DNA from: Sphingopyxis fribergensis
GTDB taxonomy: Bacteria; Pseudomonadota; Alphaproteobacteria; Sphingomonadales; Sphingomonadaceae
Direction of reading: 5' to 3'
DNA length: 64,000 bases
Assembly (NCBI RefSeq): GCF_000803645.1
Contig: NZ_CP009122.1
Span: 3,324,501 to 3,388,500, forward strand
Part shown: one piece after another, positions 1 to 64,000 of the stretch
Numbering within the stretch: position 1 is the first letter of the stretch
How the letters are laid out: each line of letters begins with the position of its first letter
Made by a program: the position numbers and the translations under genes
Notes under the pieces: generated by a model
The model's input: the letters and a program-made list of their open reading frames with translations, nothing else
The model's database searches: none
What the model was told of the DNA's origin: nothing

Positions 1-1
1 C

Positions 2-682
2 ACCTGGAACATCAAATCGACCACCAAGGCGCAGCAGGGCCTCTACGAATATGATGCGGTTGCGCGCCTGCGCGACGGCCAGCTTGGCGAAGAGCGCGTC
101 CACGACATCCGCAACTATATCCGTAAGGGCAAATTGTGGGAGGCGTTCACCTCGCCCAAGCTCCCCGTCCTGCTGATCGACGAGATCGACAAGGCCGACA
201 TCGAATTTCCGAACGACCTGCTTCAGGAACTCGATCGCATGGCATTCCATGTCTATGAGACCGACGAGACGATCACTGCGAAGGAACGTCCGATCGTCGT
301 CATCACCTCGAACAATGAAAAGGAATTGCCCGACGCCTTCCTGCGCCGCTGTTTCTTCCACTATATCAAATTCCCCGACCGCGACACGATGGCGTCGATC
401 GTCGACGTCCATTTCCCGGGCATCCAGAAGACGCTCGTGTCGCGCGCAATGGACATCTTCTACGAAGTCCGCGACGTGCCCGGCTTGAAGAAAAAGCCGT
501 CGACGAGCGAGCTGATCGACTGGCTGAAGCTGCTGCTCAACGAAGACATGCCGCTCGAGGTGCTCCAGAACCGCGACGTCGGCAAGGCGATCCCGCCGCT
601 CCACGGCGCGCTGCTCAAGAATGAGCAGGATGTGATGCTGTTCGAAAAGCTGGCGTTCATGGCGCGCCGTCAGGGCAGCTGA
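2..682 (+). CDS. MoxR-family AAA+ ATPase, 5' end outside window
   Basis: C-terminal two thirds of a MoxR-type AAA+ ATPase; the frame is open from base 2, so start and Walker A lie upstream of the window. Seen: Walker B VLLIDEIDKAD, a sensor-1 like stretch VVITSNN, and LRRC in the arginine-finger region. The lid domain follows and the gene ends in a normal stop at 680-682. MoxR ATPases work as chaperone-like partners of VWA-domain proteins in metal-centre or complex assembly. The likely partner, a CoxE-like VWA protein, lies at 11564-12742, separated by about 11 kb of unrelated genes. The family is clear; the specific target is unknown. Confidence 0.9.
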   Translation, partial: TWNIKSTTKAQQGLYEYDAVARLRDGQLGEERVHDIRNYIRKGKLWEAFTSPKLPVLLIDEIDKADIEFPNDLLQELDRMAFHVYETDETITAKERPIVVITSNNEKELPDAFLRRCFFHYIKFPDRDTMASIVDVHFPGIQKTLVSRAMDIFYEVRDVPGLKKKPSTSELIDWLKLLLNEDMPLEVLQNRDVGKAIPPLHGALLKNEQDVMLFEKLAFMARRQGS

Positions 683-704
683 CTAGCCCCAACCAGACTG
701 CGTA

Positions 705-783
705 TCCCCGCGAAGGCGGGGATCCATCTCCCGTTGGCTCTATCTTGCTCGGTCAGGAGATGGGCCCCCGCCTTCGCGGGGGA
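705..783. repeat. GC-rich intergenic inverted repeat
   Basis: Two arms of about 27 bases, each with the core CCGCGAAGGCGGGG or its complement followed by an ATCTCC-type extension, face each other across a short loop. The hairpin sits between the convergent MoxR and chemotaxis genes and may also end transcription from both. It resembles widespread sphingomonad intergenic palindromes (family knowledge, not searched). Confidence 0.75.
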
Positions 784-805
784 ACAACGCTTTTATCGGC
801 GCGCC

Positions 806-2203
806 CTACAGCTGGTAAGCCACCTCGACATCACCCCAGCGGCGGCCGTTGATCACCGCGGGCATATAGACGTTGCGCACCGTCAGATAATTGATCCCAT
901 CGCCTTCCTGGCGATAAACCGTCATGAAGAAGGGCGCGGTGCTGCGTTTTGCCGCGGCGTCAGTCTCGTCATAGAGCAGACGCCCGTTGCGGCAATGCGC
1001 GGTGTCATGTTCGAGGTCGCCGGTCGGCGCACGCGAGCATTCGGTGATATGCGTCGGCAGGAAGCCGTTCATGTCGCCCGCCGACGACATCTTTATCTCG
1101 GGATGGCTGGCGACGATGCGATCGAACAGCGGCCGCCAATTGGCATCGGCCCAGTCGCAGAGCGTCGTGCGGAAGCGTTCGGGGTTCGAATTCGGCACAC
1201 GCACATAATTGGTGTCGAACAGCTGTTCCATCGACAGCTCGCCCCGCGCAACCGCGCGTTCGGCCAGCCCGACGAATTCGTCGCGTACCTTGGCCGCCAA
1301 GGCGACGATCGCCGAATCCTGGGGCGATACGCCTGCCGAGATCACGGCGTTGAACATACGGTTCGACACATGCTCCATCGACAGGATCGAATCGCGCGTT
1401 CCCACTAACGTCGAACTATTGTCGCGTACCGAGGTGACGACGCGGTCGAGCGCCTCGCGCACCTTCGCGCCATTGGCGTGCACCATGGCCGAGCTTTGCG
1501 CGATGCGGTCGCTCTGGTCATCGAGCAAGGCGACGAGATGCGTCGCGTCGTGCAGCGCGTCGGTGATCGTTTCGAACTGCGCCTCGGCGCGGCTCGACTG
1601 TTCGACCCCCGACTGGATTTCGGTGACGAGCCCGCTTGCTTCGGCGGCGAGGCTGCCGATGCTGCGGCGGATTTCGTCGGTGGCGCCGCGCGTATTCTGC
1701 GCCAGCTTCTTCACCTCGGCGGCGACGACGGCAAAAGTGCGACCGGCATCGCCGGCGCGTTCGGCCTCGATTGCAGCGTTGAGCGCCAGCATGTTGGTGG
1801 TCTTGGCGATCGACTCGATCGACTGGCTGACCTGCTGCACCTGCGCCATCACCGCGGCGAAATTGGTGACATGCGTGCCGAGCCGCGCGACGAGGTCGAT
1901 CACCGAACGAAATTCGGTGACCGCCGCATTGACGCGCTCGGCGCCGGTATCGAGCTGTTCGCATGCGCGCGCCGACAGGATTTTCGCCTCGTCGGTCGAA
2001 TCGGCGATCTGGCGCTGGTCGGCCTCGAGGCTGACGACATATTCTTCGAGCCGCCCGAGTTCGCCGATCTGGCGGTCCATCTGATCGGTCGCGAGCTTGA
2101 TCCGCCCTGCGGCATCGCTGCACCCGACAGCCAGCTCGCCGCAATCGCTCGCGACCGACTGGTCGAGGATCTGCGCAACCGGGTTGATCGGATCATATTT
2201 CAT
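806..2203 (-). CDS. Soluble methyl-accepting chemotaxis protein with C-terminal sensor-like domain
   Basis: 465-residue transducer with no membrane segment. Residues about 1-120 are helical. The signalling hairpin tip is clear ([17 protein letters not shown] followed by [12 protein letters not shown]) and is where CheA and CheW would bind. After the helical bundle there is an unusual C-terminal domain of about 135 residues with NGFLPTH, several Cys and His residues and [10 protein letters not shown] near the end, which I read as a cytoplasmic sensor. The longest frame begins with TTG at 2248; the ATG at 2203 is preferred. No che genes are nearby, so it is an orphan transducer. Transducer family is firm; ligand unknown. 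Confidence 0.88.
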
Positions 2204-2316
2204 TGGCTTGCCCACGTCCCTGGATGATCGCGAAGCTATGACGGGCAATGGTTAACGGCGGGTCAATGGGTGGATCCCGCCTTGCCCCGCTCCGCGCCCG
2301 CGATTAGGCCTGCACC

Positions 2317-2892
2317 ATGAGCGGCGAGAAAATCTTCATCAGCGCGAACGACCTGCTCGCCGACTCCTTCCGCCTCGGCATGCAGGTGCTGGACAGCGGG
2401 TTCAAACCGACGCACCTCGTCGGCATCTGGCGCGGCGGCGCGCCGGTGGGCATCGCAGTGCAGGAACTGCTCGATTATCACGGCCAGCATTGCGACCATA
2501 TCGCGATCCGCACCTCCTCCTACCACGGCATCGACAAGCAGGATGCACACGTCAAAGTCTTCGCCTTGGGCTATTTGATCGACACGCTGAACCCCGAGGA
2601 CCGGTTGCTGATCATCGACGACGTTTTCGACAGCGGCCGCAGCATCCGCGCCTTCATCGCCGAACTGAAAGCGCGCTGCCGCAACAATATGCCGCGCGAT
2701 ATCCGCATCGCGACGGTCTGGTATAAGCCCGGTCGCAACGTCACCGACCTCCGCCCCGATTTCTTCGTCCACGAAACCGACCAGTGGCTGATCTTCCCGC
2801 ACGAGGTCGACGGGCTGACGGTCGACGAAATCCGCCGGCACAAGCCCGAGGCGGCGATCATCCTGCGCGAGGAGCCAAAACCCGATGCCTGA
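2317..2892 (+). CDS. Phosphoribosyltransferase, probably purine salvage
   Basis: 191-residue type I phosphoribosyltransferase. The PRPP-binding loop is [13 protein letters not shown] (residues about 102-114), with an upstream IWRGGAPVG loop typical of hypoxanthine/xanthine-type enzymes. It should transfer a phosphoribosyl group from PRPP to a purine base in the cytoplasm. Its last 8 bases overlap the start of the deaminase gene, so the two are almost certainly co-transcribed and translationally coupled. The deaminase would yield hypoxanthine from adenine and this enzyme could convert hypoxanthine to IMP. Exact base specificity cannot be read from sequence alone. Confidence 0.85.
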
Positions 2893-3928
2893 TGGTTTTG
2901 CATCAACCGAGGAGCGCGCCACTTTCATCGCCGCGCTGCCCAAGGCCGAGCTTCACCTTCATATCGAAGGGTCGCTCGAGCCCGAGTTGATGTTCGAACT
3001 GGCGCAGCGCAACCATGTCGCTATCCCCTTTGCGTCGATCGAGGAAGTGCGCGCCGCCTACGCCTTCTCGAACCTCCAGGATTTCCTCGACATTTATTAT
3101 CAGGGGATGGGCGTCCTCCACACCGAGCAGGACTTTTACGACCTGACCGCCGCCTATCTCGCGCGCGCGAATGCCGACGCGGTCCGCCACGTCGAAATCT
3201 TCTTCGACCCCCAGGGGCATACGGCACGCGGTATCGCCTTCGAAACCGTCGTCGCGGGCATCACCCGCGCGCTCGACGATACGGCGGCGAGCTACGGCAT
3301 GACGTCGAAGCTCATCATGTGCTTCCTCCGCCACCTCAGCGAAGCCGAGGCCGAAGCGACGCTCGACGAAGCCCTGCCCTTCCTCGATCGCATCGACGGT
3401 GTCGGCCTTGATTCGTCGGAGGTCGGCCATCCGCCCGCGAAATTCGAACACGTCTTTGCGCGCGCCCGCGGTCTCGGGCTCAAGATCGTCGCGCATGCCG
3501 GCGAGGAAGGCCCGCCCGCCTATGTCCTCGAAGCGCTCGACCTCCTCAAAGTCGACCGCATCGACCATGGCAACCGCAGCCTCGAAGACCCCGCGCTCGT
3601 CGCGCGCCTCGCGGCCGAGGGCATGACGCTCACCGTCTGCCCGCTTTCGAACCTGAAGCTCTGCGTCGTAGGCGACATCGCCGACCACCCGCTGCGCACG
3701 ATGCTCGATGCGGGGCTCGCGGCGACGGTCAACAGCGACGATCCCAGCTATTTCGGCGGCTATGTGAACGCCAATTATCAGGCCGTCGCCGACGCGCTCG
3801 ACCTGTCGAGGGACGAACTGCTCACGCTCGCACGCAACAGTTTCACCGGATCGTTCCTGAGCGACGCCGACAAAGCGCGCCACCTCGCGGCGATCGATGC
3901 CTACGCCCGACCCGCGCCACGAGTTTAG
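2885..3928 (+). CDS. Adenine/adenosine deaminase family, adenine-type motif
   Basis: 347-residue zinc-dependent amidohydrolase. Seen: metal-binding HLHIEGSL near residue 23, the motif [11 protein letters not shown] near residue 176, HAGEE near 206 and NSDDPSYFG near 284. Classical adenosine deaminases carry GxDLAGxE where this protein has DSSEVGHPP, and that variant is known from adenine deaminases of the Aah1 / Pseudomonas type. So adenine to hypoxanthine plus ammonia is the best guess, adenosine deaminase the alternative. It overlaps the preceding phosphoribosyltransferase by 8 bases, supporting a purine-salvage operon. Confidence 0.88.
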
Positions 3929-3961
3929 AGACGGCCGCCAACGACCGAAAGCAGAAATAAT

Positions 3962-4096
3962 ATCCTCCCTGTGGCGAAGCCATGGGGAGGTGGGAGCGCG
4001 AAGCGCTGACGGAGGGGCCAATGGCGCGAGGTCGCGGCCCCTCCACCACCGCCTGCGGCGGCGGTCCCCCTCCCCATGGCTTCGCCACAGGGAGGA
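3962..4096. repeat. 135-bp palindromic intergenic element
   Basis: Outer arms of 29 bases (3962-3990 and complement at about 4068-4096) contain CCTCCCTGTGGCGAAGCC. An inner pair, GAGGGGCC and GGCCCCTC, follows the outer arms. The element lies between the convergent deaminase and mreB genes. No reading frame inside looks real. It has the form of a non-autonomous palindromic repeat typical of sphingomonad intergenic space, possibly also acting as a terminator. Confidence 0.75.
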
Positions 4097-4171
4097 TTAA
4101 CGTCAGCTCACCACCCCAAAGCGGTCATTTGTGCCCCGCTTGGAGCAGTCCATCGGGCAGAAATTTTCAGC

Positions 4172-5284
<1,113 letters not shown>

Positions 5285-5391
5285 TCATATATCGCTGCGT
5301 CCAAGGGGGCATGACGTCAACTCCGACTGCCCCACTTGCTGCCAGAACGGTAGTTTCTCAGGCCCGACCGATCCCCTCGCCCTCGATTTTC

Positions 5392-5871
5392 CTAGTCGTG
5401 CGCGCCCGGCGCAAGGAACTTCAGGCCCTGCAATTTGACGACCTGGTCGCCCGCACAAACCGGCGCGGCGATCAGCCGCATCCACCGCCGCGGCGCCGCG
5501 GCGGGCTGGATTTCGACATCGAGGGTGAAGCCGCGGCGGTGCTTGATCGCATAGGCGCGCAATTTCTCCATCGCCGCCCGCGACCCTTCGCAATAGAGCG
5601 CCACCGTTTCCTCGCGCGTAATAGCTGCATCGCGCGGGATGCCGAAAATGTCATAAATCTCGCCCGACCAGCTAAGCCGGTTGTTGTCGACAAGGTCGCA
5701 TTCCCACACCCCCGGCTGCATCTGCCCCGGCCGCGCCGATCCCACGATATACGTAATATCTGGCACCGGATCCAGCGTGTCGCAGCCATGGATCTGCCCC
5801 AATTCGAAAAAACGGTCGCGCTCATAGAGCGGCCAGCTGTGGTGGACGGGCAAGGGATAGGTCTGCTTCAA
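5392..5871 (-). CDS. PAS-domain protein
   Basis: 159-residue protein consisting mainly of one PAS-like fold: WSGEIYDIFGIPRD (residues about 68-81) is the typical core, and WMRLIAAPV matches the closing strands. No kinase, GGDEF or HTH output domain is attached, so it is either a stand-alone sensor or an adaptor. Start chosen is TTG at 5871, preceded by GGGAG at suitable spacing; no in-frame ATG with a better site was seen. Neighbours (mreB, RNase H-like) give no functional hint. Function not recognised beyond the fold. Confidence 0.7.
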   Translation of the reverse strand: MKQTYPLPVHHSWPLYERDRFFELGQIHGCDTLDPVPDITYIVGSARPGQMQPGVWECDLVDNNRLSWSGEIYDIFGIPRDAAITREETVALYCEGSRAAMEKLRAYAIKHRRGFTLDVEIQPAAAPRRWMRLIAAPVCAGDQVVKLQGLKFLAPGAHD

Positions 5872-5958
5872 CGTGCGGGTCTCCCATCGGGTCCACCAAG
5901 AATAGGCCAGCCGCGCTTAACAACTCGTGATGCCGATGGACAGCCCTTCGGCGCGCTA

Positions 5959-6333
5959 TCACCCGCGCGCCAGCGCAATTCCCGCCAGATTTTGCGTCCG
6001 CTTGATATAACGCACGGCCGGCATCGCCCCCTCGCCGACTAGCGCGCGGAAATTAGCCAGATGGTGTGCCCCCTCCCCGCGCGCGCGCACGGCGCCATTC
6101 GCCTGTTCCACCACCGCCGCCGCGTCGCCGAGGAGGACGAAATTCGTCAGCCCCAGCTGCTGCGCCAGCCGCAGCGCCGCGATCAACGCCAGCCACTCGG
6201 CATCCATGCTGCTGCCGATCCCCGCGTCGCGCACGACCGTCGCGGCGCCGCCGGTCACGACGGCGGTTTCCATCTTCCCGGGATTGGGCCGGCACCCGCC
6301 ATCGAAATAGATTTTGATCCGGCGCGCCACCAT
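5959..6333 (-). CDS. RNase HI-like protein with altered last catalytic residue
   Basis: 124-residue RNase H-fold protein. Seen: first Asp in YFDGGCRPNPG (Asp11), Glu46 in MDAEWLAL and Asp70 in LLGDAAAVV. The usual ADxLA end motif, which supplies the fourth acidic residue, reads NLAGIALA, so that Asp is Gly118. RNase HI cleaves RNA in RNA-DNA hybrids; a Gly there may weaken or change activity. The ATG at 6333 has AAGGGAG upstream; a TTG one codon earlier is less likely. It is shorter than typical RNase HI (about 145-155 residues) and is probably a paralogue, not the main rnhA. Confidence 0.78.
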   Translation of the reverse strand: MVARRIKIYFDGGCRPNPGKMETAVVTGGAATVVRDAGIGSSMDAEWLALIAALRLAQQLGLTNFVLLGDAAAVVEQANGAVRARGEGAHHLANFRALVGEGAMPAVRYIKRTQNLAGIALARG

Positions 6334-6350
6334 CAAACTCCCTTAGCCGG

Positions 6351-8450
6351 TCAGAACTTCCCGCGCACCGAAAAGGAAAAGATCGGCCCGATCAGCCGGT
6401 CGCGTTCCTCGATGAAGCTGACCGGGCTTTCGCCGCGAACCCCGGTATAGGCCGTCCGGTCGCGCCTCGATCGCGCATTGGCGATGTTGCGGATCGACGC
6501 CCGGACAGTCAGGCCCAGCACATCCTTATGCTCGACGAAAACCGACGCCCACACCGGGCCTTCCCATACTCTGTCGGTCTGGTTGCGGCGATAACTCGGC
6601 TGATAGTGCGAATATTCGACATCGCCGCCCCACGCCCAGTCGCTCGCCGGGATGTCGTGGCGCAGGCCGAGGCTGATCACCGTGTCAGTAAAGCCGTTCC
6701 ACTGCCTTTTCTCGCCGGTGAAGGGATCGCGCAGCGAACTTTTCTGTAGCAACATCCGGGGCTCGAGCTTCATTCCCTTGATCCCCGCGGGGTCGAGGTT
6801 GATCGTCGCCGTCCAGTCGATCGCGCCCGCCTTCGCCTTCGCGATATTGCCCACCGCCTCGCCATCGGTGCCGATCGGAATCACATCGACGCGGTCCTCG
6901 ACGTCGCGATAGATGAGGATGAGCTTGGTCGAGCCCCACGCGCCGAACTTCTTGTTGATCTCGGCCTCATACGACCAATCCTGCTGGGGCCTGAGATCGT
7001 TGTTGCTCTCATTCTGGTTGCCGTCGTTCAGGAAAGCCCGCGCCAGGAAGTCATAGAAGGACAATTGCAGCACGCGCCGCCGCATCTTTACCGACACGTC
7101 GAAATCGGCGGTTGGCGTCCAGGCGAGCGAGATCGACCCCTTGGGCCGGAAAAAGCTGCGCGTCAGGCCGTTCATGCCGGTCTGGGTGATCGTCGAATGT
7201 TCGGCGCCCGCGACAATCTGGAAATTCAGCTTGTCGGTCAGCTTGCGCCCGAAGCTCAGGAGACCTTCATAGCGGTCCTCGCTCACCCCGCCGGTGCCGC
7301 CCTCGAACGGCTGGTCTACCCATGCTCCCGTTGGATCAAGCACCGCGATCGACGCTACATTGTCGAGCGTGTTGAACGCCGCCTCACCTGACAATTGCCA
7401 GTCGCCGCCGAACATCTTCCACTGATATTCGCCGCGCCCGATCGTCTCGCCAAGGTCGCCGGTCTGAGCAAAACGGTCGCCCGTCGCGACGCCGCCGTCG
7501 GGGGTCGTGATGATCTCCTGCCGGTACGGCTCGTGGCTGAACCGGCGGAGCCCGATCAGCTTCAGCTTTCCCGGTCCGACGCCGAATTGATAATCGCCGC
7601 TGAACTCATAATTCCAGCTGTCGGCATTTTCATATACCGTGCGGATGCTGTCGGGCAGGCCCGGTCCGGTGCGCAGGCCATCCTCATAATAGCGGTCATA
7701 TTTGCGCTGATAATGGCCGCCGAGATTGGCGACGGTGTCGCCCGCCGGATCCCACATAATTCGCCCCGACAGCTTCGGCGTGTCATAATGCGTGTTCCAG
7801 ATGTCCTTGCGCCGCTCGGTGATGTTGCGCGCGCCGTCATAGAGGAGCGTCGGCCCACCCGCGCCGCTGCGCGCCGAATCGTCGTTATTCAGCGCGACCT
7901 CATATTCGACCGCCCCGCTGCGGCCGCGCACCGACACGTCGGCGCGGGTGAACAGGGGATCGGTGTAATGGGCGCGAAATTCGGGCTTCCACGAAAACTG
8001 CCCCGAAAAGGCATCGGCGCGATAGACGACATTGGCGACCTGTCCCGACAGTCCCGGAATATCGAGCGTCGCGCCGTCGACGACCTCGATCCGTTCGACA
8101 TTGCCTGCGGGAATGCGCGACAATTGAGTGTACATGTCGTCGCCCTTGTTCGACGGCCGTTCGCCATTGAACAGGACATTGCCCGTCGCCTGCCCCAGCC
8201 CGCGCAAATTCTCGTTGTCGCGGATCTGGAAACTCGGAACCTGGATCAGCATGTCATAGGCGTTGTTGGGCGAATAGCGCGCGAAGTCGGCGGGCGTATA
8301 GACCTGCCGCGCTGCGCTGCTGATCCCGCCCGCCGGTACTTCGGTTGGTGCCGGAGGTGGGGTATCGCCGTTCGGCGCCGCGGCCTCCTGCGCCAGCGCG
8401 GGGGTGGCCAGCGCGGCCGCAACCGCTATCAGACTGCTCCAACGCTTCAC
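6351..8450 (-). CDS. TonB-dependent receptor-like outer membrane protein
   Basis: 699 residues with a signal peptide (MKRWSSLIAV, cleavage after ALAQ) and a plug-like domain (residues about 50-150: LIQVPSFQIRDNENLRGL, VLFNGERPSNKGDDM, VERIEVVDG), then a long beta-barrel rich in aromatic-ended strands and finishing in Phe (SFSVRGKF). It should take up or sense a ligand at the outer membrane. No TonB box was identified with confidence. Start is GTG at 8450, overlapping the stop of the preceding secreted repeat protein by four bases (GTGA), so it is the last gene of the BlaI/BlaR-like operon. Substrate unknown. Confidence 0.85.
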   Translation of the reverse strand: MKRWSSLIAVAAALATPALAQEAAAPNGDTPPPAPTEVPAGGISSAARQVYTPADFARYSPNNAYDMLIQVPSFQIRDNENLRGLGQATGNVLFNGERPSNKGDDMYTQLSRIPAGNVERIEVVDGATLDIPGLSGQVANVVYRADAFSGQFSWKPEFRAHYTDPLFTRADVSVRGRSGAVEYEVALNNDDSARSGAGGPTLLYDGARNITERRKDIWNTHYDTPKLSGRIMWDPAGDTVANLGGHYQRKYDRYYEDGLRTGPGLPDSIRTVYENADSWNYEFSGDYQFGVGPGKLKLIGLRRFSHEPYRQEIITTPDGGVATGDRFAQTGDLGETIGRGEYQWKMFGGDWQLSGEAAFNTLDNVASIAVLDPTGAWVDQPFEGGTGGVSEDRYEGLLSFGRKLTDKLNFQIVAGAEHSTITQTGMNGLTRSFFRPKGSISLAWTPTADFDVSVKMRRRVLQLSFYDFLARAFLNDGNQNESNNDLRPQQDWSYEAEINKKFGAWGSTKLILIYRDVEDRVDVIPIGTDGEAVGNIAKAKAGAIDWTATINLDPAGIKGMKLEPRMLLQKSSLRDPFTGEKRQWNGFTDTVISLGLRHDIPASDWAWGGDVEYSHYQPSYRRNQTDRVWEGPVWASVFVEHKDVLGLTVRASIRNIANARSRRDRTAYTGVRGESPVSFIEERDRLIGPIFSFSVRGKF

Positions 8451-9193
8451 TTGGAAACTCCCCCCGCGGCACGGTTCATCGCCTGCGCATATTCGCCCGT
8501 CACACCCATCGCCTTCATCCCGACGACCTCATCTGCGCTAAGCCTCCTGTATCCCGCCGCGGCAAGCCCGCGCACATAGGCGCCATCGACGCCAAGCGCC
8601 TTGCACGCGATCGCATCCTCGACGTCGGCAAGGACCAGTGCTTCGGACCGGAGGTCGCGAATATATTCGGGCCGCACCTCAAGTGCCGCAGCGGCGATTA
8701 GGTCGTCGGCGTCCTTCGGTCGCACCCCTTCGCGCGTCAGCCCGTCGGCCAGCTCAATTGTCGCATCGACGAGGAGCATCGCGAGCAGCGTCGAACGTCG
8801 ATCCGGCGCTAGACCGCGGTCACCCAGCGCGCCCTCGAACGCGGGGTCGGAGGTGAAGCGGCATTCGCCTTTCCCGTCGAACGCGCGCGTCAGCGTGCCG
8901 GTGCACGCCAGCGTCCCCGCATCATGCGTCACGACAAAGCTGACCGGCCCCGGCGTCGTCCGGCCGAGCGCAGCCTCGGCGGCGGCGAAATAGGGGCGCG
9001 AGCCGTCGAACGTCTGATCACTGCTCGACTTTTTGTGCTGGATGCGGACGCGCGGCGCACCCCTCTTTCCGCCCGCCGGTTCGGCAACCCAGCTGACGTC
9101 GCTCAACACGAGCGGATCAGCAGCGGCGCTCGGCGCCGAACAGGCGAGGATCGACAGCAGCGCGGCGCCGCCGGTAAGATACAGGGCTTTCAT
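8447..9193 (-). CDS. Secreted protein with C-terminal GVTxEY-type repeats
   Basis: 248 residues. The ATG at 9193 is preceded by GGAGGGAGGAG and opens a signal peptide (MKALYLTGGAALL, cleavage near SAAA). Residues about 25-150 form an unrecognised periplasmic domain. The C-terminal 85 residues contain three copies of a module of about 27 residues, best seen in MKAMGVTGEYAQAM, CKALGVDGAYVRGL and AALEVRPEYIRDL. The same module occurs in the C-terminal part of the upstream BlaR1-like protease. That sharing and the operon position suggest a common ligand or direct contact. I do not recognise a family name. Confidence 0.72.
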   Translation of the reverse strand: MKALYLTGGAALLSILACSAPSAAADPLVLSDVSWVAEPAGGKRGAPRVRIQHKKSSSDQTFDGSRPYFAAAEAALGRTTPGPVSFVVTHDAGTLACTGTLTRAFDGKGECRFTSDPAFEGALGDRGLAPDRRSTLLAMLLVDATIELADGLTREGVRPKDADDLIAAAALEVRPEYIRDLRSEALVLADVEDAIACKALGVDGAYVRGLAAAGYRRLSADEVVGMKAMGVTGEYAQAMNRAAGGVSK

Positions 9194-9306
9194 TTGGTGC
9201 ACTCCTCCCTCCGTGCGCCGGGCGAGCGCCATCGCTCGCCGCCGCAACGGCGTTTCCAAACAGGGTTTCGATTAAGCGTCCGCAGCTGCGGACGAATGGC
9301 CGGGCG

Positions 9307-11031
9307 TCAGTCGCGGACGGGCGGCTCCGGCGGTTCGGGTTTCACGGGGAATGCAATCTGGGCGGTCCGGCCGTCGGCGGCCCGCGCCTCGATAACGCCA
9401 CGTTCCATATCGACCACCGCGACATTCTCGCCGCGCACCGCTTTCGTGGCCGAACGGGGCGCCCTCGCAGGCCGCGGTTTCGTCGCCCCGACCCACCCCG
9501 TTGCGCGCAGTTCGATAGCATCGTCGGCGCGGCGCATCTTCACCCCCGACCGTTGCATGTCGGTGACGAAATCGCAGTCGACCCCCATCGCCTTCAGCGC
9601 GATCAGGTCGTCGATGCCGACGTCGGGGAAATGCGATTTCATGTCGCGGGCGAAGGCGGCATTGACGCCGACATGACGTGCGCCGACCAGTTCGTCGAAA
9701 TCGGCGCCGGGAATGACGTCGCGCATCTGCCGGATATAGGCCGGGTCGATCCCGCTCGCCTTCGCCGAGATGATCTCGTCGGCATCGAGCGAGCCGCCAT
9801 GCTCGCGCATCTGGGCGACATATTCGGGGGTCACACCGACCGCGCGCATGCTCACCAGCTGTTCGGCGCTGAGCGTCTTCGACGTCGCTGCTGCGCGGCC
9901 CGTATCATCGGTCTGGGTTGCCTTTGCAGCTGCGGCGGACTGCGATGTCACGGTCGTCGTCTTCCTGATCGTCGAGGCGACGGCGGAGTGGACGTCCGCC
10001 GTCAGTGCGGGCTTAGCGGTCGCCGAGAAGGCAGCGAGCGGCACGGTGATACCCGCGAGCACCACCAGGCTCATCAGGATCCAGCTCGCGCTCGCCGGAC
10101 CGCGCCTCAGGCTGCCGTCGAGGACGCGTGTGATCCGGCGCTTCAAACTGTCCTTGCCCGGCGCGACGCCATGCGCGGCGAGCAGCGCGCCCTGATTGTC
10201 GTGCCGCGCCGCGCCGACCAGCAGGGTTGCATAGTCGGGACCGTCGATGTCGGCCATCAGCACCGCGTCATCGGCGGCTTCCTCGCGCAATTGGTGGCTC
10301 TCGCGCGCCAGCATCCACACCAGCGGATTGAACCAGAAGACCGCACAGGCGACACGCGCGCCGAGCAGCTTCGCCCAGTCGAGCCGCGCGACATGCGCCA
10401 GTTCGTGCGCGATGATCGCCTCGGCCTCACCCGACGCCGCCACGGCTTTCGGGCTCAGCACGATCGTCGGACGCAGCACGCCCCAGCTGATCGGCGAGCG
10501 CAATTCGTTGCTGACCAGCAGCGCGGTGCCATGCTTGAACCCCATCCGCCGCTGCGCCTCGGCGAGCGCCGACAGCCACGATCGCTCGACCAATATTTCG
10601 GCGCGCCCGCGCATCGCGAACAACCGCACCACCGCGACCGCCATCACTCCAGATAACAGCAGGAGCGGGGCAAGATAGAGAAAGGGTGCAAGGTCGCTCC
10701 ACGAAAAGACGATCGGCGTCGATCCGGCACTTTCCACCACGACAGGGACTGACGTCGCAGCGGGTGCCGGATCGATCGCCGACCCCCCCGTTGTTGCCGT
10801 TTGCACGATCGGCACGGCGGGTTCGAAGGACCAGGCCGCGGGCAGCGGCGCCCATTGCGGCAGCAGCAATATAGCGGCCGGCAGCGCGAGCAGCGCCATC
10901 AGGCCCGCATGCGCGATCATCGACCGCTCGCCGGCCGAACGCCAGCGCGCGAGGCGCAGCAGGCCGAGCGTCAGCGCGGCGACAATGACGGATTTCCAGG
11001 CAAGGCCCAGCAACATGGCGGCGGTCAACAT
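9307..11031 (-). CDS. BlaR1-like M56 membrane metallopeptidase with repeat-type sensor domain
   Basis: 574 residues. Membrane segments lie near the N terminus and around residues 110-135, then the zinc-peptidase motif HELAH (about residue 205) in AIIAHELAHVARLDW, and another membrane segment near 330. Canonical BlaR1/MecR1 ends in a penicillin-binding sensor; here no SxxK penicillin-binding fold is seen. Instead residues about 400-530 carry four or five modules of about 27 residues (MRAVGVTPEYVAQM, AKASGIDPAYIRQM, ALKAMGVDCDFVTDM). Family knowledge predicts that sensing triggers cleavage of the BlaI-type repressor. ATG 11031 overlaps the repressor stop by one base; GTG 11034 is the alternative. 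Confidence 0.85.
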   Translation of the reverse strand: MLTAAMLLGLAWKSVIVAALTLGLLRLARWRSAGERSMIAHAGLMALLALPAAILLLPQWAPLPAAWSFEPAVPIVQTATTGGSAIDPAPAATSVPVVVESAGSTPIVFSWSDLAPFLYLAPLLLLSGVMAVAVVRLFAMRGRAEILVERSWLSALAEAQRRMGFKHGTALLVSNELRSPISWGVLRPTIVLSPKAVAASGEAEAIIAHELAHVARLDWAKLLGARVACAVFWFNPLVWMLARESHQLREEAADDAVLMADIDGPDYATLLVGAARHDNQGALLAAHGVAPGKDSLKRRITRVLDGSLRRGPASASWILMSLVVLAGITVPLAAFSATAKPALTADVHSAVASTIRKTTTVTSQSAAAAKATQTDDTGRAAATSKTLSAEQLVSMRAVGVTPEYVAQMREHGGSLDADEIISAKASGIDPAYIRQMRDVIPGADFDELVGARHVGVNAAFARDMKSHFPDVGIDDLIALKAMGVDCDFVTDMQRSGVKMRRADDAIELRATGWVGATKPRPARAPRSATKAVRGENVAVVDMERGVIEARAADGRTAQIAFPVKPEPPEPPVRD

Positions 11032-11405
11032 CACGCTTTCCCTTCGCGCGCTTTAGCGATCATCTGTTCAAGTTCGTCGAGTTCGCTATTGCTCATCTCG
11101 TCCTGCATCCCGAGCAGCGCCGCGGCAGCACTCGTCGCCGATCCGTTGAAGAAGACGCGCACGACCTGTGACAGCGCGGACTTGCGCGCGGTCTTGTCGG
11201 ACACGCTCGGCGCATAGACGAAACCGCGGTCGGACTGTTCGCGGGCGACGAAGCCTTTGGTCTCCAGCCGCTTGAGCATCGCGCGGATCGCGGAACCCGA
11301 CAGCTCGTCGGCCAAGGCTTCGCCAATCTCGATGACGGTCGACGCCCCGCGCTCGTATAGGATATCGACGATTTCGCGTTCCCGCGGCGGCAAACTGGAC
11401 AACAT
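11031..11405 (-). CDS. BlaI/MecI/CopY-family repressor
   Basis: 124-residue winged-helix repressor: LPPREREIVDILYERGASTVIEIGEAL, then AIRAMLKRLETKGFVAREQ (recognition helix and wing) and a C-terminal dimer helix with DELEQMIAKA. Proteins of this family bind TACA/TGTA-type palindromes and are inactivated by the partner M56 protease. The ATG at 11405 has GAGGTGA five bases upstream; GTG 11414 is possible but less well placed. The gene is first in the operon and two matching operators lie just upstream, so autoregulation is expected. Confidence 0.92.
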   Translation of the reverse strand: MLSSLPPREREIVDILYERGASTVIEIGEALADELSGSAIRAMLKRLETKGFVAREQSDRGFVYAPSVSDKTARKSALSQVVRVFFNGSATSAAAALLGMQDEMSNSELDELEQMIAKAREGKA

Positions 11406-11421
11406 GCGACTCACCTCATGC

Positions 11422-11451
11422 GCTACATTTGTAGCGTGCTACATTTGTAGC
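11422..11451. promoter_or_regulatory. Two tandem BlaI-type operators
   Basis: GCTACATTTGTAGC occurs at 11422-11435 and identically at 11438-11451, each a perfect dyad apart from its two-base centre and carrying TACA/TGTA as in BlaI/MecI boxes. The centres are 16 bases apart. On the minus strand TTGCCA (11464-11459) could be the -35 element, which would put the operators over the -10 region and leader of the repressor gene. Binding is inferred, not shown. Confidence 0.88.
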
Positions 11452-11563
11452 GCATTCTTGGCAAGGGGTTTTATTCGGATAACACACAAGGGGCGGTTGG
11501 GGCATCGCTTTCCGTAAACGTAAAGTGATTGCGCCCGCCGCCCCGACAGGATAATCCTACCCC

Positions 11564-12742
11564 ATGTTTTTCGGCTTTCTCGACGAGCTTCGCGCCGCGG
11601 GCATCCCCGCCAGTCTGAAAGAGCATCTGATGCTGCTGGAGGCGCTCGACCGCGAGGTGATCGACCGCAGCCCCGAGCAATTCTATTACCTGTCCCGCGC
11701 GATCTACGTGAAGGACGAGGGCCTGCTCGATCGTTTCGACCAAGTGTTCAACAAGGTCTTCAAGGGCATCATTTCGGATTACGGCCAGAACCCGGTCGAC
11801 GTTCCCGCCGACTGGCTGAAGGCGGTCGCCGAGAAATTCCTGACGCCCGAGGAAATGGCCGCGATCGAATCGCTCGGCGACTGGGACAAGATCATGGAGA
11901 CGCTGAAAGAGCGGCTCGAGGAACAGCAGAAGCGCCATGAGGGCGGCAGCAAGTGGATCGGCACCGGCGGCACCTCGCCCTTCGGAAATTCGGGCTATAA
12001 CCCCGAAGGCGTGCGCATCGGCGGCGAGAGCAAGCATAAGCGCGCGCTGAAGGTGTGGGAAAAGCGCGAGTTCCAGAACCTCGACAACACCAAGGAACTC
12101 GGCACCCGCAACATCAAGATCGCGCTGCGCCGCCTGCGCAAATTCGCGCGCGAGGGCGCGGCCGACGAGCTCGACATTCCGGGCACGATCGACGGCACCG
12201 CACGGCAGGGCTGGCTCGACATCAAGATGCGCCCCGAGCGGCGCAATGCCGTGAAGCTTCTGCTCTTCCTCGACGTGGGCGGATCGATGGACCCGTTCAT
12301 CAAGCTCTGCGAAGAATTGTTCAGCGCCGCGACGACCGAATTCAAGAATCTCGAATTCTTCTATTTCCACAATTGCCCCTATGAAGGCGTGTGGAAGGAC
12401 AATAAGCGCCGATGGTCCGAACGCCACCAGATGTGGGATATCCTCCACAAATATGGCCATGATTATAAAGTGATCTTCGTCGGCGACGCGTCGATGAGCG
12501 CCTATGAAGTCACCCATCCAGGCGGCAGCGTCGAACATTTCAACGAGGAATCGGGCGCGGTGTGGCTCCAGCGGATCACCCATGTCTATCCCGCCGCGGT
12601 GTGGCTCAACCCGGTGCCTGAGGCGCATTGGGGCTACACCCAGTCGGTAAAGCTGATCAAACAGTTGATGAACGACCGCATGTATCCGCTCAGTCTCGAA
12701 GGGCTCGACGATGCGATGCGCGAGCTGACGCGCAAGCATTGA
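11564..12742 (+). CDS. CoxE-like VWA-domain protein
   Basis: 392 residues. The C-terminal half is a von Willebrand A fold with a metal-site motif LLFLDVGGSMD (about residues 236-246), a variant of DxSxS with Gly for the first Ser. A charged helical region (KERLEEQQKRHEGG) precedes it. Such proteins pair with MoxR ATPases in metal-cofactor or complex assembly, and the partial MoxR gene at 2-682 is the probable partner although not adjacent. The frame starts with ATG 11564. It is transcribed away from the BlaI operon. Substrate unknown. Confidence 0.85.
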   Translation: MFFGFLDELRAAGIPASLKEHLMLLEALDREVIDRSPEQFYYLSRAIYVKDEGLLDRFDQVFNKVFKGIISDYGQNPVDVPADWLKAVAEKFLTPEEMAAIESLGDWDKIMETLKERLEEQQKRHEGGSKWIGTGGTSPFGNSGYNPEGVRIGGESKHKRALKVWEKREFQNLDNTKELGTRNIKIALRRLRKFAREGAADELDIPGTIDGTARQGWLDIKMRPERRNAVKLLLFLDVGGSMDPFIKLCEELFSAATTEFKNLEFFYFHNCPYEGVWKDNKRRWSERHQMWDILHKYGHDYKVIFVGDASMSAYEVTHPGGSVEHFNEESGAVWLQRITHVYPAAVWLNPVPEAHWGYTQSVKLIKQLMNDRMYPLSLEGLDDAMRELTRKH

Positions 12743-12792
12743 CGCGGCGTGGCCAACTTTGGCCGTGACCCTTTTTTGCCTATCCCCTAATT

Positions 12793-12872
12793 CCGTTCGC
12801 ATCGAGCGAAGTCGAGATGCCCCTCGTCGGCGCCTGCCCCCAGGGTGTCTCGACTTCGCTCGACACGAACGG
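12793..12872. repeat. Intergenic inverted repeat, GAGCGAAGTCGA type, copy 1
   Basis: Arms contain CGAGCGAAGTCGAGATG and GTCTCGACTTCGCTCG, ending in CGTTCG and CGAACG. The same type recurs at 22361-22444. It lies between the VWA gene and the Amj gene, in a 150-base stretch with no other feature. Confidence 0.8.
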
Positions 12873-12895
12873 ATTTCTCCGTATTGGGCTCCGCA

Positions 12896-13702
12896 ATGAT
12901 CGACCTCCCCCTCGTCACCATCCTGCTCCTCACGGGTTTCATCAACCTGATCGGCGCGCTTGCCTATGCTGCGCGCATCGCCGGTGTCCGCACGCGGCGC
13001 ATCGCGATGTCGTTCGCGCTGTTCAACATCCTCGTGCTCTTCTCGCGCACGTCGAACAGCTTCCTCGGCCCCTTTCTCGCCAAAAGGATCGAGACGCGGA
13101 TCCACGACGGCAGCGGCGCCTCGCTGTTCATCGACATGCAGTTTGTGCTCGCTGCAGCGAGCGTCGCGACGCTGATCGGAATCCTGCTTGTGCCCACCGG
13201 GCAGCGCATGTTTGCTACGGCGATCGGCTGGTATCAGACCAACCGCTCGACAACGAAGCTTGCGCTGAAAGCGATGAGTCGCAGCGGGCTGCGCACGGCG
13301 CACCAATCGCTGCGCATCCCCAGCCTCGCACATCTCAAGAGCTGGAGCATGCCGAAGGGGATCAGTTGGGGCGTGCTGATCGCCAACTGCCTCGCGCAAT
13401 CCTTGCTAGCGGTCGGCGTCGTTGCCTCGCTCTACGCGGGCTATCTGGCGCCCGAATTCCGTGTCACAGCATCGCAGCTATCGGCACTGATCAACGGCTT
13501 TGCGACGATCCTGCTTTTCGCCTTCATCGACCCGCAGCTATCGGTGATGACCGACGATGCCGTCGAGGGCAAAGTCGGCGAAGGCGAGTTCCGCCGCGCG
13601 ATCATGCTCATTTCGCTGAGCCGTCTCGCAGGCACCATCCTCGCCCAATTGCTACTGATGCCCGCCGCGCTACTTATCGCCTACGTCGCCGTGCATGTCT
13701 GA
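12896..13702 (+). CDS. amj: Amj-type lipid II flippase family (DUF2837)
   Basis: 268-residue membrane protein with about six hydrophobic segments. The N-terminal signature runs through FINLIGALAYAARIAGVRT and AMSFALFNILVLFSRTSN, which I recognise from the Amj (formerly YdaH) family, the MurJ-independent lipid II flippase. The protein would move the peptidoglycan precursor across the inner membrane. The ATG at 12896 begins just before the first membrane segment; the longer frame from 12845 runs through the upstream repeat and is rejected. No strong Shine-Dalgarno is seen. It overlaps the DUF817 gene by 8 bases. Confidence 0.78.
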   Translation: MIDLPLVTILLLTGFINLIGALAYAARIAGVRTRRIAMSFALFNILVLFSRTSNSFLGPFLAKRIETRIHDGSGASLFIDMQFVLAAASVATLIGILLVPTGQRMFATAIGWYQTNRSTTKLALKAMSRSGLRTAHQSLRIPSLAHLKSWSMPKGISWGVLIANCLAQSLLAVGVVASLYAGYLAPEFRVTASQLSALINGFATILLFAFIDPQLSVMTDDAVEGKVGEGEFRRAIMLISLSRLAGTILAQLLLMPAALLIAYVAVHV

Positions 13703-14543
13703 ACCACCGCGCGGGCACAGTCGCTTCCACGCCGTCCGCTCGCGGCTGGAGGCGATGGCGGTCACGCCCGGGCCGCGCGGTTGGTTCGTCGAATTCCTCG
13801 TCTTTGGGTTCAAGCAGGGTTGGGCGTGCCTGTTCGGCGGCCTGATGCTCGCCCTGCTCCTCGGCACGCACCTTTTCTGGCCCGACGACGCCGCGCTCCA
13901 CCGCTACGACGCGATCACGATCGGCGCGATACTGATCCAGCTCGGCATGCTCGCCTTTCGGCTCGAGACGCCGAAGGAAGCGCTCGTCATCCTGATCTTT
14001 CACATCGTCGGCACGGTGATGGAGCTGTTCAAGACCGCCGCCGGATCGTGGCAATATCCCGAGGCGAGCTTGCTCCACATCGGCGCGGTGCCGCTCTTCT
14101 CCGGCTTCATGTATGCTGCGGTCGGCAGCTATATCGCGCGCGTGTGGCGCATCTTCGACTTTCGCTACACCGGCTATCCGCCGGTTTGGTCGAGCTACGC
14201 GCTGGCAGTCGCGATCTACGTCAATTTCTTTGCCCACCACTGGCTGTACGACAGCCGCTGGTTCCTGTTCGCGGCCACCGCGTTATTGTTCTGGCGTTGT
14301 CAGGTGTGGTTCCGACCCCTCCACGTCCATCGCCGCATGCCGCTACTCGTCGGCTGGGGCCTTGTCGCTTTGTTCATCTGGTTCGCCGAGAATATCGGCA
14401 CCTTCGCGCGCGCCTGGACCTATCCGAGCCAGAACGATGGCTGGCACATGGTTGGGTTCGAAAAGCTTGGCAGCTGGTATCTGCTGATGATCATCTCGTT
14501 CGTTCTCGTCAGCCTGGTCCAGCGGCCGAAGCTGCCCGACTAG
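13695..14543 (+). CDS. DUF817 family integral membrane protein
   Basis: 282 residues, eight or so hydrophobic segments, with conserved stretches FGFKQGWACLFGG, TVMELFKTAAGSW, NFFAHHWLYDSRW and FAENIGTFARAWTYP that mark DUF817. Function is not known for the family; the conserved His, Asp and Glu in membrane context suggest an enzyme or transporter. The gene begins inside the end of amj, so the two are one transcription unit. The 3' end overlaps the convergent peptidase gene by four bases. Confidence 0.85.
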   Translation: MSEPPRGHSRFHAVRSRLEAMAVTPGPRGWFVEFLVFGFKQGWACLFGGLMLALLLGTHLFWPDDAALHRYDAITIGAILIQLGMLAFRLETPKEALVILIFHIVGTVMELFKTAAGSWQYPEASLLHIGAVPLFSGFMYAAVGSYIARVWRIFDFRYTGYPPVWSSYALAVAIYVNFFAHHWLYDSRWFLFAATALLFWRCQVWFRPLHVHRRMPLLVGWGLVALFIWFAENIGTFARAWTYPSQNDGWHMVGFEKLGSWYLLMIISFVLVSLVQRPKLPD

Positions 14544-15787
14544 CCAAACGGCTTGTCGATCGACGGCGGCGGTTCGCTGAACCATTTCGGCCCGCTGTCG
14601 GTCATATAGAAACAGTCCTCGAGCCTTATGCCGAATTCGCCGGGAATATAGATGCCCGGCTCGTTCGAGAAACACATGCCGGGCGCGAGCTTCGTCGTTT
14701 CACCGCGCACCAGATTGACCGGCTCGTGCCCGTCGAGGCCGATACCGTGCCCAGTGCGGTGCGAGGTGCCGGGCAGCTTGTAGCCGGGGCCCCAGCCAAG
14801 GCTTTCATAATAAGCACGCACCGCGTCATCGACCTTGCCGGCGGGCGTGCCGAGATTGGCGGCGGCGAAAGCGACATCCTGCCCCTTGCGCATCTGATCC
14901 CAGACCTGCCGCTGACGCGGGCTAGCCTTGCCATAAACAAAGGTCCGCGAGATGTCGGATTGATAGCCGTGCACCGTCGCGCCGCAGTCCATGAGCACGA
15001 CTTCGCCGCTCTTCACCGCCTGCGGCTTGCCCGACCCGTGCGGATAGGCGCTCGCCTCGCCGAGGAGGATCAGCTCGAACTCGCTCTTGCCGCCAAGCGC
15101 CTCGGTCGCGCCCTTCATGATCGCGCCAATATCGGCCGGCGTCATCCCCGCCTCGACGCGCGGGGCGGTGTGGCGATAGGCGGCTAGCGTGATGTCGGCG
15201 GCGATCTGCATCAGCGCGATTTCGGCGGCAGATTTGTGCATGCGGCAACCGCGCACGACCGGCGCGCCGTTGACCACCGTCGCCTGCGGCATCGCTTTTT
15301 CGAGGCCATCAACCGCGAAATAGCGCACCGTTTCTTCGACGCCGATGCGCCCCTTGGTCAGCCCGCGCTTGCCAAGCCAGGCGGCGACGGTGGCGAGCGG
15401 GTTCTCGTCCTCGTTCCACGTCAGCACCTCGGCTTCGATGCCCAGGCTCTCGCGCACCGACGGTTCCTCGAAGAAGGGCGTAATGATGGCGACTTCGCCT
15501 TCGCGCGTCAGCACCGCAGCGGTCAGCCGTTCGCTCCGTGACCAGCGCACGCCGGTGAAATAGATGAGGCTAGACCCCGGTTCGATCAGCAGCGCGCCGA
15601 TATCGTTCGCGCGCATGAGCTCTTTCGCTATGGCGATCCGCGCCATGCGCTCGGCCCTGCCGATGGGAACGGCCTTCGCGGCGAGGTTGGAAAGGTCCGC
15701 CGTGTCGGCCGCGAGCACCGGGGCGGGTAAGGTCGCTGCCAGCACGCCGATTGCCGCGGTGCCCAGAAATTGCCGTCGCTGCATCAT
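14540..15787 (-). CDS. M24-family metallopeptidase (Xaa-Pro type), Tat-exported
   Basis: 415 residues. The N terminus MMQRRQFLGTAAIG is a twin-arginine signal and cleavage is likely near VLAAD, so the enzyme should be periplasmic. The pita-bread fold follows, with metal ligands in VLMDCGATVHGYQSDISR, GTSHRTGHGIGLDGHE, FSNEPGIYIP and GIRLED. It should release N-terminal residues next to proline from peptides; the exact substrate is unknown. GGAGAG lies six bases before the ATG at 15787. The gene converges with the DUF817 gene. Confidence 0.9.
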   Translation of the reverse strand: MMQRRQFLGTAAIGVLAATLPAPVLAADTADLSNLAAKAVPIGRAERMARIAIAKELMRANDIGALLIEPGSSLIYFTGVRWSRSERLTAAVLTREGEVAIITPFFEEPSVRESLGIEAEVLTWNEDENPLATVAAWLGKRGLTKGRIGVEETVRYFAVDGLEKAMPQATVVNGAPVVRGCRMHKSAAEIALMQIAADITLAAYRHTAPRVEAGMTPADIGAIMKGATEALGGKSEFELILLGEASAYPHGSGKPQAVKSGEVVLMDCGATVHGYQSDISRTFVYGKASPRQRQVWDQMRKGQDVAFAAANLGTPAGKVDDAVRAYYESLGWGPGYKLPGTSHRTGHGIGLDGHEPVNLVRGETTKLAPGMCFSNEPGIYIPGEFGIRLEDCFYMTDSGPKWFSEPPPSIDKPFG

Positions 15788-15800
15788 TGCTTTCTCTCCG

Positions 15801-16811
15801 TCAGTTTCGGGGCGTCATGGGTATCGATTGGATGGTAGGCGGCGGCAATTTTTCATTGAGACGCCGCATCTCTCCGCTGCGGCGATCGCTATATTGCCTC
15901 ATCAGGTCTTGGCAGAACCGCCGGGTGGTCCGCGTCCCGAGCAGGCCCGGCTCTGCCACGATTTCGGCCCATGAAAGTCCATCAGCAACGCACATCAGAT
16001 CTTGGAAGTCCCCCGCATAAAAATCGTCAGAAAAATAGGCAAATAATCGTCCGCGCCGCGTCGCCACGACCGATGCCGCCCAGTTATCGTCGATCAACGG
16101 TATCGCCCAGGTCACACCATCCCCGGCTTTCATCATCTTCGACGAAGCAGCGACGGGATCGAAAGGCCGATATGCCGAAGCTTTCGGCCGAACTTCCCGG
16201 ATCAACGTGACGCTGAGCTCGCCTGCCGAAACCTTGTCTTCGACGATATAGTCGGGCTTGGCTTTGCGGCCTTTCCACTCATCCAGCATGGCCAATTGAT
16301 CCGCCGGCGGCGGCTTGCAACCAAGGTCCGACATATACATGCCCGCCCAGTTCAGCCCGGGCGCGATCGGCCCGCCCGGAAGGCGGTCCCATCGCATTTC
16401 CATCCGGCACAGGTCGATCTTGTCTTTTCGCTCGATCCGGCCATTGTTATAATCGTCGAGCGTTGCATAATTGCCCAAAGGCATGACGTAGAATACGCCC
16501 TTGCGGGGTGTCACCGCGCCAATGATGATCCGCGGGCGCGATGAGTCGATAGGAAAAATAGAATAAACGCCGACCTGAGGCTGATATTTCGGGTCGCGCC
16601 CTTCTTCTGCTGCCCGTTTCCGCAGCAGGCCAACGACATCACGATGAGATTGCTTCAGACGTTCGATATTGGTCCCGCCGGGGAACGGCAGCGTAACGAC
16701 CTCACGCTCGACAACGGATGCCGTTGACGGCTCAGCCGCGCAGCTTGCGATCGGAAACGCAAGCGCAATGCTGATCGCAGCCGTCAAGCTTCGCTGCCAT
16801 ATCGTCGGCAT
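15801..16811 (-). CDS. Predicted lipoprotein of unknown function
   Basis: 336 residues with a signal peptide and lipobox-like end (AFPIASC, Cys at about residue 24). No recognised domain. Conserved-looking features are several isolated Cys and Trp residues, YIVEDKVSAGELSVTLIREV in the middle and a Pro-rich tail. Base composition appears less GC-rich than its neighbours, hinting at more recent acquisition or relaxed selection. It stands alone between the M24 peptidase and NamZ-like genes in the same orientation, so co-transcription with either is possible. Function not assigned. Confidence 0.65.
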   Translation of the reverse strand: MPTIWQRSLTAAISIALAFPIASCAAEPSTASVVEREVVTLPFPGGTNIERLKQSHRDVVGLLRKRAAEEGRDPKYQPQVGVYSIFPIDSSRPRIIIGAVTPRKGVFYVMPLGNYATLDDYNNGRIERKDKIDLCRMEMRWDRLPGGPIAPGLNWAGMYMSDLGCKPPPADQLAMLDEWKGRKAKPDYIVEDKVSAGELSVTLIREVRPKASAYRPFDPVAASSKMMKAGDGVTWAIPLIDDNWAASVVATRRGRLFAYFSDDFYAGDFQDLMCVADGLSWAEIVAEPGLLGTRTTRRFCQDLMRQYSDRRSGEMRRLNEKLPPPTIQSIPMTPRN

Positions 16812-16823
16812 TTCTTTGCCCCC

Positions 16824-18029
16824 TCAATAAATCAGCAGATCGGCAATCTCGTCCCGCCACGCCGCCTCGTCGGGCATCGCCAGTGCATCGAGATCGCCCG
16901 CCACCGCGCCCGCATCGTCGACCCACTCGCGCAGGCCCGGACCGCCGTTGATCACGTCGATCGCGAGCACATCGTCGGTATATTCATATTTGAAATCCTT
17001 CCCGCGCCAGATCGGATAGTCCGGATAGAGGCTGCGGATCGCCTTGAAGCCCAACGCCTGCACCCGCCACGGCTGGAACGCAGCATCGTCGTACCACGGC
17101 CCGTCGGCGTGGATATGCACGCCACTGCTCAGTTGCCCGACATGCTTGTGAAAGGTCGGCTGGAACCAGATATCGCGCAACCTGCACCCGCCGAGCCATT
17201 GCGGCGCGAGGCGCTGCATTTCCGCGATCACCGCCTTGGCGTCGATGTCGGGGGCGCCGAAGAGTTCGAGCGGGCGCGTCGTACCCCTGCCCTCGCTCAA
17301 GGTCGCGCCTTCGACCATCACCGTGCCGGCATAGGCGCGCGCCATGTTGACGTTCGCGGCGTTCGGGCTGGGGTTGATCCATACGCGGCCCTCCGGCCAG
17401 CCGAAGCCGGGGCCTTTCGGGTCCCAGCCCTCCATCCCGATAACGCGATAATCGACGTCGAGCCCGAAGTGGCGAATGAACCAATGCCCCATCTCGCCCA
17501 TCGTCATCCCGTGGCGCATCACCATCGGTCCCGCGCCGACGAAGCTTTCCCAGCCGGGCTGCAACAAAGTGCCCTCGACGGGGCGCCCCGCCGGATTGGG
17601 CCGGTCGAGCACCCACACCGCCTTGCCATGCTGCGCCGCAGCCTCGAGTATATACAGGAGCGTCGTGACATAGGTGTAGATGCGGCAGCCGAGGTCTTGC
17701 AGATCGACCAGCATCACGTCGAAGGTGTGCATCGACTGACCCGACGGCCGCCGCACCTCGCCATAGAGGCTGAACACCGGCATGCCATAGACCGGGTCGG
17801 TGAAGTCGGGCGACTCCATCATATTGTCCTGAAGGTCGCCGCGCACGCCATGCTGCGGCCCGAAGACCGCAGTGATATCGAGCCCCGCAGCAACGAGCGC
17901 GTCGACGCTGTGCGTCAGGTCGGCAGCGACCGATGCGGGGTGCGCGAGTAGCGCGACGCGCTTGCCTTCGAGCGGTTTGCGGAGCGCCGAGTCGGCGAGC
18001 AGGCGGTCGATACCGAAAAGAACAGTCAT
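16824..18029 (-). CDS. namZ: DUF1343 protein, exo-beta-N-acetylmuramidase NamZ-like
   Basis: 401 residues. Motifs of the DUF1343/NamZ family: VALLAHPASV, VFGPQHGVRGD, MLVDLQDLGCRIYTYVTTL, VLDRPNPAGR, MRHGMTMGEMG and EGRGTTRPLELFG. NamZ removes MurNAc from the non-reducing end of peptidoglycan fragments. No signal peptide is seen from the ATG at 18029, so the protein would be cytoplasmic unless the start is wrong. That start overlaps the stop of the DOMON-like gene (ATGA). A longer frame to 18386 exists only because the other gene's alternative frame is open. Activity inferred from family. Confidence 0.82.
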   Translation of the reverse strand: MTVLFGIDRLLADSALRKPLEGKRVALLAHPASVAADLTHSVDALVAAGLDITAVFGPQHGVRGDLQDNMMESPDFTDPVYGMPVFSLYGEVRRPSGQSMHTFDVMLVDLQDLGCRIYTYVTTLLYILEAAAQHGKAVWVLDRPNPAGRPVEGTLLQPGWESFVGAGPMVMRHGMTMGEMGHWFIRHFGLDVDYRVIGMEGWDPKGPGFGWPEGRVWINPSPNAANVNMARAYAGTVMVEGATLSEGRGTTRPLELFGAPDIDAKAVIAEMQRLAPQWLGGCRLRDIWFQPTFHKHVGQLSSGVHIHADGPWYDDAAFQPWRVQALGFKAIRSLYPDYPIWRGKDFKYEYTDDVLAIDVINGGPGLREWVDDAGAVAGDLDALAMPDEAAWRDEIADLLIY

Positions 18030-18574
18030 GCCGCGTCGGGTGCCCCAAGCGTCAGCGCAAAGCAATCGGGATGATGGAAGTCGGGCTTGCCCGGCGGGTG
18101 CGCCAGCGCCCAATAGCTTTTGGTGCCGTCGACTTCCTCGATCACCGCCGACAGCGCGAGCTTGGCTCCATTGTCGGGAAAGATGCCGGGTTCGACGCGC
18201 AGCGCATAGCTTTGATCGTCCTTCTCCGCCGCCATTTTCCACGGCGCGAGATCGTCGGCACGCAGCAGCGAGCGATAATCGTCGAACTGGTAACAGGCCC
18301 ACCGCCCGTCGGGGCCATAATTGAACTCGGTGTAATCGGGTTCGCCTTCCTCGGTCAAAAAGGCTTCGAAGCAGGTGCTTTCCCACAATCCATCGGTTGC
18401 ACTGTCGGCGATGACAAGTTCGCCCTGCCCGTCGGGCAGAACCAGCGCGGCGATCGCACCGTCGACGATGAAGCGCAGCGCAAAACCGTCCTCGAACGAC
18501 AGGCTGACCTCGACCGCGACCGCGCGCACGGCCTTCCCCGGCGTCGCCGGGTGACAGATCAGCTCTTTGCGCAT
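18026..18574 (-). CDS. DOMON-like domain protein
   Basis: 182 residues with the pattern of the bacterial DOMON-like family: LWESTCFEAFLTE, YTEFNYGPDGRWACYQFDDYR and ALAHPPGKPDFHHPDCF near the end. DOMON folds bind sugars or haem in other proteins; for this soluble group no function is established. The ATG at 18574 is preferred to a TTG at 18583. It is translationally coupled to the NamZ-like gene by a four-base overlap, which suggests a shared role in cell-wall sugar handling (inference). It is divergent from tyrS. Confidence 0.8.
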   Translation of the reverse strand: MRKELICHPATPGKAVRAVAVEVSLSFEDGFALRFIVDGAIAALVLPDGQGELVIADSATDGLWESTCFEAFLTEEGEPDYTEFNYGPDGRWACYQFDDYRSLLRADDLAPWKMAAEKDDQSYALRVEPGIFPDNGAKLALSAVIEEVDGTKSYWALAHPPGKPDFHHPDCFALTLGAPDAA

Positions 18575-18629
18575 GCTATCCAAATATCAAACCCCATGCT
18601 AAGCGCGCCCCGCTTTCAAAGAGGCCGCT

Positions 18630-19856
18630 ATGACCAGTTACAAATCCGACCTGCTGCGCCTGCTCGACGAGCGAGGCTATATCCATCAGACGACCGACGC
18701 GGAAGGGCTCGATGCGCTTGCCGCGAAACAGGTCGTGCCGGGATATATCGGCTTCGACGCGACCGCGCCCAGCCTGCATGTCGGCAGCCTCGTCCAGATC
18801 ATGATGCTGCGCCGCCTGCAACAGACGGGGCACAAGCCCGTCGTGCTGATGGGCGGCGGAACCACGCGGATCGGCGACCCGACCGGCCGCGACGAAAGCC
18901 GCAAGATGCTATCGGACGCGACGATCGCCGCGAACATCGCCTCGATCTTCAGCATCTTTCAGCAATATCTGACCTTTGGCGACGGCCCGACCGATGCGGT
19001 GATGGTCGACAATCAGGATTGGCTGGGCAAGCTCGGTTATATCGAGCTGCTGCAGGAAGTCGGCACGCACTTCACGATCAACCGCATGATGACCTTTGAT
19101 TCGGTCAAGCTGCGGCTCGAGCGCGAACAGCCGATGACCTTCCTCGAATTCAATTACATGATCCTGCAAGGCTATGATTTCCGGCACCTGTCGAAGGACA
19201 TGGGCGTCCGTCTGCAGATGGGCGGATCGGACCAGTGGGGCAATATCGTCAACGGCATGGAGCTTGGCCGTCGGATGGATGGCGCCGATTTGTATGGCCT
19301 GACGACTCCGCTGCTGACCACCGCCGCGGGGGCCAAAATGGGCAAAACCGCCGCTGGAGCCGTGTGGCTTAATCCCGCACAACTGTCCCATTTTGACTAT
19401 TGGCAATATTGGCGCAACTGCGACGACCGCGACGTCGGCAAGTTCCTGAAGCTGTTCACCGACCTGCCGATGGACGAGATCGCGCGATTGGAAGCGCTCG
19501 AAGGCGCCGAGATCAACGAGGCGAAAAAGATCCTCGCCAACGAAGCGACCGCGATGTGCCGCGGCGCGGACGCCGCGAAGGCCGCCGCCGAGACCGCGAC
19601 GCAAACCTTTGAAAAGGGACAGATCGGTGGCGACCTTCCGCAGGCCGTCGCGCCCGCCGAAGGGATCAGCGTTGTCGATGCCTTGCGCGAACTGGGCTTT
19701 GCAGGGTCGAACAAGGAGGCGCGCCGCAAGCTCGAAGAGGGCGCGGTGAAGGTCGATGGCGCAGTCGTTCGCGACCCGCAGCAGCTGATCCAGCCGGGCG
19801 CCGATCCCGTGCCGCTCAGCCTCGGATCAAAAAAACATGGCCTTGTGATCCGGTAA
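18630..19856 (+). CDS. tyrS: Tyrosyl-tRNA synthetase
   Basis: 408 residues, full length for the bacterial enzyme. Class I signature PSLHVGSL (HIGH equivalent, about residues 49-56), tyrosine-binding region GYDFRHL with [15 protein letters not shown] equivalent KMGKT (about residues 236-240), and a C-terminal S4 RNA-binding domain ([22 protein letters not shown]). It charges tRNA-Tyr with tyrosine. AAAGAGG lies upstream of the ATG at 18630. It is followed after 47 bases by a PilZ gene on the same strand. Confidence 0.98.
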
Positions 19857-19903
19857 CGCTCACAAACGCATTTACCACTTCTTCAGCAATCGGATGGATC
19901 GTC

Positions 19904-20272
19904 ATGGCCAAATCAACAAGGTCCACGAATATGCGCAAGATCGACACCAGCAAGGCCCACTATGTAGGCCTCGACCAGCGGATCGCTCCGCGTAGCGACG
20001 TCTATTGCCGCCTGCCCTTCGTCATGCCCGACGGACGGCAGGAAATGTGCACCTGCGTCAACATCAGCGCCGACGGCATGCTGATGCGTTTCGAACGCGG
20101 GCTGGAGATCGGCGATCTCGTCGTATTCCGCATGCCGATCGTCGGCCGCATCGCGGCCAAGGTCGTCTGGTCGATCGGCGGCAAGACCGGCGTGCAGTTC
20201 GACAAGTCGATTTCGGTCGAGGATTATCTGCCGATGATCCGCGCCATGGGCGCGCGGGGCGACGTCAACTAA
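19904..20272 (+). CDS. PilZ-domain protein
   Basis: 122 residues. The segment from RIAPRSDVYCRLPFV through CVNISADGMLMRF to GDLVVFRMP and VVWSIGGKTGVQFDK has the PilZ beta-barrel pattern. The usual c-di-GMP motifs RxxxR and D/NxSxxG are partly kept: ISADG is present, the Arg pair is unclear. c-di-GMP binding is therefore likely but not certain. It may respond to the EAL-domain phosphodiesterase at 26345-27541. It converges with recG, overlapping its end by four bases. Confidence 0.8.
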   Translation: MAKSTRSTNMRKIDTSKAHYVGLDQRIAPRSDVYCRLPFVMPDGRQEMCTCVNISADGMLMRFERGLEIGDLVVFRMPIVGRIAAKVVWSIGGKTGVQFDKSISVEDYLPMIRAMGARGDVN

Positions 20273-22335
20273 CCACTCCGCAACAGCGGCACCGCCGCGT
20301 CGCGTTCGAACAGATACAGGCAGAGCCGCACCGCTTCCGCGCGTGCGCCGTCCATTCCGCCATCGCGCTCGACAAATAGGCGTGCGTCGTCGTGCGCCAC
20401 GGGCAGCAGACGGACGAGTTGTTCGGGTGCCGCGAGCCGGTAGTCGGCATCGCCCGATTGTTTGAGTCCGAGCAGTTCGCCGCCACCGCGTAGTTCGAGA
20501 TCTTTTTCGGCAATTACGAAACCGTCGTTCGTATCGCGCATCAGCGCGAGCCGCTCGCGCGCGGTTTCCGACAGATTCTGCGAGCGGAGCAGCAGGCACA
20601 CCGACTTCGCGGTGCCGCGCCCGACGCGGCCGCGCAGCTGGTGGAGCTGGGCGAGCCCGAAGCGGTCGGCATGTTCGACGATCATCAGGCTGGCGGCGGG
20701 GACATCGACGCCGACCTCGATCACTGTCGTCGCGACGAGGACGCCGATTTCGCCCGCCTGGAAGCGCGCCATGACGTCATCCTTCTCCGGCCCCTTCATC
20801 CGCCCATGCACCAGTCCGACACGTTTTTCACCCAGCCGCGCGCGCAGCAGGCCCGCGCGCTCCTCGGCCGCCGCAAGCTCGCTGATCTCGCTCTCGGCAA
20901 CGAGCGGGCAGACCCAATAGGCCTGCGCGCCGCTCGCCAAATGGCGGTCGAGCCCATCGACGACCTCGTCGAGCCGATCGACCGAAACGACGCGCGTATC
21001 GATTGGCGTGCGCCCTGGCGGCATCTCGTCGATTTGCGATACGTCCATTTCGCCGTGATTGGCGAGTTGCAGCGTGCGCGGGATCGGGGTTGCGGTCATC
21101 ACCAGCAGGTGCGGCGGGCGGGCGGCCTTTTGCGTGAGCATCAACCGCTGCGCGACGCCGAAGCGATGCTGTTCGTCGACGACGACGAGCGCGAGATCCC
21201 TGTACGTCACCGCCTGCTGGAAAATCGCATGGGTGCCTATGAGGATATCGATGCTGCCGTCGGCAAGCCCCATCAGCGTCGATTCGCGGGCCTTCCCCTT
21301 GTCGCGCCCGGTCAGGATCGCGAGGTTCACCGGCAGGCCCGCGAGCATCCGTTGCAATGTAGCAAAATGCTGGCGCGCGAGGATTTCGGTCGGCGCAAGC
21401 AATGCCGCTTGGGTCCCTGCCTCAACCGCCGCCAGCATCGCGCGCAGCGCGACGAGCGTTTTGCCCGACCCCACATCGCCCTGCAGCATTCGCAGCATCG
21501 GCGTGTCCTGCGCCATGTCGCCTGCGATCTCGCGCCCGACGCGCTCCTGCGCTCCGGTCAGCCCGAACGGCAGCTTGAGCGCCTCGGTCAGCCGACCGTC
21601 GCCGACGATCGGGCGGCCCTTGCGCGTGCGAAGGCCCTGGCGGATCAGCATTAACGCGACCTGGCTGGCAAAAATCTCGTCGTAAGCCAGCCGGTCGCGC
21701 GCCGCTTCGTCGCGCGGGCTCGCATGCGCGCGTTCCATCGCCTCGCACCACGCGGGCCAGTTCCGGCTGGCGAGCAACGGCGCGTCGATCCATTCGGCAA
21801 GCTCGGGACGCCGTTCGAGCGCGATCTGCCCCAGCTGCGACAGTCGCGCGTTGGTGAGCCCTTCGGTCAGCGGATACACGGCCTCATGCTCGGCGATCCC
21901 CGCCTCGTCGCCCGGCTCGACGACCTGATCGGGATGCACGATCTGTCGCATGTCGCCATAGAGGTCGAGCCGGCCCGAGACACGGCGCTTCTCGCCCAGG
22001 GGAAAGAGTTTGCGCGCGAGCCCTGACGTCCGCCCGAAATAGACGAGCCGGACATGGTCGCCCGCATCGTCGAACGCCTCGACTCCGAACGGGGCTCGGG
22101 GCGACCTGCCCGCGCGATAATCCTGCGCGGTCAATTCGACGATGATCGTCTGCCCCGCCTGCGCCTGGTCGAGCCGCTCGACTGGGAAGCGCGAGATCAA
22201 TCCGGTCGGCAAATGGAACAGCACGTCGACGACGCGCTCCAATCCCAGCCGCGTCAGCGGCTTGGCGAGCTGCGGTCCGACGCCTTTCAGGTCGGTGAGC
22301 GCAGCAAAGAGCGGATTGAGGATTTCGGGTCGCAT
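20269..22335 (-). CDS. recG: ATP-dependent DNA helicase RecG
   Basis: 688 residues. N-terminal wedge/OB domain, then a helicase core with Walker A GDVGSGKT, DEQH-type Walker B (VVVDEQHRFG), TATPIPRT motif III and the C-terminal helicase half ending in motif VI, RGRVGRG. RecG remodels replication forks and Holliday junctions. The ATG at 22335 opens directly on MRPEILNPLFAALTDLKGVG. It is divergent from sdhE-mfd, an arrangement seen in other alphaproteobacteria. Length fits the family. Confidence 0.98.
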   Translation of the reverse strand: MRPEILNPLFAALTDLKGVGPQLAKPLTRLGLERVVDVLFHLPTGLISRFPVERLDQAQAGQTIIVELTAQDYRAGRSPRAPFGVEAFDDAGDHVRLVYFGRTSGLARKLFPLGEKRRVSGRLDLYGDMRQIVHPDQVVEPGDEAGIAEHEAVYPLTEGLTNARLSQLGQIALERRPELAEWIDAPLLASRNWPAWCEAMERAHASPRDEAARDRLAYDEIFASQVALMLIRQGLRTRKGRPIVGDGRLTEALKLPFGLTGAQERVGREIAGDMAQDTPMLRMLQGDVGSGKTLVALRAMLAAVEAGTQAALLAPTEILARQHFATLQRMLAGLPVNLAILTGRDKGKARESTLMGLADGSIDILIGTHAIFQQAVTYRDLALVVVDEQHRFGVAQRLMLTQKAARPPHLLVMTATPIPRTLQLANHGEMDVSQIDEMPPGRTPIDTRVVSVDRLDEVVDGLDRHLASGAQAYWVCPLVAESEISELAAAEERAGLLRARLGEKRVGLVHGRMKGPEKDDVMARFQAGEIGVLVATTVIEVGVDVPAASLMIVEHADRFGLAQLHQLRGRVGRGTAKSVCLLLRSQNLSETARERLALMRDTNDGFVIAEKDLELRGGGELLGLKQSGDADYRLAAPEQLVRLLPVAHDDARLFVERDGGMDGARAEAVRLCLYLFERDAAVPLLRSG

Positions 22336-22360
22336 CGCCCGGCGTGTCTAGCCTCGTATT

Positions 22361-22444
22361 TCCGCTCATGTCGAGCGAAGTCGAGACACCTCGCAGGCAA
22401 GCGCGCGACCGATGGGCATCTCGACTTCGCTCGATGCAAACGGG
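22361..22444. repeat. Intergenic inverted repeat, GAGCGAAGTCGA type, copy 2
   Basis: Arms GTCGAGCGAAGTCGAGA and ATCTCGACTTCGCTCGAT face each other across about 35 bases in the recG-sdhE divergent space. Same family as 12793-12872. It must sit close to the promoters of both genes. Confidence 0.8.
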
Positions 22445-22494
22445 TTGGGGAAACGGCGGTTGATACATCGCCCGACAAGGCTAAAAGGCCCGCC

Positions 22495-22755
22495 ATGCAA
22501 GACCGCCTCAAACGCCTGAAATTCCGTGCCTGGCACCGCGGCACGCGCGAGGCCGACTATATGATCGGCGGCTTTTTCGACCGCTATTCGGCGGGTTGGA
22601 GCGAGGAAGAGATCGCCTGGTACGAGATCGTCGTCGAGGAAGATGATGTCGACATCATGGCGTGGGCGCTGGGCACCGGTCAGCCGCCCCCCCATCTCGA
22701 TCGACCCGAGATGATCGCCGCGATGCGCCGCCTGGACTATATCCCGCTGCCATGA
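22495..22755 (+). CDS. sdhE: FAD assembly factor SdhE
   Basis: 86 residues, the normal size for the SdhE/YgfY (SDH5) family, with the RAWHRGTREADYMIGGF motif in which the conserved Arg-Gly-x-x-Glu (RGTRE) is needed for flavinylation of succinate dehydrogenase. The C-terminal helix carries WYEIVVEEDD and IMAWALG. The ATG at 22495 is the first in frame and matches the expected start. It ends in an ATGA overlap with mfd, so both are translated from one message. Confidence 0.95.
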   Translation: MQDRLKRLKFRAWHRGTREADYMIGGFFDRYSAGWSEEEIAWYEIVVEEDDVDIMAWALGTGQPPPHLDRPEMIAAMRRLDYIPLP

Positions 22756-25700
22756 CGATTCCCGCCGCCGACATTTTCGCCGCGATCGGATCGGCGCCGA
22801 CTCCGCTGACGCTGGCGCGCGCAGCCGACGGCTTCCTGCCGCTGCTCCTCGCCGACCTGGCGCGCGCAAGCGACAAGCGCCTCGTCTATGTCGCGACCGA
22901 CGATAGCGCGATGCAGGCGATCGCCGACGCCGCGCCCTTCTTCGCCCCCGACCTTGCCGTCCACCGCTTTCCGGCGTGGGATTGCCTTCCTTACGATCGC
23001 GCCGGACCGTCGATGCGCGTCAGCGCCGACCGGCTTGCGACGCTCTCCGCGCTGCAACTGCCGCCGAAACGGGGCGAACTGATCCTGACCACCGTCGCCG
23101 CGATCACTCAGCGCACGCTGACGCCCTTCCGCATCCGCCAGCTCGCCACGACGCTCGCGGCGGGGCAGCGGATCGACCGCGACGCGCTTGCCGAACTGCT
23201 CGTCTCGAACGGCTTCAGCCGCGTCGACACCGTCGCCGATCAGGGCGAGTTCGCAGTGCGCGGCGGTATCCTCGATCTCTTCCCCGCCGGCGAAGAAACG
23301 GGCCTGCGCGTCGATTTCTTCGGCGACGAGATCGAGAGCATCCGCCGCTTCGACCCCGCCGACCAACGCAGCCTCGGCCCCGCCAAGGCGTTGCAGCTTC
23401 TCCCGGCATCCGAGACCTTGCTCGACGAAGCGACGATCAAGCGGTTCCGCTCGGCCTATCGCGACCTGTTCGGCGGCCAGTCGACGGGCGACCCGCTGTA
23501 TCAGGCAGTGAGTGAGGGCCGACGGCAGGCGGGCATGGACCATTGGTTGCCGCTGTTCGAGGAACGATTGGCAACTTTGTTCGACCATATCGATCCCGCA
23601 ACTCCCGTGCTGCGCGGCCACCGCACCGAGGCGACCGCCGAGACGCGTTTCGCAGCAATCAGCGACTATCACGCCAACCGCGTTGCCGCCGAACGCGAAT
23701 CGCCGGGCAGCTATCGCCCGCTGACGCCCGAGACGCTCTATTTGGCCGAACACGAATGGGCCGGAGCCTCGTCGGATCGCCCAATCCATATCGTCACCCC
23801 CTTCGACGTGCCCCCAAGCGCAACGGTGGTCGACCTCGAAACCTTCGCCGCGCGCGATTTCACCCCCGAGCGCACTGCCGACCTCAACGTCTATGACAAG
23901 GTTGCCGACCATCTGTCGGACGAGCGGCGCAAGGGCCGGCGTACAATCATCGCCAGCTATTCGGGCGGCGCGCGCGAGCGCCTGTCGGGGCTGCTGCGCG
24001 ACCATGGCGTCACTTCGCTCGCCCCCGCCGACAGCTGGCAGGAGGCGCTCGGCACCGCCTCGGCGGAAAGCGGCGGCGCGACCGCGATGGTCGTCCTGCC
24101 GCTCGACCATGGCTTTGCGAGCGACGCGATCAGCCTGCTTACCGAACAAGATATCCTCGGCGAGCGTCTCGTCCGGCGGCAGAAGCGCCGCAAGAGCGCC
24201 GATGCGTTTCTGGCGGAACTCGCGACGCTCAGCGTCGGCGACCTTGTTGTCCATCTCGATCACGGCATCGGGCGATATGAGGGACTGACCCAGATCCCGG
24301 TCGGGAGCAGCCCGCACGATTGCGTCGCGCTCACCTACGCCGGCGGCGACAAGCTGTACGTCCCCGTCGAAAATCTCGATGTCCTCTCGCGCTATGGCGG
24401 CGAGAGCGACGGCGTCGCGCTCGATCGGCTCGGCGGCGAAGCCTGGCAGCGCCGCAAGGCGCGGATGAAGGAGCGCATCCGCGAGATCGCGGGCGAGCTG
24501 CTCGCAACCGCGGCGCAGCGCGCTTTGCGCTCGGGCGAACTACTCGCGCAGGATGCCGCCTATCCCGCGTTCGCCGACCGCTTCCCCTATCAGGAAACTG
24601 ACGATCAGGACCGCGCGATCGGCGATGTGCTCGCCGACATGGCATCGGGCCGCCCGATGGACCGGCTCGTTTGCGGCGACGTCGGGTTCGGCAAGACCGA
24701 GGTCGCGCTCCGCGCCGCCTTCGTCGCGGCGATGGCCGGGGTGCAGGTTGCGGTGGTCGTGCCGACGACTTTGCTCGCACGCCAGCATTACACGAATTTC
24801 GTCGAGCGTTTCAAAGGCTTCCCGGTCAACATCGGCCGCCTCTCTCGCCTAGTTCCGGCAGGTGAAGCGCAAAAGACGCGCGAAGGGCTCGAAAGCGGTC
24901 ATATCGACATCGTCGTCGGCACCCATGCTGTGATCGCGAAATCGGTCGAGTTCAAGAATCTCGGCCTCGTCATCGTCGACGAAGAGCAGCGTTTCGGGGT
25001 CGTGCACAAGGAGCGGCTGAAGCAGCTCAAGACCGACGTCCACGTCCTGACCCTCACCGCGACACCGATCCCGCGCACGTTGCAGATGGCGATGTCGGGC
25101 TTGCGCGAACTCAGTGTCATCCAGACGCCGCCGGTCGACCGCCTCGCGGTCCGCACCTATGTGGCGCCGTGGGATCCCGTGGTGCTCCGCGAAGCCTTGC
25201 TGCGCGAGCATGACCGCGGCGGACAGAGCTTCTTCGTCGTGCCGCGGATCAAGGATCTGCCCGACATCGAGGAATTCTTGCGCAACCGCGTGCCCGAAAT
25301 CAAATATGTCGTCGCGCATGGCCAGATGACCCCGACCGAGGTCGAGGACCGGATGAGCGCCTTCTACGACCGCAAATATGACGTGCTGCTGTCGACGACG
25401 ATCGTCGAAAGCGGGCTCGATATCCCGAGCGCCAACACGCTGATCATCCACCGCGCCGACCGCTTCGGCCTCGCACAGCTCTATCAGCTGCGCGGGCGCG
25501 TCGGCCGATCGAAGACGCGCGCCTATGCCTATCTCACGACCCCCGAGCATGGCGCGATCACCGATACCGCCGAAAAGCGGCTGAAGCTGCTCGGCGATCT
25601 CGACACATTGGGCGCGGGTTTCCAGCTGGCGAGCCACGACCTCGACATTCGCGGCGCGGGCAATCTCGTCGGCGACGAGCAGTCGGGGCATATCCGCGAA

Positions 25701-26246
25701 GTCGGTTTCGAACTTTATCAGTCGATGCTCGAGGAGGCGATTTTAGTGGCAAAGGCCGAGGGTGCTGGAAAGCTGCCGCCGCGCGAAGCCTTGTCGCCCA
25801 CGATCACCGTCGACGCGCCGATCCTGATCCCCGAGGATTATGTCCCCGACCTACCGCTGCGCATGGCGCTCTATCGCCGCCTCAACGACGCCGAGGATCG
25901 TCCGGCGCTCGATGCCTTCGCGGCCGAGATGATCGACCGTTTTGGGCCGCTGCCGCCCGAAACCGCGAACCTTGTGCAGCTGATGGAGATCAAGGCAAAC
26001 GCGAAGCTCGCGGGGATCGCCAAACTCGATGTCGGCACCAAGGGCGCGCTCGTCAGCTTCCACGGCGACCAGTTCGCCAATGTCCCCGGGCTGATCGCCT
26101 ATGTCGAACGGCTGAAGGGCCGCGCGCGCCTTCGCCCCGACAACAAATTGTCGATCAGCGGCGACTGGGTGAGCACGGGTGCGCGATTGAACGGCGCGCT
26201 CCAGCTATCGAAGGGATTGGGCAAGCTGGCGAAGCAGGTGGCGTAA
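22752..26246 (+). CDS. mfd: Transcription-repair coupling factor Mfd
   Basis: 1164 residues. UvrB-homology N terminus, RNA polymerase interaction region ([16 protein letters not shown]), RecG-like translocase with [16 protein letters not shown] and TATPIPRT, and the C-terminal TRCF domain ([11 protein letters not shown]). It displaces RNA polymerase stalled at lesions and recruits UvrABC. A frame open from 22662 adds 30 residues read through sdhE; the ATG at 22752 overlapping the sdhE stop is chosen. Complete, with no frameshift seen. Confidence 0.98.
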
Positions 26247-26253
26247 CGTCGCC

Positions 26254-26340
26254 TCGTCATTGCGAGGAGCCGAAGGCGACGCGGCAATCCAGAGCCCGCG
26301 TAAACCGCCCTGGATTGCTTCGCTCCGCTCGCAATGACGA
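26254..26340. repeat. Intergenic inverted repeat, TCGTCATTGCGAG type
   Basis: Outer ends TCGTCATTGCGAG and CTCGCAATGACGA, inner ends GCAATCCAG and CTGGATTGC. It fills the space between the convergent mfd and EAL genes. This pattern is widespread in proteobacterial intergenic regions and may serve as a terminator here. Confidence 0.85.
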
Positions 26341-26344
26341 AGGG

Positions 26345-27541
26345 CTATTCCATCAACGCCAGCAGTTGATCCGCCGGCACCGGCCCCGACTTCAGGAAGC
26401 CCTGCCACGTCGCGACGCGCAGTTCGGACAGGCGCGTCAGCTGACGCTCATTCTCGATGCCCTCGGCCACCACCAGCAACCCCAGAGCGCGCGCGAGGTC
26501 GACGATCGCGCGCACGACGATGCGGTCGCGATCGCTGCCGTCGATCGTGCGGGTAAAGCCGCTGTCGATCTTGAGATAGTCGATCGGCAGCCGTGCCAGC
26601 AGCGACAGGCTGGAATAGCCGGTGCCGAAATCATCGATCGCGACCGCGACGCCAAGCGCGCGGATCTGCGCAAGTTGGTCGGCGGCGCTCGCTGGGTCGC
26701 TCAGCATCGCCTGTTCGGTCAGTTCGAGCGTCAACCGGTCGGGGTCGACCTTCGCGGCTTTTGCCATCGCGGCGAAACGTCCCGCGAATTCGGGATCGCC
26801 CAGATCGGCGGCGGTGATGTTGAGCGAGACGCGCAGCTTGGCTAGCGCCTTGGGCCAGTTCGCCATTTCGGCGAGCGCGACGCGGTGCGCATGTTCGGTA
26901 AGCTCGCATTCGAGCCGCGCCGCGCGCGCCGCGGTGACCAGCGGCCCGGCGCCTAGCAGGCCGAGTTCGGGATGCTGCCAGCGCAGCAGCGCCTCGACCC
27001 CCGTCATTTCACCGGTCGCGACGTCATATTGCGGCTGGTAATGGATCACGACCTCATTCCGCGACAGCGCGGCGTGGACCATCACCCCGTCGCGTGCCGA
27101 GGCCGGCCGCGACAGCTGATCACCGGCATGGCGAAGCTGTTCGGCGACCGATTCGTCGCGCGTGATCAGCGCCGCGGCGATGCGGATAGACAGGCGGCCG
27201 TTCGGATCGCCGACGATCGGCTCGGCGAGCGCGACGTGCAGCGCGCGTTCCTGGGCGCGAAGCGCGCCGAGCGACAGCGGTGTCGACGGGACGATCAGGA
27301 AGCGCGGACCCTCAAGGCGGTCGACGCACGATCCCTGCCCGAATTCGTCGCTCGCGAAACTTTCGAGCCGGCGTCCGATCTCGTCGAGCACCGAATCGCC
27401 CGTCGCCTTCCCCGCGCTGTTGTTGATGCGCGCCATCTGGTCGACCTGGACCAGAATGACGCCCGCGTCGGCATCGTGCCGCGCGTGCAGGGCTTCGATT
27501 TTGCGGGCGCAGGCGGAAAGGGATTCGGACAGGCGATTCAT
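26345..27541 (-). CDS. EAL-domain phosphodiesterase with degenerate GGDEF domain
   Basis: 398 residues. Residues about 1-135 have a GGDEF-like fold whose active-site loop reads RLEGPRFL, so cyclase activity is lost. The EAL domain follows with EALLRWQHP, SLNITAADL, LTLELTEQAML, AIDDFGTGYSSL and VAEGIENE, all of which keep the metal and c-di-GMP residues, so hydrolysis of c-di-GMP is expected. No membrane or PAS segment is present. A PilZ protein lies 6 kb away. Start ATG at 27541 is clear. Confidence 0.92.
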   Translation of the reverse strand: MNRLSESLSACARKIEALHARHDADAGVILVQVDQMARINNSAGKATGDSVLDEIGRRLESFASDEFGQGSCVDRLEGPRFLIVPSTPLSLGALRAQERALHVALAEPIVGDPNGRLSIRIAAALITRDESVAEQLRHAGDQLSRPASARDGVMVHAALSRNEVVIHYQPQYDVATGEMTGVEALLRWQHPELGLLGAGPLVTAARAARLECELTEHAHRVALAEMANWPKALAKLRVSLNITAADLGDPEFAGRFAAMAKAAKVDPDRLTLELTEQAMLSDPASAADQLAQIRALGVAVAIDDFGTGYSSLSLLARLPIDYLKIDSGFTRTIDGSDRDRIVVRAIVDLARALGLLVVAEGIENERQLTRLSELRVATWQGFLKSGPVPADQLLALME

Positions 27542-27555
27542 CGCATTTCCATAGA

Positions 27556-27816
27556 GTCAGCATCCACCAATTGCACGTTCGAGGCATCGAAATGGCAAAG
27601 ATATCGGGTTCGGGTGGCCGCCGCGAGTAGCATCGCTACCCGCAAGGTCGCGCGCGCACGAGATCGAAGCCATTTCGACGTCCCTTCGAGGTTTGAAGCG
27701 ATTTTGCCCATGGCTTCGTCGGCAAGTCTGGAAATATCGACATATTCCTGCGCCTTGCCTCCTCGCCCTGAGCAAAATCGCTTCAAACCTCGATCGCGCA
27801 ATTGGTGGATGCTGAC
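27556..27816. repeat. Nested inverted repeat upstream of moaA
   Basis: Perfect 19-base arms lie at 27556-27574 and 27798-27816 (core CATCCACCAATTGC), and perfect 21-base arms at 27687-27707 and 27772-27792 (core GGTTTGAAGCGATTTTGC). Between the two left arms is a segment of about 107 bases flanked by TTCGAGG (27578-27584 and 27685-27691) whose ends, 27585-27596 and 27669-27680, are near-perfect 12-base inverted repeats (CATCGAAATGGC type). It fills the divergent space between the EAL gene and moaA. No gene is seen in it. Confidence 0.8.
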
Positions 27817-27867
27817 CCTAGCAGGCTTTGCTTGCCAAGTTCCTGCCTTTTGCATCAATATGGGCGC

Positions 27868-28884
27868 GTGGCTGTCACATTTTCCCATAGCGTCGCGCGC
27901 GCAGCATCATTGATCGACGGACATGGCCGCCGGATCAGCTATTTACGCCTGTCAGTTACCGATCGCTGCGACCTGCGCTGTCGTTACTGCATGGCCGAGG
28001 ATATGACCTTTCTGCCCAAATCGGCGGTGCTCAGCATCGAGGAAATGGGCGAACTTGCCGAGCGCTTTGTCGCGCGCGGGATTCGTCGCATTCGCCTGAC
28101 CGGGGGCGAGCCGCTGGTGCGGCGCGGGATCGACACGCTGGCGATGCGTCTGGGGGCAATGATCGGTCATGGCCTCGACGAGCTGACGCTAACCACCAAC
28201 GGCATGCGGCTCGCCGAGCATGCGCCGATGCTCGATGCAGCGGGCGTCCGTCGGATCAACGTCAGCCTCGACACGCTCGACAAACAGGCCTTTCAGCACA
28301 TCACCCGCGTCGGTGACCTCGATGTCGCGCTGCGCGGCATCGATGCGGCGCGCAGCGCGGGGTTGGCGGTCAAGATCAATATGGTCGCGCTCGCCGGGCT
28401 CAACGAAGATCAGCTGCTGCCGATGCTCGATTATTGCACCGCGAATGGCTGCGACCTCACGCTCATCGAAACGATGCCGCTCGGCGACGTGGAGGATGAC
28501 CGCAGCGATCATTATATCCCACTCCACCACTTCATCGCGCCGCTCCGCGAAGCACGCGCCATCTATCCGGTCGACAAGCGCACCGGCGGTCCGGCGCGCT
28601 ATTTCGCGGTCGAAGGCAGCCCGGTGACGCTCGGGCTGATCACGCCGCTCAGCGATAATTTCTGCACGACGTGCAACCGCATCCGCCTGACGGTCGAAGG
28701 GCGCGTCTATATGTGCCTCGGGCAGGACGACCATGTTGACCTCCGCGCGGCGCTGCGCGAGGGCGGCGATCTGGATAGCTTGATTGATGGCGCGTTGGCT
28801 GGCAAACCCCGCGCGCATGACTTTCATATCGAAGGAAAGTCCAAACCGGCGGTCGCGCGTCATATGAGTGCAACGGGCGGCTGA
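27868..28884 (+). CDS. moaA: GTP 3',8-cyclase MoaA
   Basis: 338 residues from the chosen GTG. Radical-SAM cluster CDLRCRYCM near the N terminus, second cluster CTTCNRIRLTVEGRVYMC (Cys at three positions) near the C terminus, and the terminal Gly-Gly (SATGG) required for activity. It catalyses the first step of molybdenum cofactor synthesis, GTP to 3',8-cyclo-GTP. The frame is open further upstream to 27802, but that part reads through an inverted repeat, so GTG 27868 is preferred; this start is uncertain. nadK follows after 30 bases. Confidence 0.93.
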   Translation: MAVTFSHSVARAASLIDGHGRRISYLRLSVTDRCDLRCRYCMAEDMTFLPKSAVLSIEEMGELAERFVARGIRRIRLTGGEPLVRRGIDTLAMRLGAMIGHGLDELTLTTNGMRLAEHAPMLDAAGVRRINVSLDTLDKQAFQHITRVGDLDVALRGIDAARSAGLAVKINMVALAGLNEDQLLPMLDYCTANGCDLTLIETMPLGDVEDDRSDHYIPLHHFIAPLREARAIYPVDKRTGGPARYFAVEGSPVTLGLITPLSDNFCTTCNRIRLTVEGRVYMCLGQDDHVDLRAALREGGDLDSLIDGALAGKPRAHDFHIEGKSKPAVARHMSATGG

Positions 28885-28914
28885 CAGGCCGTCCGCGAGG
28901 GGAACCGGACCAAA

Positions 28915-29685
28915 ATGCATCGCAAGATTGCGCTAGTCGCATCGAACGCGCCCGCGGCCATGGAGGCGGAGGCCGAACTGCGCCCGCTTTATGACTTCGT
29001 CGACCTCGCCGAAGCCGATTTGCTGATCGCGCTCGGCGGCGACGGTTTCCTGCTCCACATGCTGCACCAATTGCTCGACCAGCGCCGAAGCATGCCCGTT
29101 TTCGGGATGAACCGCGGCACCATCGGTTTCCTGATGAACGAGTTTCGCATCGAAGGGCTGGTCGATCGGCTCGCCGCGGCGCGTCCCTTCCTGATCCACC
29201 CTCTGTCGGGCGACATCACGACGATCAGTGGCGAGCGCCACATCCTGCCCGCGATCAACGAAATATCGCTACTGCGCGAAACGCGTCAGGCGGCGAAGCT
29301 CGAGGTGATGATCAACGAAAAGACGATGCTGGAGGAACTCGCCTGCGACGGTGTGCTGGTATCGACTCCCGCGGGATCGACCGCCTATAACCTCAGCGCC
29401 AACGGTCCGATCCTGCCGCTCGAATCCGAAATGCTGGCTTTGACGCCAATCAGCCCCTTCCGCCCCCGCCGCTGGCGCGGCGCGCTCGTCCCCGAATCGA
29501 CGAGCATCCGCTTCAACGTGCGCGAGGCGGCAAAACGCCCGGTCAGCGCCGTCGCCGACCAGCGCGAAATCCGCGATGTGAAGACGGTGCTGGTCACGAC
29601 CGACCGCAGCCGGCCCCTGACTTTGCTGTTCGATCCCGATCAGGGATTGGACGAACGCATCGCGATGGAACAATTTATCGTTTGA
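28915..29685 (+). CDS. nadK: NAD kinase
   Basis: 256 residues. Conserved GGDGFLLHMLH, GMNRGTIGFLMN and VSTPAGSTAYNLSANGPIL, the ATP/NAD-kinase signatures. It phosphorylates NAD to NADP in the cytoplasm. The ATG at 28915 is 30 bases after moaA, which suggests co-transcription. Length agrees with alphaproteobacterial homologues. The gene ends 60 bases before the tRNA-Asn gene used as an integration site. Confidence 0.96.
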   Translation: MHRKIALVASNAPAAMEAEAELRPLYDFVDLAEADLLIALGGDGFLLHMLHQLLDQRRSMPVFGMNRGTIGFLMNEFRIEGLVDRLAAARPFLIHPLSGDITTISGERHILPAINEISLLRETRQAAKLEVMINEKTMLEELACDGVLVSTPAGSTAYNLSANGPILPLESEMLALTPISPFRPRRWRGALVPESTSIRFNVREAAKRPVSAVADQREIRDVKTVLVTTDRSRPLTLLFDPDQGLDERIAMEQFIV

Positions 29686-29745
29686 GGCCTTGCAAAATGC
29701 GCCAAGCGACGGCAAAGGGGCCGCCTTGCCGCGTCGGCGGCGTGT

Positions 29746-29820
29746 TCCTCGGTAGCTCAGCGGTAGAGCAATCGACTGTTAATCGATCGGTCGTAGGTTC
29801 GAATCCTACCCGGGGAGCCA
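29746..29820 (+). tRNA. tRNA-Asn (GTT), integration site
   Basis: Cloverleaf of 75 bases with encoded CCA. Acceptor stem TCCTCGG pairs with CCGGGGA including one T-G pair; D-arm GCTCAGCGGTAGAGC; anticodon loop CTGTTAA gives GTT; T-arm GTAGGTTCGAATCCTAC. The 3' part is duplicated at 41500-41520, which marks this tRNA as the attachment site of the downstream element. The gene is intact. Confidence 0.97.
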
Positions 29821-29822
29821 TT
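29802..29822. other. attL, 21-bp direct repeat in tRNA-Asn 3' end
   Basis: The 21 bases at 29802-29822 recur identically at 41500-41520 (core CCTACCCGGGGAGCCA); flanks differ on both sides. This delimits an insertion of about 11.7 kb together with the integrase gene next to the other copy. Confidence 0.92.
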
Positions 29823-29932
29823 TACCTTCCAGTTTAGCGCAGTTTTCCGCCCCGTTTTGGACTGCGCGGAAATTGGTTCCCACACTGGCACCCCACTTCG
29901 ATTGCAAGTGTCAGCAGCATGGAAGCGGGTCT

Positions 29933-30514
29933 ATGTCGGACTATTGGGCCTCGTCGCTTACGCCGCTGCTCCGCGATCCCCCGCCCGAATCGCATCGTAG
30001 AAGCGCCTACGAGGTTGAGATAAATCCGTGGTCGCGTCGCGGAGACGTCGAGGCCGCGCTGCTGTTTCGGGGGTCGATTGTTTCCGCTTATGGTTATATC
30101 GAAAGCACTCTTGGCGAACTTTGCGTGAGAGCTTCGCGACTGCCCAGTTATGCCGCCTTGAGAGAAAGTTTCCCGCACAGCGCCGATCAACGGATCTCGT
30201 TTCTGCGTCGAGCCTTTGCAATCGAACCCCTGCTTCAATATCAACTTTGGGCTGGCATGTTCTTCGATCGGCTTGATGCTCAAAGCGATCTACGGAATCT
30301 TGCCGCACATTCGCGCATGCAAGTGATGCCTGACTGGGGCGTTACCTTCCATGACCTGCGCAGGGATGGGCCGTCCAACGTGATAATGCGCAGGCAGCGC
30401 ATGACCATGTCAGAACTGGAAACCGAAGCGTGGCGTGCCGCCAGGCTTAGTCGGCTGTGTCAGATGCTCGTTGGCCGCCTTAATCGCGCAGAGATTTTGC
30501 CTGTCATTGAATGA
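29933..30514 (+). CDS. HEPN-motif protein, possible RNase or defence cargo
   Basis: 193 residues, all-helical by appearance, with R121-N-L-A-A-H126 in DLRNLAAHSRM. R(N/D/H)xxxH is the HEPN ribonuclease signature found in many toxin and phage-defence proteins. No other domain is recognised. The ATG at 29933 has GGAAG upstream; the longer frame from 29873 is less likely. It is the first gene inside attL, the usual place for cargo. No antitoxin-like gene overlaps it. The HEPN assignment rests on one motif, so function is only suggested. Confidence 0.55.
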   Translation: MSDYWASSLTPLLRDPPPESHRRSAYEVEINPWSRRGDVEAALLFRGSIVSAYGYIESTLGELCVRASRLPSYAALRESFPHSADQRISFLRRAFAIEPLLQYQLWAGMFFDRLDAQSDLRNLAAHSRMQVMPDWGVTFHDLRRDGPSNVIMRRQRMTMSELETEAWRAARLSRLCQMLVGRLNRAEILPVIE

Positions 30515-30542
30515 AGCGCGGTCTGGCAAGGCTTTGACCGGT

Positions 30543-30568
30543 GGGCGGGTAGTCTCAAGCTCCCGCCC
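30543..30568. terminator. Hairpin after HEPN-motif gene
   Basis: GGGCGGG at 30543-30549 pairs with CCCGCCC at 30562-30568, 28 bases after the stop codon at 30514. No T-run follows, so termination is only suggested. Confidence 0.35.
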
Positions 30569-30736
30569 TATGGCCGTGGCGTCTCAATTCGCCCGGCCGA
30601 CCAGCGCGGCTAATTTGTCATGATTTACTCGACTTCGCAATGGCGTGCGCCGACCAATTGAGATCGCCGATGGGCCTTGAACATCGCAACTATTTTCCGC
30701 AACGTATCGGCCACGCGGAGCGAGAGAGGGGCGACT

Positions 30737-31237
30737 ATGACAGACAAACGCGACTTAGAGTTGCGACTGGTCTCCTCAACCAGCAAAAGCGAAGTCGATG
30801 AGGAACATGCCAGGCGCCGCCTGACGTGGCCCCTTCGCGAGCTGACGGCAAATCTTCTGAGAACGGTCCGCGGCGCCGGAAAGCCATACGCGGTCGCCGA
30901 ACAGATATTTGCCGTCGCAAACGCGCTGCAAGAGTACCGGGAGGCGGCCGGTTGTTGGCCGAGCGAATACGATATTCGAACCGCGCTAGATCGCGACGCT
31001 CGCTGGCCCGAAGGCAAGCCCAATGACGATATGGGATATGGCATCGACGAAATGGTCGATGGAAGCCTACAGATCGCCGCGTCGCAGTTGGTAGGACAGA
31101 TGCCCCAAGAAGCAGCAGGCCGGCACCAGTTGTTCGAAGGCCTAAAAGTGGTCGAGGACATACGCGCGAAAAACTGGGCGGCCGCCAATAAATCTCGAAA
31201 AGTGGCCGCACCCCGAAAGGCGCGGCCGAAGTTGTAA
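30737..31237 (+). CDS. Hypothetical element protein
   Basis: 166 residues, charged and mostly helical, with no recognised domain. GAGAGAGGGG precedes the ATG at 30737, and that start is preferred to one at 30677. The tail is basic (ANKSRKVAAPRKARPKL), compatible with nucleic-acid binding. It lies tail-to-tail with the small minus-strand genes of the element. Base composition is lower in GC than the core genome. Confidence 0.55.
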   Translation: MTDKRDLELRLVSSTSKSEVDEEHARRRLTWPLRELTANLLRTVRGAGKPYAVAEQIFAVANALQEYREAAGCWPSEYDIRTALDRDARWPEGKPNDDMGYGIDEMVDGSLQIAASQLVGQMPQEAAGRHQLFEGLKVVEDIRAKNWAAANKSRKVAAPRKARPKL

Positions 31238-31238
31238 C

Positions 31239-31454
31239 TCAGCCGCAATTCGCCGCCGTCAGGTCGGTGACGGGCCAGCCAGTTATGCCCGACAGCACTT
31301 TCGCTGCCATGCGCGCAGTCACGTCGCTGGCGTAGGTCTCCGGGCGCTGCAGCATCTTGCCGAGCGCTTCCGGCGGGATGACCTGAACCCGATAGAAGGG
31401 CCCATCCTTGCGAACGTGGATCACCGGCTCGAGGGCTGTGTCGCGCGCACACAT
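31239..31454 (-). CDS. Small hypothetical element protein
   Basis: 71 residues from ATG 31454, or 72 from GTG 31457, with the sequence VIHVRKDGPFYRVQVIPPEALGK at its centre (written here only as landmark; residues about 12-34). It is the last of a run of minus-strand genes that overlap by one to four bases (31239 to 32835), evidence for a real operon. No domain recognised. Confidence 0.5.
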   Translation of the reverse strand: MCARDTALEPVIHVRKDGPFYRVQVIPPEALGKMLQRPETYASDVTARMAAKVLSGITGWPVTDLTAANCG

Positions 31455-31765
31455 CACGCCCTCCCCAGCGGCTCGGCGTAAATCTTGCCGGCATAATTTA
31501 GGGTGGTGTCAGCCGCCGCAGATTCGCGCTCGATCAGCAAGTCGGACCACATCTTAACGCCCATCTCGGCGTGGATATATTCCGCCTTGTCTGTATAGCC
31601 CTCTTCAAGCATCCGGTCGCGATTCTCCGTGTGCTCGCGGAGCCGCCACCGAGCTTCCTCCAGCAGGTCGAGCGGGGTGAGCATCTTGCGGGGCTTGCGC
31701 AACCAGTTGTCAGGCCGGTGCGGCATCTGGCTCATAAGGTCGGGGAACTGGATCAGCTTTCCCAT
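31454..31765 (-). CDS. Small hypothetical element protein
   Basis: 103 residues from ATG 31765 (MGKLIQFPDLMSQMP). Helical and charged, with LLEEARWRLREHTENRDRM in the middle. The longer frame to 31939 runs through the next gene and is rejected. It begins one base after the stop of 31767-32006 and touches the next gene at 31454, so it belongs to the same operon. Function unknown. Confidence 0.55.
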   Translation of the reverse strand: MGKLIQFPDLMSQMPHRPDNWLRKPRKMLTPLDLLEEARWRLREHTENRDRMLEEGYTDKAEYIHAEMGVKMWSDLLIERESAAADTTLNYAGKIYAEPLGRA

Positions 31766-31766
31766 G

Positions 31767-32006
31767 TCAGGCCCTCCCGAACTGAATGACGTTGTCGCGC
31801 CGATGCCGGACCAGGTCCGCCAATATATCTTCCCACACATCGAAAATAATCTTGGTGATGTGCCAGTCGGCGCTGCCGTTCGCGCATTTGTTAAGCTCGG
31901 ACCGCAGTCGCGCAACGCGCTGCCGCGCTTCGACAACATCCGCGTTGAAGTCCGGCGCTGCCTGAATGATCACGCGATCGGGCAAGCCTATAACATTTGC
32001 GGTCAT
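31767..32006 (-). CDS. Small hypothetical element protein
   Basis: 79 residues from ATG 32006, whose first bases overlap the preceding stop (ATGA). The N-terminal MTANVIGLPDRVIIQ leads into a helical domain with ARQRVARLRSELNKC, ending VIQFGRA. It resembles its downstream neighbour in ending or starting with an IQF-type strand, perhaps an ancient duplication. Function unknown. Confidence 0.55.
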   Translation of the reverse strand: MTANVIGLPDRVIIQAAPDFNADVVEARQRVARLRSELNKCANGSADWHITKIIFDVWEDILADLVRHRRDNVIQFGRA

Positions 32007-32419
32007 GCTCCTGCCTCCAACGCGGCAAGCCACTTCGGTTCGCGAGCTTCCCATTCCTTCACGGCTGGCGGGCAATACCTCGTCATCGCGCGCCATTTAC
32101 GCAAATTGCTACGGCGACTGGCGCGCCCGCCCTTGGTGGCGATCGGGAAGCGCACATAGCGGTCAATCAGGTCCATCGCCTGATATGCAATGAGGACCTG
32201 AGCCCCGCCGGCAACTGCGGCGTCAAATTTGCAGTCCGTGCCGCGCAGCCTAAAGCAGCGCAGCGCCTTCGCGTGGGCTTCATGGTTTAGCTCATCGATC
32301 TCGAGGCTAAGCTGATACCTTTCCTCCCAAGTGTCGTTCGCCAGTGTTTTCAAGGCACGACGCTTTTCATCTTCGCCAAGCTGAGGCGTTGCGGTGAACA
32401 TCTCCATCAGGGCGCTCAT
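32003..32419 (-). CDS. Hypothetical element protein
   Basis: 138 residues, helical, with two Cys (LRCFRLRGTDCKF) and a Trp-rich end (KEWEAREPKWLAALE). Start ATG 32419 overlaps the stop of the S24-like gene by four bases. The position in the operon next to an S24-like protein suggests an early or regulatory role (inference). No family recognised. Confidence 0.6.
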   Translation of the reverse strand: MSALMEMFTATPQLGEDEKRRALKTLANDTWEERYQLSLEIDELNHEAHAKALRCFRLRGTDCKFDAAVAGGAQVLIAYQAMDLIDRYVRFPIATKGGRASRRSNLRKWRAMTRYCPPAVKEWEAREPKWLAALEAGA

Positions 32420-32835
32420 TGTGCACCTCCGAGCGGCGTTATCATTGCCTTTCCGTCGCCCCGATCGACAGCGAGGCCGATTAGCTTGTGAACGGCGAGA
32501 ACATCCGTCGAAGCGATTGAAAACGACCGAGGCGGGTTCAACTGCTCCACCACAATGATCGCGACGCAGCCAAAGGTTGGACGGCTCACAAGGCGCTTCA
32601 CGATGCCAGGCATGCCGTGGCGCACGGCCGCTTCCCGAGTGAAGACGATACCGACAAGGTCGCCCGGCTCGGGGGTCTCGCGCTTATCGAAGGCGATCAG
32701 GGCACCGTCAGTGATGACGGGCGCCATGCAGTTGCCCCGGCCGGTGAGAGCATAACGGTTAGCCATGTCGTCGGGATGGATAAACGGTAATTGTGGATTG
32801 CCCCGCTGAGCGCGGGTATCAAAAGCGGTAGCCAT
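32416..32835 (-). CDS. S24/LexA-peptidase-like protein with Cys in place of Ser
   Basis: 139 residues without an HTH domain. The region GNCMAPVITDGALIAFD (Cys36) matches the GxSMxPxxxxGD nucleophile motif of LexA/UmuD peptidases, with Cys where Ser is normal. PEPGDLVGIVF follows, then VKRLVSR supplies the general-base Lys (Lys80). So the fold is S24-like and the residue change may give a Cys/Lys enzyme or an inactive relative. It heads a minus-strand operon and is divergent from a ribbon-helix-helix gene. Its role may lie in lysogeny control (inference). Confidence 0.68.
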   Translation of the reverse strand: MATAFDTRAQRGNPQLPFIHPDDMANRYALTGRGNCMAPVITDGALIAFDKRETPEPGDLVGIVFTREAAVRHGMPGIVKRLVSRPTFGCVAIIVVEQLNPPRSFSIASTDVLAVHKLIGLAVDRGDGKAMITPLGGAQ

Positions 32836-32902
32836 AACTGATCTCCTTGGGATCGGCGTTGGTTAGGGCCGGTTGGAAGTTCGCGCTTCCTTCCGGCCTG
32901 TG

Positions 32903-32958
32903 TTCGTGTTAACGCGAGAACATGAGCAAGTCAACTGGTGATAACACGAAAACACGAA
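32903..32958. promoter_or_regulatory. Candidate operator with AACACGAA repeats
   Basis: AACACGAA occurs twice in tandem at 32943-32950 and 32951-32958, with its inverse TTCGTGTT at 32903-32910. They flank the start of the ribbon-helix-helix gene and the divergent promoter of the S24-like operon. Ribbon-helix-helix proteins usually bind such short repeated sites. Confidence 0.5.
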
Positions 32959-33116
32959 AGGCCCGAGCGCCTGAGACAGGGACGCTCGTCGGCACACGGT
33001 TTCAGGCCGATGACCTTGGCAGGATCGATGCGTGGATCGCGGATAAGGGACCGCCCTTTATCTCCAGACCAGAAGCCGTCCGTCGCTTGGTTGAAAAAGG
33101 CTTAGCGTCCGAGTAG
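32922..33116 (+). CDS. Ribbon-helix-helix protein
   Basis: 64 residues. After a basic N terminus the pattern TRFQADDLGRIDAWIADK then RPEAVRRLVEKGL fits the beta-strand and two helices of an RHH (MetJ/Arc-type) fold. It likely binds the AACACGAA repeats around its own start and represses itself and the divergent operon. No toxin gene of the usual kind follows directly. Start ATG 32922. Confidence 0.7.
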   Translation: MSKSTGDNTKTRKARAPETGTLVGTRFQADDLGRIDAWIADKGPPFISRPEAVRRLVEKGLASE

Positions 33117-33141
33117 CGTCTGCCGATTGATCGGGGGCGGC

Positions 33142-33447
33142 ATGAACAAGTCAGTTTTGATAGCGATCGGCCTTGCCGCGTCCGTCGCCCTGGTATGGGG
33201 CGGCATCGAAGTTCGCCGATCGATGGTCTGCGCCGGTCTCGAGGAAGATTACCTCAACACGGTGAGTAGTTTGAAAACGAAGGTGCAGACGAGATCGCTG
33301 CTGGCCCAGCTCGGCAAGGATGACTCCGCCTTCATTTACATGACTAAGGTCGATGAGGAGAAGCTTTTGTGGATCCTCACAAATCTTCACCAAAAGTGTG
33401 GGAAAAGGGCCGCGGAGACTGCAACCCGTAAGGGTATCGAGATGTAG
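33142..33447 (+). CDS. Small single-pass membrane protein
   Basis: 101 residues. Residues 4-21 (VLIAIGLAASVALVWGG) form one membrane segment or an uncleaved signal anchor, followed by a charged domain with Cys in MVCAGLEED and HQKCGKRA. ATG 33142 follows GGGGGCGG. The size and topology fit a phage spanin or membrane accessory protein but there is no specific motif. Downstream lies a strong hairpin. Confidence 0.5.
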   Translation: MNKSVLIAIGLAASVALVWGGIEVRRSMVCAGLEEDYLNTVSSLKTKVQTRSLLAQLGKDDSAFIYMTKVDEEKLLWILTNLHQKCGKRAAETATRKGIEM

Positions 33448-33456
33448 CTGCAAGTA

Positions 33457-33492
33457 GGGCCGGGAGAGAAAAGCGCTGAACCCTCCCGGCCC
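33457..33492. terminator. Hairpin between convergent genes
   Basis: GGGCCGGGAG (33457-33466) and CTCCCGGCCC (33483-33492) form a perfect 10-base stem. It lies between the small membrane protein and the tape-measure gene, so it can act in both directions; no T-run follows. Confidence 0.55.
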
Positions 33493-33532
33493 CTAACGCG
33501 GCGGCATTTCCCGACGCCGCCGCGCTATCTGG

Positions 33533-35923
33533 TCATTGCAGCACGCCGTCCTGGTCTAGCTGCGCGAGCATGGTCTGAAGGTTTCGCCTGATCTGCGCTT
33601 CCGTGGCTTCGCCGCCCTGCCGGATAAGCGCCATGACCGTTTCGGGCATGAAACCGCCATCAACCTTGTAGTTGTTCGTGATCTCGTTGGTGACGTTGAC
33701 CGGCCCGCGGCCTGCCCCGCCCGCGCCGCCCATTGCGTGAACGCCCAGCTTGCCATTAGGGAGACGACCCAAGGGCATGACGGCCTCTGGCCCGGCTTCG
33801 CCCATTTCGCCGAGCTGCGTTCCTTTGGCGAACTTGAACAGCGTCGGGCTCGTGATGATCTGGTTCGTGAAACTGCCGCCGTTGGCGAAGCGTTGCGCGC
33901 GATCGAAGGCCCCGCCATGGGCATATCGCTGCGCGGTGCCGAACGCGCCGCCGTCGGCGAAAATGCTCTTGAACAGGCTGACGATACCCTTGCCGGCCAA
34001 TGTCCCGAGCACGGTCCCGATCGCGCCGGCGGCGCCCATGCCGCCCATCGCTCCCATGCCCCCCATCTGGCCCATACTGCCCCCTCCGCCGAACATCTGG
34101 TTCACGAACTGATTGAGCAGCTTGTCGATGAGGCTATCGAGCATGTTATTGATCGACTTAGCGAGCGATTTAAAGACGTTCTCACCCGCGCGGACGCCAT
34201 TGATCCAGTCAGAGAAGAAGCCCTTCGCCATTTCGCGCGCATCGGCGATGGCCTTGGTCTGCTTGTCGATGCTCTCCTGGCCATCAACGACCTGTATCTT
34301 TTTGGCGTATTCCTCGTCCTTCGCCGCTGCGAGCTGGCGATAGGTCTCGGCGAGCGCGACGTTCCCGTCCGCCTCGGCCTTTTTGATATTCGCCAAGATG
34401 CCGGTCAGTTCGATCTGGCGCTGGATCCGAAGAATTTCACGGTCGCGCTCGGCGCCGACGAGACCCATCGTCTGCAATTCGATGTCGACGCCACCGGTGA
34501 TGCCCTGGCGCGTCGCCTCGAGCTGCTTCTTTGCGGCCTCGACTTCCTGCTGCTGGCGATCGAGCTTCAACGCCTTTTCGCGCTCGGCGCTGAGCTGGAC
34601 GATGGCTTCGCGCTGCTGGTCCGTGGTCGCGCGCGATAGGGCTTGGACAACCTCATATTTCCGCAACGCTTCCTCGGAAAGCCCGATCTTGGCGACCTCC
34701 TCCTCCATGCTGGCGATATACTGGTCGGTCGCGCGTGTGCGTTCCTGTAGCGCCCTCGCCTCGTCGCTGATCGCCGCCGAGCGCGATGCCGTGCGACCGG
34801 CGCCGGCAGTCCGCGCCGCGCGCCCCGTGCCGCTGTCTTCCTGCAGGAAGGACTTGTCGAGCTTGCCGGTGGCGAGTGATTCCTCGATCTTCGCCGCGTT
34901 GCCCCGGGCATCGCGCACCTCGATCACCTTGGCCAACGCCTGCAAATATTCCTGAGCCGAAATATTGACGCCGCTGAAGTCCGCTTTCTCGGCCCATTTC
35001 GCGACCTCGGACGGGTCCATCGTGCCCCGCATCACGCCCTGCAGGTTCCGGCGGGCTAGCGTGTCATGCGATTCTTGCAGCCTGCCGGGACGCTTGGCGG
35101 TGAGCCAACCCGACCAGCTACGTTGTCCGGACGCGCGCTCGGCGGCCTGAGCCTCTTTCTCCGCCGCCATGGCGCTGGCGCGAAGGTTGATGGCAGTGAG
35201 CTGGATATTGAAGCGCAGCGCCTCGTTCTGAGACTTGATCTTGCCCGTCGTCAGGTCGAACATCTCGCCGAGCACGGATTGCACGTTGCTGTAGCTGGTC
35301 GCCGCGAGTTCGGCGGTTTTCAGGCTATCGGCATTGTCGAACATCTTCGCCGTCATCTCGATCACGGCCGTCACGACGGTGCCAATGATCACGCCGCCGA
35401 GCCCGCCAAGGATGCCGGCGAGGCCCGACGCGATTGCAGACGTGGTTCGACTGGCGACACCGACGGCGACGACGCCTGTGGCCGCGGTGCCGCTCGCCGC
35501 GGCCGCCGCCTTGCTCGCCGTCGCATTGGCTGCTGCTGATTGCGTCTGCGCGTTCTGCGCCGCCACGAGTCGAAGGAGGTGCTCCCGGTATGCGATCACC
35601 TGGGCATCTGCATTCACGAACGATCGCGTCACATTGTCGTTGGCAGCTCGCATGGCCGCCGACGACGCGGACGCGGACCGCATGGAAGCATCGGCCCGCC
35701 CTACTGCCGCCGCCGCCTTCGTCACGGCGCTGCTGGCCATATCAGCCGTTTGGGCAGCGCGAGCATAGTCGGCAGCCAGTTTGGCCGTGTTCCCGCCGCC
35801 CCCGGACATCTTGCCGGTGGATGCCGCCGCCTTGTCGGCAGACTTCGCGAATTTGTCGAGATCGGCCGTTGCGGCGACGACGTCCTTCGAATCTACGCTG
35901 AGGGCTAAGGCGGCAACATCCAT
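33533..35923 (-). CDS. Phage tail tape-measure protein
   Basis: 796 residues. Ala-rich helical N terminus, hydrophobic stretch (residues about 168-193, GLAGILGGLGGVIIGTVVTA), long coiled-coil middle, a Gly/Met-rich segment (GQMGGMGAMGGMGAAG) and a C terminus with TQLGEMGEAGPEAVMPLGR, the signature end of lambda-like tape-measure proteins. In siphophages it sets tail length and helps DNA delivery. No other recognised tail gene is near, which is odd. Start ATG at 35923 (MDVAALALSVDSKDVV) fits the family. Confidence 0.9.
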   Translation of the reverse strand: MDVAALALSVDSKDVVAATADLDKFAKSADKAAASTGKMSGGGGNTAKLAADYARAAQTADMASSAVTKAAAAVGRADASMRSASASSAAMRAANDNVTRSFVNADAQVIAYREHLLRLVAAQNAQTQSAAANATASKAAAAASGTAATGVVAVGVASRTTSAIASGLAGILGGLGGVIIGTVVTAVIEMTAKMFDNADSLKTAELAATSYSNVQSVLGEMFDLTTGKIKSQNEALRFNIQLTAINLRASAMAAEKEAQAAERASGQRSWSGWLTAKRPGRLQESHDTLARRNLQGVMRGTMDPSEVAKWAEKADFSGVNISAQEYLQALAKVIEVRDARGNAAKIEESLATGKLDKSFLQEDSGTGRAARTAGAGRTASRSAAISDEARALQERTRATDQYIASMEEEVAKIGLSEEALRKYEVVQALSRATTDQQREAIVQLSAEREKALKLDRQQQEVEAAKKQLEATRQGITGGVDIELQTMGLVGAERDREILRIQRQIELTGILANIKKAEADGNVALAETYRQLAAAKDEEYAKKIQVVDGQESIDKQTKAIADAREMAKGFFSDWINGVRAGENVFKSLAKSINNMLDSLIDKLLNQFVNQMFGGGGSMGQMGGMGAMGGMGAAGAIGTVLGTLAGKGIVSLFKSIFADGGAFGTAQRYAHGGAFDRAQRFANGGSFTNQIITSPTLFKFAKGTQLGEMGEAGPEAVMPLGRLPNGKLGVHAMGGAGGAGRGPVNVTNEITNNYKVDGGFMPETVMALIRQGGEATEAQIRRNLQTMLAQLDQDGVLQ

Positions 35924-35933
35924 GGTCTTGCTC

Positions 35934-36605
35934 CTAGATCACAAACACGGGTGCGTCGGGAACGCTCAAGCCGAGTTCGTGCGCCGCTGCCACCGCTTGG
36001 CTGTGCCAGCCCTCCATACTCTGACGCAGCATGGCCGAACGCTGGAAGGCGGCTTCGTCATCGATCCGCTGTTGATGACGCGCGACGGCTTCCGCAAGCG
36101 ACGCAATCTCCTCGACCCTCGCGGGTGCATCGGCTCGATAGCTTTCCAGCGTGCGTCGCGCCGCGGAGAGGCGCTGCTGCTCTTTCGCCTTGACCTCGTC
36201 GGCCTCGCGGGTTTCCAGTTTGAGCAGATACCCCCGGAGGTGACACGCCTCGACCATCAAGCCAGCCTCACCTTCGGTCATCATGCCGAGCGCGCTAAGC
36301 TCGTTGATGCCGAGATGATGCCAGGTAGACCCGCTGCGACGAAACACGCGGGAAAACTCAGAATCGCATTCGTCTGTCGTCGGCTTGCGCAGCTTACCTG
36401 GACCGCGATTGAGATATTGGGCGATTGCCTCAAGGCGTGCCTCTGCTCCAGCCTTCCCGCGGGGGCCATCATATCGTTCGGTCGGCCGCAGGGCGGGCCA
36501 GTCGGGACATTTCGCCAAGTCCGGCCATAGCTGCTTGGGAGAGAGGATCAGCGTGCGATCGATGACAGTCTCGGGCGCGCGGTCTTGGGCAAATGCGGTT
36601 GCCAT
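35934..36605 (-). CDS. Hypothetical phage protein upstream of tape measure
   Basis: 223 residues. The N-terminal part contains RTLILSPKQLWPDLAKCPDW and WHHLGINELSALGMM; the rest is a charged coiled coil (EEIASLAEAVARHQQRIDDE). It lies ten bases upstream of the tape-measure gene, where siphophages carry tail-assembly chaperones, but it lacks a visible frameshift site and is not recognised as one. Start ATG 36605. Confidence 0.6.
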   Translation of the reverse strand: MATAFAQDRAPETVIDRTLILSPKQLWPDLAKCPDWPALRPTERYDGPRGKAGAEARLEAIAQYLNRGPGKLRKPTTDECDSEFSRVFRRSGSTWHHLGINELSALGMMTEGEAGLMVEACHLRGYLLKLETREADEVKAKEQQRLSAARRTLESYRADAPARVEEIASLAEAVARHQQRIDDEAAFQRSAMLRQSMEGWHSQAVAAAHELGLSVPDAPVFVI

Positions 36606-36610
36606 GGTGC

Positions 36611-37045
36611 TTACTCCCCCTTCGGCGCGAGATGGAAGTGCGGGATATTCTTGGCAGCGTTGTTGACGCGCTCGGGCATGATGTTGCCCAGACCGTCGTC
36701 GTCATCGCGAGGGGCGAGGAAACCGCGGTCGCGCTTGCCGTTCGCCAAGGTGCGAGCACCGCGGCCTTCACCGTCGGCCGGCAGCGCGAGCGGCGCCCGG
36801 TAATGGCCGCGCGCGCCGCCCGCATTCACCTGCATGTTGGCAAGGAGCGGCTTCACCGCCGCATTCATGGCTTCCGTCAACTTCTCGGGCGAGGTCGCGA
36901 CCTCGACATCCTCGACAAGTGCCTCGACCACTTTCACCAGCGTAGCGAACTCGGCACGGGTGACGGCGGGCGGATCGTTGGTGATGGGCTGGCGTGCGGG
37001 CGCAGCGGCTCGCCCTGCGAGAAAGTCTTTGAGAAGATTCGTCAT
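36611..37045 (-). CDS. Hypothetical phage protein
   Basis: 144 residues from ATG 37045 (GGAG upstream). Residues 1-80 are helical (VVEALVEDVEVATSPEKL), then a Gly/Arg-rich linker and KRDRGFLAPRDDDDGLG. A longer frame to 37213 runs through non-coding DNA. The acidic and basic tail suggests a structural or DNA-binding accessory protein, but nothing specific is recognised. It is five bases from the next gene, so one operon. Confidence 0.6.
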   Translation of the reverse strand: MTNLLKDFLAGRAAAPARQPITNDPPAVTRAEFATLVKVVEALVEDVEVATSPEKLTEAMNAAVKPLLANMQVNAGGARGHYRAPLALPADGEGRGARTLANGKRDRGFLAPRDDDDGLGNIMPERVNNAAKNIPHFHLAPKGE

Positions 37046-37375
37046 GTCGTCATCGCTCCGATTGGCCGGGACGGATGTCGCGGCTGAATTGCGTGAGCGC
37101 CCCGGACCGATCGGGCCAGCCGACCGGGGCGCAGCGAGACTAAATTGGGGAAAGGGGGTGATCCTCGATCTGGCCTCGCTGTATGAAGCTATCAAACCGG
37201 GCGTATTCTGCAATAGATAATTACGTCGATGCGATATTATATTACTCTATGCGGCCGCTATAGGCCCGCCCACGTGGACGGGGGCTCTACTTAATGGTGG
37301 GCAGGACGATGGGTGTCGCCAACTTGGCGACAATTTCGCTCATTAATTCAATGGCCTTTGGCGGACATGATAGGA
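37046..37375. other. Intergenic, promoter-like AT-rich stretch and a palindrome
   Basis: No gene supported. 37214-37250 is clearly AT-rich and could hold the promoter for the 37045 gene on the minus strand. A perfect-armed 19-base palindrome, TGTCGCCAACTTGGCGACA, lies at 37314-37332 and may be an operator. Confidence 0.5.
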
Positions 37376-37615
37376 TTATAACCCCGATTCTCGGAGTTGC
37401 TGGCGCATCGCTCGCAACATCTTCCGTACGGCGATCGTCTCGGCGGAGTACCGGCCGTGCTTGAAGGCGTTCTGGTTCCCGATCGGCGCGCCGGGATTAG
37501 TGCCGCCGTGCATTCTGCACCTTCGCCTCCCCGCTACCGCTGGCGATTGGCACGCCGTTCCCTTGCGCGTCCGTGCTCCGCAACGCGGGCTGTCGGCCAA
37601 AATCTTCGGTTGCAT
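37376..37615 (-). CDS. HGG-motif small phage protein
   Basis: 79 residues. RCGARTRKGTACQSPA then RRRCRMHGGTNPGAPIGN and NAFKHGRY form the Cys-His-Gly-Gly pattern of a small, widespread phage- and island-associated protein whose function is unknown; the Cys/His pattern suggests zinc. ATG 37615 lies inside the 3' part of the upstream gene in another frame, an overlap of 119 bases. This nested start recurs in related elements in my experience of the family, so both frames are probably used. Confidence 0.75.
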   Translation of the reverse strand: MQPKILADSPRCGARTRKGTACQSPAVAGRRRCRMHGGTNPGAPIGNQNAFKHGRYSAETIAVRKMLRAMRQQLRESGL

Positions 37616-38270
37616 CTGATTGTCCTCGTTTTTTTCTATTGCCCCTACCCCCCGCCCCGGGTGCCTCGACGGCCCCGACGATCGCCTGCGCGCCGGCGTG
37701 GACGTGAACGTGTTCGACTCGCACAGACTGATTGGCGCCACCGCGCAGGCGAGTGAGTGCCTCAATCTGAGCCGCGAAGGTGCGCTGCAGCTTGAGAGCG
37801 AGATTGCCATAGAGCTGGAGGTGATCGTTGTTGTCGGTCTGTCGCGCACGCGCGATCATCTCGACACTCAGGGAGTGACATCCGGCCATTTGGAGCGCCA
37901 GCGCGGCCTCAAGTTCATCATGGGCATCAATGGCGCCAATCAAGGCCAGCGCGGAGTTTAGGCGGACAGGGTCGTTGGCCTTCCCTGCACCGCGCGACCG
38001 CGTCATCCATTCGAGCTCGACCATGGCGGCATTCGTGAAGTGTGAGGACACCGTGCCGAAAGTGTCCAGCAGCAAGGCGTGATTTCCAAGCTCATCGCTA
38101 TGCGGTGCCGACACCTTCATGGAGTTGTCGCCCTCGCACTCGACCTCCACGGCCACTCGCAACGGGCGATCCCCTGCGGCATCGATCGCGGCGGCCATGG
38201 CGGACCTGCGGCTATCTCCGGGTTCGGGCTTCGTGATTTCTTTGCTGGTCTTTGTCGGGGCCTTGGCCAT
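37497..38270 (-). CDS. Conserved phage/island protein of unknown function
   Basis: 257 residues. The central part has LNSALALIGAIDAHDELEAA, LALQMAGCHSLSVEM and QIEALTRLRGGANQSVRVEHVHVH, a pattern known from hypothetical proteins in rhizobial and sphingomonad phages that usually lie beside the HGG-motif protein. The C-terminal tail is basic and low complexity and is the part overlapping the HGG gene. It may be a terminase small-subunit relative, which I cannot confirm. Start ATG 38270. Confidence 0.65.
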   Translation of the reverse strand: MAKAPTKTSKEITKPEPGDSRRSAMAAAIDAAGDRPLRVAVEVECEGDNSMKVSAPHSDELGNHALLLDTFGTVSSHFTNAAMVELEWMTRSRGAGKANDPVRLNSALALIGAIDAHDELEAALALQMAGCHSLSVEMIARARQTDNNDHLQLYGNLALKLQRTFAAQIEALTRLRGGANQSVRVEHVHVHAGAQAIVGAVEAPGAGGRGNRKKRGQSDATEDFGRQPALRSTDAQGNGVPIASGSGEAKVQNARRH

Positions 38271-38327
38271 GGTGATGATCTCCTAATTCGGTTGGTTCGT
38301 TATGCGTCAGATTGGCACGGCGACGGG

Positions 38328-39167
38328 TCAGGCGGCATTTCGCGCATCCATCGGAAAGGATCGAGCTACCGCCAGTTGCAGCGGCATCCGGTATTGGTCG
38401 GGCAACGATCGCCCGCTTAGGAATTTGGACAGCGTGCCGCCTGGCATCTCGACGTGATGCGCCAGCTTCGATTGCGCGCCTGCCGATGCCCAATCGAGAT
38501 AGGCACGGGCGAACGATCGCAGCTCGGCTAAGTCCATTGCTGCCGACAGCGGCGAAATGGCCCGCGATGATTTTGGGGCAATATCGGGGGTATCTGAAAC
38601 GGGATCGGATTGAGGAGAGATATGGCTAACTATATGTGTGTGGAAAGACGACACAGGGGCGTGGCCGTCGAACCCTACCGTTTCCGTCGCGCCTGTGTCG
38701 AAACACGACACGCGATGTTTCCTACGAGTGTGGAAACGAGACACGCGTAAGGGGTTTCGAGTGTGGAAATGCGACACGCTGGATTTTTTTGTTTCCAGTC
38801 GCTCCAGATAATCATGGGTCGCCGCGATCTCGCCATTCCGGCCCGTCGTTATGTGCGTCAGTTCATACTCCGTGGCTTTCCGCTGCCCCTTGGGAAAGCG
38901 AGTGGCGCGGATGAAGCCGGCGGCCTCAAGCTCGTCTATCGCGTCCGCGTTGGCTGGGTTGCTGGGGCTCCCAATCACTTCGGCCAGATCGCGCATCGAA
39001 AGGGCGATCTGGCCATTATTGAAGCCGTTGAAGCGCCGCACGATGGCGAGCCATGCCGCGACGGCGCGGTGGGAAACCAGCGACAGCAGAGCGTCCATCG
39101 TGACATGCGGGGCAAGCGCATATTGCCCGCCCCGCCCATCAGGTTTGTGATGCCCCTTTTTGCTCAC
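38328..39167 (-). CDS. Putative replication initiator with internal repeats
   Basis: 279 residues. Residues about 25-105 have a winged-helix pattern (RAVAAWLAIVRRFNGF, SMRDLAEVIGS, AIDELEAAGFIRATRF) as in phage O-type or plasmid initiators. Residues about 131-185 contain four copies of VS-x-F-(H/D)-T encoded by four 17-base DNA repeats. The C-terminal part has an HTH-like end (LSKFLSGRSLPDQYRMP). Start ATG 39167 overlaps the stop of the HNH-like gene. Function inferred from architecture and from iterons inside the gene, as in lambda O. Confidence 0.6.
   Translation of the reverse strand: MSKKGHHKPDGRGGQYALAPHVTMDALLSLVSHRAVAAWLAIVRRFNGFNNGQIALSMRDLAEVIGSPSNPANADAIDELEAAGFIRATRFPKGQRKATEYELTHITTGRNGEIAATHDYLERLETKKSSVSHFHTRNPLRVSRFHTRRKHRVSCFDTGATETVGFDGHAPVSSFHTHIVSHISPQSDPVSDTPDIAPKSSRAISPLSAAMDLAELRSFARAYLDWASAGAQSKLAHHVEMPGGTLSKFLSGRSLPDQYRMPLQLAVARSFPMDARNAA
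38638..38777. repeat. Four iteron-like repeats, candidate replication origin
   Basis: GTGTNGAAANNNGACAC occurs at 38638-38654, 38695-38711, 38728-38744 and 38761-38777. Spacings are 57, 33 and 33 bases, so two are exactly three helical turns apart. Each copy has GTGT/ACAC ends. A run of seven T lies at 38784-38790 next to the array. The position inside a putative initiator gene matches lambda-type origins. Confidence 0.65.
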
Positions 39168-39400
39168 CCGGCGATTTTCCGATGTACCGCACGGTGATGC
39201 CGCCGACAGAGCCAGCGCACCAACAGCGGCGTATCGTAATCATCGTGGTGGGCGTCGACCACCTCAGCGCCGCACTCTTCGCACGGCTCGGGGTGGATCA
39301 GCCCGCGGCGCAGCGCCGAGCGCAGCGATGCGTGCGCCCAAACGGCCTTCGGATTCGCCTTCGCCCATCTGGCCTGGCGTGTCAGCTTGGGCTGGGTCAT
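39164..39400 (-). CDS. HNH-like zinc-binding phage protein
   Basis: 78 residues. CEECGAEVVDAHHDDY and VRWLCRRHHRAVH form the CxxC ... HH ... C..HH pattern of small HNH-like zinc proteins common in phages. The catalytic HNH set is incomplete, so nuclease activity is unproven. ATG 39400 overlaps the stop of the preceding gene by four bases, and its own stop overlaps the initiator start, so all three are one operon. Confidence 0.7.
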   Translation of the reverse strand: MTQPKLTRQARWAKANPKAVWAHASLRSALRRGLIHPEPCEECGAEVVDAHHDDYDTPLLVRWLCRRHHRAVHRKIAG

Positions 39401-39624
39401 TGGACGCCTCCCGAGTTGGCGTCGACTTGCCCGATCAGATATTGGGCCGCGAGCCGGACTTGCTCGCGATCGTCGAGGCCGGTGCGGTTCGCCGCTTCGA
39501 TGATGATCGTGCCGGCGACGTCGAGAAGGTGATAAGTCGCCTCTACCCAATCCCGACTATTCGCCTCGAGGGCGTCGTTCATCAAGATCAGCGTCAGTTG
39601 CTCGCGGAGGGCATGGTCAACCAT
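39397..39624 (-). CDS. Small hypothetical element protein
   Basis: 75 residues from ATG 39624, which has GGGAGG at good spacing; ATG 39648 is an alternative. Helical (REQLTLILMNDALEAN, ATYHLLDVAGTIIIEAAN). No family recognised. First gene of the coupled set with the HNH-like and initiator genes. Confidence 0.55.
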   Translation of the reverse strand: MVDHALREQLTLILMNDALEANSRDWVEATYHLLDVAGTIIIEAANRTGLDDREQVRLAAQYLIGQVDANSGGVQ

Positions 39625-39755
39625 GATCGCCTCCCGGCAGCTCGCCATCCCGAAAATAGTGCCGCATCAATACCGGCCCCGGCTGCGCGGGGTGTTGATC
39701 GATCGGCGGTGAAGGGGTATGGGGGTTACGGGTTTGGCTTCGCAAACATTCCCGC

Positions 39756-39783
39756 AACGCCCCGTCCTTACCGGCGGGGCGTT
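39756..39783. terminator. Strong hairpin downstream of excisionase gene
   Basis: AACGCCCCG (39756-39764) pairs with CGGGGCGTT (39775-39783), followed on the plus strand by CTTCTTT. It lies 20 bases past the stop of the minus-strand excisionase-like gene. The T-rich side favours plus-strand termination, yet no plus-strand gene precedes it. Confidence 0.6.
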
Positions 39784-39802
39784 CTTCTTTCTGGCACATG
39801 GT

Positions 39803-39991
39803 TCATGCCGCGCTAGCGACGACAGCGTCGATATCGGCCGCAGGAATCTTTGTCAGGCGACCGACCTTAGTAGTGCGCAACGTGCCACCGTCGATCAGCC
39901 GGTAAATTGTGCGACGACAGACCCCTAAAGCGAGAGCCGCGTCATTGACGCCGAGTAGGCGGGGAGCCGTGTTTTGATTCTGTGTAAGCAT
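39803..39991 (-). CDS. Excisionase-like HTH protein
   Basis: 62 residues: LLGVNDAALALGVCRRTIYRLIDGG is a MerR/AlpA-type helix-turn-helix and TTKVGRLTKIPAADIDAVV completes the wing, the pattern of excisionase-family (Xis/AlpA) proteins. It would direct the integrase towards excision. It lies 116 bases downstream of the integrase gene, on the same strand. Start ATG 39991. Confidence 0.85.
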   Translation of the reverse strand: MLTQNQNTAPRLLGVNDAALALGVCRRTIYRLIDGGTLRTTKVGRLTKIPAADIDAVVASAA

Positions 39992-40107
39992 GGGTGCCTC
40001 CGTGCAAGTGTGTGCCTTTGGCTACCTCGAAACCGGGTTTCGCGCAATATTATTTCAACATCTGTTCGTATCACGTACTTGTTGAACTCGGACGCGCAAT
40101 CTGGACA

Positions 40108-41334
40108 TCATCCAACCTTCGAAAATGTCACAACATTATCCTCCGCGATGGACAGCGAGGGTGCAACAAAGCATCCCCACGCATCCATGAGATCGCGGCG
40201 CAAGTCGCGGAGATCCGAGCGCAGATAAGCTTGTTCGGTCTTTGTTCCGACGCTGTGCGCCAATGCCATCTCCGACACCATTGCAGGTATTCTCGACATT
40301 TTCTCGGCCGCCCAATCGCGGAACGTCGACCGAAAGCCGTGAACGGTTTCCGTCCGTTTTGCGGTCCGCATTACCTTCGTCAGCGTCATATCAGAAAGCC
40401 TAGCCCCCTTGCGGCCGCCTGGGAAAATGAGACCCTTCCCATTGGACAAGGCCTTCGCGCGCTCCAAAATCGCGATAGCCGCATCGTTGAGCGTCACCGT
40501 ATGTTTGACGCCGGCCTTCATCAATTCGGCCGGGCGGTTCCATTCCCGCGCCTCAAGATCGACATGCTCCCATTGCGCCGATCGAACTTCGCCGCTGCGG
40601 GCGGCCGTCAGTATCGTGAACAAAAGGGCGAGGCGGCCGGTGGTCTCTTCCTTGCCCAGTTGGTCAGCAACAAACGCCGGTGCATCCCTAAAAGGTACCG
40701 CTGCAAAATTACCCCCTTTGGGACGACGGGCGAGCCCATCGCGCAGTTCGCGCGGATCGGGTAGCGCTTCCGAGCGCCAGCCATTGGCCCTTGAGAAGCT
40801 GAGCACCTGTAAGATGCGAACTCGAAGCTTCTGCGCCAAGGCAGGCTTTTCGGTCCACACCGCTGCAAGTGCCGAGATAACATCCGCGGTTCTGATATGG
40901 TCGACCCGGCGGTTGCCGATTTTGGGCACGACGTGGTCTTGCAGCGACGATTTGAACGAGGCCGCATTCTTCACGCTCCACCCCTTGGACAGCTCGGCGT
41001 GAGCTTTAAGCATCGCCTCTTTGAACGTCGGCACGACTAGTTTTTGCCGGTCGCGCTCCTCGCGCGCGTTTTTTCCCTGCCTTGCGAATTTGCGGAGGTG
41101 CGCCGCTTTCTCTCGGGCCTCACTTAAAGAAAGGTCGGTCGGATAGCCGCCGAGCCCAATATCTTCGCGACCGCCCTGGAACTGAACCCGCAGCACCCAA
41201 GATTTCGAGCCGACCGTCTGGCCCCGCTTTTGAGCATCCTTAGTCGGCTTTTTCACTCTCAGGTAAAGGCCGGCGCCGTCGCCATGGATTCCGGGTTTGG
41301 CGTTCCTTACTTTCAGGTCGGTAAGCTTTCCCAT
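40108..41334 (-). CDS. Tyrosine integrase (P4 type)
   Basis: 408 residues. N-terminal DUF4102 arm-binding domain (LTDLKVRNAKPGIHGDGAGLYL), core-binding domain, then the catalytic set: Arg in AARSGEVRSAQW, His-x-x-Arg in VHGFRSTFRDWA, His in ALAHSV and the nucleophile Tyr in TEQAYLR. It integrates the element at tRNA-Asn and is next to attR. Full length and intact, so integration and excision may still work. Confidence 0.96.
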   Translation of the reverse strand: MGKLTDLKVRNAKPGIHGDGAGLYLRVKKPTKDAQKRGQTVGSKSWVLRVQFQGGREDIGLGGYPTDLSLSEAREKAAHLRKFARQGKNAREERDRQKLVVPTFKEAMLKAHAELSKGWSVKNAASFKSSLQDHVVPKIGNRRVDHIRTADVISALAAVWTEKPALAQKLRVRILQVLSFSRANGWRSEALPDPRELRDGLARRPKGGNFAAVPFRDAPAFVADQLGKEETTGRLALLFTILTAARSGEVRSAQWEHVDLEAREWNRPAELMKAGVKHTVTLNDAAIAILERAKALSNGKGLIFPGGRKGARLSDMTLTKVMRTAKRTETVHGFRSTFRDWAAEKMSRIPAMVSEMALAHSVGTKTEQAYLRSDLRDLRRDLMDAWGCFVAPSLSIAEDNVVTFSKVG

Positions 41335-41830
41335 GGTTGTTGAGATTCCCGCGAGCCATTCGTTCCCACAAATCTATGTGGCAAGGACGCGCACGTCAAG
41401 GCACATTGATACACACCGAAAACCTAAAAACTTAAGAAAATCCTGAGCTTTTCGCGCCTCTTCGCGCACATAGTGGCCCACCCAGTCACGGCGAGTTATA
41501 ATCCTACCCGGGGAGCCATTCTTTTCCAGACGCACGAAAGGCTACGCCAAAGCACCAGGGCTTTGCGCGGCGTTGTCCAGACCCAACGCCCCTTCGCGTC
41601 GGCTGGCGTAGAAATACAAGCCGACGTTTTCAGGCGCACTTGCGGGTACAGCAGCGTAACCCTGTGCGCTGTCCCATTACGCTGGCCTACCCTTGTGAAC
41701 CATCCATGCCCATGTACCACCATCAGTTTCTGGCGGTTGCGGTAAGGTTGCTTTCGGCGAACCATGGCGGTTGAAGACATCAACCGATGCTAAAATCCGT
41801 AGCCGCCTATTTCAGCACAGCTATCAAAAA
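41335..41830. other. Integrase upstream region, attR and element flank
   Basis: No gene supported. 41335-41499 is the integrase promoter side of the element, moderately AT-rich. attR is at 41500-41520. 41521-41830 is chromosomal flank without a convincing reading frame; a frame on the minus strand crosses attR and is rejected. Confidence 0.6.
41500..41520. other. attR, 21-bp direct repeat
   Basis: Identical to 29802-29822, the 3' end of tRNA-Asn including CCA plus two bases. The upstream part of the tRNA is missing, so this is a scar copy, not a second tRNA gene. Confidence 0.92.
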
Positions 41831-42255
41831 TTATTCCCCAGCAATATTGGATCGGCGCCGAAGCTTCGCGCCGATCGCTGAGCAGCCGGTATCACGCCCG
41901 GATCCGCGAAAGTCCGGTTTCGCCACCCGCCAGCGCGACGTCGCCGTTCCGCTTGATCTCATCATTTTGTTCGATATCCTCGCGAAGCTGTTCGGGAGCC
42001 GGCGGGCGCGGCGCTGCACGATAAATCCGACCAACGCAGCCAGCAGCGATCCTGCCAATGTCCTCAGCTTTGCCTCCTCGACGAGCTCCGGATTGGCGAA
42101 GGCGAGACCGCCAATGAAGAGGCTCATCGTGCATCCGATGCCGCACAGCACCGAGACGGCATAGACTTGCAGCCAAGTCGCACCGCGCGGGCGGATCGCG
42201 AAACCGGTCTTCACGGCCAGCCACACTGCGCCGAAGATGCCGGGTTCACTAGCGC
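41831..42255 (-). pseudogene. nhaA: nhaA 3' remnant (Na+/H+ antiporter)
   Basis: The frame translates to PGIFGAVWLAVKTG, LQVYAVSVLCGIGCTMSLFIG and GLAFANPELVEEAK, the last membrane segments of NhaA antiporters. A TAA lies in frame a short way upstream and the first three quarters of the gene (normally about 390 residues) are absent. The frame then runs on through an Arg-rich tail, and another frame gives a charged tail (PEQLREDIEQNDEIK), so a frameshift near 42000 is possible. It is a non-functional remnant beside attR. Confidence 0.72.
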
Positions 42256-42310
42256 GCGTCCGCGCCGCGCAAAAGGCTTACGCAAAAAGAAGGGCCGAGC
42301 TACCGCGAGT

Positions 42311-42808
42311 TCAGGCGAGGTCGGCGGCCCCCGCCCGGTCGATGGCCCCGCTGTCAAGCAAGGGCGCGGCGTCCATCTCTGCGGCGCCCAACAAGGCCGC
42401 CAGACGCTCCGTACTGGCAAGGATCATCGCCTGCTCCCAGGGCGGCAAGGCGCCAAAGCGACCCGTAAATATTTCCTGCAGCATATCGGGCGCCTCGGCG
42501 ACCCGTCGGCGACCCTCGGCAGTCGTGCTCAGGAGAATCTGGCGCTTGTCGCGATCGCTGCGCGTCCGCGCCGCGAGGTCGAGCGCGACGAGCCGGTCGA
42601 CGATGGCGGTGATCGTCGCCTGGCTGAACTGCAGCTGCCGCGCGATGGCGCCGGGCGTGCCCGCGGGCTGTGCGTCGATTTCGCGAAGGACGAGCATTTG
42701 CGAAGGCGTGAGACCGGTTGCCACGGCGAGCTTGCGGCTGCCGCCTTCGGCCGCCCGCAGGACGCGCCGAAGCGCTTTCAAAGTGGCGTTGGCAATCTCG
42801 GTTTCCAT
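42311..42808 (-). CDS. ectR: MarR-family regulator, EctR type
   Basis: 165 residues, winged helix with GLTPSQMLVLREIDAQP, IARQLQFSQATITAIVDRL and a wing RTRSDRDKRQILL typical of MarR. EctR repressors lie divergently next to ectoine operons; this gene is divergent from ectA with 220 bases between. An inverted repeat around a -10 box in that space is a likely target. Osmolarity-linked repression is inferred from characterised EctR proteins. Confidence 0.88.
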   Translation of the reverse strand: METEIANATLKALRRVLRAAEGGSRKLAVATGLTPSQMLVLREIDAQPAGTPGAIARQLQFSQATITAIVDRLVALDLAARTRSDRDKRQILLSTTAEGRRRVAEAPDMLQEIFTGRFGALPPWEQAMILASTERLAALLGAAEMDAAPLLDSGAIDRAGAADLA

Positions 42809-42885
42809 CCGGATTTGTTAGCCGCACCCCCGGCCAGCACAAACCCGTATTTTCATATCAGCCCATTTAATTATGTTTCATTTTC

Positions 42886-42899
42886 CGAAGTATATTTCG
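42886..42899. promoter_or_regulatory. Near-palindromic site between ectR and ectA
   Basis: CGAAGTATATTTCG is a dyad with 6 of 7 matched pairs, in AT-rich DNA about 80 bases from the ectR start. It may be a second EctR site or part of the ectR promoter. Confidence 0.35.
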
Positions 42900-42908
42900 T
42901 CGCATGGG

Positions 42909-42948
42909 TTGAACGTATCGTCGTGGATGCTATATTTTAGGGCATCCA
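42909..42948 (+). promoter_or_regulatory. ect promoter with operator-like repeat
   Basis: TTGAAC (42909-42914), 16 bases, then TATATT (42931-42936) form a sigma-70-like promoter pointing to ectA. TGGATGC (42924-42930) and GCATCCA (42942-42948) enclose the -10 box exactly, so a repressor bound there would block polymerase. The predicted leader is about 85 bases. Confidence 0.6.
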
Positions 42949-43028
42949 GTAGCGAGTCGTACCACGACCGCTCCAAATTATCCTTCAGGAGATGAACAAT
43001 ATTTGACCGGCAACAGGACGGAGAGTCA

Positions 43029-43577
43029 TTGCCTTTGGAAAAAGAAGCGGGCGCCCCACCTCTCTCTACCGGAGTTGTATTTAGAAGGCCTGTCGCCACC
43101 GACGGGCCGGCTATCACGGCGCTGATCTCGCGCTGCCCGCCGCTCGATCGCAATTCGGCTTACTGCAATCTTATCCAGTCGACGCATTTCGCCGACCATT
43201 GCGTAATCGCCGAACAGGAAGGACGAGTCGTTGGGTGGGTATCGGGGCATCGTCCGCCGTCCGACCGGACATCTTTTTTCGTCTGGCAGGTTGCCGTCGC
43301 GAGCGAGGGGCGCGGCAAGGGCCTTGCGAAGCGGATGATCCAATCGTTGCTCGATCGGCGTGCGCAGCGGGGCGTCACCTGCCTGACCACCACCGTGACC
43401 GACGACAATAAAGCGTCCTGGGCGCTGTTTCACTCACTCGCCCGCGACTGGGACGCGCCGCTCGAACGCACCGCGCTGTTCGAGCGCGAAGCGCATTTCG
43501 CCGGAGCTTATCCGACCGAGTATCAGGCCCGCATCGGGCCGTTCGACCTTAAAAAGATTCAAGAAGCACAGGGATAA
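43029..43577 (+). CDS. ectA: L-2,4-diaminobutyrate acetyltransferase EctA
   Basis: 182 residues, GNAT fold with FFVWQVAVASEGRGKGLA as the acetyl-CoA loop and the family stretch DRNSAYCNLIQSTHF. It makes N-gamma-acetyldiaminobutyrate, the second ectoine step. Start is TTG at 43029 preceded by GGAGAG; no ATG fits. First gene of ectABCD-ask. Confidence 0.96.
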   Translation: MPLEKEAGAPPLSTGVVFRRPVATDGPAITALISRCPPLDRNSAYCNLIQSTHFADHCVIAEQEGRVVGWVSGHRPPSDRTSFFVWQVAVASEGRGKGLAKRMIQSLLDRRAQRGVTCLTTTVTDDNKASWALFHSLARDWDAPLERTALFEREAHFAGAYPTEYQARIGPFDLKKIQEAQG

Positions 43578-43581
43578 ATCG

Positions 43582-44886
43582 ATGACTATGAAACCGAAAC
43601 CGTCCGGTGCGATCCCGGACAGGATGATCTATGAGCGCCGCGAGTCCGGCGTGCGAAGCTATGCTCGGTCGATGCCGCGCCAGTTCGGCAAGGCCGAGGG
43701 CGTCTGGATGCACGACAGCGAAGGCGGGCGCTATCTCGACTTCCTGTCGGGCTGCTCGACCCTCAACTATGGCCATAACCATCCGCTGCTGAAGCAAGCG
43801 TTGCTCGATTATATCGCCGCCGACGGCATCGCGCATGGTCTCGACCTCCACACCGACGCCAAGGAGGCTTTCCTCCGCACGTTCGAGGATGTCATCCTGA
43901 CCCCGCGCGGGCTCGATTATCGCCTCATGTTCACCGGCCCCACCGGCACCAATGCGGTCGAGGCGGCGATCAAACTGGCGCGCAAGGTCACCGGCCGCGA
44001 AATGGTCATCGCCTTTACCAATGGCTTTCACGGCATGACGCTCGGCGCGCTCGCCTGCACCGGCAACGCCGCCAAGCGTGGCGGTGCCGGGGTGCCGCTC
44101 AGTCATGTCGCGCACGAACCCTATGACGGCTATTACGGGCCCGAGGTCGACACCGCCGATCTGCTCGACCAGCGATTGTCCGACCCGTCGAGCGGGCTTG
44201 ACGCGCCGGCCGCGATCCTTGTCGAAACTGTTCAGGGCGAAGGCGGGCTGAACGCCGCGTCGCCCGAATGGCTGCGCCGGATCGCCGATATCGCCAAGGC
44301 GCATGGCGCGCTGCTGATCGTCGATGACATCCAGGCCGGCTGCGGCCGGACCGGCGGCTTTTTCAGCTTCGAGGAGATGGGGTTCACGCCCGACATCATC
44401 ACGATGGCCAAGTCGCTGTCGGGGATGGGACTTCCCTTTGCGCTCACCCTGTTCCGTCCCGAGTTCGACCAGTTCTCGCCCGGCGAGCATAATGGCACCT
44501 TCCGCGGCAACAACCATGCCTTCGTCACCGCGACGGCGGCGCTGCGCCATTTCTGGAGCGACGGCGCATTCCAGGTCGATGTGCGCCGTCGCGGCGATCT
44601 GCTCGACGCGCGCCTCACCCGCATCGCTGCCCGATATGGCTTTGAAACCCGCGGGCGCGGCATGATGCGCGGCATCAACACGGGATCGGGGGAGCTTGCC
44701 GGAACCGTTACCGCCGCCTGTTTCGACGCCGGCCTGATCATCGAGACCAGCGGCGCGCATGACGAGGTGATCAAGGTGCTCGCGCCGCTCGTCATCGACG
44801 ATGCGACGCTGGGCGTCGGCCTCGACATTCTCGAAACCCGGATCCGCGAGGCGATGACAAGTGAATACGCCGTCGCCGCCGAATAA
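43582..44886 (+). CDS. ectB: Diaminobutyrate-2-oxoglutarate transaminase EctB
   Basis: 434 residues, class III PLP aminotransferase: FTGPTGTNAVEAAIKLARK, VDDIQAGCGRTGGFFSFE and the PLP lysine in TMAKSLSGMGLP. It forms diaminobutyrate from aspartate semialdehyde with glutamate as donor. It begins four bases after ectA, with CAGGGA upstream. Full length. Confidence 0.97.
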   Translation: MTMKPKPSGAIPDRMIYERRESGVRSYARSMPRQFGKAEGVWMHDSEGGRYLDFLSGCSTLNYGHNHPLLKQALLDYIAADGIAHGLDLHTDAKEAFLRTFEDVILTPRGLDYRLMFTGPTGTNAVEAAIKLARKVTGREMVIAFTNGFHGMTLGALACTGNAAKRGGAGVPLSHVAHEPYDGYYGPEVDTADLLDQRLSDPSSGLDAPAAILVETVQGEGGLNAASPEWLRRIADIAKAHGALLIVDDIQAGCGRTGGFFSFEEMGFTPDIITMAKSLSGMGLPFALTLFRPEFDQFSPGEHNGTFRGNNHAFVTATAALRHFWSDGAFQVDVRRRGDLLDARLTRIAARYGFETRGRGMMRGINTGSGELAGTVTAACFDAGLIIETSGAHDEVIKVLAPLVIDDATLGVGLDILETRIREAMTSEYAVAAE

Positions 44887-44901
44887 CTCAGGAGACACAA
44901 T

Positions 44902-45315
44902 ATGATCGTTCGCAACCTCAACGACATCCGCAAGACCGACCGCAATGTCCGCTCGGACGGCTGGGCCAGCGCCCGCATGCTGCTCAAGGACGACGGGATG
45001 GGCTTTTCCTTCCACATCACCACCATGTTCGCGGGCACCGAATTGAAGATGCATTACCAGAACCATCTGGAATCGGTCTTCGTGCTCAAGGGCAAGGGCA
45101 CCATCGAAGATCTTGCCACCGGCGAGATTCACAAGCTCGAGCCCGGCGTCATGTATGCGCTCACCGACAATGATCGCCACATCGTGCGTCCCGAAACCGA
45201 CATCTTGACCGCCTGCACCTTCAACCCGCCGGTCACCGGCAAGGAAGTGCATGACGAAACCGGCGCCTATCCCGCCGATCCCGAGGTTCTGCGCGCGACC
45301 GTTCTGGCTGAATGA
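44902..45315 (+). CDS. ectC: L-ectoine synthase EctC
   Basis: 137 residues, a cupin with [17 protein letters not shown] and [13 protein letters not shown], including His and Glu of the iron site. It cyclises N-gamma-acetyldiaminobutyrate to ectoine. CAGGAGA precedes ATG 44902. The length equals that of the characterised Sphingopyxis alaskensis enzyme as I recall it. Confidence 0.97.
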
Positions 45316-45338
45316 CAAAAGAAAAACGGGGATTTTCC

Positions 45339-46259
45339 ATGATTGACCTCTACCCATCGCGCCATGCCGCGGCAGCAGAGATGCGGCCGCGGCAGGATCC
45401 CGTCGTCCATAGCGAATGGAGCAACGACGCGCCGATCAGCCCGGCGCAGGCCGCACAATTCGACCGCGACGGCTATATCGTGCTCGAGGATATCTTCTCG
45501 GACGATGAAGTCGCCTTCCTGCAAAAGGCCGCGGGCGCGCTGCTAGCGGATCCGGCCGCGCTCGACCAAGACACGATCGTAACCGAGCCGCAGGAAAAAG
45601 AAATCCGGTCGATCTTCGAGATTCACCGGCAGAATGCGGTCATGGCGCGCCTCGCCGCCGATGCGCGCCTCGCCGACGTCGCAAAATTCCTGCTCGGCGA
45701 CGAGGTCTATATCCATCAGTCGCGGCTCAACTATAAACCGGGTTTCACCGGCAAGGAATTCTACTGGCACAGTGATTTCGAGACCTGGCATGTCGAGGAC
45801 GGCATGCCGCGGATGCGCGCGCTGTCGATGTCGATCCTGCTCGCCGATAACACCCCGCATAACGGGCCGCTGATGGTCCTGCCGGGATCGCATCGCACCT
45901 ATCTCACCTGCATCGGCGAGACGCCCGACGATCATTATCTGAGTTCGCTCAAGCGCCAGGAATATGGCGTCCCCGACGAAGACAGCCTCGCCGAACTGGC
46001 GCACAGGCATGGCATCGTTGCGCCAACCGGCAAGCCGGGGACCGTGATCCTGTTCGACTGCAATCTCATGCACGGTTCGAACGGCAACATCACGCCCTTC
46101 CCGCGCGCGAATGCGTTTCTTGTCTATAATGCGGTCAGCAACCGGCTCGAAGAGCCGTTCGGCGCGCCCAAGCCCCGCCCCTGGTTTCTCGCCCATCGCG
46201 GCGATCCACAGCCGCTGCGGAGCGAACGGGGGCAGCTCAATGAGCCGGTGCCGGCATGA
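45339..46259 (+). CDS. ectD: Ectoine hydroxylase EctD
   Basis: 306 residues from ATG 45339 (CGGGGA upstream); an in-frame ATG at 45312 overlaps the ectC stop and would add nine residues. Family signature WHSDFETWHVEDGMPRMRA with His and Asp of the iron triad, second His in LMHGSNGNITPFPR, plus the 2-oxoglutarate Arg. It makes 5-hydroxyectoine, which protects against heat and desiccation. It ends in an ATGA overlap with ask. Confidence 0.96.
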   Translation: MIDLYPSRHAAAAEMRPRQDPVVHSEWSNDAPISPAQAAQFDRDGYIVLEDIFSDDEVAFLQKAAGALLADPAALDQDTIVTEPQEKEIRSIFEIHRQNAVMARLAADARLADVAKFLLGDEVYIHQSRLNYKPGFTGKEFYWHSDFETWHVEDGMPRMRALSMSILLADNTPHNGPLMVLPGSHRTYLTCIGETPDDHYLSSLKRQEYGVPDEDSLAELAHRHGIVAPTGKPGTVILFDCNLMHGSNGNITPFPRANAFLVYNAVSNRLEEPFGAPKPRPWFLAHRGDPQPLRSERGQLNEPVPA

Positions 46260-47698
46260 CGGGCGGCCATAGCGTCGAGAAGATCGGCGGCACCTCCATG
46301 GCGGCGACCGAAACGCTGCTCGACAATGTCCTCATCGCGGGCCGCACGGGTCCCGATCTGTACCAGCGCATCTTCGTCGTATCGGCCTATGCCGGAATGA
46401 CCGACCTGCTGCTCGAAAACAAGAAAAGCGGCACCCCGGGTGTCTATGGCCGCTTCGTCGCCGACGACACCGCCGAAGGCTGGCGCAACGCGATCGGCGT
46501 CGTTCGCGAGGCGGTGCGCGATCGCAACGCCGCGATGTTCGCGCAAGCGAAGAGCCGCGCCGAAGCGGATGCCTTTATCGAGCAACGGATCCGCGCTGTG
46601 TCAGCTTGCCTCGAGGATCTCGCGCGGCTGCGCAGCCACGGCCGCTTCTGCGTCAAGGAACAGTTGCTGACGCTTCGCGAACTGCTCGCGGGGATCGGCG
46701 AAGCGCATAGCGCGCATAGCACCGCGCTGCTGCTGCGCGACCGGGGTGTGAACGCCCGGTTCGTCGATCTCACCTTGTGGGATCAGGACGATCTGCGCAG
46801 CCTCGACCAGCGGATCGAGGAGGCGTTCGCGGCGATCAACCTGTCGAACACCCTCCCCATAGTGACCGGCTACGCCGGGTGCGAAGGCGGCATGGTGCGG
46901 CGCTATGCGCGCGGATATACCGAGATGACCTTCTCGCGGCTCGCGGTGCTGACCGGCGCGCGCGAGGCGATCATCCACAAGGAGTTTCACCTGTCGAGCG
47001 CTGATCCCAAGCTGGTCGGCGTGGACAAGGCGTGCAAGATCGGCCGCACAAATTATGATGTCGCCGACCAACTCGCCAATCTCGGCATGGAAGCGATCCA
47101 TCCGGGCGCGGGCCGCGGCCTGCGCCAGACCGATATTCCGCTGCGCATTCGCAACACCTTCGACCGCGAGGATGAGGGCACACTGGTGACTGGCGACTAT
47201 GTCTCGGACGTCCCGCGCGTCGAGATCGTCACCGGCATTCGCCAGATGCAGGCGCTGCAATTCTTCGAGCAGGATATGGTCGGGATCAAAGGCTATGACA
47301 GCGCGATCCTCGAGTCGCTGGCCCGCCACGGCGTGTGGATCGTCAGCAAATCGTCGAACGCCAACACGATCACCCATTATCTCGCCGCATCGCCCGACGC
47401 GGTGACGAAGGTGATCGCCGATCTGCAGAAAGACTATCCCGACGCCTCCATTTCGGCGCAGCCGGTGGCGATGGTGTCGGCGATCGGCAGCGACATCTCG
47501 CGCCCCGGGCTTGTTCCCGACGCGCTGCGCGCGCTCGATGAGGCGGGGATCATGATGATCGCGATGCAACACCAGATCCGCAACGTCGATATCCAGTTCA
47601 TCATCGAATGCCGCGACTTCGACGCGGCGGTGCGCGCCCTTCACCGGGCGCTGGTCGAGGATGAGGGGCAAGCGGCCGAGGGCCGGCGCGCCGCCTGA
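46256..47698 (+). CDS. ask: Aspartate kinase of ectoine cluster (Ask_Ect)
   Basis: 480 residues. VEKIGGTSM is the N-terminal kinase motif, KEFHLSSADPKLVG sits near the aspartate site, and the C-terminal ACT region (AMVSAIGSDIS) is short compared with LysC. Ectoine-specific aspartokinases are typically less feedback-inhibited, ensuring precursor flow. Start ATG 46256 overlaps the ectD stop by four bases. Confidence 0.93.
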   Translation: MTGGHSVEKIGGTSMAATETLLDNVLIAGRTGPDLYQRIFVVSAYAGMTDLLLENKKSGTPGVYGRFVADDTAEGWRNAIGVVREAVRDRNAAMFAQAKSRAEADAFIEQRIRAVSACLEDLARLRSHGRFCVKEQLLTLRELLAGIGEAHSAHSTALLLRDRGVNARFVDLTLWDQDDLRSLDQRIEEAFAAINLSNTLPIVTGYAGCEGGMVRRYARGYTEMTFSRLAVLTGAREAIIHKEFHLSSADPKLVGVDKACKIGRTNYDVADQLANLGMEAIHPGAGRGLRQTDIPLRIRNTFDREDEGTLVTGDYVSDVPRVEIVTGIRQMQALQFFEQDMVGIKGYDSAILESLARHGVWIVSKSSNANTITHYLAASPDAVTKVIADLQKDYPDASISAQPVAMVSAIGSDISRPGLVPDALRALDEAGIMMIAMQHQIRNVDIQFIIECRDFDAAVRALHRALVEDEGQAAEGRRAA

Positions 47699-47719
47699 CG
47701 CGGCCGCCGACGACATCTG

Positions 47720-48988
47720 ATGCTCGCAACGATCCTGCCGGTCCGCAGCCTGCTGATTGCCATCTTTGTGCTGATGGCGGGCAGCGGTTTTCTGTCGACC
47801 CTGATCGGGCTCCGGCTTGAGCGCGCCGGCAGCGGGACAATGGTCATCGGACTCGTCGCGACCGCTTATTTTGCGGGACTTGTGATCGGCGCGCTCAGGG
47901 CAGGCGATATTGTGCGGCGCGTCGGCCATATCCGCGCCTTCGCCGCCTTTGTCGCGCTGCTGTCCGCGAGCACGCTCGCCTATGCGCTGTTCGCGCAACC
48001 CCTCCTTTGGGGCGCGCTGCGGCTGGTCGACGGGCTTTGCGTCGCCGGCGTCTTCGTTTGTGTCGAAAGCTGGCTCAACGACCGCGCCGAAACGGGCACG
48101 CGCGGCACGGTGCTCGCCTGGTATATGGTCGCGCTCTATTCGGGCCAGGCGTTCGGCCAGCTGATCCTGCGTTCGGGCAACACCGCCCCGCAGGTCCCTT
48201 TCCAAATTGCCGCGATTCTGATTTCGCTGGCGATCATCCCGGTCTGCCTGACCCGGAGCAGCGCGCCGGTTCTCGAAGATGCCGCGTCGCTACCGCTGCG
48301 GCGCCTGTTCGAGGCCTCGCCCCTCGGTGTCGTGGGAGCGGGCGTCACCGGCCTGTTGCTTGGCGCCTTCTATGGCCTGGCGGCCATTTACGCGCGCCGG
48401 ATCGGGCTCGACCTTGGCGAGACCGCGACCTTCATGATGACGGTCATCCTCGGCGGCGTCGCGCTGCAATGGCCGCTCGGCCGATTGTCGGATCGCTACG
48501 ACCGCCGCCGTATCATCCTCATCTGCTTCGCCGCCACCTGGGCGACGAGCATCGGGCTGGCGACGCAGCCGCAGGGGTTCCTCCTCTTCGGTCTCGGTGC
48601 CGCCTTTGGCGGATTGAGCTTCGCGCTCTATCCGCTTTGCGTCGCCTATGCGAACGACCGGCTGCTTCCGTCCGAGCGCGTAACGGCCAGCGGTCAACTC
48701 GTGCTCCTCTATTCTGCCGGCGCGGCGCTCGGCCCGCTCGGCGCAGCGGCTTCGATGACTCTCACAAATGCCGGCGGGCTCTTCCTCTTCATCGCGCTGG
48801 CGGCCGCCGCGATGCTCGCCTTCGGGATGTGGCGCGTCGCGACGAGCGATCCCGTCCCAGGCGACCAGCAGCAGGATTTCCAGATTCTGCCGCGCACCAC
48901 TCCGGTCGCGGCTCTGCTCGACCCGGCCGGCCCCGACCACCCCGCCTTTCAACCAAACCCAACGCCACAGGTGATCAATGGACAATGA
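47720..48988 (+). CDS. MFS transporter (YcaD-like) of ectoine cluster
   Basis: 422 residues, about 12 membrane segments, with MFS loop RLSDRYDRRRII between segments and GLRLERAGSGTMVIGL near the N terminus. The family is drug- or metabolite-exporter like; substrate unknown. It begins 21 bases after ask and overlaps the ProP-like gene by 11 bases, so it belongs to the ect transcription unit. Export or recovery of ectoine is an inference from context. Confidence 0.85.
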   Translation: MLATILPVRSLLIAIFVLMAGSGFLSTLIGLRLERAGSGTMVIGLVATAYFAGLVIGALRAGDIVRRVGHIRAFAAFVALLSASTLAYALFAQPLLWGALRLVDGLCVAGVFVCVESWLNDRAETGTRGTVLAWYMVALYSGQAFGQLILRSGNTAPQVPFQIAAILISLAIIPVCLTRSSAPVLEDAASLPLRRLFEASPLGVVGAGVTGLLLGAFYGLAAIYARRIGLDLGETATFMMTVILGGVALQWPLGRLSDRYDRRRIILICFAATWATSIGLATQPQGFLLFGLGAAFGGLSFALYPLCVAYANDRLLPSERVTASGQLVLLYSAGAALGPLGAAASMTLTNAGGLFLFIALAAAAMLAFGMWRVATSDPVPGDQQQDFQILPRTTPVAALLDPAGPDHPAFQPNPTPQVINGQ

Positions 48989-50345
48989 GATGACGCTCCA
49001 CGCGCCGGGCCACGCGCCGGGCCACCCGCCGCCCTTCCCCGAGCCTTCGCCGCTCCACCGCGCGGTCGGCGCCTCGGCGCTCGGCAATGCGGTCGAATGG
49101 TTCGATTATGGCATCTATGCCTATGGCCTGACCTATATCTCAGCCGCGCTTTTCCCGGGCGATACCGAAGAGGCGGTGCTGTTCGCGCTCGCAACCTTCG
49201 CCATATCCTTCCTCATCCGTCCGCTCGGCGGGCTCTTCTGGGGCCCGCTCGGCGATCGCATCGGACGTAAATCGGTGCTCGCGATGACGATCCTCCTGAT
49301 GGCGGGCGCAACCTTCGCCGTCGGCCTCATTCCATCCTATGACGCGGTGGGTTTCTGGGCACCGGCGGCGCTCGTCCTCTTACGGATGCTCCAGGGCTTT
49401 TCCACCGGCGGCGAATATGGCGGCGCGGCGACCTTCATGGCCGAATATGCACCTGACGACCGCCGCGGCTTTTATGGCAGTTTCCTCGAATTTGGGACGC
49501 TGGCCGGCTTCTCGCTCGGGGCGGCGCTCATGCTGGGCTATTCGCTGCACCTCGGCGACGAAGCGATGCACGAATGGGGCTGGCGCATTCCCTTTCTGAT
49601 CGCGGGGCCGATCGGGCTCGTCGGAATGTATCTGCGGTCCAAGATGGAGGACACGCCGATCTTCCGCGAAGAAATGGCTGCGGCCGAGGAGCGCAAGCCG
49701 CCGGGGCTCGGCAGCTTGATGCGTAATCACTGGCGTCCGCTGCTGGTCGTCGGCGGGCTCGTCGTCGCACTCAACGTCGTCAACTATTCGCTGCTGAGCT
49801 ATATGCCGACCTATCTCCAGCGGCGCATCGGCCTGTCGAGCGAGGAGGCTCTGCTCGTCCCGATCATCGGCATGGTCTTCATGATGATCTTCCTGCCGTT
49901 CGCCGGCGCGCTTTCCGACCGGGTCGGCCGCAAGCCGATGTGGCGCTGGTCGCTGATCGGCCTGCTGCTGCTTGTCGTGCCGCTCTATATGCTGATCGGA
50001 ACAGGGTTTGCAGGCGCGATTATCGGCTTCATGGCGCTCGGCCTGCTCTACGTCCCGCAGCTCGCGACGATATCGGCGACCTTTCCGGCGATGTTCCCGA
50101 CCGCGGTCCGTTTCGCAGGCTTCGCGATCGCCTATAATATCTCGACGTCGATCTTCGGCGGCACCGCGCCGATCGTCGGCAGCGGCCTGATCAGCCTGAC
50201 CGGCGATCCGCTCATGCCGGCTTATTATATGATGCTCGCTTGTCTGGTGGGACTGGTGGCCCTCCGCTTCATGCCGGAAACGGCCGGGCGCTCGCTACGG
50301 GAAAATCCCTTCGAACCGGCTCCCCGATCACTCGCCGACAAATAG
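48978..50345 (+). CDS. proP: ProP-like MHS-family transporter
   Basis: 455 residues, 12 segments. ALGNAVEWFDYGIYAYG and GPLGDRIGRKSVL are hallmark motifs of the metabolite:H+ symporter family that includes ProP, and GEYGGAATFMAEYAP follows. Unlike E. coli ProP it has no long C-terminal coiled coil. It probably imports compatible solutes such as ectoine, proline or betaine with protons. ATG 48978 lies inside the end of the MFS gene. Confidence 0.88.
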   Translation: MDNEMTLHAPGHAPGHPPPFPEPSPLHRAVGASALGNAVEWFDYGIYAYGLTYISAALFPGDTEEAVLFALATFAISFLIRPLGGLFWGPLGDRIGRKSVLAMTILLMAGATFAVGLIPSYDAVGFWAPAALVLLRMLQGFSTGGEYGGAATFMAEYAPDDRRGFYGSFLEFGTLAGFSLGAALMLGYSLHLGDEAMHEWGWRIPFLIAGPIGLVGMYLRSKMEDTPIFREEMAAAEERKPPGLGSLMRNHWRPLLVVGGLVVALNVVNYSLLSYMPTYLQRRIGLSSEEALLVPIIGMVFMMIFLPFAGALSDRVGRKPMWRWSLIGLLLLVVPLYMLIGTGFAGAIIGFMALGLLYVPQLATISATFPAMFPTAVRFAGFAIAYNISTSIFGGTAPIVGSGLISLTGDPLMPAYYMMLACLVGLVALRFMPETAGRSLRENPFEPAPRSLADK

Positions 50346-50421
50346 GAACGCGCCGCAGACTGCGGACAGCTTTGCTTTCGGCGCTGGAACCAATTGCCGT
50401 CGTGCCGCATAGGCTGGCGAC

Positions 50422-52227
50422 ATGTTCGCGATTGAATCCCTGCTCGTCAAAATTGCCCTGATCGGGGTTATCGGCATCGGCGCGCAGTGGGTCGCCTGGC
50501 GAACCGGGCGCCCCGCGATCGCGCTGATGCTGATCGCCGGCATCATCGCAGGCCCGATTCTCGGCCTGATCGACCCCGAGCGCGATTTCGGGGCCCTGCG
50601 CGAACCGGTGATCAAGCTGGCGGTTGCCATCATCCTGTTCGAGGGCGGGCTGAGCCTCAAGTTTCGTGAGCTGCGCAACGCAGGGGTGGCGGTGTTCATG
50701 CTCGTCTTCGTCGGCGTTCCGGTGGGCTGGGCGCTCGGCACCGCCGCCGCATATTATGGCGCGGGCCTGCCGTTCGAACTCGCGGCACTGTTCGGCGGCG
50801 TCATGGTCGTGACGGGGCCGACCGTGATCGTCCCCTTGCTGCGCTCGCTCAACATCGCGCCGCGCGTCAAGAATATGCTCAAATGGGAAGCGATCGTGAA
50901 TGACCCGATCGGCGCGCTGCTCGCCGTGGGCGTCTTCAGCTATATCACCCATGGCGGGGCCGGCGCCAATAGCGCGTCGATCCTCATCGATGTCGGCGCG
51001 GCGAGCATCCTCGCCATGGTGATCGGCGGCGCCGCCGGCTTTGCACTGACCTGGGTTTTCCCGCGCGGCTGGGTGCCCGAATATCTCAAAGCGCCCGTTC
51101 TGCTGACCACGGTGATCGCCGTCTTCGTTCTCTCCGATCTCGTGATGCACGAAACCGGGCTGATCACGGTCACGATCATGGGCGTCGTGATGGCCAATCG
51201 CGAAACCTATTCGAGCCACCACCTGCTGCGCTTCAAGGAGGATCTGACGATCCTGCTCGTCTCGGGCGTCTTCATCATTCTGTCCGCCACGCTCAATTGG
51301 GAGGTCGTGCGCAACTTCGAGCTTCGCTTCGTCATTTTCCTGCTGTTGCTGCTCTTCGTCGTGCGGCCGCTCACCATCATGACCGCGCTGCTCTTTACCC
51401 GCGTTCCGTTCAAGGAACGGTTGTTCGTTGCCTGGATAGCGCCGCGCGGCATCGTCGCCGTCGCGGTGACGGGGCTTTTCGCGCTGCGTCTCTCGGACCT
51501 TGGCATCGCCGGCGCCGAGGCGCTGGTGCCGCTCGGGTTCGGCGTCGTGATCGTGACGATCTTTGCCCACGGCTTTACGGCGGCGCGGTTCGCGCGCTGG
51601 CTCGGGCTCGACCGCGGCAAGGGGAATGGGGTGCTTCTCGTCGGCGCCAACAGCTGGACGATCGCGTTCGCCGACTTCATCAAGGCGCAAGGCCGCGAGG
51701 TGCTGATTGCCGACGCCAGCAAGCTCGCGCTGCGCCGCGCCAGGCGAAACGGCATTCCCGTCTATCAGGGCGATATCGTCGATGAGGCGCATGACGACGA
51801 CATCGACATGGGCCAATATCAGCAACTGATCGCGGCGACCGACAACGACAGCTACAATGCCTTGATATGCAGCGAGCTCGCACCCGAAGTGGGATCCGAC
51901 CGCGTCAGCCGTATCATCGGCGAATCGGGGGCTGGCAGCCGGCGCCGGGGGCGGGTGTTCACCCTCGCTGGCACGCCGATCGAGGAATTGCTCGATCGCC
52001 TTCAATCGGGCTGGACCTTCGGCCGCACGCGGATCACCGAGAAATTCACCTACGCGCACTTCGTCGCGCGCATGAAAGCCAATGGCGGCGACAGCCTGGC
52101 CGTCGCACGGCCGTCGGGCGACCTCATGATCTTCTCGGCCGAACACCGCCCATCGGTCGTCACGGGTGACATCCTATGGACCTTCGTTCCCCCTGAGACC
52201 CAAGTGCGCAAACCAGCTGAAGCTTGA
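50422..52227 (+). CDS. CPA1-type Na+/H+ antiporter with TrkA-N-like domain
   Basis: 601 residues. Twelve or so membrane segments with the transport pair in VNDPIGALLAVG and FEGGLSLKFREL. C-terminal cytoplasmic part (about residues 400-520) has a Rossmann TrkA-N-like fold (GVLLVGANSWTIAFADF, ADASKLALRRARRNG) that may bind a nucleotide. It exchanges sodium or potassium for protons and fits the osmotic setting beside the ect cluster. Start ATG 50422. Confidence 0.9.
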   Translation: MFAIESLLVKIALIGVIGIGAQWVAWRTGRPAIALMLIAGIIAGPILGLIDPERDFGALREPVIKLAVAIILFEGGLSLKFRELRNAGVAVFMLVFVGVPVGWALGTAAAYYGAGLPFELAALFGGVMVVTGPTVIVPLLRSLNIAPRVKNMLKWEAIVNDPIGALLAVGVFSYITHGGAGANSASILIDVGAASILAMVIGGAAGFALTWVFPRGWVPEYLKAPVLLTTVIAVFVLSDLVMHETGLITVTIMGVVMANRETYSSHHLLRFKEDLTILLVSGVFIILSATLNWEVVRNFELRFVIFLLLLLFVVRPLTIMTALLFTRVPFKERLFVAWIAPRGIVAVAVTGLFALRLSDLGIAGAEALVPLGFGVVIVTIFAHGFTAARFARWLGLDRGKGNGVLLVGANSWTIAFADFIKAQGREVLIADASKLALRRARRNGIPVYQGDIVDEAHDDDIDMGQYQQLIAATDNDSYNALICSELAPEVGSDRVSRIIGESGAGSRRRGRVFTLAGTPIEELLDRLQSGWTFGRTRITEKFTYAHFVARMKANGGDSLAVARPSGDLMIFSAEHRPSVVTGDILWTFVPPETQVRKPAEA

Positions 52228-52538
52228 GCGGCAAGATCTGGACCGCCGCAAGTAAAAAGGGCAGATTTTGGCCATTTTCTGCATCCGTTGCACTGAACTT
52301 CCATGTCGTTCCGGGTCGGCTGACCGCCGTTGAATTTTATAAGAAGATCAAGGCCGGCGGCGGGAGCGCGGTTCTGACGACGGTCGCCGGCGAGGATCTG
52401 AAACTCACCGAGGCCCAAGGCAACATCAAGATCGAGGGCACGCAGGGCAGCGTCGGCTTTGTGACCGAAACCGATGTCGAACAATCAAACGGCATGATCC
52501 ATGTGATCAACGGCGTGTTGATGCCAACAATAGGCTGA
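52224..52538 (+). pseudogene. Fasciclin (FAS1) domain 3' remnant
   Basis: The frame opens with a TTG that overlaps the antiporter stop and has no plausible start or signal peptide. From about 52296 it reads HVVPGRLTA, GEDLKLTEAQGNIKIEG and SNGMIHVINGVLMP, the second half of a FAS1 adhesion domain. The first half and any signal sequence are missing, so it is a truncated remnant. Confidence 0.65.
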
Positions 52539-52984
52539 ACAGCCTCGCGGCTACCCCTCGTCCCGGGTGGCTAGAAGCGTAAAAATCGCGCAGGCCATCA
52601 TCATACCGCCGGCGCCGAGCCCAACAAGCATGTTGGTCAAATGGCATTTTGGGAGGCGGCTATCCCATGTCAAACGGTCTGCCGTCGCTTTCGCGCTTAA
52701 AGTGGCCTCTTGGCCGACCCGATCAGACCCATTTCTGGCGCAACGGGGCAGCCTTGCCAGTCCCCCCCACCCGAGAGCGAGTGCGAGTGCGATGCATTTC
52801 CAATTCGTCGGGCGACTGAGGCAGGCCGGTCAATGCGATCCCGTCCCCCTTCGAGGTGCCGGCAAGACGAGGCTGGCCAAGCGGCCGTAACCCGTCCAGT
52901 CTTGCACGACCGCCGCCGGACAGAATGGGGACCCAATGCCTTGTACGAAAGCCAGTAAAGCCAATCCTGCATTGTGGCGGACGC
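52539..52984. other. Intergenic, no gene supported
   Basis: 446 bases. Short frames on both strands have no recognisable features. CCGGGTGGCTA occurs at 52563-52573 and is shared with the SulP leader; TGGGAGGCGGCTATCCCA at about 52650 forms a small hairpin. The start of the SLC13 permease within or after this stretch is uncertain. Confidence 0.5.
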
Positions 52985-54826
52985 ATGCGCCGCGGCAATT
53001 CGATTGCGGCAAAGACGGGCGGATACCTCGTGCTTGAGACGCCGCCACCGCATGCGATCGGCGCCCTGCTGCTCACTTTCGCGATGTTCTATGGCTTTGT
53101 GTCGGGGCGGGTTCGGGTCGAAATCATCTCGCTTTTGACGCTTGGGGTCATTGCACTGGCGCTCTTCATCGCTCCGCTTCCCGGCCAATCCCCGACCGAC
53201 GGCCTGAAACTCGCCTTTGAAGGCTTCGGGCATTATGCCCTTGTGACCATCTGCGCCCTGATGATCATCGGACGCGGTCTTGTGACCACGGGCGCATTGG
53301 AACCAGCCGCGAGGACGTTGACGAAAGTCTGGCGCTTCAACCGCCAGCTGGGTCTTCTGGTGACATTGCTGCTTGCGATGTTCATGAGCATGATGGTCAA
53401 CGACACGCCGGTGGTCGTGCTTTTGCTACCCATCCTCGTGTCGTTGGCCGCGCGCGGCGGGATGCCCGCTTCAAAGACCTTGATACCGGTGAATAGCGCG
53501 GTCCTGATCGGCGGCATGGCGACGACGATCGGCACATCGACCAATTTGCTGGTCGTCGGCATTGCCACTGACATGGGCATGCGACCGATGGGCGTATTCG
53601 ATTTCACGCCGATCGTTCTCATTGCCGCGCTGGTAGCGCTACCCTTCATATGGCTGGTGATGCCGCGGCTGCTTCCTGATAATTCGCCGGCAAGCGGACA
53701 CCAGCCGCGGTGTTTCCGCGCCACGCTGAGGCTCGGCGAGCGATCGATGGCGATCGGCAAGACAATCGACGCGGTCAGGAGGCTCCTGCCCGACGAGACG
53801 ACCGTCGCCGGACCGGCCGACCGGATTCTTACCGCGGGCGCACGTCTCACCATTTCCGCGCCTCACGAAGCGCTGGAGGAAACAGTCCGGCTGCTGGGTG
53901 CCCACGCGGCGCCGCCATGGCTGATGGAAAGGCTTAACGCGGATTATGCGAGAACCGGCGACGATCTTTCGGTCGTCGAACTCGCAATTGCGTCCGATTC
54001 CGGCCTCATCGGCAAGCGGATAACCGAATCGGGCGTCGCCGAGACTTATAATGTGGCGATACTCGGAACCCACTCCGGTCGGCCGGGGCTGGACTCGCTC
54101 AACGACACCGATGCCGATACGTCGTTGTCCGAAGGCGACATTCTGTTGGTCGCTGGCGCGCTGGCGAATGTCCAGAAACTCGCTCGCGGCGAAAATCTCC
54201 TCGTTCTGGAGGGGTTGAGAGAGATGCCCCGGACGATGAAAGCGCCGCTCGCGCTCGCGATCATGGCGGGCGCGGTGATCCCGGCGAGTATCGGCCTCGT
54301 GCCCATTGCGATCTCGTCGCTCGGCGGCGCCATCCTGATGTTCGCCACCGGCTGCGTTAAGTTCGACAGGGTCGGACGCGCGCTCTCGGCGAAGGTCATC
54401 GTATTGATCGCCGCCAGTATCGCGATCGGCCGGATCGTGCTCGACAGCGGCGCGGCGGAATGGCTCAGCCAGCTGATCGCTCTTGGCCTTCAGTTCCTGC
54501 CCGCCGCTGGCGTGCTTGCGACGATCATGTTGTTCGTGACGCTTCTCACCAACTTCGCCTCGAACGCGACCGCTGCGGCGGTCGGCACCCCCATCGCCTT
54601 CAACCTGGCCGAACAGCTCGGAATCCCGGTCGAACCGCTTGTCCTGGCGGTGCTGTTCGGATGCAATCTCTGTTACGCGACCCCTGTCGCCTATCAGACG
54701 AACATGCTGATCATGTCGGCCGGCGAGTATAAGTTCGGCGACTATACGCGAACCGGTGTGCCGCTGGTCGGATTGATGATCGTGACCCTGTCCGCATTGC
54801 TCGTTTTTCGTTACGGGCTGCATTGA
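52985..54826 (+). CDS. SLC13/DASS-family anion permease
   Basis: 613 residues from ATG 52985; the longer frame to 52856 is unlikely, and a GTG near 53030 is also possible. About 11 membrane segments, with two repeats SMMVNDTPVVVLLLPI and NFASNATAAAVGTPIAFN carrying the SNT/DTP clamshell motifs, and a central soluble part with TrkA-C-like domains (residues about 250-410). It should move sulfate, phosphate or dicarboxylates with sodium. Substrate not set by sequence. Confidence 0.82.
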   Translation: MRRGNSIAAKTGGYLVLETPPPHAIGALLLTFAMFYGFVSGRVRVEIISLLTLGVIALALFIAPLPGQSPTDGLKLAFEGFGHYALVTICALMIIGRGLVTTGALEPAARTLTKVWRFNRQLGLLVTLLLAMFMSMMVNDTPVVVLLLPILVSLAARGGMPASKTLIPVNSAVLIGGMATTIGTSTNLLVVGIATDMGMRPMGVFDFTPIVLIAALVALPFIWLVMPRLLPDNSPASGHQPRCFRATLRLGERSMAIGKTIDAVRRLLPDETTVAGPADRILTAGARLTISAPHEALEETVRLLGAHAAPPWLMERLNADYARTGDDLSVVELAIASDSGLIGKRITESGVAETYNVAILGTHSGRPGLDSLNDTDADTSLSEGDILLVAGALANVQKLARGENLLVLEGLREMPRTMKAPLALAIMAGAVIPASIGLVPIAISSLGGAILMFATGCVKFDRVGRALSAKVIVLIAASIAIGRIVLDSGAAEWLSQLIALGLQFLPAAGVLATIMLFVTLLTNFASNATAAAVGTPIAFNLAEQLGIPVEPLVLAVLFGCNLCYATPVAYQTNMLIMSAGEYKFGDYTRTGVPLVGLMIVTLSALLVFRYGLH

Positions 54827-54965
54827 AACGGCACCAAATGCTGATGGCCCGTCAATCAAGGGCCGACCTTTGCAGGAAGATCAAGGCTCGGGGTCACGCG
54901 GCAGTGCAATTGCGGACCCGCGACAGGCCTGTGCCAAACCGGCCGAACATGATAGCCATCTGCCC

Positions 54966-55391
54966 ATGGATCGACGTGCCGCCTGTCATTGCGAGCAGCT
55001 CGTGCTGGCCTGCGCGGGCGAGCCCAGAAAGATTTCGCTCTGCCATTGCCTGGATTGCCAGCGAAGGACCGGATCGCTTTTCAGCGTGGCAGCGTTTTTC
55101 CCGCGCGAGCAGATCACCCCGATTTCGGGCGAAGCGAAGAGCTTCACGCGCGCATCGGCCAGCGGTTTCCCGGTGACCTTCCATTTCTGTCCGGCATGCG
55201 GCTCGACGCTTTCGTGGGAGGCCGCGCGTCTGCCCGACCTGATCGGCGTAGCGGCAGGCGCATTTGCGCAGCCCGATTTTCCGATGCCTAGTCAGGCCGT
55301 CTGGACTCAGGACCGCCATCCCTGGATCCAACTTCCAGAGCCTATCGTCACCCATGCCCGAAACCCTGAAAAGGCCGCTCGGAAGGAATGA
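54966..55391 (+). CDS. GFA-domain (CENP-V/GFA) protein
   Basis: 141 residues. CHCEQLVLACAGEP, LCHCLDCQRRTGS and FHFCPACGSTLSWE contain the Cys pattern of glutathione-dependent formaldehyde-activating-like zinc proteins. The ATG at 54966 begins directly before the first CHC. The family's actual reactions are mostly unknown. It stands between the SLC13 permease and the convergent ClC gene. Confidence 0.88.
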   Translation: MDRRAACHCEQLVLACAGEPRKISLCHCLDCQRRTGSLFSVAAFFPREQITPISGEAKSFTRASASGFPVTFHFCPACGSTLSWEAARLPDLIGVAAGAFAQPDFPMPSQAVWTQDRHPWIQLPEPIVTHARNPEKAARKE

Positions 55392-55412
55392 CAGGCGTAT
55401 CCGTCTCGACCG

Positions 55413-56741
55413 CTAAACGTCGCCGGACCGCGCCGCCGGCATCATCCGCCGCGAAAGTCCGTGATAGAGGCGGGTCGGGCAAATTTGTGCGCTCGCCCAG
55501 TCGGCAACGAGCGCGGTTGCGAACAACGGCAGGATGACGCCGCGCGCAGCGGTCGCCTCGATGAGTATGATGACGGCCGTCAGCGGCGCCCGTACGACGC
55601 CGACAAAATAGGCGACCATGCCCATCATCACGATGGCGCCCGCCGGACTGCCAGGAAACATCGGGGTTAGCAGATTTCCGAAACCTGCTCCCACCGCAAG
55701 CGATGGGGCGAAGATGCCGCCGGGCGCTCCGCTCAAGGTCGAGGCCAAGGCGGAAGTGAATTTGGCGGGGAAGATCCAGAGATCGCCGCGATGGCCCTCG
55801 ACGAGGAATTTCGTGATATCATAGCCCGTGCCCCAGGTTGCGCCGCCCGACGCAATGCCGACGATCGCGACGACGAGGCCGCAAGCGGCCGCGAACAGAA
55901 CGGGGCGCGACGCCGCGCGGCGCGCCCAGGGCGACGCCCGTTCGCTGGCGGCGAGCACGATACGAGCGAACAGGCCGCCGAGCAGACCGCCGCCGAGGCC
56001 GACGACGGGCGCCACCAGCAGGACATCCGATACGGGCAGCGTCTCCCGCATCACGCCGAAATAGATATAGTCGCCAGCGATCGAGAGACTGACGAGACCC
56101 GCGATCATCACCGCACCCATCGTCAGGACGGCGACGCGCTGCTCATACGCCGCCGCAAGTTCCTCGATCGCGAACGCGATCCCGCCCAGCGGCGTGTTGA
56201 ACGCTGCCGCGACACCTGCCGCCCCGCCGGCGATGAAGACGCCGGCGGTGATGCGGACGCGCAGCAAGCGGTGAACGGCAACCATGATCGCCGCACTCAC
56301 CTGCACCGTCGGTCCCTCACGGCCGACCGATCCGCCCACCGCGAGCGTTGCGAGCGTGAGCCCGAGCTTGGCAAAGGCGGTGCGAAGCGAGACGAGCGGC
56401 CCCTTCGCTTCCAGCTCGGGCCGGCGGCTCGCGGCGATAATCTGCGGAATGCCTGACCCGCGCGAGGCCGGAAAATAGCGGTTCGCGGCCCAGACGATCA
56501 ATGCGAAGCCCGCGGGCGTGATCAGCAGCGGCATCCACCATATGCGGTCGGTCGCGAGGAAGATCAGCCGCTGAGCGCGATCGCCGGCAGCGGCGAATGC
56601 GAGCGCGACAAGTCCGAGCAGCACGGCACCGCTGATCATTGCGACGCGGCGGTGAATATCGACCACTTCGGTTTTCGCACGGCGGTTGAGACGCAGCTGC
56701 CAGAGGCGCAGCCAGCGCGGACGAGTCGGCTTGGCGGGCAT
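55413..56741 (-). CDS. ClC-family chloride channel or exchanger
   Basis: 442 residues. GSGIPQ, GREGPTVQ and GGIFAPSLAVGAG are the three selectivity-filter motifs. No CBS domains. Whether it is a channel or a Cl-/H+ exchanger depends on the gating and proton glutamates; the first (in GREGP) is present. ATG 56741 is chosen; a longer frame to 56861 is unlikely. May help anion balance during osmotic or acid stress. Confidence 0.92.
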   Translation of the reverse strand: MPAKPTRPRWLRLWQLRLNRRAKTEVVDIHRRVAMISGAVLLGLVALAFAAAGDRAQRLIFLATDRIWWMPLLITPAGFALIVWAANRYFPASRGSGIPQIIAASRRPELEAKGPLVSLRTAFAKLGLTLATLAVGGSVGREGPTVQVSAAIMVAVHRLLRVRITAGVFIAGGAAGVAAAFNTPLGGIAFAIEELAAAYEQRVAVLTMGAVMIAGLVSLSIAGDYIYFGVMRETLPVSDVLLVAPVVGLGGGLLGGLFARIVLAASERASPWARRAASRPVLFAAACGLVVAIVGIASGGATWGTGYDITKFLVEGHRGDLWIFPAKFTSALASTLSGAPGGIFAPSLAVGAGFGNLLTPMFPGSPAGAIVMMGMVAYFVGVVRAPLTAVIILIEATAARGVILPLFATALVADWASAQICPTRLYHGLSRRMMPAARSGDV

Positions 56742-57159
56742 AGCTCCATGTGGAGGCACCGCGGCGAGGGTGCAACCCCGCCGGGGATTTCCGACGCGAC
56801 CGCGCCAAGGGTCGCCATCGCCTTTGTCTGAGTTGACGCCGCCTTTGTTGCGGACGCCCAAACTCTAGCGCCTGGTCGTGGCGCGATCATAATGATATCG
56901 CCAGGACCGGGATGCTCATCGAGGTTCGGCAAAAATCCAAATGGCCTATTTGAGAATGATCGCGTCCAGACGAAAAATTACGATAAGGCGGCACTGGATG
57001 GGCTTGCGCTGCACTTCAGCATCAGGATAGAGGGCCTTTATTCGCAAGGACCCGGTGTAACTCCGGGTGGCTATTCCGGCCGCCTATCCGCCGGACAACA
57101 TCGCACATGCAAATCAAGTTTGTCCGCCCGGGCACCATGTGTCTTGATGTGAGCTTTTC
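56742..57159. other. Intergenic leader region upstream of SulP gene
   Basis: 418 bases between divergent ClC and SulP genes, no gene supported. A hairpin CCCGG-TGTAACT-CCGGG at about 57050-57067 is followed by GGTGGCTATTCCGGCC, about 90 bases before the SulP start, so a structured 5' leader is possible. A small region rich in A and T at 56925-56990 may hold the promoter. Confidence 0.45.
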
Positions 57160-58656
57160 ATGTTCAACGGACTTTCCACGTACCGCCAGCAATGGTTCGC
57201 CGGCGCCGCGACCGCTCGCGCCGACGTCCTCGCGGGAATTGTCGTCGCCCTCGCCCTCATTCCCGAGGCGATCGGGTTTTCGATCATTGCGGGTGTCGAT
57301 CCGCGCGTCGGCCTTTATGCCTCGATCGCGATCGCGATCGTCATTTCCTTTACCGGCGGCCGGCCCGGCATGATCTCGGCGGCGACAGCCGCGGTCGCCG
57401 TTCTCGTCGTTCCGCTCGTACGCGAGCATGGGGTCGAATATCTTTTCGCCGCGACGATCCTGATGGGCCTCATCCAGATCATCGCCGGCCTTTTGCGTCT
57501 CGATCTCGTCATGCAGTTCGTGTCGCGCTCAGTGATCACGGGGTTCGTCAACGCGCTAGCGATCCTCATCTTCATGGCACAGCTCCCGCAGCTCATCAAT
57601 GTGACCTGGCAGGCCTATGTCATGGTCGCAGGGGGCCTCGCGATCATCTACCTATTGCCGCGCCTGACCAAGGTGGTGCCATCACCGCTCGTCGCTATCC
57701 TCGTCCTGTCCTTCATCAGCATATGGTTCGGCCTCCCCGTCAACACCGTCGGCGATATGGGCAAGCTGCCCGAAGGTTTGCCGAGCATCGTCCTGCCGAA
57801 CGTGCCGCTCACGCTGGAAACGCTGCAAATCATCCTTCCCTATTCACTGACAATGGCGGCGGTGGGCCTGCTCGAATCGTTGCTCACAGCGCAGATTGTC
57901 GATGATATGACCCACAGCGACAGCGACAAGCGCCGCGAGTGCGCCGGGCAGGGAAGCGCCAACATCGCCGCCGCCCTCGTCGGCGGCATGGGCGGCTGCG
58001 CCATGATCGGACAGTCGGTCATCAACGTCACCTCTGGTGGCCGCACGCGGCTATCGACGTTCACGGCCGGCGCGACGCTGCTCATCCTGCTTGCGCTGCT
58101 CGGCCCCTATGTCGGCCGGATGCCGATGCCCGCGCTCGTCGCAGTCATGGTCATGGTGTCGATCGGAACCTTCAGCTGGAACTCAATCGTCAACCTCCGC
58201 CGCCATCCGCCCACCTCGTCGATCGTCATGCTGACCACCGTGGTCGTCGTCGTGGCGACGCACGACCTTTCGCTCGGCGTGCTCGCCGGCGTCCTGCTGT
58301 CGGGCATCTTCTTCGCCGCCAAGGTTCAGCGGATGTTCGATGTGCGCCGGGACCTTCACCCGGGCGGCACGCGCGCGACCTATTTCGTGACCGGCCAGAT
58401 CTTCTTCGCGTCGGTCGATCGTTTCACCCGCAGCTTCAATGCCGATGAGACCGCCACCGACATTCTCATCGATGTGTCCGCGGCGCATTTCTGGGACATC
58501 TCAGCGGTCGGCGCGCTCGACAAGATCGTCGCGCGCCTGCTCCGCGAAGGCCGCACCGTGGAGGTCGTCGGATATAATCGGGCCAGCGCCGACATCGTCG
58601 ACAAATTTGCGCTGTACGACAAGACGGGCGTCGAACTCGGCGCGGTTCCGCACTAG
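57160..58656 (+). CDS. SulP-family anion transporter with STAS domain
   Basis: 498 residues. SulP core with ADVLAGIVVALALIPEAIGF near the N terminus, GMGGCAMIGQSVINVTSGG in segment 8 region, and a C-terminal STAS domain (ILIDVSAAHFWDISAVGALDKI). It takes up sulfate, bicarbonate or a similar anion. The ATG at 57160 is clear. The long leader may carry regulation. Confidence 0.9.
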   Translation: MFNGLSTYRQQWFAGAATARADVLAGIVVALALIPEAIGFSIIAGVDPRVGLYASIAIAIVISFTGGRPGMISAATAAVAVLVVPLVREHGVEYLFAATILMGLIQIIAGLLRLDLVMQFVSRSVITGFVNALAILIFMAQLPQLINVTWQAYVMVAGGLAIIYLLPRLTKVVPSPLVAILVLSFISIWFGLPVNTVGDMGKLPEGLPSIVLPNVPLTLETLQIILPYSLTMAAVGLLESLLTAQIVDDMTHSDSDKRRECAGQGSANIAAALVGGMGGCAMIGQSVINVTSGGRTRLSTFTAGATLLILLALLGPYVGRMPMPALVAVMVMVSIGTFSWNSIVNLRRHPPTSSIVMLTTVVVVVATHDLSLGVLAGVLLSGIFFAAKVQRMFDVRRDLHPGGTRATYFVTGQIFFASVDRFTRSFNADETATDILIDVSAAHFWDISAVGALDKIVARLLREGRTVEVVGYNRASADIVDKFALYDKTGVELGAVPH

Positions 58657-58810
58657 CCGCGCGGCCCGCGCGGGCTCGACATAGAAACGAAAATTTAATT
58701 GCGCGAAGGCCGGGCAGAGAATTTTCCCGGACCGTCCGGATTGGCGGCATCGCGGACGCGCGCGGCGCTTTGCCAGTTTCCGTTGAGGCGCATGTCGGAA
58801 TTCACCTGCA

Positions 58811-59049
58811 ATGACAGCGTGTGCGGGGCGCGACATTTCGAGAGGGTCGGGCTGGGAGCTCGCGCAATCCTCCGCCGGCCTGTTCAGCACAGCGGCAGCA
58901 ACTACGGGATTCTCAAAACCATGGGCGTCGGCGATGCCCGAAGCGGGCGAGCGAGCTTCGTCTTCACCAGCGCCGCGAACGGCAATGCGCTCGCGGCCAG
59001 GATCATAAGGCAGGCGACGTGGATCGACCGGTTGAAGCCCCTGATCTGA
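58811..59049 (+). pseudogene. Possible serine hydrolase (beta-lactamase fold) 3' remnant
   Basis: One frame reads GSGWELAQSSAGLF, then the match continues in another frame as HSGSNYGILKTMG and FTSAANGNALAARII. The order GxGWxL, HxGxNxG, TNxxNGxxLxxxI is that of the C-terminal part of class C beta-lactamase-like serine hydrolases. The catalytic SxxK part is absent and a frameshift is needed near 58890. Weak but consistent; the rest of 58657-59080 holds nothing recognisable. Confidence 0.35.
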
Positions 59050-59080
59050 TCATCAGGCCCAGCCGATCGCCAGATTCATT

Positions 59081-59704
59081 TCAGTCCCCACCTGGCGCCC
59101 AAGGTGCCGTCCGCACCATCGCCCGCTCGAACAGTTCCGACGCGATCAGCGCCCCGAGCCATTCGCGCACCTGGCGCGGTGCATGAGCTTCAAACCAAGG
59201 TGGATCGACGCCCGCGAACTGGCGCACGAACGGAAAGATAGCGACGTCGCTGAACCCGCGCGTCGCGCCTCCCAGAAAAGCCTGATCGGCGATCCGCACG
59301 TCCAGATCGGCCAGCATCGCCAGCCCTGCCGCACGATGCTCCACGGGATCGACGCCGTAGCGCCCCCAATATTTATAGCGGTCGAGATGATGTTTGAACG
59401 CGCCGTCAAAATCAGCAACCAGCGCCGCGTCGGCGCGCGCGATCCAGTTCTCGGGATCTTTCTGTAGGAGCGCCCAACGCATGATATCGATGCTTTCATC
59501 GACCACGATTCCGTCCGCGGGCACGAGAACCGGCACCGTTCCCTTGGGGGACGCCGCCAACATGGCGGCGGGCTTGTCACGCAGAAGCACTTCGCGATGC
59601 TCATATGAAACACCGCTCACCAAAAGCGCCATGCGCGCGCGCATCGCGTAGGGGCAGCGGCGGAAGCTGTAGAGGATCGGCAGGCCCGTCATCGTCAGGG
59701 CCAT
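59081..59704 (-). CDS. Glutathione S-transferase family protein
   Basis: 207 residues. Thioredoxin-fold N terminus with SFRRCPYAMRARMAL (CPYAxR), KGTVPVLV (cis-Pro) and DESIDIMRWAL (glutathione Glu-Ser), and an all-helical C-terminal half. The Cys in CPYA suggests a Cys-type GST or glutaredoxin-2-like activity. ATG 59704 (MALTMTGLP) is chosen over a frame to 59797. Substrate unknown. Confidence 0.87.
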   Translation of the reverse strand: MALTMTGLPILYSFRRCPYAMRARMALLVSGVSYEHREVLLRDKPAAMLAASPKGTVPVLVPADGIVVDESIDIMRWALLQKDPENWIARADAALVADFDGAFKHHLDRYKYWGRYGVDPVEHRAAGLAMLADLDVRIADQAFLGGATRGFSDVAIFPFVRQFAGVDPPWFEAHAPRQVREWLGALIASELFERAMVRTAPWAPGGD

Positions 59705-59845
59705 AGCCGACCGCCCACACCGCGGTACAGTCCGATGGACAATGGCCCTCGACCGCGACGCCCCCACCCGCTGCCCAATCTGTCTTGGCTCGCCCAAGTT
59801 GAATCGGACTGGGTCGGACGCTGGGGAGCGACAATCACAATTGCG

Positions 59846-60775
59846 TCATATACTCCTACCCGAAGCGGAACCCCGATCCCATGTCCGGGCTTCGGTCTGG
59901 AGTTCGCGCATGAAGTCGCGCGCGGGCGTCATCAGCGACCGGGAATGACAGGTAACCAGCCCGATCGGACGCGACGCCTCGGGGGTGTCGAGCGGCCGCC
60001 AGGTCAGGTTCGGATCGCTCACCTGCTCGACCGTCAGCCGGGTCAGCACGCTGATGCCGAACGACGCGGCGACGAGCGCCGCCGCCGTCGAGGGGTGCTT
60101 GCAATTGAAGAGCGGATCGACCTGGATGTCGGCGGCGCCGAAGGCCCGGTCGATCAGACTGCGCAGGCCGGTATCGGTGGACAGCGCGATGAAGGGCCGA
60201 TCGCGAAATACCGTCCAGTCGTGACGCGCACTCGACGCCAGCTCGTCATCGCCGCGGCAGGCGAGAACCAGCCGGTCCTGATATATAGCGAGGAAGTCCA
60301 GGCTGTGCGTCTTTGACGGCGGCGGGGCGATCCCGATGTCGGCGTCGCCCTCCTCGACCGCGCGATGCACGGGAATTCCTACGTCTTCCCAGATGTCGAC
60401 GGTCACGCCGGGATGCGTCTGGCAGAAGCGCCGCACCGCGCCGGGCAGCAGGGTCGCGGCGACCGACGGCAGCGTCGCGATGCGGACGCGGCCGGAGCGG
60501 CCGTCGACATAAGCCTCAAAATCCGAGAAGGACGCCTCATAGTCGTTGAGCAGTTGTACGGCGATCGGCCGCAGCCGCTCGCCGGCCGGCGTGAGGCGGA
60601 CATGCCGCGTATCGCGGTCGAACAGCCGCACCCCGATGCGCGTTTCGATCTGCTGGATCGTCCGGCTGAACGCCGGCTGCGACACGCCGAGTTCGAGCGC
60701 AGCGTCGCGAAAGCTGGTGGTCGCCTCCAGCTTGAGGAACGCCTCGAGCTGCGGAAGGGTCAGACGCTGGCGCAT
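59846..60775 (-). CDS. LysR-family transcriptional regulator
   Basis: 309 residues. N-terminal winged helix LPQLEAFLKLEATTSFRDAA, SQPAFSRTIQQIE and RLTPAGERL, then a periplasmic-binding-fold effector domain. The ATG at 60775 starts MRQRLTLPQ. It is divergent from the CoA-transferase gene (200 bases apart), so that gene is its likely target, with a metabolite of that pathway as effector (inference). Confidence 0.93.
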   Translation of the reverse strand: MRQRLTLPQLEAFLKLEATTSFRDAALELGVSQPAFSRTIQQIETRIGVRLFDRDTRHVRLTPAGERLRPIAVQLLNDYEASFSDFEAYVDGRSGRVRIATLPSVAATLLPGAVRRFCQTHPGVTVDIWEDVGIPVHRAVEEGDADIGIAPPPSKTHSLDFLAIYQDRLVLACRGDDELASSARHDWTVFRDRPFIALSTDTGLRSLIDRAFGAADIQVDPLFNCKHPSTAAALVAASFGISVLTRLTVEQVSDPNLTWRPLDTPEASRPIGLVTCHSRSLMTPARDFMRELQTEARTWDRGSASGRSI

Positions 60776-60975
60776 ATTTTTGTCCTGAGCTTTGGTGTGA
60801 AGCGACGCTGCGGCGTCATGCTCGATCGTGAGCCCGGAGCGCATCGATTCATATCTTTGATGAGATTGAGCAGCCCGTCGCCTCGGCTATCATAATCGTC
60901 ACAATCGACTGGCCGCACGGCCAAAGCGGGGGCGAGCATGAAAATCAAGGCTGAAAACTGTGCGGGGCCTACCCT

Positions 60976-62181
60976 ATGACCCCCTTGTTGCAGGGCGTCC
61001 GCGTGGTTGAGGTCGGCGCGGTCGTCCTCGGACCGCTTGCCGCCCAGATCCTCGCGGATCTCGGGGCTGACGTTATCAAGGTCGAGCCGCTGAGCGGCGA
61101 CGTCGCGCGTGAATCGCATCCTCAGGGGGCGAGCGACGGCGCGTTGTTCGTGAACAACAACCGCAACAAACGGATGCTCGCGCTCGATCTCAAGCGCAGC
61201 GAAGGTCGCGCAGCGTTCGCCCGGTTGGTCGCCACCAGCGATGTGATGCTGCACAATATGCGCATCGAGGCGGCCGAGCGGCTGGGGCTCGGGTTCGAGG
61301 CCATTTCGGCGATCAATCCGCGCATCGTTCATTGCGCTGCGATCGGCTTTGGCCAGCGCGGGCGCTACCGTGATCGACCGGCGTTCGACGACATCATCCA
61401 GGCGGCGAGCGGCCTCGCCGGTCTGGCGGCGCAGCAAGGCGGCGAACCGCAGTTCATCCCGACGATATTGGCCGACAAGGTCGCCGCGCTGCACATCGTC
61501 TATGCGGTGCTGGCGGCGCTTGTGGCGCGGGCCAACGGCCGCGAAGGAGCAATAGGCATCGAAGTTCCGATGTTCGAGGCCATGGCCTCGTTCGTGCTCA
61601 ACGAGCATCTGGCCGGTGCGACCTTCGCCGACGACGGCGCGCTCGGCTATCCACGCGTGCTGGCCGCCGACCGACGCCCCTATCGCACTGCGGACGGCTG
61701 GATCGCCGTCCTGCCCTATACGGGCGACCAATGGCGACGTTTTCTCGATGAAGTCGGGCGCGGCGAGATATGCGAGCAGGCCTGGTTCGCCGATCCCCGC
61801 GTCCGCCAGACGCGGATCGACGATCTTTATGCAATCCTGGCCGAAACGCTGCCGCAGCGCTCGACGGCCGATTGGGTCGCGGCGCTGTCGGCCTGCGACG
61901 TGCCGTGCTCCGAGATCAATATGCTCGAAGATCTGCTCACCGATCCGCACCTCGCCGAGGTCGGATTTTTCGATGTCGGCCAAGGCTTCCCGGAAGACAT
62001 CAGACGGTCGCTGCCGCAGCCGGTGGAATTCGCCGGGGTGTCGCCCGTCGGCAACATCGCGCCGGGCGCAGTCGGCGAGCATAGCCGGATGGTGCTGCGC
62101 GAATGCGGGCATAGCGAGGCCGAGATCGATGCGCTCGTCGCCGCGGGCGTCCTTCGCGAAGACACCGCTCGCCGCCGATAA
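60976..62181 (+). CDS. CaiB/BaiF family (class III) CoA-transferase
   Basis: 401 residues. VRVVEVGAVVLGPLAAQILADLGADVIKVE, NRNKRMLALDLK and the region with catalytic Asp in PAFDDIIQAASGL mark formyl-CoA transferase relatives (motifs quoted by landmark). It moves CoA between carboxylic acids; the acid is unknown. Start ATG 60976. Divergent LysR gene upstream. Confidence 0.92.
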   Translation: MTPLLQGVRVVEVGAVVLGPLAAQILADLGADVIKVEPLSGDVARESHPQGASDGALFVNNNRNKRMLALDLKRSEGRAAFARLVATSDVMLHNMRIEAAERLGLGFEAISAINPRIVHCAAIGFGQRGRYRDRPAFDDIIQAASGLAGLAAQQGGEPQFIPTILADKVAALHIVYAVLAALVARANGREGAIGIEVPMFEAMASFVLNEHLAGATFADDGALGYPRVLAADRRPYRTADGWIAVLPYTGDQWRRFLDEVGRGEICEQAWFADPRVRQTRIDDLYAILAETLPQRSTADWVAALSACDVPCSEINMLEDLLTDPHLAEVGFFDVGQGFPEDIRRSLPQPVEFAGVSPVGNIAPGAVGEHSRMVLRECGHSEAEIDALVAAGVLREDTARRR

Positions 62182-62404
62182 TGCTCCATCCGCCATAGAA
62201 TCCCTCACCGTGGCGTCCTGTTCGGTCGACCCTCACCTTCTGTCCCTTAGCCTTAGGACAGCTACAAGCGCCAAAAACCGGGAAGTTCATGGGTCCAAGT
62301 GCCCGGATGCAGCCGCCGATGAGGAGCGGCTCGGCTGGGCCAGGCAGAATTGGGACTTACCGAAGGAGCATGGCCAATGCTGCGTGGACGGCGGTCACCG
62401 ATGC

Positions 62405-62610
62405 GCGTCCAGCATCTTGAAGCGGATCGCAACGCCGCCGCCGAGGCCATGTCCAGGTCGAGACTGTCGGCGCTCGTCACGACGCGCTTGCTGATCGTCG
62501 GTGCGCCGGGGTTGGTGCGATAGTCGGCGTTCGGTCCGTCGGCGTAGATTTGCGCTTCATAGCGCGTGCCGGGGGCGAGGAACATCGAGCTGTTCCATCC
62601 CTCAACCAGT
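62405..62610 (-). pseudogene. GH97 family 3' remnant
   Basis: On the minus strand the frame reads MFLAPGTRYEAQIYADGPNA, TNPGAPTISKRVVTSADSL and LDLDMASAAA, the C-terminal beta-sandwich end of glycoside hydrolase family 97 enzymes (LxxGxYxAxIYxDGxxA pattern). Catalytic and N-terminal domains are missing above about 62610, so only about 65 residues remain. It adjoins a LacI remnant in the opposite orientation. Confidence 0.6.
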
Positions 62611-62624
62611 ACCCCGTCGAAGCC

Positions 62625-62828
62625 ATATTTTGCGGCGAAGACGTATCGGTCGTCGGCTATGACGATATGCTGCTCGCACGGCTCAGCACCCCCGCGCTGA
62701 CGACGATCGAGCAAGACACGCTCGAGGCGGGCCGCCGCCTCGTGTCACAGGTGATGGACGCGCATTCCGAGCAGTTTCTCGACTATCTGCCGACGCACCT
62801 TATCGCCCGCGAATCCTGCGGCGCCTGA
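62625..62828 (+). pseudogene. LacI-family regulator 3' remnant
   Basis: The plus frame reads EDVSVVGYDDMLLARL, STPALTTIEQD and THLIARESCG, the last 60 residues of a LacI/GalR regulator. The HTH and most of the ligand domain are lost. It abuts the GH97 remnant head-to-head, which fits the loss of a central fragment from a divergent regulator/enzyme pair. The rest of 62182-62404 holds no supported feature. Confidence 0.65.
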
Positions 62829-62834
62829 CGGACC

Positions 62835-64000
62835 CTAGATCGCGCCGGCCTTCATCTGCCCGACCGCATAATCGACCGCGCGCGCGGTCAGCGCCATGAA
62901 GGTCAGCGACGGATTGACGCACGAGATCGAGGCCATCTGCGCGCCGTCGGTGACGAACAGATTGGCGGCGTCGTGCGCCTGGCTCCATTTGTTGAGGACC
63001 GACTGGCGCGGATCGGCGCCCATGCGCGCGCCGCCCATTTCGTGGATCGCATCGCCGGGGACATGCTCGCGCTGCTCGCTCTTCACATTGGTCAGGCCGA
63101 CCTTGCGCAGCATCGCCTCGCCCTCGGTCCGCGCATCGTTCATCATGCGGATCTCGTTGTCACGGAAGGTGACGTCGAAGCGCATCAGCGGCACCCCGAA
63201 GCGGTCGGTCTTGTCGGCGTGCAGGCTGACGCGATTGTCCTCATAGGGCAGGCATTCGCCGAACGCGCCCATGCTGAACTTCCACGGCCCATAGCCGCGC
63301 ATCGCCTGCTTCATCGATGCGCCGAAGCCGACCGGCGCGGCCGGGTCGCGCCGCGCGCTGCCCTGATAGCCATAGCCGCGTTTGAACCCGATGCCTTCCT
63401 CGCCGCCGACGTTGCGGAAGCGCGGGATATAGACCCCGCCCGGACGCCGACCATATTCGATAAAGTCGGTCATGCCCGGGATATCGCCCCAGATGTTGAC
63501 GCGGAAAATATGGTCCATGACATAGCCGCCGAGCGTGCCGCTGGCGTCGAAATGGCTCTTGCCGCTGCCCGGCGCGCGCGAGTTCATCAGGATCTGCGTC
63601 GAGGCGAGCGCGGACGCGCAGAGGAACACCATTCGCGCGGGGATCACCTCGGCCTGCTTCGTGTTGGCGTCGACGACGCGGACGCCGGTCACGCGCTTCG
63701 TCTTTGGATCATATTCGAGGTTGGTGACCACCGAATCCGGCCGCAACGTCAGCCGCCCCGTGGCGCGCGCCGCGGGCAGCGTCACCGCCTGCGTCGAGAA
63801 ATAGGCGCCGAACGAGCAGCCGCGACCGCACTGGTTGCGGAACTGGCATTTGCTGCGGCCCTGGTCCTCCTTGTCCTCGGTCATGTTTGACAGGCGGGTG
63901 TGGATCAGCTTGCGGCCTGGCGAGGTCGCCTCGAGCCGTTCCTTCACCCATTTTTCGGCGATGTTCATCTGCATCGGCGGCTGGAATGCGCTGTCGGGAA
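62835..64000 (-). CDS. GMC-family oxidoreductase, 5' end outside window
   Basis: C-terminal 388 residues or so; the frame is open through base 64000 (SAFQPPM before MQMNIAEKW), so the FAD-binding N terminus lies outside. Seen: Cys-rich CQFRNQCGRGCSFG, VFLCASALASTQILMNS, and the active-site His in HEMGGARMGADP with Asn in CVNPSLTFMAL. These belong to the gluconate/sugar-dehydrogenase-like GMC branch rather than choline dehydrogenase. It oxidises an alcohol or sugar; partner subunits would be upstream. Confidence 0.9.
   Translation of the reverse strand, partial: PDSAFQPPMQMNIAEKWVKERLEATSPGRKLIHTRLSNMTEDKEDQGRSKCQFRNQCGRGCSFGAYFSTQAVTLPAARATGRLTLRPDSVVTNLEYDPKTKRVTGVRVVDANTKQAEVIPARMVFLCASALASTQILMNSRAPGSGKSHFDASGTLGGYVMDHIFRVNIWGDIPGMTDFIEYGRRPGGVYIPRFRNVGGEEGIGFKRGYGYQGSARRDPAAPVGFGASMKQAMRGYGPWKFSMGAFGECLPYEDNRVSLHADKTDRFGVPLMRFDVTFRDNEIRMMNDARTEGEAMLRKVGLTNVKSEQREHVPGDAIHEMGGARMGADPRQSVLNKWSQAHDAANLFVTDGAQMASISCVNPSLTFMALTARAVDYAVGQMKAGAI

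Follow-up and report, generated by a model that had tools for sequence, protein, structure and literature searches.

The window analysed here is a stretch of 64,000 nucleotides from Sphingopyxis fribergensis (NZ_CP009122.1, positions 3,324,501 to 3,388,500). It contains four open reading frames that form a single unit on the minus strand in the order blaI, M56, REP and TBDR (Table 1). A preliminary description made from the sequence had named these genes in this order, and all four were found where it had placed them. The blaI product matches Penicillinase_R (PF03965; E 5.6e-23, 81.9 bits, cut-off 22.6) and the M56 product matches PF05569 (98.8 bits, cut-off 31), whilst the choice of start codon for REP is backed by relatives. 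The close packing that had been described, with overlaps of one to four bases at two of three junctions, is also seen: blaI and M56 overlap by four bases, or by one if the next ATG is the M56 start, REP and TBDR overlap by four, and 113 bases lie between M56 and REP. In this gap (9193-9306, minus strand) we observed a hairpin, GGCGAGCG-loop-CGCTCGCC, about 27 bases 5′ of the REP start. It recurs at L007, L014, L026, L038, L042, L044, L046 and L050 (Sphingopyxis and Erythrobacteraceae relatives), L048 and L074 depart from the type, and Rfam gave no match at the hairpin, which may set the levels of REP and receptor relative to the protease. Elsewhere in the window an MreB-like reading frame was noted by eye beyond the receptor gene (4172-5212, minus strand), and a sul1 RNA motif (RF03058) lies at 57045-57100 on the plus strand (76.4 bits against 36.2).

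Table 1. Genes and features of the operon, in window coordinates; module scores are from the general profile.
Feature	Position	Strand	Description
Tandem BlaI-type operators (predicted)	11423-11450	minus	two CTACAAATGTAG dyads, starts 16 bases apart, directly 5′ of blaI
blaI	11414-11031	minus	127 aa; BlaI/MecI-type winged-helix repressor
M56 membrane metalloprotease	11034-9307	minus	575 aa; BlaR1-like core and module ectodomain
HELAH zinc motif of M56	10393-10407	minus	residues 210-214
M56 module 1	9793-9873	minus	residues 388-414; 44.7 bits
M56 module 2	9709-9789	minus	residues 416-442; 37.7 bits, matched 416-440
M56 module 3	9625-9705	minus	residues 444-470; 33.7 bits
M56 module 4	9541-9621	minus	residues 472-498; 38.6 bits, matched 473-497
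M56 partial module 5 (weak)	9496-9528	minus	residues 503-513; 6.5 bits
REP	9193-8447	minus	248 aa; secreted repeat protein (predicted)
REP module 1	8636-8716	minus	residues 160-186; 37.0 bits
REP module 2	8549-8629	minus	residues 189-215; 43.0 bits
REP module 3	8462-8542	minus	residues 218-244; 44.8 bits
TBDR, TonB-dependent outer-membrane receptor	8450-6351	minus	699 aa

A repeat module common to protease and secreted protein

The general profile of the 27-residue module was seeded with the seven window repeats and grown on relatives to 426 distinct modules. A second, distant-only profile was built from 122 modules of loci L053-L072 alone, picked with the general profile. The latter scored 38.7, 26.7, 10.9 and 25.2 bits on full modules 1-4 of M56 and 29.7, 34.3 and 33.4 bits on the REP modules, against a top single score of 4.7 bits, and at most one module per shuffle, in 1000 shuffles of the two proteins. 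The three modules that had been ascribed to the secreted protein are thus confirmed; the 'four or five' ascribed to the protease resolve into four full modules and a partial fifth that, at 3.4 bits with the distant-only profile, falls inside the shuffle range. Two helices are predicted for the first M56 module (390-398 and 403-413) and a single one for the partial module (503-511). BLASTP aligns M56 with REP directly (E 5e-7, 28% identity over 76 residues). Among 75 M56 proteins, the window's included, five module matches were found in 57, four in 9, three in 2, six in 1 and none in 6; one of these six, L049, is seemingly split over two frames, with modules in the second. Three to six modules are present in 69 of 70 REP proteins, and the sole module-less one, L041, is cut by a contig end. 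Sequence and prediction together thus show the M56 ectodomain to be made of helix-pair modules of the same type as those in secreted REP.

REP itself matched no Pfam or NCBIfam family. Its N terminus looks like a signal peptide by eye, and is followed by a beta domain with two cysteines (C96 and C110, numbered without the initial Met) that are invariant in a 48-row alignment, and then by the three C-terminal modules; the predicted structure has a pLDDT of 90.1. In the receptor of the window only the plug family was matched (PF07715; E 7.3e-9, 36.5 bits, cut-off 23.9). The plug is present in 24 of 25 receptors, OMP_b-brl_3 in eight and TonB_dep_Rec_b-barrel in one, so that the set has the plug followed by outer-membrane barrel of TonB-dependent receptors; a profile made from the 25 reaches the BtuB plug (E 4.5e-4). 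The N-terminal signalling family STN, which marks transducers of the FecA type, was found in none of the 25 at E 0.001.

A BlaR1-like core and a different ectodomain

H210, E211, H214 and E251 of the protease are invariant in a 52-row alignment, E251 being the presumed third zinc ligand. The window protein therefore has the M56 core with HEXXH...E of BlaR1 and MecR1, and lies next to a BlaI/MecI repressor whose winged-helix domain is of the Penicillinase_R family. It does not have the class D beta-lactamase-like sensor, whose C-terminal place is taken by the modules. No penicillin-binding Pfam family was detected in the window M56 (P0001) at E 1 or in 52 M56 relatives at E 0.01, the structural alignment to BlaR1 stops near residue 298, before the sensor, and the NCBIfam model blaR1_generic scores 63.5 bits, below its cut-off of 400. 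The preliminary description had held that the penicillin-binding sensor is missing and had named in advance, as a test of this, a match of the C terminus to that fold; none was found, so the claim stands. The model of the protease has a pTM of 0.58 with a low-confidence linker between core and ectodomain, and the placing of the one on the other is therefore unsure.

Operators and a small predicted regulon

The region directly 5′ of blaI, on whose dyads the preliminary description was silent, contains two exact CTACAnnTGTAG dyads (11423-11434 and 11439-11450); they are the only two within the window, and 100 shuffles gave none. The BlaI/MecI operator motif is given as TACA/TGTA in PMC4549145, and by sequence blaI appears to carry such a dyad at its own promoter. 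A search with the window M56 protein found 76 loci, of which 72 have blaI; TACAnnTGTA occurs near the blaI start at least once in 69 of these 72 and twice in 63.

Four CTACAnnTGTAG sites are found in the genome of the window (G000): two belong to this operon, a third lies 5′ of a second blaI-M56 pair and the fourth, at C1:3528489, lies 5′ of a gene for an S41 peptidase (PF03572, 83.8 bits). The backward control of the pattern gave 5 sites in the same genome, and in ten genomes of other genera 26 sites compare with 22 for the control, so the evidence from CTACAnnTGTAG is one of position, not number. Of these 26 sites, the module-type operon accounts for 15, and the DUF2807-type operon of G428 and a second-type pair for one each. 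Three further secreted DUF2807 genes (G655, G671) have four between them, an S15/S9-like hydrolase has two, and an M13 peptidase and an unnamed 213-residue protein have one each, which leaves one site unassigned. The stricter pattern CTACAAATGTAG gave 60 sites in 18 of 21 Sphingopyxis genomes against 2 for its backward control, and all could be assigned: 32 to the window-type operon (16 genomes), 13 to the second pair, 10 to S41 and 5 to Lumazine_bd_2, this last family resting on Pfam for one of the five genes and on similarity to that one for the rest. No Lumazine_bd_2 target gene was found in G000. In L165 (tested with PF12120) and, by eye, in L172, L174, L179 and L180, a gene for an Arr-type rifampin ADP-ribosyltransferase lies just 5′ of the operator-bearing Lumazine_bd_2 gene.

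The second pair of G000 (C1:934494-936563, L083) has the same operator sequence; its M56 protein, of 551 residues, is without modules by similarity, and neither REP nor a receptor was seen beside it. Since two repressors share one operator sequence, the S41 gene is a candidate target of either BlaI. An operator variant precedes an S41 gene in G223 too, about 3 kb beyond the receptor. The same operator before these further secreted or envelope genes defines, by sequence, a small predicted regulon.

How strictly the genes keep together

REP adjoins 67 of 67 modular M56 genes (66 of 66 by script, L079 by hand) and none of five module-free ones, counted over loci from the window-M56 search in which 1 kb or more follows the protease, a set that leans to relatives of the window, that leaves out L024, L041, L065 and L073 (less than 1 kb downstream) and whose module-free members include a short protein (L077) and one from another phylum (L080). 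Among 119 genomes of the family, modular M56 is present in six (G000, G214, G426, G428, G488 and G507), with REP next door in five. A search of 246 genomes of the order gave nine further modular loci, four of which, L238-L241, repeat the earlier contigs of L042, L027, L011 and L023; the five new ones have REP in four cases and not in G662. G428:C7 is likewise the contig of L068, and others in these overlapping samples may repeat. In G223 and G662 REP is missing and the receptor comes straight after the modular protease, and in G507 neither REP nor a receptor comes after it. Of 63 loci with enough sequence beyond REP, 57 have a window-like receptor in the next 3 kb, two of these cases being weak (2.8 kb away in L058, a 148-residue piece in L054), and the other 6 have none, the query being the window's receptor alone, so that unlike receptors escape. 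A long receptor-like frame was noted by eye about 1 kb further on in L053 and L057. For each of the two REP-like genes of G489, the surrounding 12 kb of sequence contains no protease.

The survey of neighbours suggested in the preliminary description thus comes out mostly in its favour: REP adjoins the protease as a rule in other genomes, and G489, whose REP-like genes stand apart, is a genome of the kind that had been named beforehand as counting against the proposal. An obligatory trio of protease, REP and receptor is contradicted by G223, G662, G507, G489 and the 6 of 63 loci.

At one locus, L079 (3490-8056), the row of blaI, modular M56 and REP also includes another M56, which has no modules. 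This protein and its modular neighbour are paired in the tree (support 100/97), as after duplication with loss of the modules.

The same arrangement with another fold

In L068, a single operator is flanked on one side by a divergent receptor gene and on the other by a gene for a secreted DUF2807 protein, which is followed by blaI and an M56 gene with a DUF2807 ectodomain; this ectodomain and the secreted protein are 40.6% identical over 160 residues. The fusion is known from one metagenome-assembled genome, G428, where a different contig carries blaI, modular M56 and REP as well. The core of the L068 protease falls inside the main clade of modular proteases (support 98/99) at an unresolved fork, and the neighbouring group also has modular members, in a tree with long branches that is made of proteins in which the motif search found HExxH and from which L082, L134, L135, L236 and L138 were dropped. 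The ectodomain of L068 therefore likely arose by a swap, independent gain being the less probable route. G655 and G671 have the modular operon, and secreted DUF2807 genes elsewhere in them carry the operator. Judged by the operators before their genes, secreted DUF2807 proteins would belong to the regulon in G428, G655 and G671, and one lineage has DUF2807 on the protease.

Discussion

The regulatory frame of the operon, with repressor, operator, protease and autoregulation, is almost certainly as described, on the strength of sequence and of analogy to BlaR1-BlaI. In the scheme that we favour, BlaI would keep the operon off until the periplasmic solenoid of M56 receives a signal from the envelope; the protease would then cleave BlaI and allow REP, the receptor and the other targets to be made. 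REP would most likely bind the same partner or ligand as the M56 ectodomain, as co-sensor or feedback competitor, since it has the same solenoid and would itself be induced; the receptor would import or monitor a substrate. An autoregulated BlaI-M56 switch for the sphingomonad cell envelope, with REP as co-sensor or competitor, has in our estimation about an even chance of being right. That the sharing of the ectodomain is functionally meaningful is somewhat more probable than this, and one relative that keeps the logic with DUF2807 argues that sharing, and not a particular fold, is selected. A sensing role for the shared domain may be suggested from its position and recurrence. Any single reading of the sharing, be it a common ligand with competition or direct docking, is less likely than not.

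The general form of the competition model, which we put forward as a possibility on the unlikely side, is that the periplasmic domain of the repressor-cleaving protease is a copy of its own operon's secreted protein. The cell would gauge the extent to which a target or ligand occupies the free secreted copy, the two copies competing, with an interchangeable fold (solenoid or DUF2807) and an output that includes a TonB-dependent receptor and secreted peptidases. If true, the design would offer a broadly usable readout of periplasmic occupancy, and it would open to direct test the question of what is detected by BlaR1-like proteins that have no penicillin sensor.

Alternatively, the solenoids of M56 and REP might bind each other, with REP as the input: docked on the ectodomain, it would keep the protease off (or on), and the real signal, for example receptor occupancy, would reach the N-terminal beta domain of REP. 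The same repeat type in both proteins fits such docking, the separate beta domain with its two invariant cysteines could take the input and in the DUF2807 case the pairing recurs in a different fold; modular proteases with no adjoining REP (G223, G662, G507) speak against it, and we consider it unlikely. A plainer view, of an ordinary BlaI-M56 envelope regulon whose modules serve as a structural stalk and came to REP through past duplication or fusion, REP having no sensing role, seems to us distinctly unlikely. It is consistent with the generic envelope targets (S41 and M13 peptidases, receptor, DUF2807), with the unrelated ectodomains (by eye) on M56 elsewhere in the class and with the lack of REP in some lineages; however, a neutral stalk predicts neither that modules and REP go together to the extent seen (67/67 against 0/5) nor that sharing recurs with DUF2807. 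A beta-lactam-sensing operon, with BlaR1 proper and a degenerate sensor, is highly improbable: the BlaI-type repressor and operators and the BlaR1-like core suit it, but it is disfavoured by the missing penicillin-binding family in 52 M56 relatives, by a BlaR1 alignment that ends before the sensor and by the finding that the four families of genes to which the 60 operators were assigned include no beta-lactamase.

Returning to the switch with its shared ectodomain, the original proposal of a BlaI/BlaR-like operon whose sensor is made of repeats common to the next gene is supported and is extended by the conserved operator, the regulon and the DUF2807 case; its further suggestions, that the repeats sense or bind the same ligand or each other and that the receptor brings the ligand in, are hypotheses. 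A module-chain sensor common to protease and secreted neighbour points to a so far undescribed mechanism by which the condition of the cell envelope may be sensed, and we found no description of a shared-domain operon with a receptor in the literature searched.

The FecA-FecR-FecI system of cell-surface signalling likewise links the gene of a TonB-dependent receptor to a regulator in the membrane. It does so with sigma and anti-sigma factors, whereas the window operon has a repressor and an M56 protease, and, unlike FecA, the 25 receptors here have no STN domain. Other M56 proteins, among them some of the class with coiled-coil, TonB-C-like and further ectodomains (by eye), similarly combine an M56 core with a different C-terminal region and a BlaI-type repressor alongside, so the general kind is already known. 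Among the loci tested, the ectodomain recurs in a neighbouring protein only in the module and DUF2807 types; one of the surveys took M56 proteins with HExxH, and many of its loci have just ~1-1.5 kb on each side, where neighbours may be missed.

Beta-lactam sensing is what BlaR1-type proteases are best known for. The staphylococcal systems BlaR1-BlaI and MecR1-MecI resemble the present one in having a BlaI-type repressor beside an M56 protease with a matching core, TACA/TGTA operators and a C-terminal domain that should lie outside the membrane. Both also have a long loop, at residues 58-111 between the second and third long helices of the predicted window M56 structure and as EL1 in BlaR1 (residues 56-96; PMC9834060). 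In contrast to BlaR1 and MecR1, the window M56 has a repeat solenoid on a low-confidence linker in place of the class D beta-lactamase-like sensor, and its operon includes a secreted repeat protein and a TonB-dependent receptor. We therefore keep the system apart from BlaR1, whose defining sensor feature it does not have, though it would work like BlaR1-BlaI: a BlaR1 chassis apparently wired to a Gram-negative cell-envelope regulon, with a defined operator, few targets and an ectodomain common to a secreted partner.
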